Part shown: positions 1 to 21,150 of the stretch, one piece after another | Numbering within the stretch: the stretch's first letter is position 1 | Layout: every line of letters begins with the position of its first letter | Origin: a virus | Length of the DNA stretch: 21,150 nucleotides | Virus record (IMG/VR): IMGVR_UViG_3300028194_000701 | Location: 1-21,150 of that record | Reading direction: 5' to 3' (one strand) | Translations under genes and position numbers: made by a program | Notes under the pieces: generated by a model | Seen by the model: the letters and a program-made list of their open reading frames with translations, nothing else | Told to the model about the DNA's origin: nothing | The model's database searches: none

Positions 1-86
1 TTACGAGTGTATTTCTTTTTATTTTTATACACATTTGGCTTCATAGCATCATATATTTCTTTCATTGTTGTTTTTATTGTTTTCAT
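1..86 (-). CDS. Small Lys-rich hypothetical protein (3' end off window)
   Basis: An open frame of 28 codons runs leftward from an ATG at position 86 to the window edge; the last two bases seen are AA, so a stop could lie immediately outside. The visible peptide begins MKTIKTTMKEIYDAMKPN and is rich in lysine. The start has a purine-rich context and follows the gene at 148-291 by about 60 bases on the same strand, so it may be the last gene of the unit that starts at the motif at 298-328. No family is recognised and no function is proposed. The frame is short enough that it could be chance. Confidence 0.4.
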   Translation of the reverse strand, partial: MKTIKTTMKEIYDAMKPNVYKNKKKYTR

Positions 87-147
87 CTACCACGAAAAGC
101 CCATACTGATCAAGTATGAGCTATTAGTTTCGTCAGTTGGGTTTATA

Positions 148-291
148 TCAACTTGTTACGTAAGTTAGACCTTTGTAGTTAAACCATGAGTTTATGTTGT
201 CTGGTATACTATCTATAGTGTAACCTTTTAATAATTTGCCATCTAATCTCATTAGAGACCTGTCGCTTGGGTAAAATTTAATTGTTTTCAT
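148..291 (-). CDS. Small hypothetical protein, 47 aa
   Basis: A 47-residue frame begins MKTIKFYPSDRSLMRLDG and ends at a TGA at 148-150. It starts only 6 bases after the GATAAT half of the bipartite motif at 298-328, which is the best evidence that it is a real, transcribed gene. Its first residues (MKTIK) match those of the next small gene to the left (1-86), perhaps through shared translation-start context or ancestry. A second frame after its stop stays open for about 20 codons, so a frameshifted longer product is possible. No signal peptide, membrane segment or known domain is seen. Confidence 0.5.
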   Translation of the reverse strand: MKTIKFYPSDRSLMRLDGKLLKGYTIDSIPDNINSWFNYKGLTYVTS

Positions 292-297
292 ATTGTT

Positions 298-328
298 ATT
301 ATCCGTTAGTATTCGTATTTAGTTTGTA
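298..328 (-). promoter_or_regulatory. Bipartite promoter-like motif, copy 1
   Basis: On the minus strand this reads TACAAACTAAATACGA, nine variable bases, then GATAAT, ending 6 bases before the ATG at 291. It lies inside the last codons of the gene at 299-481. Confidence 0.6.
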
Positions 329-481
329 TTTTTTAATTAATGCTCTTACTTCTGCACCTAATTCTTGATCATTAGGACATTTAATAGTTAGTTCTCTGAC
401 TACTATTCCTACTGTTGCTAGTAAAGACTTTTCTTCTTCTCTATGTTCTTCCATAAAATCCCATTCTCTATCTCTATTCAT
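299..481 (-). CDS. Small acidic hypothetical protein, 60 aa
   Basis: A 60-residue charged protein (MNRDREWDFMEEHREEEKS...) with a Glu-rich N-terminal third and a predicted helical middle. The start overlaps the end of the upstream gene (474-644) by 8 bases, so translation is probably coupled. Its last codons (ending KYKLNTNTNG) are written in the bipartite promoter-like motif of the next gene at 298-328, so the C-terminus is partly dictated by the regulatory sequence. No domain recognised. Confidence 0.6.
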   Translation of the reverse strand: MNRDREWDFMEEHREEEKSLLATVGIVVRELTIKCPNDQELGAEVRALIKKYKLNTNTNG

Positions 482-644
482 TTTCTATACTTAAATTTAT
501 TATTAATTCACCTTCATATATTTTTCTTGCTTGGCTTAGTGAGTATGTCCACTTCTGCCACTCTGTTCCACATTTCTGTGTCCAACCGTAGATACCATCT
601 TGTATATCTTGAGCGATTGCTTCTATTTTTTGTTGTTCAGTCAT
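474..644 (-). CDS. Small hypothetical protein, 56 aa
   Basis: A 56-residue frame begins MTEQQKIEAIAQDIQDGIYG and ends in a TAG at 474-476. It overlaps its upstream neighbour (637-945) by 8 bases and its downstream neighbour (299-481) by 8 bases, the same overlap on both sides, as expected of a co-translated operon. The N-terminal 17 residues look helical; the middle carries three Trp residues (GWTQKCGTEWQKWTYS). The family is not recognised. The gene is too short for routine gene callers, but its operon position supports it. Confidence 0.6.
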   Translation of the reverse strand: MTEQQKIEAIAQDIQDGIYGWTQKCGTEWQKWTYSLSQARKIYEGELIINLSIENE

Positions 645-945
645 TATTTCTAAAATTTAATTCTTCTACGTTTTCAGTTGTAGCACATTGGCCTTCATCT
701 TTCAATATCATTTGTAAGCTTAATATTGTATAGTTTATCACTAAATTATATTCTTCGTATACATATTTAGGAATGTCGTTGGACATTGAGTAATCATACT
801 CTAAAAAGTTTTGCAGATTGTATAGATTATCTAATACTTTTTCTATACTAGGAATACAATTTATTTTATGATTATAAGTTATTTCTTGAGCTTTATAGTG
901 ATTAACACTTAGTAATAAAGCTATACTAATTATAATTCTTTTCAT
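637..945 (-). CDS. Secreted hypothetical protein, 102 aa
   Basis: The N-terminus MKRIIISIALLLSVNHYKAQ is a clear Sec signal peptide: basic start, hydrophobic core, and a cleavage site after AQ of the kind common in Flavobacteriia. The mature part is about 82 residues, acidic, rich in Tyr and Asn, with two Cys that could form a disulfide. It is the second gene of a four-gene set (955-1137, then this, 474-644, 299-481) led by the motif at 1160-1190. An exported phage protein in an early-type region could modify the host envelope, for example in superinfection exclusion, but this is inferred only from the signal peptide and location. Confidence 0.65.
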   Translation of the reverse strand: MKRIIISIALLLSVNHYKAQEITYNHKINCIPSIEKVLDNLYNLQNFLEYDYSMSNDIPKYVYEEYNLVINYTILSLQMILKDEGQCATTENVEELNFRNND

Positions 946-954
946 AATTATATT

Positions 955-1137
955 TTATTGGTAAGCTGGACAAGCATTATAGTGATGAGCACGAGCAATA
1001 ATTTTACCGTTAAATTTCTTTTTAACTCCTGATTTATGAGCTGTTTGCATAGTTGAGCAAGATGTTGCTATTGCTACTAATACTATCATTAGTATTCCTG
1101 TAATTGACGTAATCGCCGTTTTTTCTGATTTATTCAT
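955..1137 (-). CDS. Probable small lipoprotein or membrane protein, 60 aa
   Basis: The protein has a short polar N-terminus, a hydrophobic stretch (residues about 9-25) and then A-T-S-C, which resembles a lipobox with Cys at residue 27. The remaining 33 residues are basic and contain His/Cys (HHYNACPAYQ). It is the first gene after the bipartite motif at 1160-1190, with 22 bases between GATAAT and the ATG. It may be a lipoprotein displayed in the envelope; a plain single-pass membrane protein is the alternative. No homologous family is recognised. Confidence 0.6.
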   Translation of the reverse strand: MNKSEKTAITSITGILMIVLVAIATSCSTMQTAHKSGVKKKFNGKIIARAHHYNACPAYQ

Positions 1138-1159
1138 ATTTATTTTATTTTATATTATT

Positions 1160-1190
1160 ATTATCTATTAGTGTTCGTGTTTAGTTTGTA
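1160..1190 (-). promoter_or_regulatory. Bipartite promoter-like motif, copy 2
   Basis: Minus-strand TACAAACTAAACACGA, nine bases, GATAAT. One base differs from the consensus. It lies in the 53-base gap before the lipoprotein-like gene (ATG at 1137) and directly abuts the stop of the previous gene. Confidence 0.65.
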
Positions 1191-1448
1191 TTAAAAGTTA
1201 TCTACCAATGTTCCATCAGGTAAATGCTTGTAATAATCTTCAATGAATATATAAGTTTCTTCAATAATTTCATTCCAATTTTCAGCCTGAGATTGAGTAA
1301 GTTTACCGTTTTCAAGATCTTCCCACATTTCTAATTGCATTTGAGACAAGTTTAACATAGCGTAACATAGTTGATCAGAAGGATAATTCTTATTACTTGT
1401 TGAAGACATTAGTGCAAATGCACCTATAGTCATTATTATTTTTTTCAT
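1191..1448 (-). CDS. Exported hypothetical protein, 85 aa
   Basis: The N-terminus MKKIIMTIGAFALMSSTSNK resembles a short signal peptide. The rest is acidic and helical, with several aromatic residues near YIFIEDYYKHLPDG. Its stop codon abuts the bipartite motif of the next unit (1160-1190). It follows the 71-residue gene at 1511-1726 after 62 bases with no second copy of the motif between them, so both are probably in one transcript. Function unknown. Confidence 0.6.
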   Translation of the reverse strand: MKKIIMTIGAFALMSSTSNKNYPSDQLCYAMLNLSQMQLEMWEDLENGKLTQSQAENWNEIIEETYIFIEDYYKHLPDGTLVDNF

Positions 1449-1510
1449 ATTTAGTTATTTGTTTAAGACTACTTGTGTAGTTTCGAGTATTAAACTCTCA
1501 TCAGTTAAAC

Positions 1511-1726
1511 TTATTCATCACATTGTAGCTTCATAATGTTTAGTATAATGCCTGAGTAAGAATCTTGATCGTCAAACATTTCATTGTTAGTTTCAGAGTA
1601 ACCATTTGACATCATCACATCATCTAACTCGTTACCGAGCTTTGACCACATTGAGTTTAGTACTTTATCGACAATTGCTTGATTGTATTTTTTGTTAAGC
1701 TTTAGCTTATGTTGTTTTATATTCAT
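1511..1726 (-). CDS. Small hypothetical protein, 71 aa
   Basis: The protein begins MNIKQHKLKLNKKYNQ (basic) and ends acidic (NEMFDDQDSYSG...QCDE), giving strong charge asymmetry. No signal peptide or membrane segment is apparent. The ATG is 6 bases after GATAAT of the motif at 1733-1763. If GATAAT acts as a -10 element, the transcript would begin at or very near the start codon. No family recognised. Confidence 0.6.
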   Translation of the reverse strand: MNIKQHKLKLNKKYNQAIVDKVLNSMWSKLGNELDDVMMSNGYSETNNEMFDDQDSYSGIILNIMKLQCDE

Positions 1727-1732
1727 ATTATT

Positions 1733-1763
1733 ATTATCTATTATTTGTCGTATTTAGTTTGTA
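1733..1763 (-). promoter_or_regulatory. Bipartite promoter-like motif, copy 3
   Basis: Minus-strand TACAAACTAAATACGA, nine bases, GATAAT, six bases before the ATG at 1726. The stop codon of the 26-residue gene at 1754-1834 is formed by the TAA within ACAAACTAA. Confidence 0.65.
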
Positions 1764-1834
1764 ACGACATCTGTTATTATTATTAGTATTGAGCAAATTA
1801 ATATTGCTAAGAATAGTTTATGTTCTTTATTCAT
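1754..1834 (-). CDS. Tiny membrane protein, 26 aa
   Basis: A 26-codon frame reads MNKEHKLFLAILICSILIII then TDVVTN: a basic start followed by a single hydrophobic membrane span. Its ATG overlaps the stop of the upstream gene (1831-2031) in an ATGA arrangement, supporting coupled translation. Its final codons and stop lie inside the bipartite motif at 1733-1763 (the TAA comes from ACAAACTAA). Single-span microproteins are common in phage host-takeover regions, but no specific role can be assigned. The short length keeps confidence moderate. Confidence 0.5.
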   Translation of the reverse strand: MNKEHKLFLAILICSILIIITDVVTN

Positions 1835-2031
1835 AGTATTTGATTTAGTATTTCGTAAACATCATCTTGTTGTGATTTATCGAGTGACATAAAGACACCA
1901 TTAGCTTCACCGGGATAATTGAGTACATGATTTATAGATTGTTGAGTCATTTCTGTTTGATGAACATACTTGTCCATTTCGTCAAAAGCTTTTTGCCATG
2001 ACCAGTTTGAAGGAGAATTTGAGTGATACAT
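1831..2031 (-). CDS. Small hypothetical protein, 66 aa
   Basis: The protein begins MYHSNSPSNWSWQKAFDEMD and looks helical throughout, with many Gln and Asp residues and no membrane segment. The motif at 2061-2091 sits 29 bases upstream of its start, and it overlaps the tiny membrane protein at 1754-1834 by four bases. The pair therefore forms a two-gene unit. No domain recognised. Confidence 0.6.
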   Translation of the reverse strand: MYHSNSPSNWSWQKAFDEMDKYVHQTEMTQQSINHVLNYPGEANGVFMSLDKSQQDDVYEILNQIL

Positions 2032-2060
2032 ATTATTTATTTTATTTAGTTTATATTATT

Positions 2061-2091
2061 ATTATCTTACGACTATCGTAATTAGTTTGTA
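2061..2091 (-). promoter_or_regulatory. Bipartite promoter-like motif, copy 4
   Basis: Minus-strand TACAAACTAATTACGA, nine bases, GATAAT. One base differs from the consensus. It precedes the ATG at 2031 by 29 bases and is immediately downstream of the hairpin at 2096-2116. Confidence 0.65.
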
Positions 2092-2095
2092 ACTG

Positions 2096-2116
2096 AGTGA
2101 GAAATCGAATCTCACT
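2096..2116. repeat. Hairpin AGTGAGA / TCTCACT
   Basis: A perfect 7-base inverted repeat with a 7-base loop (aatcgaa) sits between copy 4 of the bipartite motif and the two 31-base repeats. On the leftward strand it is not followed by a T tract, so it is not a classical terminator. It could be an operator or an RNA processing structure. Confidence 0.45.
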
Positions 2117-2163
2117 AAAAACCATTTCAGTTATGTGTTGAGTAATATATTCGTTATATTTAT

Positions 2164-2194
2164 AGTCTCTAAAGTATTACTATCAACTAAGACT
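2164..2194. repeat. 31-base repeat, unit A
   Basis: This unit is bounded by AGTCT at one end and AGACT at the other, which are inverted complements. It matches unit B (2219-2249) at 27 of 31 positions. The first base that differs at one end is matched by the complementary change at the other, so the terminal pairing is preserved. Confidence 0.6.
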
Positions 2195-2218
2195 TAATTA
2201 TATGTTCACATTATTTAG

Positions 2219-2249
2219 AGTCGCTAAAGTATAATTATCAACTACGACT
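2219..2249. repeat. 31-base repeat, unit B
   Basis: Bounded by AGTCG and CGACT. It is the second copy of unit A, shifted by exactly 55 bases, with the palindrome ATAATTAT in the middle. It ends 8 bases before the stop codon of the gene at 2257-2493, so it lies in that gene's 3' untranslated region. Confidence 0.6.
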
Positions 2250-2256
2250 TTTAGTT

Positions 2257-2493
2257 TTAAGACTGAGTACTTAATTCTCTACAGAATTTTGGAACAGTAT
2301 TACTATTTGTATAAGATTTGTACTGTTGAAAGCAAGACATTGATTCGAACTTTTCTTGAAATGTTGAGTAGATTTCATCATGATCATAAGTGAATGTGAC
2401 TTCTTTCTTATTAGTAAATGTAATTACTGTATTTGTACCGAGTAAAGATTTTCTTATTACGAATCTTTTTGTTGTTAAGTTATTAGTTTTCAT
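2257..2493 (-). CDS. Small hypothetical protein, 78 aa
   Basis: The protein begins MKTNNLTTKRFVIRKSLLGT and continues with alternating beta-like segments (VITFTNKKEVTFTYDHDE) and a C-terminal region with two Cys. It is a single-gene unit: the motif at 2526-2556 lies upstream, and downstream is a 165-base gap holding two 31-base repeats and a hairpin. It resembles no family I can name. Confidence 0.55.
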   Translation of the reverse strand: MKTNNLTTKRFVIRKSLLGTNTVITFTNKKEVTFTYDHDEIYSTFQEKFESMSCFQQYKSYTNSNTVPKFCRELSTQS

Positions 2494-2525
2494 ATATTTA
2501 TTATTTATTTAGTTTAGTTATTATT

Positions 2526-2556
2526 ATTATCTGTTTGTTGTCGTATTTAGTTTGTA
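2526..2556 (-). promoter_or_regulatory. Bipartite promoter-like motif, copy 5
   Basis: Minus-strand TACAAACTAAATACGA, nine bases, GATAAT, 32 bases before the ATG at 2493. It lies in a true intergenic gap. Confidence 0.65.
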
Positions 2557-2620
2557 TAAGTGTATATTTATTTAGTTATTATTATTAGTTGTTAAGTGCA
2601 TCGCACATACTCTTATAATC

Positions 2621-2713
2621 TTACATTATATATATTAAGAATATTAATTCATAAGTGATAAAGATTATTGGTAGTATTATATCGATTGATGTTAGTTTAT
2701 TTATTATAGTCAT
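2621..2713 (-). CDS. Tiny membrane protein, 30 aa
   Basis: A 30-codon frame begins MTIINKLTSIDIILPIIFIT and ends ELIFLIYIM; it is almost entirely hydrophobic after residue 10 and would form one membrane span. It starts five bases after the stop of the gene at 2719-2895, so the two appear co-transcribed from the motif at 2922-2952. Base composition here is extremely AT-rich, so a chance hydrophobic frame cannot be excluded. The matching layout of the 1754-1834 microprotein makes a real gene more plausible. Confidence 0.4.
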   Translation of the reverse strand: MTIINKLTSIDIILPIIFITYELIFLIYIM

Positions 2714-2718
2714 AGTTA

Positions 2719-2895
2719 TTAGTTTATATATATTAGTTTTATTAAAGTATTAATTAACATTTGTTTATCTTCATTTGAATTATATTCACAATCAATTTCT
2801 ACAAATTCATTTACTTGTTTTTGTATTTCTTTTTTACTTACATAATTTGATTCAAATTGAAAGTGGTTTATAGTATCGTCATTAAAGTATTTCAT
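2719..2895 (-). CDS. Small acidic hypothetical protein, 58 aa
   Basis: A 58-residue frame begins MKYFNDDTINHFQFESNYVS and contains a Lys/Glu-rich helical middle (KKEIQKQVNEFVEIDCEYN). It is the first gene of the leftward region, with the bipartite motif at 2922-2952 starting 26 bases upstream. No signal peptide or known domain. Motif spacing and start context support it despite its size. Confidence 0.5.
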   Translation of the reverse strand: MKYFNDDTINHFQFESNYVSKKEIQKQVNEFVEIDCEYNSNEDKQMLINTLIKLIYIN

Positions 2896-2921
2896 ATTAT
2901 TTATTTATTAGTTACATATAT

Positions 2922-2952
2922 ATTATCTAAACTATGTCGTATATAGTTTGTA
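2922..2952 (-). promoter_or_regulatory. Bipartite promoter-like motif, copy 6
   Basis: Minus-strand TACAAACTATATACGA, nine bases, GATAAT. One base differs from the consensus. It heads the whole leftward region, 26 bases before the ATG at 2895, at the left edge of the divergent control region. Confidence 0.6.
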
Positions 2953-3045
2953 TAGAAAAATCAAAACGTTCTATCATCGTCGGAAATTCGTGGACGCAAT
3001 ATCGTATCGATTATTCGTATATATGCAAAACAAAATTTCAAAAAT

Positions 3046-3058
3046 CGGGGAAACCCCG
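3046..3058. repeat. GC-rich hairpin CGGGG-aaa-CCCCG
   Basis: A five-base GC stem with a three-base loop stands out in very AT-rich DNA. Read leftward it is followed by ATTTTTG, which would weakly suit a terminator or attenuator in front of the small-gene region. Read rightward it is followed by A residues and does not fit a terminator. Confidence 0.4.
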
Positions 3059-3114
3059 GGAAAAAATTGTGAATTCTCTTTAAAAAACAAAATAAAATTT
3101 TAATATTGCAGTAC

Positions 3115-3199
3115 TTTACTTATATACATCTAAGAAAGGTGACATTTACCCCCTAGAGCTATAGAATAAGGGGCATTTGTCACCCCTAGCTTAAGTAAA
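3115..3199. promoter_or_regulatory. Large nested dyad (possible operator or leader structure)
   Basis: Three nested complementary blocks are visible: TTTACTTA (3115-3122) with TAAGTAAA (3192-3199), GGTGACA (3138-3144) with TGTCACC (3178-3184), and CCCC (3149-3152) with GGGG (3170-3173). Together they could form one long interrupted stem upstream of the first late gene. Whether it works as a DNA operator or as a folded RNA leader cannot be told from sequence. Confidence 0.5.
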
Positions 3200-3269
3200 T
3201 CCACTTATTTATGTGTGATAAAGTATAATTAGGTGAAAAACCAAAGAAATTAACAAAAAACTCAAGTAT

Positions 3270-3602
3270 ATGCCGATAATAACGTCTTATCCTTTTAAGC
3301 AAGCTCCATTAAATCCAGGTGATGAGATAATAATATCAGACTCTCAGAGTAATGATCCAAGGCTTAAGACTAAAATAACTAATTTAAAGGCAATAGGTAG
3401 TTTTTCAAGTGACTCTTTTGATTTTACTCAAGGTGTACCTTCTGATACGTGGAATATTAAACATGATTTAGATAAGTTTCCTTCAGTAACAGTAGTAAAT
3501 GAGTCAAAAGAAGTAATGATAGGTAATATACAATACATAGATAAAGATAATATAACAATAACGTTTAGCGCGCCTTTCTCAGGATACGCATATTTAAACT
3601 AA
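3270..3602 (+). CDS. Small tail-fibre/structural protein, 110 aa
   Basis: The N-terminus (MPIITSYPFKQAPLNPGDEI) closely parallels that of the 851-residue fibre at 7553-10108 (MPVIYTFPTKVTPLGSDLVL, both followed by I-S-D-S), so the two share an attachment-type head domain. The C-terminal half (about residues 60-110: WNIKHDLDKFPSVTVVNES... ending in SAPFSGYAYLN) is a beta-rich module I recognise from marine phage fibre and baseplate proteins, usually with the pattern H-x-L-x-K-x-P-S-V-T-V-V. It probably sits at the fibre base or is a short fibre. It is the first gene of the rightward module, five bases before the next. Confidence 0.65.
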   Translation: MPIITSYPFKQAPLNPGDEIIISDSQSNDPRLKTKITNLKAIGSFSSDSFDFTQGVPSDTWNIKHDLDKFPSVTVVNESKEVMIGNIQYIDKDNITITFSAPFSGYAYLN

Positions 3603-3606
3603 TATA

Positions 3607-5025
3607 ATGGCAATAAATTTTTTAGACAATATTCAGCTTAATCAGAACCAGCTTTTAGGTGCTAGATTAGAAAATGTAACATCGGATCCAGGCTCAGCTC
3701 TTGGAGGAGATATAATATTCAATAGTACTAGTAATATATTAAAATATTACAATGGTTCAGCTTGGATTAGCTTAACAGCTGATACTCAAGGAATGGTAAA
3801 TTTTTCTGTAACAGGCGATAGTTCTACTACTCAAACTATTACAAACGGAGGAGATATATTATTCCAAGGTGGTACAGGTATTACTACAAGCACGTCATCA
3901 GCCGGCACTCTTGAAAAGAAAGTAACTATTGTAAATAGTCAACCTTTTAACGGTTTAACTTTAGCCTCGACAACAGGTAATGCCTCTACTATATCGGATG
4001 AAGGCACTATAACTATTGCAGCTGGTACAGGTATTACAACTACTAATAATGCTTCTGGTACTGTAACTATTGCAGCTACAGGATCTGGATCAATGAGTGA
4101 TTTTATACTTTCTGGTGATAGTGGTACTAATCAAACGATATCAGATGGTAATACATTAAATATAGCAGGTGGTACTAATATAACGACAGTTGTAGGTGCA
4201 ACAGATAAAGTTACAGTAAATTTAGATGATAATATTACTCTAGCTGGTGATTTAACTGTTACTGGTGGTGATATAACTTTAGGTGGTACAGGTCGTATTC
4301 AAGGTGTAGACACAGTTACAGATGGTACAGATGCCGCTAACAAAACTTATGTTGATAATTCTGTAGTTGGTAACTTAATATTCCAAGGTGGCTATAACGC
4401 TGCTACTAATACACCAGATCTTGATTCATCTCCATCAAATACTATTAAAAAAGGTTGGTCATATGTTGTAACAGTAGCTGGTAACTTCTTTACTGAAGCA
4501 GTTGAAGTAGGTGATTTCTTAATCGCGCAGCAAGATGCTCCAACTGCACTAGCAAACTGGGTAACTGTTCAAAATAATGTTGATTTAGCAACAGCAGCAA
4601 CAGTTGGTATTGGCAATGTTAATGTTAATGCCGCGAATACTAATAAAGGTGGTTTAACTTTAAGTTACTCTTCAGGTACAGGTACAGTAGGCGTAGATAT
4701 AGCTGGTCAAGATTCCATAGCCGCTATAACTGAAATGCAATTTTTAGTATTTGATTCGGCTGATACTGGTGTAAATGGCAAGCTAGATATTGGTTCTTTA
4801 TCAACATATGTAAATACGGTAAATTCAAAAAAATTAACAACTACCAGCCAGACTACGCATACATTTACACACAACTTAAATACATTTGATGTTATAGTAC
4901 AACTATATGATACTTCAAGTAAAGAAACAGTGTATGCAAATGTAGATAGAACAAGTGTCGATGTTGTTACAGCTACAACGGCAGCTGCAGCTTCTTTAAC
5001 TGCATTAATAACAAAAATAGGATAA
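3607..5025 (+). CDS. Tail fibre protein, 472 aa
   Basis: A Gly/Thr/Ser/Asn-rich, low-Cys protein of beta-structured fibre type. Residues 1-55 (MAINFLDNIQLNQNQLLGAR...YYNGSAWISL) form an N-terminal module seen in marine phage fibres. Residues about 90-250 contain repeats of the form GGTGITT...G-T-V-T-I. Residues about 254-325 carry a domain with NAATNTPDLD, a W-S-Y-V-V-T-V-A-G strand and V-G-D-F, which also occurs in the fibre at 7553-10108. The C-terminus (THTFTHNLNTFDVIVQLYD) resembles a fibre-tip module in T4-type fibres. It has no S74 chaperone; the next gene may supply one in trans or form a partner fibre. Confidence 0.75.
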   Translation: MAINFLDNIQLNQNQLLGARLENVTSDPGSALGGDIIFNSTSNILKYYNGSAWISLTADTQGMVNFSVTGDSSTTQTITNGGDILFQGGTGITTSTSSAGTLEKKVTIVNSQPFNGLTLASTTGNASTISDEGTITIAAGTGITTTNNASGTVTIAATGSGSMSDFILSGDSGTNQTISDGNTLNIAGGTNITTVVGATDKVTVNLDDNITLAGDLTVTGGDITLGGTGRIQGVDTVTDGTDAANKTYVDNSVVGNLIFQGGYNAATNTPDLDSSPSNTIKKGWSYVVTVAGNFFTEAVEVGDFLIAQQDAPTALANWVTVQNNVDLATAATVGIGNVNVNAANTNKGGLTLSYSSGTGTVGVDIAGQDSIAAITEMQFLVFDSADTGVNGKLDIGSLSTYVNTVNSKKLTTTSQTTHTFTHNLNTFDVIVQLYDTSSKETVYANVDRTSVDVVTATTAAAASLTALITKIG

Positions 5026-5045
5026 AAAAAATTAAATTAAATTAA

Positions 5046-5672
5046 ATGGCAATAAACTTTTTAAATGGCATAGCTGTTAGTGGTGCTAGTACTTTTTCTA
5101 GCGCACTAACCCTATCTAGTGTTGCGGAAGCAGGCGAAGAAACAGTAAGTGCTTTGTTTGAAGAGTCTGGAGTTGTTAAGAAAAAAAGCTTAGGTACTAA
5201 TGCTTTTACTAGCACTACAATACCTACAAACGCAGTTCTTACTTCAGGCAACCAAACAGTAGCTGGTATTAAAACTTTTAGCAGTGACTTAAAAGTTAGT
5301 ACTGGATCTATAGCTGTAGGTAATATAAGTAATTCTGCTACCGACGGCAGAATAGATGCTTCAAACGATGTTGTAGCTTTTTCTACGTCTGATATTAGAT
5401 TAAAAAACAATATCAAAACTATTGATAACGCTTTAGATAAAGTAAATAGTATACAAGGTATAGAGTTTGATTGGATAGAGAAAGAAAAGATTCATGGCAA
5501 TAGTGGACATGATATAGGCGTTATAGCTCAAGAAATAGAGAAAATACTACCAGACGTAGTTACCACTAGAGATAGCGGTTATAAAGCTGTTAAGTATGAA
5601 AAAATTGTACCATTACTAATAGAAGCTATAAAAGAATTAACTAACGAAGTTAACGAATTAAAAAATAAATAA
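5046..5672 (+). CDS. Short fibre protein with C-terminal S74 intramolecular chaperone, 208 aa
   Basis: The first residues (MAINFLNGIAV) copy the start of the preceding fibre. Residues about 113-208 are a peptidase S74 (endosialidase-type chaperone) domain: TSDIRLKNNI, GIEFDWIEKE, IGVIAQEIEKILPDVV, YEKIVPLLIEAIKEL, then a coiled-coil tail. In this family the domain helps the fibre trimerise and is then released by self-cleavage using a Ser-Lys dyad; here Ser115 and Lys120 are in the right places. The stalk before it is only about 110 residues, so this is a very short fibre or a chaperone carrier. Its stop overlaps the next ATG (TAATG). Confidence 0.85.
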   Translation: MAINFLNGIAVSGASTFSSALTLSSVAEAGEETVSALFEESGVVKKKSLGTNAFTSTTIPTNAVLTSGNQTVAGIKTFSSDLKVSTGSIAVGNISNSATDGRIDASNDVVAFSTSDIRLKNNIKTIDNALDKVNSIQGIEFDWIEKEKIHGNSGHDIGVIAQEIEKILPDVVTTRDSGYKAVKYEKIVPLLIEAIKELTNEVNELKNK

Positions 5673-6064
5673 TGGCTCTACCAACATCAGGTCCGTTATC
5701 CATGAGTGCTATAGCTACAGAGTTTAGTCAAGCAAGCTCTAATATGTCTTTATATACTTTTGGCTCTACGTTACCAACACCTACAGTGACTAGTAATATA
5801 GAACTAGCTAATGATTTTTATGGTCAATCAGCTAGTAGTTGCACTTCTTTTTCTGGTAGTGAGCAGTCAAAAGAAGCTTGTGAACTAGATCCAGAAATTA
5901 TTTATTTTCATAACGGCTCTGGTACTTATCCAGTACCTGGAGATAATGTTTTTGTCGATAGCAGTTGCGAAGAACCTCTTGAAGGAGGCTCTTATAAAAT
6001 GGCTAGTGGAAATGTAATGGTAATTGGAGAAGGTGGAGAAGTATCAGAAACTTTCTCATGCTAG
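5672..6064 (+). CDS. Phage structural protein, Cys-rich C-terminus, 130 aa
   Basis: The N-terminus MALPTSGPLSMSAIATEFSQ and the later ELANDFYGQS are a recurrent module of marine phage virion proteins: PTSG, then I-x-x-E-F/L, ending in D-F-Y-G-x-S. The C-terminal half has five to six Cys, including SSCEEPLEGG and a Cys as the last residue, which suggests disulfides or metal binding in an exposed tip. It is translationally coupled to the S74 fibre before it. Its role is probably a fibre or baseplate accessory, inferred from module and position. Confidence 0.6.
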   Translation: MALPTSGPLSMSAIATEFSQASSNMSLYTFGSTLPTPTVTSNIELANDFYGQSASSCTSFSGSEQSKEACELDPEIIYFHNGSGTYPVPGDNVFVDSSCEEPLEGGSYKMASGNVMVIGEGGEVSETFSC

Positions 6065-6117
6065 TAAAAAAATTAAAAAATAAGAATAAGTAAAATTCAC
6101 TCATAATATGTGAGTAC

Positions 6118-6126
6118 TATAAATAA
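6118..6126 (+). promoter_or_regulatory. TATAAATAA late-promoter-like element 1
   Basis: This contains the T4-type late promoter core TATAAATA. It lies 28 bases before the ATG at 6155, in one of the few gaps of the rightward module, just after the inverted repeat ACTCA-taatatg-TGAGT. A matching element with the same spacing precedes the gene at 10165. Confidence 0.45.
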
Positions 6127-6154
6127 GCGCGTAAACAAATTAAAAAAATAAATC

Positions 6155-7015
6155 ATGATCAAAAATACAGAAGATGGAGCCAGCTTTAGAATATTAGGTA
6201 TTGGAAAGTTATCTGAAGGGCAAAAAAAAAGAAGAGCTAAAAGGGACGAGAAGAAAAACTCAGGCAGAAAAAGAATTAAACTAAAGAGAAAAGGCAAAAA
6301 AGAACAAGCTGAAGATGCTAAAAAAGGGTTTCTAGCAGGAGCCAAGAAGCTAAAAGATAGTACCAAAACAGCTGAAGCAAGTACTAAAACACCTACTGAT
6401 GCTAAAGCTAAAGCAAGCACTAAAACAGCGTCAGCTGGTAAAGAAGATGGAGCTAGTGCTTTTCTTTGGATGGGCAAGAAAAACAAAGCTCAAAAAGCAA
6501 GACAAAAAAGAAGAGGTCAAAAAAAGAAAGACAAAGATCAATTTGGAGGTGGTAAAAAAGGCAGAGCAGCTAAAGCGGCTTTTATAGCTGAAAAAGCTGC
6601 AGAAGCACAAATGAATAGAGCTGGTAAGAGTATGTCCTCGTCAAGTGAAGGAGAGGAAAAACCAATGGATGTGAACAGTGGAGCTAGCATGAGATCAAGA
6701 ACTAACATGGCTGTCCCAGCTAAAAAGTTAATGAAAATACAGTACGGGTCTTCTATGAAAGATAATGATTATGGAGCTTCTATGTACGGTAAAAAGCATG
6801 GATCTTCTATGAACGCATATCAAGATAAAGAAGCATCGATGGATGATTACTCTCACGAGAAGAAATTAAAAGCTGATGGAAGGTATGAAGCTGCTCATGG
6901 AAAGATGGCTAACGCTAAAAACGATTTTAACCACGCTCATGCATTAAAAAAAGATGCTAAGCACGACGCTAAAGGCAGACATTCTATCATGAAGCACATG
7001 AGGGGGTTTAAATAA
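6155..7015 (+). CDS. Lys-rich basic protein with seven GASM-type motifs, 286 aa
   Basis: A very basic, low-complexity protein with clusters such as KKRRAKRDEKK and RQKRRGQKKK. Short motifs recur: DGASF (7-11), DGASA (98-102), SGASM (175-179), YGSSM (197-201), YGASM (206-210), HGSSM (215-219) and EASM (226-229). The C-terminal third is His/Lys/Ala-rich (KKLKADGRYEAAHGKMANAK). No catalytic domain is seen. The composition suits a nucleic-acid-binding or internal virion protein, and the motifs are shared with six other proteins in the window. It is coupled by TAATG to the next gene and follows the TATAAATAA element. Function is unknown; the assignment as a virion component is inferred. Confidence 0.7.
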   Translation: MIKNTEDGASFRILGIGKLSEGQKKRRAKRDEKKNSGRKRIKLKRKGKKEQAEDAKKGFLAGAKKLKDSTKTAEASTKTPTDAKAKASTKTASAGKEDGASAFLWMGKKNKAQKARQKRRGQKKKDKDQFGGGKKGRAAKAAFIAEKAAEAQMNRAGKSMSSSSEGEEKPMDVNSGASMRSRTNMAVPAKKLMKIQYGSSMKDNDYGASMYGKKHGSSMNAYQDKEASMDDYSHEKKLKADGRYEAAHGKMANAKNDFNHAHALKKDAKHDAKGRHSIMKHMRGFK

Positions 7016-7542
7016 TGAGTTTAAAAACTAACAGATACGGAGCAAGTCAAAGAAATGGGCTTACTCCTGGCGGTAAGACAAATAGGTCTATGACTAATTT
7101 AGGCACTAAAACCATTAATGCGGCTGCTAATTCAAACCAAAAGCCACAATACAGTGGATCAGGTGATAATTACAGAGATGCGAATAATAATAAGGTTTCA
7201 GGACTTCAAGTTGATGAAGGTAGATTGTCTTCTGTTGTTAGAAAATCACCTGAAAGACCTCACGTTGTGGCTAGCCCTGGCGCTCTTAAAAATCAAGGTG
7301 GTATAACTGAAAAGCTTTATTTAGATGGTAAGCCTGAAATGAAAGCAATGAGAAGAGGAGAAAAACTTACTCCTGCCAAGAAAGCAATGAAAAGAGGTGA
7401 AAAGCTTATTCCTATTAAAAAAGCAATGAGAGGTGAAAAGCTTATTCCTGCTAAAAAAGCAATGAAGACAGATGTTAAGAAAGGTAAACCAACTGCACAA
7501 GCTATTGTCATTGACATGAGTAATAAAAAATCTAAAACTTAA
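7015..7542 (+). CDS. Basic protein with YGAS motif and 13-residue repeats, 175 aa
   Basis: The N-terminus MSLKTNRYGASQRN contains one copy of the shared motif at residues 8-11. The central part is polar and Asn-rich (QYSGSGDNYRDANNNK). Residues 110-151 hold a tandem repeat: KAMRRGEKLTPAK, KAMKRGEKLIPIK and KAMRGEKLIPAK (one residue shorter), then KAMK. The protein is strongly basic and probably unstructured. It begins on the last base of the previous stop codon (TAATG), so the two basic proteins are produced together. No family recognised. Confidence 0.65.
   Translation: MSLKTNRYGASQRNGLTPGGKTNRSMTNLGTKTINAAANSNQKPQYSGSGDNYRDANNNKVSGLQVDEGRLSSVVRKSPERPHVVASPGALKNQGGITEKLYLDGKPEMKAMRRGEKLTPAKKAMKRGEKLIPIKKAMRGEKLIPAKKAMKTDVKKGKPTAQAIVIDMSNKKSKT
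7342..7467 (+). repeat. 39-base tandem repeat inside basic protein
   Basis: Two 39-base units, one 36-base unit and a partial unit encode K-A-M-[RK]-R-G-E-K-L-x-P-x-K. The third unit lacks one codon. Units two and three are the most alike, which suggests recent slippage or unequal recombination. Confidence 0.75.
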
Positions 7543-7552
7543 TAAATAAATT

Positions 7553-10108
7553 ATGCCTGTAATATACACTTTCCCAACAAAAGTAACTCCCTTGGGGTCT
7601 GATTTAGTACTTATATCAGATTCAGAAGAAAGTTTAGCCACTAAAAACGCTACAATATCATCACTTGTTACTTCAAATGCTATTGATGTAGTGGATACTG
7701 TTACAGCTTCAGGTTCTGGAATAACGGCTAGTCCTAATAAAGGCAATGTTGTTATATCAAACACAGGTGTTACATCTTTAACAGCTGGAGCTAATATATC
7801 TTTATCTGGATCTACCGGCGCTATTACAATAGGAACAACTGTTCCTTCTGGATTAGAATATTCTGGAACTTGGGATGCCAATACTAACAATCCGACATTA
7901 GCGAGTGGTGTAGGCACAACAGGCACATTTTATATAGTTGCAGCTTCAGGTTCAACTAATTTAGATGGAATTACAGACTGGAAAGTTGGTGACTGGGCTA
8001 TATTTGTAGAATCAGGAGCTACTGATACTTGGCAAAAAGTAGATAACACTTCTGTGTTAAATGGATCTGGAACAACTGGTAAAATACCAAAGTGGTCAAA
8101 TTCAAATACTTTAACTGATAGCGTTATAAATGAAAATAACTCTAACATAGGTATTGGAGTTAGTATCCCTGATGATAAGCTACATGTAGTTGGAGATGTT
8201 AGAGTAGCTAGTACATCGCCAATAATTAAGTTTGATGAAACAGATACAACTGACGAAAATTGGGCTTTAATTAATAGCGGTGGAAGGTTGTCTATTAGAA
8301 CTTCAAATGACGCTTTTAGCTCTTATAATACTAAAGTCACTATTAAACAAGATGGCAACGTTGGTATTGGAGCTACTAATCCATTAGCTGCATTACAAAT
8401 AAATAACACTAGCGCAAAAGTAAGATTTTTCGACGCATCAGATTTCTTTTATACAGAATACGGTAGAGATGGAATAGATGCTTATTCAAGCACGGGCGGT
8501 ACTGCACCTATATTTTTTAAAACAGGTGGAGTAGAAAAAATTCGTATTAGCTCTACAGGTAGCTTAGGTATCGGAACAGCTAATCCTACTGAAAAATTGG
8601 AAGTATCAGGTAATTTAAAATTAAATTATCCTACAAATAGTGGAAGTGTCATGTTGATGCCTAATGCGACAAACAATTCTCAATATTCTTTAATACTACC
8701 TAGTATTCCTTCTAGCAGCGATGGTAGTAAATTTTTGCAACTACCATCTAGTACAACTGGACTTCAACAGTTTCAATTAGAGTGGGCAGATCCAAGACTT
8801 CAGGTTGCCACTAATATTAATAAAACAAGAAGTTTAAATCCAGGTAGTGGTATTAGTATGACATCTACTGATAATGGTTTAAATGTTGAAATTAGTAGTA
8901 CTGGAGGGCCAGGAACAGGAACATTAAACGCTTTTCCGTATTGGAATACTACTTCATCTTTAGGTAGTTCACAATTAACAAGACCCAACGCCAATCAACT
9001 TCAAATAGTAAATGGTTCGTTAATAATTTCAAATGGAGCTATAGCTCTTAAATCAGGATCAGGCCCAAGTGTTACTTTAGGTAGTCCTTCAAACGTAGGT
9101 ACTAATTATATGATTAAATTACCACAAATACCTACCGTTGCTGCAGGATATACTGGAGGTATGGGTCTTAAGTTGCCTGACACTTTAGGATCATCTCCTT
9201 TTCAACTAGAATGGCAACAACCAAATACTAAATTTAAAGATGTTAATAGTAGACCTTTTATTGATGGTAATTTAAGTGGAGGTATTAGTATGCAACAAAG
9301 TACTGGACCTACTATAAAACTAGAAGCAACGACTAATTCAGGAGCTGCTACTACTTATTTACTACCACCTGCCAGTCAAAGTGTAGCAGGTTATGTTTTA
9401 ACTATGCCAACTGGAACAATAACTTCACCTTATCAATTAGCATGGACTAATGCATCTTCAGTAACAAGTACAAACAATGTAACAGCTTCAGCAAATTCGC
9501 TTAACCTTCAAGGTAGTAGTAGTGTAGCTCCTACGTATGGAGCGCCATTAAATATAAGCAGTTCTGGAGGTAGTGGATCAGGTGCTCAAACAGCTATATA
9601 TATTGATCAAGCAGCCGCTGCAAACCCGAGTGGTTCTCAAGGTGTGAGAATGAATTTCAAAACTGCATCTGTTGGTATTTTAGTTACTAATGCAGACTCT
9701 CAATTTGCAAGAGTTGCTGATTTTAGAAATGCGAGCAACCAAGTCGTAGGAACTATATCTTGCACATCTTTAGCTACTACTTATGCTACATCATCAGATT
9801 ACAGAATAAAAGAAAATGTAGTTGATATGACAGGAGCCGTTGAAAGAGTTAAACAGCTAAAACCAAGTAGATTTAATTTCACAACAGATCCAAGTAAAAC
9901 TGTAGATGGATTCTTAGCTCATGAGGCTCAAGAAGTAGTTCCAGAGTCAGTAACAGGAGTAAAAGATGCTTTATACTCTAATGGATATCCTTTATTACAA
10001 GGTATAGACCAAAGTAAAATAGTACCACTATTAACAGGTGCACTAAAAGAATTAATAGCAAGAATTGAAGTTCTAGAAGCTAAAATTGAAGTTCTAGAAG
10101 CTAAATAA
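7553..10108 (+). CDS. Long tail fibre with S74 chaperone, 851 aa
   Basis: Residues 1-40 resemble the start of the 110-residue protein at 3270-3602. Residues about 100-165 (EYSGTWDANTNNPTLASG...WKVGDWAIFVES) form a domain shared with the fibre at 3607-5025. The shaft contains repeats of the I-G-I-G-x-x-x-P-x-x-K-L-x-V-x-G type. Residues about 378-635 hold three copies of a module ending in PFQLEW or its variants. The C-terminus from residue 747 is an S74 self-cleaving chaperone (SSDYRIKENV, GFLAHEAQEVVPESV, KIVPLLTGALKEL); the Ser748/Lys753 dyad is present. It ends in a duplicated coiled-coil heptad. This is the probable main receptor-binding fibre. Confidence 0.85.
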   Translation: MPVIYTFPTKVTPLGSDLVLISDSEESLATKNATISSLVTSNAIDVVDTVTASGSGITASPNKGNVVISNTGVTSLTAGANISLSGSTGAITIGTTVPSGLEYSGTWDANTNNPTLASGVGTTGTFYIVAASGSTNLDGITDWKVGDWAIFVESGATDTWQKVDNTSVLNGSGTTGKIPKWSNSNTLTDSVINENNSNIGIGVSIPDDKLHVVGDVRVASTSPIIKFDETDTTDENWALINSGGRLSIRTSNDAFSSYNTKVTIKQDGNVGIGATNPLAALQINNTSAKVRFFDASDFFYTEYGRDGIDAYSSTGGTAPIFFKTGGVEKIRISSTGSLGIGTANPTEKLEVSGNLKLNYPTNSGSVMLMPNATNNSQYSLILPSIPSSSDGSKFLQLPSSTTGLQQFQLEWADPRLQVATNINKTRSLNPGSGISMTSTDNGLNVEISSTGGPGTGTLNAFPYWNTTSSLGSSQLTRPNANQLQIVNGSLIISNGAIALKSGSGPSVTLGSPSNVGTNYMIKLPQIPTVAAGYTGGMGLKLPDTLGSSPFQLEWQQPNTKFKDVNSRPFIDGNLSGGISMQQSTGPTIKLEATTNSGAATTYLLPPASQSVAGYVLTMPTGTITSPYQLAWTNASSVTSTNNVTASANSLNLQGSSSVAPTYGAPLNISSSGGSGSGAQTAIYIDQAAAANPSGSQGVRMNFKTASVGILVTNADSQFARVADFRNASNQVVGTISCTSLATTYATSSDYRIKENVVDMTGAVERVKQLKPSRFNFTTDPSKTVDGFLAHEAQEVVPESVTGVKDALYSNGYPLLQGIDQSKIVPLLTGALKELIARIEVLEAKIEVLEAK
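10064..10105 (+). repeat. 21-base tandem duplication at fibre C-terminus
   Basis: Two perfect 21-base copies encode IEVLEAK twice, adding one coiled-coil heptad after the S74 domain. Being identical, they look recent. Confidence 0.8.
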
Positions 10109-10112
10109 CCAA

Positions 10113-10128
10113 ATTATCAAGTGATAAT
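10113..10128. repeat. Palindrome ATTATCA-ag-TGATAAT
   Basis: A perfect 7-base inverted repeat with a 2-base centre directly abuts the TATAAATAA element at 10128-10136. It could be an operator or a weak terminator for the fibre gene that ends at 10108. Confidence 0.45.
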
Positions 10129-10136
10129 ATAAATAA
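10128..10136 (+). promoter_or_regulatory. TATAAATAA late-promoter-like element 2
   Basis: Same 9-base sequence as at 6118-6126 and the same 28-base distance to the next ATG (10165). Placed to drive the gene at 10165 and the chaperonin operon behind it. Confidence 0.45.
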
Positions 10137-10164
10137 CCAACGTTTAACTTAAAACCAAAATACA

Positions 10165-10458
10165 ATGACGTTTTTATATACCAGCACTAATACGTGGTCT
10201 AGTGCACCACAACCAACAGAAGATACCATTAAATATTGGAAACATATTTCAAGTAAGAAAAACTGGAGAATAGTTCAATTACCTAATGGATTTTTACAAA
10301 CCGAATATAACAGCATTGATAATCCAGAAGTATGGATCGATGTTACCAGAAGAGAAACACTAGGTGGAGCAGAACAAGCGATAGATAGTTCTATTGAACA
10401 TTATGCTAAGAAACTAGAGTTTACCAATGGACCGAAAGTAATTAAAACCTTCGAATAA
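10165..10458 (+). CDS. Conserved marine-phage hypothetical protein, 97 aa
   Basis: A soluble protein with N-terminal Ser/Thr/Trp residues (MTFLYTSTNTWSSAPQPTED), a central WRIVQLPNGFLQTEYN segment of alternating beta strands, then VTRRETLGGAEQAIDSSIEH and a Lys-rich C-terminus. I have the impression of having seen the WRIVQLPNG...DVTRRETL...AIDxSIEHY pattern in other marine phage proteins, but I know of no function. It precedes groEL by 32 A/T-rich bases and probably shares its transcript. Confidence 0.6.
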   Translation: MTFLYTSTNTWSSAPQPTEDTIKYWKHISSKKNWRIVQLPNGFLQTEYNSIDNPEVWIDVTRRETLGGAEQAIDSSIEHYAKKLEFTNGPKVIKTFE

Positions 10459-10490
10459 TATTCAAAATCAATTATATCAAATTAAATTAA

Positions 10491-12038
10491 ATGCAAGAAT
10501 TAAAGTTAGTTAAAAATCTGGCTTTTGGTGATGGTGCCAGAAGTCAGATATTAACTGGAGTTGAAAAACTTACTAATGCAGTAGGGTCAACTTTAGGAGC
10601 AAGTGGTAAATGTGTTATATTAGAAGATGCAAATGGCATGCCACAGATAACAAAAGATGGAGTAACAGTGGCTAATGCAGTTACATTACAAGACTCTTTA
10701 GAAAATATTGGAGCTACGTTAATAAAACAAGCAGCACAAAGAACAGTATCAGATGCTGGCGACGGCACTACAACTGCTACGGTTTTAGCAAAAGCTATTT
10801 TAGATGAAGCTTACAAACATAGCGAATTAGATACTTCAAGAGAATTAAAAGAAGGTATTGACTCAGGTGTTAAAAAAGTTATAGCTTATTTAGAAAAAAC
10901 ATCAAAGAAAGTAAAAGGTAAAAAAATAGATCAAGTGGCTACAATATCAGCCAATAACGATAAAAAGCTTGGGAAGATCATAGGGGAAGCATTTAGATTA
11001 GTAGATGAAACAGGTATTGTTATGATGGAAACAAACGAACAACCTGAGACAATAGTTGAGCTAATAGAAGGCGTACAATATGATCAGCCATTGAAAAACA
11101 ACCACTTTATTACCAACAATGAAAAGGGCACGGCTGAACTTGAAAATCCGTTGATTCTAATTGTAGAGTCAGTAATACCCAACGTGCGGAAGATTCAGTC
11201 AGTTCTTGAACATGTAATAAAGACAGGTAAAAGTTTGCTTATAATAGCAGATGTTGACCCGCAGGTAGTTTCAGCACTTTCAATGAACAAAGTAAAAGGA
11301 AACATAAAGGTTAACATTATAGATGCACCGGTTTATGGTATTAGTAAAAAGGATACTCTAAATGATTTATGCGCGGTTACTGGTGCTACACTTATTAATG
11401 AAGATCTAGGTGATGACATGGACATAATAAGTCCAGAGCATTTAGGTAGCTGTTTAAAAGTTATAACTAATCACGAGGAGACAATAATGAAGGTTGATTT
11501 ATCTAATAATAAAGATGTTGAAGATATAACTAACTTATTAGAAGCTCAAATAAAAGAAACTAAAAATCCAAATTTAATTATTAGACTAGAAAGACGTTTA
11601 GCTAAATTAAAAGCTAAAGTTGCTACAGTTAAAATTGGCGCTAACTCTGAAATAGAATTAAAAGAAAAAAGAGATAGAGTAGAAGATGCTATTTGTGCTA
11701 CAAAAGCTGCGATCAAAGAAGGTATAGTGCCAGGAGGCGGTATAGCTTTATTAAACGCTGCACAGCAATTAAAACCAATGTCAATAGGCGAAGAAGTACT
11801 TTACTGTGCTATTAAAGAGCCTTATAAATTGATACTTAAAAATGCTGGCGTTGAAGATTATAAAACACCAGAAGTAAAAGGCATGGGATTGGATGTGGTT
11901 ACAGGAAATACGGTTGATATGGTAAAAGCCGGAATTATAGATCCTTTGCTAGTTACTAAAAGTGCGCTAATGAACGCAGCCTCAGTAGCCACAACAATAT
12001 TATCTACTGATTGTGTTATTAATAATGTTAGAGCATGA
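10491..12038 (+). CDS. groEL: GroEL-type chaperonin (Cpn60), 515 aa
   Basis: Full-length group I chaperonin, which forms ring complexes that fold proteins with ATP and a GroES lid. Diagnostic features: ITKDGVTVA with Asp56, DAGDGTTTATVLA with Asp91, RVEDAICATKAAIKEGIVPGGG with Asp399 and the terminal Gly triplet. These correspond to the nucleotide- and Mg-binding and hydrolysis residues of E. coli GroEL (Asp52, Asp87, Asp398), so it should be active. It is about 30 residues shorter than E. coli GroEL (548), in part because the Gly-Gly-Met tail is missing. The LGPKG loop reads LGASG. It overlaps groES by four bases, in the order groEL-groES, the reverse of bacterial operons. Its location among fibre and virion genes suggests it folds phage structural proteins. 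Confidence 0.95.
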   Translation: MQELKLVKNLAFGDGARSQILTGVEKLTNAVGSTLGASGKCVILEDANGMPQITKDGVTVANAVTLQDSLENIGATLIKQAAQRTVSDAGDGTTTATVLAKAILDEAYKHSELDTSRELKEGIDSGVKKVIAYLEKTSKKVKGKKIDQVATISANNDKKLGKIIGEAFRLVDETGIVMMETNEQPETIVELIEGVQYDQPLKNNHFITNNEKGTAELENPLILIVESVIPNVRKIQSVLEHVIKTGKSLLIIADVDPQVVSALSMNKVKGNIKVNIIDAPVYGISKKDTLNDLCAVTGATLINEDLGDDMDIISPEHLGSCLKVITNHEETIMKVDLSNNKDVEDITNLLEAQIKETKNPNLIIRLERRLAKLKAKVATVKIGANSEIELKEKRDRVEDAICATKAAIKEGIVPGGGIALLNAAQQLKPMSIGEEVLYCAIKEPYKLILKNAGVEDYKTPEVKGMGLDVVTGNTVDMVKAGIIDPLLVTKSALMNAASVATTILSTDCVINNVRA

Positions 12039-12295
12039 AAGCAGTAGGTAAATTTATAGTTATAGATCCAGTCAAGGAAACTGATGTAACTACAAAAGGT
12101 GGTTTAATCTTAGCTGAAAAGCAAAGAGAAGATATTAGATATAGAAGAGCTAAAGTCATAGAACCTGGCTCTGAAGTATCTGTATTAAAAAAAGGTGATG
12201 AAATTTATTATGATAAATCAGCTGGATTTAATATTGAAATAAATAAAGAAGAATATAAAGTTATTAAAGAGTTTGATGTAGTTATTATACTATGA
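12035..12295 (+). CDS. groES: GroES-type co-chaperonin (Cpn10), 86 aa
   Basis: A short Cpn10 protein: FIVIDPVKETDVTTKGGLIL at residues 7-26 contains the mobile loop with G-G-L-I-L in place of the usual G-G-I-V-L GroEL-binding tripeptide. It is followed by RRAKVIEPGSEVSVLKKGDEIYY and a closing strand (EYKVIKEFDVVIIL). It is about 11 residues shorter than E. coli GroES, mostly around the roof loop. The ATG overlaps the groEL stop (ATGA), so the two are made in linked amounts and presumably form a matched phage chaperonin pair. Confidence 0.9.
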   Translation: MKAVGKFIVIDPVKETDVTTKGGLILAEKQREDIRYRRAKVIEPGSEVSVLKKGDEIYYDKSAGFNIEINKEEYKVIKEFDVVIIL

Positions 12296-12726
12296 GAAAG
12301 TTAACGTCTAGTGATTTAAAAGAACTAGGTTTACTTAAACATTATAGAATAATTAGAAAATGGGCTTGTAAAACTAATAACTTAAATGATGCAGAATTAG
12401 AATTACTAATATATCTTGATGCTATGGATATGTTTACTAAAGATGATTTTATAAAAGGTACGTACTCATTCAGCTGGGATAATAGGCGCTGGAACAAATT
12501 ATTGAAACAAGGGTGGATTATAGTGTGGAGAAAAAGAAACCACACCACTCAAAAATATCACATATATAAAGTTTCCTACAAGTGCAAACAGCTGATAAGT
12601 CGCATGTACCGTGTAATATTAGGCGAAGAAGATATGCCTACTAAAAAATTAGAAAAAATTAATAGATATAGTTATAAGGTAATTACTAAATCAATAGATT
12701 ACGTTAATAAAGATAAAAAAAGATAA
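12292..12726 (+). CDS. Possible winged-helix DNA-binding protein, 144 aa
   Basis: The protein is basic and aromatic-rich. After an N-terminal helix (TSSDLKELGLLKHYRIIRKW) come ELELLIYLDAMDMFTKDDF, WNKLLKQGWIIVWRKRN and HTTQKYHIYKVSYKCKQLIS. This succession of helices followed by a W-x-x-x-x-x-G-W-I beta wing resembles MarR-like winged-helix proteins, in which L-x-x-x-G-W/L-I leads into the wing. It overlaps groES by four bases. It could be a regulator or a structural protein that uses this fold. Assignment is by pattern only and is tentative. Confidence 0.5.
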   Translation: MRKLTSSDLKELGLLKHYRIIRKWACKTNNLNDAELELLIYLDAMDMFTKDDFIKGTYSFSWDNRRWNKLLKQGWIIVWRKRNHTTQKYHIYKVSYKCKQLISRMYRVILGEEDMPTKKLEKINRYSYKVITKSIDYVNKDKKR

Positions 12727-12727
12727 T

Positions 12728-13855
12728 ATGGCTTACAAACAACCTAAAAAAACACCAATGCATAATGATGGTGCTTCAGAACCTATTACTTTAGCCGTAT
12801 TAGCTGCTTTAAAAGGTGCTAAATTAATAGCAGGCTTAGTTAAAGGTGGAAAAGCCTTGGCAGCTGGAGCAAAAGCTGCTAAAGGAGCTGGACTATTAGC
12901 TAAGGCAGGTAAAGGAGGTAAACTATTAACCAAAGCAGGTAAAGTTGCAACAAAAGCAGGAAAAGTTGGTAGTAAAACTAAAAAAGGAACAAGGTTGTTA
13001 AATAAAAGTAAAAATATTATAAACAAAGTAGATAAAGTTAAAGAGAAAGGTAGTAAGCTTATTGAAAAAAGCAACCAAATGAAACAAAAAGCCCAAAAAA
13101 TAGGGGGGAAATTAGATAAAACCATCAAAAACGTCCAGCAAGGAACTAGCAAAGGCCAAGTTAAAATTGATAAAATATTCGGTAAAGTAGAAAAAGCTAC
13201 AGGTGGCAAGTTAGGAAATGTTGATGAAATGAAAGAAAAAGCAGGACAAGGAATAGCATCGAAAGTTGGGGATAGTACAACTAAAGGCATAGCAAAAATT
13301 CAAGAAAATAATTCACCTGCTGATCCAGATCAGTTTAGAAAAAATGAAGATAGCCCAACAATGCCTCAAGGCCATAGTTATACTAATCCTTCAGGCGTCA
13401 GTATGAGTAAAAAATATGGAGCTTCAAGCACCCAGATACAGCAAGGAACTGAAGCTTCTGGCAATGTTCCAGCTACCATGACTAATATGACATCAGGAAC
13501 AGCTTTAGATCCTAGTAATATAAGAAAACAGACTAGTGTACACAAGTTTTTAAATAATTTTGAAGCTAACGCAAACGTTGGAGGAATAAATATACCTTTA
13601 GGTCCTTTAACTAGATTAACACACGCTCTTGCTACAACAAAAATTGACGCTGTTAAAAAAGAAAGGTATAAAAAAAGATTAGCTGAAATAGAAAAAAGCA
13701 AACCTATATCGGGAAGAAAGCTGTCTGCTCAAGTAGAAGCCAATACCGATAAAATGAGTAAAATTGCTAAAAACATAAAAATAGATACTAAACAAAAAGC
13801 CCCAATAAAATCTGGCTCATTAAATTTAGGTAAACAATTAAAATTAAAAAAATAA
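12728..13855 (+). CDS. Lys/Gly/Ala-rich basic virion-type protein with GAS motifs, 375 aa
   Basis: Residues 1-17 end in HNDGAS. Residues 18-80 are a Gly/Ala/Lys/Leu-rich amphipathic stretch (LAALKGAKLIAGLVKGGKAL and onwards), reminiscent of membrane-active peptides. Residues 80-190 are Lys-rich helical repeats (NKVDKVKEKGSKLIEKSNQM). A Pro/Ser-rich linker carries SGVSM (222-226) and YGAS (230-233). The C-terminal region has a short hydrophobic patch (GGINIPLGPLTRLTHALATT) and more Lys-rich helix. It could be an internal or ejected virion protein that contacts membrane or DNA; that is inference from composition. No known domain. Confidence 0.6.
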   Translation: MAYKQPKKTPMHNDGASEPITLAVLAALKGAKLIAGLVKGGKALAAGAKAAKGAGLLAKAGKGGKLLTKAGKVATKAGKVGSKTKKGTRLLNKSKNIINKVDKVKEKGSKLIEKSNQMKQKAQKIGGKLDKTIKNVQQGTSKGQVKIDKIFGKVEKATGGKLGNVDEMKEKAGQGIASKVGDSTTKGIAKIQENNSPADPDQFRKNEDSPTMPQGHSYTNPSGVSMSKKYGASSTQIQQGTEASGNVPATMTNMTSGTALDPSNIRKQTSVHKFLNNFEANANVGGINIPLGPLTRLTHALATTKIDAVKKERYKKRLAEIEKSKPISGRKLSAQVEANTDKMSKIAKNIKIDTKQKAPIKSGSLNLGKQLKLKK

Positions 13856-13860
13856 TAATC

Positions 13861-14034
13861 ATGCCAAGTTACGGACAAAGTCAACAACCAGCAGGTAAAG
13901 TCTTATTAGATAAATGTAAGCCTGTTGTAGGAACTAGAATTATGAAAAGTAATAATTCTACTATAACACCTGGATTAAAACAGATAGATAATATACCTTA
14001 TAAAGGAAACGCAGTAATAAACGCAAATAGATAA
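13861..14034 (+). CDS. Small hypothetical protein, 57 aa
   Basis: A 57-codon frame reads MPSYGQSQQPAGKVLLDKCK and onward, ending KGNAVINANR. It lies five bases after the preceding gene, and its stop overlaps the next ATG (TAATG). The protein is polar and basic with one Cys and no membrane segment. Its tight fit between two neighbours is the main evidence. No family recognised. Confidence 0.6.
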   Translation: MPSYGQSQQPAGKVLLDKCKPVVGTRIMKSNNSTITPGLKQIDNIPYKGNAVINANR

Positions 14035-14189
14035 TGGATATGGAAGATTTGAAGTTGTATTTACTTAATGCATCTTCATTTGCTTTAGCTACGTTAAACT
14101 GGGTAGAGCCAATGTTAGAAATTTTACTATTAGCTTTAACTATAGGTTATACTATACACAAATGGCTATTATTACATAAAAAGAAATAA
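14034..14189 (+). CDS. Small membrane protein, holin-like candidate, 51 aa
   Basis: A 51-codon frame begins MDMEDLKLYLLNASSFALAT and ends IHKWLLLHKKK. It has a first moderately hydrophobic segment (about residues 8-21), a strong membrane span (about 27-42: PMLEILLLALTIGYTI) and a Lys-rich tail. Small size, a charged tail and closeness to the amidase at 14856 fit a small holin or holin partner. A second, better holin candidate lies at 17994-18443, so the exact role is uncertain. Confidence 0.55.
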   Translation: MDMEDLKLYLLNASSFALATLNWVEPMLEILLLALTIGYTIHKWLLLHKKK

Positions 14190-14190
14190 A

Positions 14191-14859
14191 ATGGCAGAAA
14201 TACCTCAATCGCAAGATCCTAATGCAAACGCACTAACTCCAGGCGCAAACAATAGCATGGCCCAAATACCACAAAACATGCAAAGTGAAGCTGAGTCTAA
14301 TTTCGCAAGCAACACTGGATGGAATTATAACTGGAAAAGTGATAAAAATAACTACAACGTCAGCAATAGTGGGGAAGTTAGTGTTGGAATGGATGACCCA
14401 AGGTTTAATCCAAATATTGATGATCCAAGAAAAAAAAGATCTGTTTTTTTAAACAAAAGCGCAGAATCAAATAAAAATCCTTTTGCAAATCTTGCACAGG
14501 ACAAATTGAATAATTTTAATAATGAAACTAAAAATATACAAATAAGAAAATCAATGGACATGAATAATATGGATAATAGATATGCTTTGTCACAAGATCA
14601 AGCAGGAACTACTAATGCTGGTAGTGATATGACAGGTGATGATATGACAGGTGATGATATGGCAATCGGTGGTGGAACTTCTAATACTCCATTTATACCT
14701 ACAGACCCTATGAATAATCCAGGAACAAACGGCACTGGTTCTGCAAACCCTACTTTTTCAAGTACAGATGTTAATAATATAAGAGGAATTAATCAAGGTG
14801 CACCAATGAGTATGATTAATAAATATGGATCATCAAGAATTAAAAATAGAAAAAAATGA
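14191..14859 (+). CDS. Asn/Gly/Met-rich hypothetical protein with C-terminal YGSS motif, 222 aa
   Basis: A low-complexity, probably disordered protein rich in Asn, Asp, Gly and Met. It contains DDPRFNPNIDDPRKKRS near residue 70, a short tandem repeat (DMTGDDMTGDDM, from 15-base DNA repeats at 14626-14655) and a Pro/Gly/Asn-rich stretch. It ends SMINKYGSSRIKNRKK, so one member of the shared motif sits near the very C-terminus followed by a basic tail. It overlaps the amidase by four bases. Function unknown; the motif links it with the Lys-rich virion-type proteins. Confidence 0.6.
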   Translation: MAEIPQSQDPNANALTPGANNSMAQIPQNMQSEAESNFASNTGWNYNWKSDKNNYNVSNSGEVSVGMDDPRFNPNIDDPRKKRSVFLNKSAESNKNPFANLAQDKLNNFNNETKNIQIRKSMDMNNMDNRYALSQDQAGTTNAGSDMTGDDMTGDDMAIGGGTSNTPFIPTDPMNNPGTNGTGSANPTFSSTDVNNIRGINQGAPMSMINKYGSSRIKNRKK

Positions 14860-15266
14860 GATTAATAAAAGAAATTATAATACATTGTTCCGCCACTAGA
14901 GAAGGACAGCAGGTTTCAGTTGATACTATTAAAGACTGGCACTTAGCTAAAGGTTGGAATAACATAGGTTATCATTTTTATATTGATTTAGATGGAAAAA
15001 TAAACAAAGGTCGTGATATTGATAAAATAGGCGCCCATTGTAAAGGTCACAATCGTAATTCCATAGGCATTTGTTATTGCGGAGGTGTAGAGAGTGATGG
15101 TAAGACACCAAAGGACACTAGAACAGGAGTACAAAAAGAAAGTCTGTTACACGTCCTTAAAACATTAAAGGCGATGTATCCAGATGCTATTATTTATTCA
15201 CACAATGAGTTTGCTAACAAAGCATGCCCATCATTTGACGCAACAAGAGAGTATGAAGATATCTGA
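14856..15266 (+). CDS. N-acetylmuramoyl-L-alanine amidase (T7 lysozyme-type endolysin), 136 aa
   Basis: Amidase_2/PGRP fold that cuts the amide bond between N-acetylmuramic acid and L-alanine in peptidoglycan at lysis. Visible residues match T7 lysozyme: the first zinc ligand in IIIHCSATRE (His10), GYHFYIDLDG with Tyr39, GAHCKGHNRNSIGICYCGG, and SHNEFANKACPSF with His116, Lys122 and Cys124 as the remaining catalytic and zinc residues. The length is close to T7 lysozyme (151). No signal peptide is seen, so release needs a holin; candidates are at 14034-14189 and 17994-18443. Confidence 0.92.
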   Translation: MRLIKEIIIHCSATREGQQVSVDTIKDWHLAKGWNNIGYHFYIDLDGKINKGRDIDKIGAHCKGHNRNSIGICYCGGVESDGKTPKDTRTGVQKESLLHVLKTLKAMYPDAIIYSHNEFANKACPSFDATREYEDI

Positions 15267-15609
15267 AAACACAGAATTTAAAATTGATATAAAAACAGTA
15301 ATAGGTATAATCATGTTAACAACAACTTTAGTTGGTATGTACTATACATTACAAGACGATATTGATTTAGCGAAAAGAATGCCGCCTACAGAAGTTAAGA
15401 GATTAGAATATGATTTAAAAGAAAAATGGAATCATGCTAATATAGAAGATCTAAAAGAAAGAGTTGATATGATGGAGCAGATGAATGATATACTTTCTGA
15501 AGAAATTAAAGTGCTTTCTACATTAGTAAAAGATGGCACAAAGACTGATGGTAAACTAGATGAATTAGCTAAACAAGTTTTAGCATTAAAATCAAAAAAA
15601 CGTAGATAA
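15253..15609 (+). CDS. Membrane-anchored coiled-coil protein (i-spanin-like candidate), 118 aa
   Basis: I chose the ATG at 15253, which overlaps the amidase by 14 bases; an upstream ATG at 15184 would add 23 residues lying wholly within the amidase and is less likely. The protein has one N-terminal membrane span (KTVIGIIMLTTTLVGMYYTL, about residues 14-33) followed by a long Glu/Lys/Leu-rich coiled coil (about 48-110) and a basic end. This architecture and the place right after the endolysin resemble an inner-membrane spanin, which helps break the outer membrane of Gram-negative hosts. No outer-membrane partner lipoprotein was identified nearby, so the role is tentative. Confidence 0.6.
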   Translation: MKISENTEFKIDIKTVIGIIMLTTTLVGMYYTLQDDIDLAKRMPPTEVKRLEYDLKEKWNHANIEDLKERVDMMEQMNDILSEEIKVLSTLVKDGTKTDGKLDELAKQVLALKSKKRR

Positions 15610-15740
15610 TGGCTGAAGAATTCAAACCCCATATGATGTATAAAGACTGTAAAGAAGTAATGGCTAAAACCATGAAAAAACATTTGTCCTTAAAGAAAAA
15701 GGGTTATGACCATAAAAAATCTAAAAACTGTACAAAATAA
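15609..15740 (+). CDS. Small Lys-rich hypothetical protein, 43 aa
   Basis: A 43-codon frame reads MAEEFKPHMMYKDCKEVMAK and onward, ending SKNCTK. Both ends overlap neighbours by one base (TAATG), strong evidence for a real gene. It is rich in Lys, His and Met and has two Cys. I recall similar HMM-x-K...HLxLKKKGY patterns in small marine phage proteins, but no function is known to me. Confidence 0.6.
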   Translation: MAEEFKPHMMYKDCKEVMAKTMKKHLSLKKKGYDHKKSKNCTK

Positions 15741-16006
15741 TGGCAAGTAAAAGAGGTAAATCCAAAAAGAAAAATCCTTGTTGGAAAGGTTACACAGCAA
15801 TGGGTAGTGACGGTAAAATAGTCATGAAGAAAAAAGGTAAAAAAATGGTTCCCGCATGTAGACCTATTAAAGGTAAAAAAGATGGTGCTTCTATGGACTT
15901 AAAAACTCTATCAGGAATTGTTCCAGCTTTAGCAATTAGGGAAAGAGTAAAAGGAAAAGCTGACAGATTAAAAAATGCTAACTTCACTGTTAAAAAAAAT
16001 GGATAA
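15740..16006 (+). CDS. Small basic protein with CWKGY motif and DGASM motif, 88 aa
   Basis: The N-terminal half holds NPCWKGYTAMGSDGK and KKMVPACRP (Cys14 and Cys40), a pattern of the C-W-K-G-Y...K-x-V-P-x-C type that appears in marine phage proteins and may bind metal or form a disulfide. DGASM follows at residues 48-52, then a helical Lys/Arg-rich end. It starts on the stop of the previous gene. Function unknown; part of a run of small basic proteins from 15609 to 17268. Confidence 0.65.
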   Translation: MASKRGKSKKKNPCWKGYTAMGSDGKIVMKKKGKKMVPACRPIKGKKDGASMDLKTLSGIVPALAIRERVKGKADRLKNANFTVKKNG

Positions 16007-16259
16007 CGCTGGATACGAAAAATCAAACCGTAAAATGCGTTCTGAGTATAAATCAGAAACAGGCAAAACACTAGGTAAAAGATTAACTACTGGTAAAAAC
16101 AAACGTAGAGTTTCTTTTGCTTGTAGATTTGCTGGTATGAAAGGTCCTATGAAAAAACCAAATGGTAAACCAACTAGAAAAGCTATAGCTTTAAAGAAGT
16201 GGGGATTTGGTAGCGTAGGCGCAGCTAGAAGTTTTTGTCAATCAAATAAAGAAAAATGA
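15999..16259 (+). CDS. Small basic protein with conserved RRVSFACRFAGMKGPM motif, 86 aa
   Basis: I start it at the ATG at 15999 (MDNAGYEKSNRK), which overlaps the previous gene by 8 bases; an ATG at 15975 would add eight residues inside that gene. Residues about 30-80 contain RRVSFACRFAGMKGPM, GKPTRKAIALKKWGFGS and AARSFC. I recognise this as a short domain of unknown function found in bacterial and phage proteins (often R-R-V-S-F-A-x-R-F-A-G-M), but I am not certain of its database name. Strongly basic, two Cys. It overlaps the next gene by four bases. Confidence 0.7.
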   Translation: MDNAGYEKSNRKMRSEYKSETGKTLGKRLTTGKNKRRVSFACRFAGMKGPMKKPNGKPTRKAIALKKWGFGSVGAARSFCQSNKEK

Positions 16260-16441
16260 AATCAAGAGGTTTAGGCGATAGCATAGAAAAGTTTACAAAG
16301 GCAACAGGTATAAAAAGAGTTGCAGATATGATACCAGGCGGTTGCGGTTGCGACGAGCGAAAAAAATGGTTTAATAATAATTTTCCGTATGACATGAATA
16401 AAAACACAAATAACGGATTCAAAATTTCCAAAAACAAATAA
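16256..16441 (+). CDS. Small marine-phage protein with GGCGC motif, 61 aa
   Basis: The protein reads MKSRGLGDSIEKFTKATGIK and onward, with GGCGCDERKKWFNNNFPY at residues 28-45. The order G-L-G-D...K-A-T-G-I-K...G-C-G-C-x-x-R is a pattern I associate with small proteins repeatedly found in marine phage genomes; the closely spaced Cys could bind metal. An ATGA overlap couples it to the gene before. No function is known to me. Confidence 0.65.
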   Translation: MKSRGLGDSIEKFTKATGIKRVADMIPGGCGCDERKKWFNNNFPYDMNKNTNNGFKISKNK

Positions 16442-16447
16442 AACAAA

Positions 16448-17053
16448 ATGGAAGAAAAAACTAAAAAAGTAGTTACAAATAAAAAAGGAACTACAAAATC
16501 AAAAAATATATCTGGAAAGAGATATGATAGACTTGCCAATAGATCATTTAACCAACTGGATAAAGGTAAAAAAGTTAAATTGCTTGAAAAAGAAGGTGTA
16601 CACTCTCCTAGTGCTGGTATATTTGGATCAGCTCCAGGGAAGACAGCGGTAGGTGAAATTAAAAAACTTGGAAAAGGTGTTGGTGGAAGAAAAGTAAAAT
16701 TTACTAAAGAAGATGATGTGTATGATTCTAAAGGATATAGAAAAAGCAAACCAAAAAAAGACGGTGCTTCAATGAAAAAGTTTCCAGAAATAAAAGAAAA
16801 GAACGAAGGTAAGTTTACTAAATGGGTAGAAAAGAATATGGGTGGTATGGACACTTGTAAAGCTGCTAGTAAAGTTATGAGATCTCGTACTAAAAAGTAT
16901 TCTCCAGCTGTAGTTAAAATGGCTAACTATGCTAATAACTTTGGTTGTAAAACTAAAAAAGAAGATGGTGCTTCAGTTCCGTTAAAAGGTAAACAAAAAA
17001 ACTTACCAGACGCTTTAAAGTCTAAAATATTAGCTTCACCAGGTAAAAAATAA
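16448..17053 (+). CDS. Lys-rich protein with two DGAS motifs, 201 aa
   Basis: A basic protein in three parts. Residues 1-100 are Lys-rich, with a GVHSPSAGIFGSAPGKTAVG segment. DGASM occurs at 105-109. Residues about 118-168 form a more folded Cys-containing region (EGKFTKWVEKNMGGMDTCKA, then VVKMANYANNFGCKTK). DGASV follows at 173-177, before a short tail. The motif copies flank the folded segment, as if marking its boundaries. No known enzyme motif. It lies within the series of small basic genes. Confidence 0.65.
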   Translation: MEEKTKKVVTNKKGTTKSKNISGKRYDRLANRSFNQLDKGKKVKLLEKEGVHSPSAGIFGSAPGKTAVGEIKKLGKGVGGRKVKFTKEDDVYDSKGYRKSKPKKDGASMKKFPEIKEKNEGKFTKWVEKNMGGMDTCKAASKVMRSRTKKYSPAVVKMANYANNFGCKTKKEDGASVPLKGKQKNLPDALKSKILASPGKK

Positions 17054-17055
17054 AT

Positions 17056-17268
17056 ATGAGTAAATTAGGTAATAAAAGTAAATGTGGAAAAGCTTGGAAA
17101 GCTTGGGAAGCTGGTTATGCAGAAAAAGAAGGTGGTAAAGAAGAAGCTGCTAGAGAAAGAAGAGAGTTTTATTGCGATAAAGGTACAATAAAAATGCGTC
17201 CTTCTACCGATGCTGATGTTCCTTTAACTGACAAACAAATAAAAGCTGAAAAAAAGAATAAAAAATAA
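17056..17268 (+). CDS. Small charged hypothetical protein, 70 aa
   Basis: Helical, highly charged protein (KCGKAWKAWEAGYAEKEGGK, EEAARERREFYCDKG), with two Cys about 30 residues apart and a Lys-rich end. It sits two bases after its upstream neighbour and three before its downstream one. It lacks the GAS motif. No family recognised. Confidence 0.6.
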   Translation: MSKLGNKSKCGKAWKAWEAGYAEKEGGKEEAARERREFYCDKGTIKMRPSTDADVPLTDKQIKAEKKNKK

Positions 17269-17271
17269 ATA

Positions 17272-17994
17272 ATGGGTTTTAAACTAAAAGGTGCACCATA
17301 CGATGAATCTAATATGAACATAGCTGTTTACAAGAAGGATTTAACAGACGGATCGATTGGTAAATCAAACCACACCGGTATAATAGTAAAAAGTGGTATT
17401 AGCCCAGAAGAAGAACAACATGTTATAGCTCACGAAAAAGTACATCAAGAGCAACAAGCTAAAGGTGAATTAGATTACGATAAAGAAAATTTTTATTGGA
17501 AAGGTAAAACTTATCCTAGAGCGAACTTAAACGAACACAACGAACAATTACCTTGGGAGAAAGAAGCTTATAAGGCTAGTGAAAAATCAAGGAACAAAGA
17601 ATCAGAAGAAATGGGATCAACAAAATTTAAATTAAACGGTCACAGGGGCAATAACAAACCTTTTAGCCAAATGACAAACAGAGGTTTAATAGGAGCTTCT
17701 ATGAACGATACTGACGGCTATAGTCAACCTGACTACGGTTCATCTATGTATGACGAAGATGGTGCTTCAGTTGATCCTCCTAAAAAAAATAAAACTTTAA
17801 AAAGACCTGCTGGTAAGTATGATCCTAACTTTAAAGGTGATGAAGGTGTAAAAGGTGGTCATAGAGTAGAAATAACAAGAAAAGATGGTTCTAAAAAAAT
17901 AGGAACAGAAGTGAATAACACTATATATATCAATGGAAGACCAGTTTCAAAAAAAGATATTATGAAAGCAGGTCAACGTATAACATCAGCTTAA
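17272..17994 (+). CDS. HEXXH metalloprotease-like protein with three GAS motifs, 240 aa
   Basis: Residues 46-63 read EEEQHVIAHEKVHQEQQA and contain the zincin signature HEXXH (His54, Glu55, His58). Then come GELDYDKENFYWKGKTYPR and LPWEKEAYKASEKSR, where Glu96 or Glu98 may be the third zinc ligand, as in short zincins of the DUF4157 type. After residue 115 the character changes to flexible, with IGASM (140-144), YGSSM (155-159) and DGASV (163-167). Residues about 195-235 are a basic beta-rich segment (GGHRVEITRKDGSKKIGTEV). It could cleave virion proteins, host envelope or peptidoglycan-linked protein; the substrate is not evident. Its stop overlaps the next ATG (TAATG). Confidence 0.7.
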   Translation: MGFKLKGAPYDESNMNIAVYKKDLTDGSIGKSNHTGIIVKSGISPEEEQHVIAHEKVHQEQQAKGELDYDKENFYWKGKTYPRANLNEHNEQLPWEKEAYKASEKSRNKESEEMGSTKFKLNGHRGNNKPFSQMTNRGLIGASMNDTDGYSQPDYGSSMYDEDGASVDPPKKNKTLKRPAGKYDPNFKGDEGVKGGHRVEITRKDGSKKIGTEVNNTIYINGRPVSKKDIMKAGQRITSA

Positions 17995-18443
17995 TGTCTA
18001 AAAAAACATTTAAAGAAACTAAAATAGGAGCTTTTTTATCAAGCAAAGCGCCTAAGGTGCTACAAGCTCTTGGAGATGTATTACCTGATAAAGGTACGTT
18101 AGGTATAGTAAAAAATATAATAGCAGGTGATAATAAGATTAAGGCCGTTGATAAAGAACAGGCTATGAAGCTTATAGAACAAGATATAGCTGAAATGAAA
18201 GAAGTATCTAGCAGATGGAGAAGCGATATGAAAAGCGATTCATGGCTTTCAAAAAATACACGACCGTTAGCTTTGATATTTTTAACTGCTTCTGCAGTGT
18301 TAATGATGTCTGTAGATTCTTTTCACTTACAGTTTAATGTAGATGAAGAATGGATAAGCTTATTAAAAACATTACTGGTAACAGTTTACGTAGCATACTT
18401 CGGAAGTCGTGGTGCTGAAAAAATAACAAAAATAAATAAATAA
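17994..18443 (+). CDS. Holin, GTA 3TM type, 149 aa
   Basis: Residues 73-91 read SRWRSDMKSDSWLSKNTRP, the hallmark of the holin family named for gene transfer agents (Holin of 3TMs). Two clear membrane spans follow (about 91-108, LALIFLTASAVLMMSV; about 120-137, WISLLKTLLVTVYVAYFG) and the ending GSRGAEKI is also typical. The N-terminal 45 residues are moderately hydrophobic and could give a third membrane-associated segment. Holins make membrane lesions that release the endolysin. It lies about 2.7 kb from the amidase rather than next to it. Confidence 0.8.
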   Translation: MSKKTFKETKIGAFLSSKAPKVLQALGDVLPDKGTLGIVKNIIAGDNKIKAVDKEQAMKLIEQDIAEMKEVSSRWRSDMKSDSWLSKNTRPLALIFLTASAVLMMSVDSFHLQFNVDEEWISLLKTLLVTVYVAYFGSRGAEKITKINK

Positions 18444-18444
18444 A

Positions 18445-19023
18445 ATGGCGGAATATAACGAATGGGAACCTGTGTTGGGTCCCGTAAATGGATTAATGCA
18501 GCAAGAGCCTAGAGTTTTTGGTCACGATGCTTTAGTTTTAACAGCTGCAACGCTTCAAGGAGCACTTACCGTAACAAATGGTGGTAGTGGTTTTGATTCG
18601 AGCGATGTTGGTGATACCGTAGCTCAATCAGGGGCTAGCTCACCTTCAGGTGGATCTGGTGCTTCATTTAACATAACAGAAGTAACAGGCGATGCTGTAA
18701 CAGGGGTTGAACTTACTAGTAGTACGACAGGTGGAACTGGATATGCAGCAGGCATGGTAGTAACTTTAGCTGCAGCAACTTCAGGTGGTAGTGGTTGTCA
18801 AATCACAGTTAGTGCAACTGGAGCAAATATACCTAATACAGGTAAAAGAGGAGCTGTTGTATACAATGGTAAAGCAACAACGGCACAAGACATTACAATA
18901 GTAACTGAAGCTGGTAACCAAGTTCAATTTAAAAGTGTACAACCAGGTACAGTTGTAGGGCACAAAGCACCTATGTTAGCAAAAAAATTAGTTACCGGTA
19001 CAGACTGTGTAGCTATATATTAA
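18445..19023 (+). CDS. Head-decoration or fibre-like structural protein, 192 aa
   Basis: The N-terminal part (MAEYNEWEPVLGPVNGLMQQ) leads into two repeats of a Gly/Ser/Thr-rich beta module: VTNGGSGFDSSDVGDTV... and GTGYAAGMVVTLAAATSGGS, each with a G-G-S-G core. The last 60 residues (RGAVVYNGKATTAQDITIVT...VQFKSVQPGTVVGHKAPML... ending in VAIY) have the pattern of small phage surface proteins that present a beta barrel ending in an aromatic residue, resembling decoration-type proteins of marine phages. A place close to the terminase suits a head protein. Assignment is by resemblance. Confidence 0.6.
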   Translation: MAEYNEWEPVLGPVNGLMQQEPRVFGHDALVLTAATLQGALTVTNGGSGFDSSDVGDTVAQSGASSPSGGSGASFNITEVTGDAVTGVELTSSTTGGTGYAAGMVVTLAAATSGGSGCQITVSATGANIPNTGKRGAVVYNGKATTAQDITIVTEAGNQVQFKSVQPGTVVGHKAPMLAKKLVTGTDCVAIY

Positions 19024-19056
19024 AATAAAACAAACAATTAAATAAAATCAAATCAA

Positions 19057-19335
19057 ATGAGTGAAGTTAAAAAAATAAAAGAAGAAGAGTTAAAATTAAT
19101 TATAGAGCAACAAACACAATTAAACAATTTAAATCAAGAAATAGGTTTTTTAGAGCAAAATAAATTTATTAAAATAGACGAAATTAAAGCTTTAAATATA
19201 AGCGTTTCTGAATTTAAAGAAGTATTAGAAGCTGAGTACGGAGCTATTAATATTAATCTTGAAGATGGATCTTACACTTTCATTGAAAAAGAAGTAGAAG
19301 AAATAGATGATGTCGAAGAAGATAAGAAAGATTAG
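19057..19335 (+). CDS. Small acidic coiled-coil protein, 92 aa
   Basis: Residues 1-45 form a coiled coil (EEELKLIIEQQTQLNNLNQE, continuing with IGFLEQNKF). The C-terminal half holds EAEYGAININLEDGSYTFIE and a very acidic tail (EEIDDVEEDKKD). Proteins with this layout are common in marine phages, with no known function to me; a scaffold or assembly role is conceivable. Its end overlaps the next gene by 26 to 29 bases, depending on the start. Confidence 0.6.
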   Translation: MSEVKKIKEEELKLIIEQQTQLNNLNQEIGFLEQNKFIKIDEIKALNISVSEFKEVLEAEYGAININLEDGSYTFIEKEVEEIDDVEEDKKD

Positions 19336-19537
19336 CATAGGAGCTGATTACAAAAACGAAGCTATGCATTATGCTACTGGTCAAGAGGTATATGGAAAGC
19401 ACGTTATTAGTGATATTCTTTTTGAAGATAAAGATAAATCGTATAATATATATATAAGCAAAAACGATGAAGTTTTACCTTGGAAAAAGTTTAATTCTAA
19501 TATGGCAGTTTCTGTAGAGTACGATCTTAAGTATTGA
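19310..19537 (+). CDS. Small conserved phage protein, 75 aa
   Basis: Two ATG codons stand in tandem at 19307 and 19310; I use the second (MSKKIRKISIGADYKNEAMH), and the alternative adds one Met. The motif K-I-S-I-G-A-D-Y-K-N-E-A-M-H-Y-x-x-G-Q, then LPWKKFNSNMAVSVEYDL, is one I recall from marine phages, usually upstream of the terminase region. Beta-rich, no catalytic motif. The function is not known to me. Confidence 0.65.
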   Translation: MSKKIRKISIGADYKNEAMHYATGQEVYGKHVISDILFEDKDKSYNIYISKNDEVLPWKKFNSNMAVSVEYDLKY

Positions 19538-20130
19538 TGAAAAGCTTGTATAGCTTTATCGTAAAACCTTTAAATGAAAGATACGATAATGTAAGAAATA
19601 TAGATAATAAAGAACTTATTATCAACACAGGTATTGAAGATCATCAATTTATTAGTAAAAAAGCAGTTGTAGTTTCTACTCCAGCTGCTTTTAAAAGTAA
19701 AGTAAATATAGGAGATGAAGTTTATATTCATCATAACATATTTAGAAGATGGTATGATCAAAAAGGAAGAGAGCGTAATAGTTCAACTTATTTTAAAGAT
19801 GATCTTTATTTTGTTTCACCTGAGCAGATTTATATGTATAATTTAAAATCACATTTAAACTACTGTTTTATAAAACCAATAAAAAACCAAAACTTTTTAG
19901 ACAACATAAAAGAACAACCCAATGTTGGTATAGTAAAATATACTAATAAGACCTTAGAAGCGCTAGGAATAACATCTAGAACACTTATTACGTTTACCCC
20001 AAACTCTGAATTTGAGTTTATTATAGATGGTGAACGACTCTATTGTATGAAATCAAATGATATAGCTTTAACCCATGAATATAAAGGAAACAAAAAAGAA
20101 AATAATCCAAGCTGGGCAGAAAGCAGTTGA
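19537..20130 (+). CDS. Tandem GroES-like protein (possible co-chaperonin), 197 aa
   Basis: The ATG at 19537 overlaps the previous TGA (TGATG); a TTG one codon upstream is less likely. Two halves resemble the Cpn10 fold. Residues about 5-100 read SFIVKPLNERYDN, AVVVSTPAAFKSKVNIGDEV and YIHHNIFRRWYD. Residues about 108-182 read NYCFIKPIKNQ, VGIVKYTNK, LITFTPNSEFEFIIDGERLY and CMKSNDIAL, matching the Cpn10 order of first strand I-x-P, a G-x-V strand, a G-D-x-V-type turn and the closing Y-x-M-x-x-x-D-I. The sequence ends NPSWAESS. I recall phage relatives annotated as co-chaperonins, but this is not verified. It may act with the phage GroEL, or use the fold structurally. Confidence 0.55.
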   Translation: MKSLYSFIVKPLNERYDNVRNIDNKELIINTGIEDHQFISKKAVVVSTPAAFKSKVNIGDEVYIHHNIFRRWYDQKGRERNSSTYFKDDLYFVSPEQIYMYNLKSHLNYCFIKPIKNQNFLDNIKEQPNVGIVKYTNKTLEALGITSRTLITFTPNSEFEFIIDGERLYCMKSNDIALTHEYKGNKKENNPSWAESS

Positions 20131-20350
20131 AGAACTAATTAAAGTAGCAAAAGAAAAGATTGTAGACTCAGACGACGATGTAAGCGCTGACAGATTAAAA
20201 AATGCTGCTGCAACAAAAAAATTAGCAATATTTGATGCTTTTGAAATATTAACTCGTATACAGATAGAGGAGGATATTTTAAACGAAAAGCCAAAAGAAA
20301 TTAAAGAACAGAAAGCTTTTAAAGGTTTTGCTGAAGGGAGGAGTAAATGA
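20075..20350 (+). CDS. Probable small terminase subunit, 91 aa
   Basis: An all-helical, charged protein: KETKKKIIQAGQKAVEELIK, VSADRLKNAAATKKLAIFDA and FEILTRIQIEEDILNEKP. The A-D-R-L-K-N-A-A-A-T-K-K-L-A core and the position immediately before the large terminase (ATGA overlap) fit a small terminase, which recognises phage DNA and regulates the motor. The ATG at 20075 gives a 56-base overlap with the upstream gene; no later ATG lies near the N-terminus, so either the overlap is real or a non-ATG start is used. The subunit type is inferred mainly from context. Confidence 0.6.
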   Translation: MNIKETKKKIIQAGQKAVEELIKVAKEKIVDSDDDVSADRLKNAAATKKLAIFDAFEILTRIQIEEDILNEKPKEIKEQKAFKGFAEGRSK

Positions 20351-21150
20351 GTTATGAGCAAACTCTCTGGAAAGAGGTTAAAGATTTAATTAACCCTAAA
20401 ATATTAAAGAAACAAAATCGTTTCAAAAAATGGGAGTATGGTTATAACTCTGATTATGATTTTATAGTAATAAGTAAAACCGGACAAATTGGACAAATCA
20501 TTGAAATACAAAATCTCAGGATTGCTCTACCAACAGCAGATGAACCGTTTAAACGAAGCAAAGAAAAAACGGAACAAAGATGGGAAAAGCAAGAGTATCC
20601 AAAAGAGTTAAGTAGAATTAAATCAAGATTTGATTGGGAAGATTACGATACTGAATTTAAAGAAAAGTGGTACGATTATATAGATAAAGAATTTACAAGA
20701 AGAGATGAAGGTTATTGGTTTTACAACAAAGGTTTACCTACTTATATCACTGGTACTCATTACATGTACTTACAATGGTCAAAGATCGACGTTGGGGCAC
20801 CAGATTACAGAGAAGCAAATAGATTATTCTTTATATTTTGGGAAGCATGTAAGGCAGATAACAGATGTTACGGGATGTGCTATCTTAAAAACAGAAGGTC
20901 TGGATTTTCATTTATGTCCTCAGCAGAGCTTGTTAATCAAGCGACGATATCAAGTGACGCCAGATTCGGTATATTATCTAAATCTGGAGCAGATGCTAAA
21001 AAAATGTTTACAGACAAAGTTGTACCAATATCCGTTAACTATCCGTTTTTCTTCAAGCCGATCCAAGACGGTATGGATCGTCCTAAGACAGAACTGGCGT
21101 ATAGGGTTCCGGCTTCAAAACTTACTAGAAGAAAGCTTGAGAGTAATGAG
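20347..21150 (+). CDS. terL: Large terminase subunit, N-terminal 268 aa (runs off window)
   Basis: ATPase motor that packages DNA into the capsid. The frame is open from the ATG at 20347 to the window end. After a charged N-terminal region come GYWFYNKGLPTYITGTHYMY, LQWSKIDVGAPDYREANRLF and YGMCYLKNRRSGFSFMSSAE (179-189 is the Walker A region), then ELVNQATISSDARFGILSKS. The order Y-I-T-G-x-H-Y...D...R-R-x-G-F-S resembles terminases of marine and Bacteroidota phages. The usual Walker A Lys before Ser is Phe187, with Lys181 and Arg183/184 earlier in the loop. The Walker B and nuclease domain lie outside the window. Confidence 0.85.
   Translation, partial: MSYEQTLWKEVKDLINPKILKKQNRFKKWEYGYNSDYDFIVISKTGQIGQIIEIQNLRIALPTADEPFKRSKEKTEQRWEKQEYPKELSRIKSRFDWEDYDTEFKEKWYDYIDKEFTRRDEGYWFYNKGLPTYITGTHYMYLQWSKIDVGAPDYREANRLFFIFWEACKADNRCYGMCYLKNRRSGFSFMSSAELVNQATISSDARFGILSKSGADAKKMFTDKVVPISVNYPFFFKPIQDGMDRPKTELAYRVPASKLTRRKLESNE

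Follow-up and report, generated by a model that had tools for sequence, protein, structure and literature searches.

The window, the 21,150-base stretch of viral DNA analyzed here, spans the point where two phage arms meet, the early arm extending leftward and the late arm rightward. A pattern scan of the whole window found six copies of a two-part motif, all on the minus strand and with 0–1 mismatches across 22 fixed bases. A seventh copy was absent from the window, and 100 dinucleotide shuffles gave no match. A sequence-only reading had described six such copies, with nine bases between TACGA and GATAAT, as heading leftward small-gene units. The copies were confirmed at the positions given below, and each of the six does front a leftward gene. 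Their layout and that of the neighboring features is as follows.

2922..2952, minus strand: putative promoter 1, TACAAACTATATACGA-N9-GATAAT; predicted +1 is G at 2915; 20-nt leader; ATG at 2895; gene 2719-2895
2526..2556, minus strand: putative promoter 2, TACAAACTAAATACGA-N9-GATAAT; predicted +1 is A at 2519; 26-nt leader; ATG at 2493; gene 2257-2493
2061..2091, minus strand: putative promoter 3, TACAAACTAATTACGA-N9-GATAAT; predicted +1 is A at 2054; 23-nt leader; ATG at 2031; gene 1831-2031
1733..1763, minus strand: putative promoter 4, TACAAACTAAATACGA-N9-GATAAT; predicted +1 is the A of the ATG at 1726 (leaderless); genes 1511-1726 and 1191-1448
1160..1190, minus strand: putative promoter 5, TACAAACTAAACACGA-N9-GATAAT; predicted +1 is A at 1153; 16-nt leader; ATG at 1137
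955-1137, 637-945, 474-644, and 299-481, minus strand: the four-gene unit of putative promoter 5, running leftward after the site at 1160..1190
298..328, minus strand: putative promoter 6, TACAAACTAAATACGA-N9-GATAAT; predicted +1 is the A of the ATG at 291 (leaderless); gene 148-291
148..2895, minus strand: starting portion of the leftward early arm, under the six putative promoters; in relatives the arm extends into replication and nucleotide genes
3140..3182, no strand assigned: 43-bp imperfect palindrome, TGACA...TGTCA, in the divergent region between the late and early arms

The gene behind site 2 encodes a 78-aa product kept in all 13 genomes compared, and the gene behind site 6 has a homologue in 7 genomes.

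The architecture of the motif was derived from 717 sites, non-redundant by sequence, which gave the consensus TACAAA-N3-AATACGA-N9-GATAATA-N4-T-R. TACAAA occupies positions −37 to −32 and is followed by three variable bases, AATACGA (−28 to −22), nine further bases, and GATAATA (−12 to −6). Four AT bases then lead to position −1, which is T in 71% of sites, and to a purine at +1 in ~100%. As box bases 6–8 differ between phages, the conserved core was reduced to TACAAA-N3-AATACGA-N9-GATAATA. With two substitutions tolerated in the upstream box, the spacer was nine bases long in 630 sites and eight in 2, with no site at 4–7 or 10–15, and GATAAT lay nine bases past the upstream box in 454 of 454 boxes. 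The length of the gap is thus fixed, as the sequence-only reading described; among the nine bases that it called unconserved, position −13 is strongly phage-specific.

Two independent features locate the start of transcription. An ATG falls exactly at position 37 of the motif (+1) in 158 of 717 sites (22%); by comparison with random positions in the same arm, the figures were 25% of sites and 0.6%. Beyond this class there is a sparse zone, then a broad peak of leaders of 11–25 nt. Among the 558 leadered sites, where a purine is not forced by the start codon, position 37 is nonetheless a purine in 99% (G in 51%) despite the AT-rich DNA. Position 37 lies 7 nt past the last T of GATAAT, and a sigma-type −10 element puts the transcription start at that distance. 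As ATG placement and the purine signature fix +1 independently and agree, GATAAT can be read as the −10 box. The mRNAs with an ATG at +1 look leaderless, and by the same rule leaderless transcripts are predicted for sites 4 and 6 of the window. Leaderless mRNAs make up only 5.5% in F. psychrophilum (PMC9723704), against 22–25% at the phage motif, and the known mark of bacterial leaderless genes is a TA-rich signal ~12 bp 5′ of the start codon (PMC3160421).

The copies are not scattered without relation to genes: an ORF start lies within 50 nt 3′ of +1 at 91% of sites, compared with 32% of random same-arm positions. From these sequence patterns, we consider the six motifs almost certainly to be promoters of the small early genes of a marine phage, probably of Bacteroidota. 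The sequence-only reading had left open whether a phage-specific promoter or an operator for a phage regulator coordinates six small operons, and it is the promoter half that is strongly supported, by the single strand, the position in front of genes, the nearly invariant purine at +1, and the start codons placed on +1. A pure operator, serving as a repressor or anti-terminator site with transcription beginning elsewhere, would suit the fixed two-part geometry, but the site is not a dyad, every copy fronts a unit whose start-site signature lies a constant number of bases away, and in 22–25% the ATG stands at +1; we regard this reading as highly improbable.

We then examined the distribution of the motif. 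In a scan with the 20 best-fixed bases, at least 119 IMG/VR stretches matched exactly. The motif was present in all 27 longer contigs tested, at 1–15 copies each and invariably on a single strand; no hit was obtained with the reversed pattern. Twelve contigs were analyzed at full length, 11 of ~62–71 kb plus G017 at 129.5 kb, in which both the motif cluster and the sigma gene are present twice. These genomes are circularly permuted and consist of two arms that diverge. On the late arm lie genes for portal, terminase, a crAss-type muzzle protein, and GroEL/GroES, and on the early arm those for DNA ligase, a sigma factor, ERF, exonuclease, thymidylate synthase, MazG, primase-helicase, and RNR. 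The motif cluster forms the beginning of the early arm, adjoining the divergence point. The clade is large, uncultured, and mostly aquatic, and is related to cultured flavophages. Its cultured relatives by terminase infect Flavobacterium, Cellulophaga, Maribacter, and Tenacibaculum, so a Bacteroidota host is likely. A search for a shared late-promoter motif returned AT-rich words only, and led to the palindrome.

A long invariant consensus with rigid spacing, confined to one strand of the early arm next to the divergence point, could also mark promoters of a phage-encoded RNA polymerase, either T7-like or injected with the virion as in N4 and crAss-like phages. The element TACGA-N9-G resembles T7 spacing, with +1 then at the G of GATAAT. 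This T7-like reading was rejected, as start codons and the purine signature fall at position 37 rather than 25 and no polymerase gene was found: PF00940 had no match in the 27 contigs (though the controls of that search gave none either), and neither Pfam nor PHROGs revealed a polymerase in the large G001 proteins. A perfect hairpin at 2061-2091 prompted consideration of an N4-like hairpin promoter, which was rejected when hairpin stems proved no commoner than with shuffled spacers. A giant late protein of 2300–3800 aa is present and was considered as a virion RNA polymerase; it was likewise rejected, having no conserved DxDxD motif and no PDB-profile or Pfam match. Overall, we judge transcription by a phage polymerase to be improbable.

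Host promoters were also compared. Flavobacterial sigma-A promoters, the type expected of the host and alike in sigma-factor logic, have a −7 box of TAnnTTTG (PMC9723704). Neither this −7 box nor the accompanying TTG near −33 describes the phage motif, and the sequence-only reading was correct that TAnnTTTG is not matched. Across 13 genomes, TTG-N17-21-TAnnTTTG sites were as frequent as expected by chance or scarcer, and few of them preceded genes. The phage therefore does not seem to depend on sigma-A promoters of the kind described in the literature.

A candidate reader is encoded in the phages themselves. The early arm of all 12 full-length relatives encodes a ~250-aa sigma70-family protein, its gene lying 3′ of most or all of the promoter cluster, though apparently split or truncated by frame breaks in 3 of 12 (G007, G011, and G018). 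The protein matches PHROG 351 (sigma; E=1.9e-15), and PDB profile matches include sigma28 (E=7e-12), RpoD (~3e-9), and SigA structures, with FliA as the best full-length match. Pfam assigned Sigma70_r4 in 8 of 8 members and r2 in 6 of 8. An AlphaFold model has two domains (pLDDT 82), and its top PDB matches are all sigma subunits at probability 1.00. Sigma28/FliA promoters (TAAAGTTT-N11-GCCGATAA) have the GATAA core of the −10 in common with the motif, but the −35 sequence and distance differ, and the sigmas are only remotely related.

At least 467 relatives of this sigma are found in IMG/VR, and sigma and motif occur together. Among 80 loci retrieved by the sigma protein alone, 69 had the motif, with 367 forward and 6 reverse sites and 0 in shuffled DNA. 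In ten of the 11 motif-less loci, the upstream DNA spans no more than ~2.2 kb; the remaining one, L206, has variant-box sites. Conversely, neither sigma nor motif was detected in phi38:1, elemoA, MW202828, Panino, and phi18:3, five relatives, cultured or used as references, whose terminase and portal are homologous; the best PWM score there was 4.4, whereas the cut-off for real sites was 20. Other early proteins are likewise clade-specific, and co-occurrence alone thus cannot single out the sigma; its known biochemistry does. The phage sigma is most likely the protein that reads the motif. The window ends before the sigma region, and its own phage probably carries the gene as well.

We also asked what reads the upstream box. 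Comparison across lineages, anchored on GATAATA....YR alone (821 forward and 13 reverse sites), revealed that some lineages rewrote the upstream box and kept the −10 and +1. The boxes by lineage include AAAAAAGGTTGACACGA, CCCCCAACTAATTACTA, ACGGAGCAAACACGT, and TCGAAACATAATACGA. Between L224/L275 (AAAAAAGGTTGACACGA) and L276/L278 (TACAAAAATAATACGT), the box is wholly changed and sigma region 4 is almost identical, and part of the box may accordingly be read by another protein. In L336/L340/L342, TACAAA has become TGCAAA and the region 4 helix has changed with it, in favor of sigma as the reader. Direct reading by sigma is likelier for GATAAT than for the upstream box, for which a further activator or operator role is possible.

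In T4 middle promoters (MotA/AsiA), host sigma70 is used with AsiA, and MotA recruits at an upstream box. These promoters resemble the motif in having an upstream box and a separate −10 at a fixed distance, though with a different sequence. By analogy, a phage sigma or a modified host sigma might read GATAATA only, with a second, MotA-like phage protein on TACAAA-N3-AATACGA recruiting the sigma. The invariance of −10 and +1 under an upstream box that varies between lineages, even at near-identical sigma region 4, would fit such an arrangement, as would the spacing of the two sub-boxes by about one helical turn and the conservation of several small, clade-specific early proteins. The fixed distance and the position of TACAAA at −37 to −32 suit sigma region 4 equally, the TACAAA-to-TGCAAA change tracks the region 4 helix, and no candidate activator was identified. 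We hold recruitment by an activator to be a real but lesser possibility.

We think it probable that these promoters are used by host core polymerase carrying the phage-encoded sigma70-family factor. GATAAT (−12 to −7) would serve as the −10 hexamer, and the strictly fixed upstream box TACAAA-N3-AATACGA (−37 to −22) would span the −35 region. Transcription would start at a purine, mostly after T, and in about a quarter of cases at the A of the start codon, yielding leaderless mRNA. The sigma guiding the host core RNA polymerase would come from the same early arm, a few kb 3′ of the promoter cluster, and the small early operons beside the early/late divergence point would be turned on together as one regulon, presumably early in infection. 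Several observations count against this reading. Covariation between sigma residues and promoter bases was not localized to the expected contacts; it was strongest at base −13 but scattered over the sigma protein, and, being spread in this way and confounded by phylogeny, was not used as evidence. Sigma70 promoters seldom combine long, fixed boxes with an invariant spacer, as their spacers normally tolerate ±1. Finally, there is usually no motif directly 5′ of the sigma gene, which leaves first-round transcription unaccounted for.

In relatives, the sigma operon opens with a related copy of the palindrome. The element is imperfect and 42–45 bp long (TGACAwTAGCC...GGCTAATGTCA), with 182 occurrences compared with 1 in reversed sequence. 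Of 165 loci, 83 have a related copy ~640–800 nt 5′ of sigma. The 3′ arm of that copy includes the start codon of the gene preceding sigma in 82 of the 83, and an ORF of at least 150 codons follows in 77. The palindrome may place the sigma operon and the late arm under a common regulator. The giant late protein contains a sigma region-2-like domain of 113 aa, clear in 5 of 12 genomes. Sigma factors make up almost all of its best PDB fold matches (SigE N-domain, probability 0.98, rmsd 2.8), with no significant E-value (best 0.38) and a weak sequence-profile comparison. It is conceivable, though we consider it doubtful, that this domain enters with the DNA and enables host core polymerase to use the GATAAT promoters until the phage sigma replaces it, with the sigma operon and late arm sharing a palindromic operator.

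Phage sigmas with private promoters have precedent in phiEco32 gp36 and Salmonella phage 7-11 gp47, with the consensus tAATGTAtA and GTAAtg-16-aCTA (PMC8948821). The present clade has two features of that kind of system, a sigma70-family gene in 12 of 12 relatives and a repeated consensus before genes at 717 sites. As in those two phages (PMC8948821), there are a phage sigma70-family factor and a private consensus, and host core polymerase is probably used here too. The start lies 6–9 bp past the −10-like element in phiEco32 and 7-11 (PMC8948821) and is here predicted at 7 nt, from sequence alone. Their promoters serve middle and late genes, whereas the present motif serves the early arm. The present system also has an unrelated consensus, a longer upstream box, invariant spacing, many predicted leaderless starts, and probable Bacteroidota hosts. 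The phage-sigma strategy itself is already known. Within the limited coverage of the literature searched (motif text and phage-sigma/Bacteroidota topics), we found no earlier description of the motif, nor a published transcription map for this phage clade.

Collectively, these data provide a base-resolution promoter, a predicted start site, and a probable reader for this large clade of Bacteroidota phages, uncultured and mostly aquatic. Leaderless early genes become predictable from the motif. The upstream box, repeatedly rewritten under a constant −10, offers a natural series for the evolution of promoter specificity, and Bacteroidota genetics would gain a useful tool from a clean sigma/promoter pair orthogonal to the host.

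In one relative, the +1 of a motif copy (L228:9964-10001, an IMG/VR stretch) falls exactly on the start of the sigma gene, and this placement in the sequence suggests that the sigma factor of that phage may be autoregulated. In three of the relatives' contigs, G007, G011, and G018, frame breaks apparently divide the sigma ORF or cut it short. Contig G017 (stretches L158-L164), at 129.5 kb, carries two sigma genes and two motif clusters, and looks as if two related phage genomes had been fused. Separately, each of six relatives' stretches (L232 to L273, listed below) has a reverse motif copy back-to-back with the first forward copy and directed into the late arm.

Features in the window and in relatives (L128 and L177 are parts of the full-length contig G001; other L entries are relatives' stretches)
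Window 3140-3182; G001 55351 and 61887; equivalents in relatives: imperfect palindrome TGACAwTAGCC...GGCTAATGTCA, 42-45 bp, conserved
G001 58216-58428 (= L128:18216-18428): Cys4 zinc-ribbon-like protein, ~70 aa
L132:7116-7454; L177:10052-10390; also L154, L183, and L167: 113-aa domain of the giant protein, AlphaFold model
G001 10747-13050 (= L177:747-3050): phage tail-region protein with Por_Secre_tail, by Pfam
L232, L243, L255, L257, L272, and L273: reverse motif copy, back-to-back with the first forward copy

The Cys4 protein is conserved in 12/12 genomes, and its gene in G001 has a motif promoter and is predicted to be leaderless. The protein had no match in Pfam or PHROG and is possibly an additional transcription factor. 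Within the giant late-arm protein, the modeled domain matched mostly sigma region 2 among PDB folds (probability up to 0.98, E not significant), and it has at least 140 relatives in IMG/VR. The last part of the G001 tail-region protein is a type IX secretion sorting domain (E = 4.5e-11), which is unusual in a phage protein.

The palindrome, with 182 occurrences against 1 in the control, is present both where the early and late arms diverge and where the sigma operon begins; the copy at the sigma operon contains the ATG of a ~207-aa gene. It is a candidate operator tying sigma to the late genes.

Follow-up and report, generated by a model that had tools for sequence, protein, structure and literature searches.

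The zincin gene and its phage

The window, by which we mean the whole stretch of DNA analysed, comes from an uncultured marine bacterial virus; its IMG/VR record is linear and 21,150 bases long. Its genes also occur on longer contigs together with genes for a terminase, a portal and a capsid protein related to those of Flavobacterium elemovirus, Cellulophaga phi38:1 (Pervagoviridae), Maribacter phage Panino and MW202828, and this kinship places the window virus, by relatedness, among the podoviruses of Bacteroidota. The capsid protein search returned 85 records; G012 (129,537 bases) has three capsid-protein matches and G020 (105,284 bases) has two, and both may be joined genomes. In the fetched parts of the four named genomes (50,000 of 60,850, 50,000 of 77,160, 44,534 of 72,534 and 47,846 of 59,846 bases), the zincin profile had no match and neither of the tags described below, GAS and SP, was enriched; the phage collection searched contained no cultured relative with tags. 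The window virus encodes its own GroEL and GroES, beside which a second window protein matches the GroES-like PHROG phrog_13932, and it has two tail proteins that both match one phi38:1 intramolecular-chaperone (Peptidase_S74-type) tail protein (Pfam was run on the first of the two in Table 1). No match to ORF6155 or ORF18445 was found in the phage collection, and a pattern search for relatives of ORF12728 returned none.

Table 1. Features of the window and of the zincin protein (G[AS]S-type tags are given by amino acid position)
Feature	Position	Strand	Remarks
Tail protein	5046..5672		Matches phi38:1 tail protein
Basic late protein	6155..7015	+	Six G[AS]S at aa 8, 99, 176, 198, 207, 216
Late protein	7015..7542	+	YGASQ at aa 9; 4 relatives found, all in GAS-group contigs
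Tail protein	7553..10108		Matches the same phi38:1 tail protein
GroEL, GroES and GroES-like protein	10491..12295 and 19534..20130		
Basic late protein	12728..13855	+	DGASE at aa 15, YGASS at aa 231
Late protein	14191..14859	+	YGSSR at aa 213, near C-terminus
CWKGY-domain protein	15740..16006	+	DGASM at aa 49, where domain ends
FPEIK/KMANYANNFGCK-domain protein	16448..17053	+	DGASM at aa 106, DGASV at aa 174
KCGKAW-domain protein	17056..17268	+	No tag in window
Zincin protein	17272..17994	+	240 aa, ATG start; from ORF list, structure model and relatives
Zincin head, about aa 16-109	17317..17598	+	AlphaFold2 pLDDT mostly 68-83
HEKVH, aa 54-58	17431..17445	+	Zinc-site motif in zincin head
Tag IGASM, aa 140-144 (G = aa 141)	17689..17703	+	
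Tag YGSSM, aa 155-159 (G = aa 156)	17734..17748	+	
Tag DGASV, aa 163-167 (G = aa 164)	17758..17772	+	
C-terminal small SH3-like beta domain, aa 196-240	17857..17991	+	pLDDT about 78-86

The gene at 17272-17994 had been described from its letters as encoding a HEXXH protease-like protein that itself carries three GAS-type motifs, and HEKVH, IGASM, YGSSM and DGASV are all present as described. Five residues of the head (H54, E55, H58, E96 and A99) are invariant among 52 sequences, and E96 and A99 belong to an ExEA motif (aa 96-99) in which a glutamate would, by analogy with IrrE, be the third zinc ligand. HExxH is kept in 123/123 relatives, in 116 of them together with ExEA and in the other seven alone. 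An AlphaFold2 model built on 52 sequences (mean pLDDT 63.5) has a zincin-like fold. Residues 143-167 and 170-192, between the head and the small beta domain, have pLDDT below 50, and this low-confidence linker (aa 143-192) holds the second and third motifs and starts just after the first, in agreement with the flexible middle in which the preliminary description had placed them.

The best structural comparison of the head, with IrrE/PprI (3dte), gave Z 7.0 and rmsd 3.0 over 83 residues, a score below the 8 advised for the tool. The best Foldseek match in the PDB had E 0.12, while the phage SprT-like model A0A6J5QDW5 matched with E 2e-5 and rmsd 2.0. On these models the head resembles IrrE/SprT gluzincins and the protein is a predicted metalloprotease. 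For the C-terminal domain the matches, to SH3-like barrels, are weak (Z at most 3.5). The protein matched no Pfam family and, by sequence, no PDB entry; it matches PHROGs 16532 and 10499, both of which are without an assigned function.

The first zincin search returned 81 proteins. Thirteen are long forms (240-496 aa), each with one or more G[AS]S, and the other 68 are short (95-136 aa) and have none. Alignment of the long forms shows about 140 common residues, then the tag, then tails that differ between relatives; one tail is common to the zincins of L005 and L012, whose heads share 83% and 63% identity with that of the window. A divergent zincin in L235 (494-1666; HEDNH, a 390-aa form without GAS) has a tail resembling those of L005 and L012. 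Further zincin relatives (L370-L379) lie in MAG contigs labelled Bacteroidetes, and also Woesearchaeota and Alphaproteobacteria, which may be phage contigs binned with cells.

Two dialects of a short tag

Among the 29 plus-strand window genes picked by us, [DY]G[AS]S occurs 13 times in seven genes, compared with a mean of 0.5 and a maximum of 4 in 2,000 shuffles that keep the composition of each protein, which bears out the earlier remark that several late proteins share the motif. The looser G[AS]S occurs 23 times in 11 of the 29 genes (shuffle mean 7.1, maximum 19), and some of these are ordinary glycine-rich tail or GroEL sites. Nine minus-strand ORFs were checked and lacked the tag motifs. 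Within the zincin protein itself, three G[AS]S arose in 0.12% and two [DY]G[AS]S in 0.025% of 20,000 shuffles. A model of ORF16448 (mean pLDDT 55.7) places both of its tags in low-confidence segments, one on each side of a helical domain, and the KCGKAW domain is fused via a GAS tag to a second domain in L011 and L106.

Relatives of the zincin were used to ask how far protease and motif go together, since the preliminary description had set protease relatives in motif-free phages against a link between them. Each of 12 long-form loci contains [DY]G[AS]S 2-8 times, where 0.03-0.8 would be expected; at the 68 short-form loci it occurs once (7 loci) or never (61 loci), so a protease tied to GAS in all phages is rejected. 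Yet phages with the largest short-zincin subtype have a different tag in their small late proteins, SP[FLM], at the sites that bear GAS in GAS phages. SP[LFM] occurs 4-7 times at 16 loci found through ORF16448, where GAS occurs 0 or 1 times. The window and 13 further GAS-group loci have SP[LFM] 0 or 1 times, no more than chance would give.

An earlier pooled scan had assigned some group B loci by their SP counts, a bias that is removed by grouping contigs by zincin subtype alone. With the zincins left out and 14,000 patterns scanned in this way, GAS ranked first for the zincin subtype of the window (15 of 61 non-redundant small basic ORFs, 3.4 expected, p 2.8e-6) and SP[MLFIV] ranked first for the largest other subtype (57/192 ORFs, 16.3 expected, p 3.3e-15). 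None of the 14,000 patterns was significant in three further subtypes (22, 8 and 7 contigs), and the pooled scan of phages without zincin (group D) yielded no tag (best p 1.6e-5 among 14,000 patterns). Unbiased 3-mer scans of single contigs are under-powered and often rank other patterns first; GAS came first only in G002 and SPF only in G017, and not in the window or G001. Such scans leave some room for chance, or for the composition of lysine- and glycine-rich proteins, as the source of the motifs; this is barely credible, however, given shuffles that preserve the composition of each protein and pooled scans that are significant after correction for 14,000 patterns.

The clearest sign of dialects is the swap of GAS in one lineage for SP in another at homologous sites. 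KDGASADVRKT(V)GKGKNF corresponds to NSPFAKKGDVRRTIGKGKNF and SPLARVRKTTKGKGRNF, and HASKAEQ-GAS-KKFPEIK corresponds to MK-SPF-YKKGFPEIK. GAS flanks the module GKQKNLPxxLKxxIL on either side in four of the five listed forms from the GAS group; in SP phages the flanking tags are SP types, and in L111 both are SPA. This tag-flanked module recurs in different proteins (L004, L006, L011, L012, L106, L111, L163 and L166). Pelagiphage homologues of one tagged domain begin at the place of the tag and lack it. In uncultured podoviruses allied to elemovirus and phi38:1, small basic late proteins carry a tag of which GAS is one dialect. The GAS tag tends to be preceded by D (34/72) or Y (8) at position -1 and followed by M (26/71) at +3, and in SP tags L, F, A or M comes next. 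Tags within 10 aa of the N-terminus make up 31 of 97 SP tags (7.6 expected) and 7 of 72 GAS tags, the remainder being internal or C-terminal, and some tags are spaced 3-6 aa apart. GATAM recurs in L341 (three times) and L350 (twice) and is perhaps another dialect, as may be AAQQKG in L120 and GPKM-type repeats in L036 and L052; AAQ, GATAM, SPA and GPKM are suggestive as further dialects, being not significant after correction. The open-licence literature, as far as it could be searched, contained no description of such tag dialects, which may be in print elsewhere.

The zincin, CWKGY and FPEIK proteins each consist of a conserved domain, then the tag, then phage-specific tails, and L005 and L012 share a tail across diverged heads. 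This arrangement would suit a soluble hinge at domain joints, where tails are exchanged, with no reader and with dialects spread by copying and recombination. We consider this unlikely. Within a contig one dialect is used throughout, in genes to either side of GroEL, with GAS tags beyond GroEL numbering 27 against 2.5 expected (8 contigs), the N-terminal SP tags have no module ahead of them, and a hinge leaves the tie to zincin subtype described below without a reason. Several synonymous codons are also used at the motif, on which ground a DNA-level repeat was rejected as the main cause of GAS: in 98 distinct contexts the glycine codons (GGT 39, GGA 36, GGC 17, GGG 6) are near the usage of the contigs, although the match is inexact, with alanine GCT (59/81) and serine TCN (79/98, about 62% in contigs) over-used.

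Zincin subtype, virion genes and dialect

Because the first GAS loci had mostly been found via the zincin, contigs were resampled with the GroES-like protein, GroEL and ORF7015 as queries, giving 87 contig clusters, 51 of them with a zincin in view. Other proteins were enriched in GAS in 8/8 contigs with a GAS-type zincin and in 0/43 with other zincins (Fisher p 1.6e-9, as with our other p-values too small because contigs are related); six of the eight and nine of the 43 were already known, the only new GAS-type contigs being L302 and L353, and the GAS-type reference zincins were defined from GAS contigs. GAS enrichment was seen in 2 of 36 resampled clusters with no zincin in view. Across all sampled contigs it was found in 16 of 18 clusters with a GAS-type zincin, three of which repeat a contig or near copy, versus 0 of 102 others. 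L124 (no zincin in 17 kb) and L248/L249 (hits outside tagged proteins) are labelled GAS on little.

Three GAS-type zincins (L125, L302 and L353) are themselves without GAS. Nine residues separate the subtypes, of which 28, 32, 34 and 35 lie at the strand region before the active-site helix and 59 adjoins H58; this clustering near the active site comes from one clade and is only suggestive. The zincin N-terminus FK[LM]K was rejected as a dialect tag, being kept in all groups.

Several genes near the zincin do not follow the dialect, whereas the zincin subtype does. In a first tree set, with loci picked by hand and GAS loci taken mostly from the zincin query, the zincin groups the GAS loci as a clade but GroEL, ORF12292 and the holin do not, and a GAS clade is rejected for ORF12292 (p-AU 0.025), for the holin (2.9e-6) and for GroEL (5.3e-4). 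The GroEL result recurred in the resample (1.3e-4), where near-identical non-GAS rows were thinned from 55 to 43 and those rows include short contigs with little or no tag region, such as L308 and L349. A GAS clade is also rejected for the amidase (6e-31) and ORF16256 (0.019), both of which sit between tagged genes, and the GroES-like tree mixes GAS loci with loci that have another dialect or none that can be detected. A GAS clade is not rejected in a larger zincin tree (p-AU 0.11, two changes needed), in which at least one GAS-type zincin row is labelled non-GAS for lack of data in that contig; the DUF6321 tree gave p-AU 0.094 with only 10 rows.

Virion genes behave differently from these neighbours. 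When six GAS and 10 other contigs picked by hand were compared with G002, the zincin head showed a wider gap than any other gene present in several contigs of each group (similarity 0.78 in GAS contigs, n=6, versus 0.26 in others, n=8); portal, scaffold, capsid and some tail proteins showed smaller gaps, and GroEL, the amidase and ORF12292 none. Lysis and chaperone genes thus do not go with the dialect; the zincin and the virion module do. A tag that docks cargo, by binding the scaffold, the portal or the inner capsid face and so carrying small basic proteins into the head, is quite possible, although on balance we do not expect it; the zincin would then be a passenger inherited with the virion module. 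The five GAS genomes form one clade in the scaffold tree (100/97), the four that have the gene form one in a quick tree of a tail protein (97), and portal similarity to G002 is 0.84 (n=3) in GAS contigs against at most 0.67 (n=7) in others. With the initial labels the capsid protein rejects a GAS clade (p-AU 0.009) and the portal forms none (p-AU 0.27); both group the GAS phages (portal 100/100, capsid 100/99) after L249 and L280, in which the tag region lies out of view, have been set to GAS and G021, G028 and G030 are dropped. N-terminal tags and tags 3-6 aa apart would suit multivalent docking, and a tagged protein of G013 falls in one family with phi38:1 gp80, whose annotation as structural was made by similarity. 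Crassvirus virions hold cargo proteins (PMC10172136), and in encapsulins short peptides or disordered ends serve to load cargo (PMC8346489). Against docking, L235 combines a GAS-type portal N-terminus with a different, tailed zincin without GAS, and shows no GAS in the short stretch before the zincin that is in view; moreover, docking alone leaves the sharpest gap, at the zincin subtype, unexplained. The portal N-termini of the GAS phages G001, G002, G003, L125 and L236 read ...NGSSFPDQVV, and those of others NSSF, YSSF or NSIF.

A candidate reader and its place among known systems

We favour, at a probability of roughly 40%, a recognition tag on small, basic, partly disordered late proteins that is read in trans, with the zincin as the leading candidate reader. 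The tag is spelled roughly [D/Y]-G-[A/S]-S-[M/V] in the lineage of the window and SP[F/L/M/A] in sister lineages. One phage factor probably reads it in trans, and all tagged proteins would therefore need to change spelling together. The zincin would fit this role best because its subtype shows the sharpest tie with the dialect, its subtype residues cluster, suggestively, near the active site and zincin-less phages show no tag in the pooled scan. During head assembly or after ejection, it would bind or cut the tagged linkers of putative virion proteins, the long form would also act on its own linker, and this action would position or release the modules flanking the tag. Docking to the head comes close behind the zincin as reader, and both may be true.

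The preliminary description, which these results support in part, had left two possibilities, a protease that recognises the motif or one more protein that carries it. A subtype that follows the dialect is expected from the first, because an enzyme reading the motif would give it, but inheritance with the virion module gives the same pattern and fits too, because the scaffold and, after relabelling, the portal and capsid group the GAS phages. The scaffold follows GAS no less closely than the zincin, and the portal and capsid almost as closely, which argues against the zincin as reader; the N-terminal SP tags, where a cut would remove next to nothing, argue against cleavage and for docking. A lineage-specific peptide code, in which small internal proteins are tagged, a dedicated zincin reads the tag, and code and reader switch together from one close relative to another, is a more doubtful proposal, and could be likened to a private sorting and processing system for packaged proteins.

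How tailed phages select and process the proteins packed beside their DNA is known for few systems. If the reading is right, dialects tied to the subtype of one small metalloprotease would offer a natural experiment on recognition and predict which zincin should act on which peptide, and by its sequence alone the tag would point out the internal virion proteins of uncultured phages of Bacteroidota.

Herpesvirus assemblin cleaves at sites between A and S. By analogy, the tag could be the site of another maturation protease that cuts between GA and S, and the small residues at its centre, D or Y at -1 and M at +3 would agree with this, but we regard it as very unlikely: none of ten head-region queries of G002 is named a prohead protease by PHROGs, the tag as such was not seen in the capsid protein or scaffold, and tags near a terminus would be pointless sites. 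The part searched contained no serine prohead protease, and the window model has a zincin-like fold with HExxH, not the serine fold of assemblin-like prohead proteases. In T4, capsid targeting sequences and prohead protease sites are short peptides on internal head proteins. The tags described here are likewise short peptides, but they lie anywhere in the protein, mostly internally or C-terminally and not at the T4-type N-terminal position, often occur several times, and vary in spelling by lineage.

Encapsulins load cargo into an HK97-fold shell by short motifs or disordered termini (PMC8346489); their targeting peptides are terminal and their shells cellular, whereas the window group consists of phages with a terminase and a portal, for which docking is a proposal. 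Crassviruses are podoviruses of Bacteroidota whose virions store phage proteins, and the available parts of PMC10172136 describe no such tag on these cargo proteins. The Pervagoviridae member phi38:1 has two small basic proteins annotated as structural, gp69 and gp80; relatives of gp80 occur in SP phages, although phi38:1 itself, unlike them, is without the tag. The predicted enzyme is closest to the IrrE/PprI (ImmA/IrrE, M78) and SprT-like gluzincins, including small phage SprT-like proteins, with which it has HExxH, ExEA and a small head in common, and to which the long-form window zincin, with no Pfam family and no PDB sequence relative, adds a tagged linker and exchanged tails.
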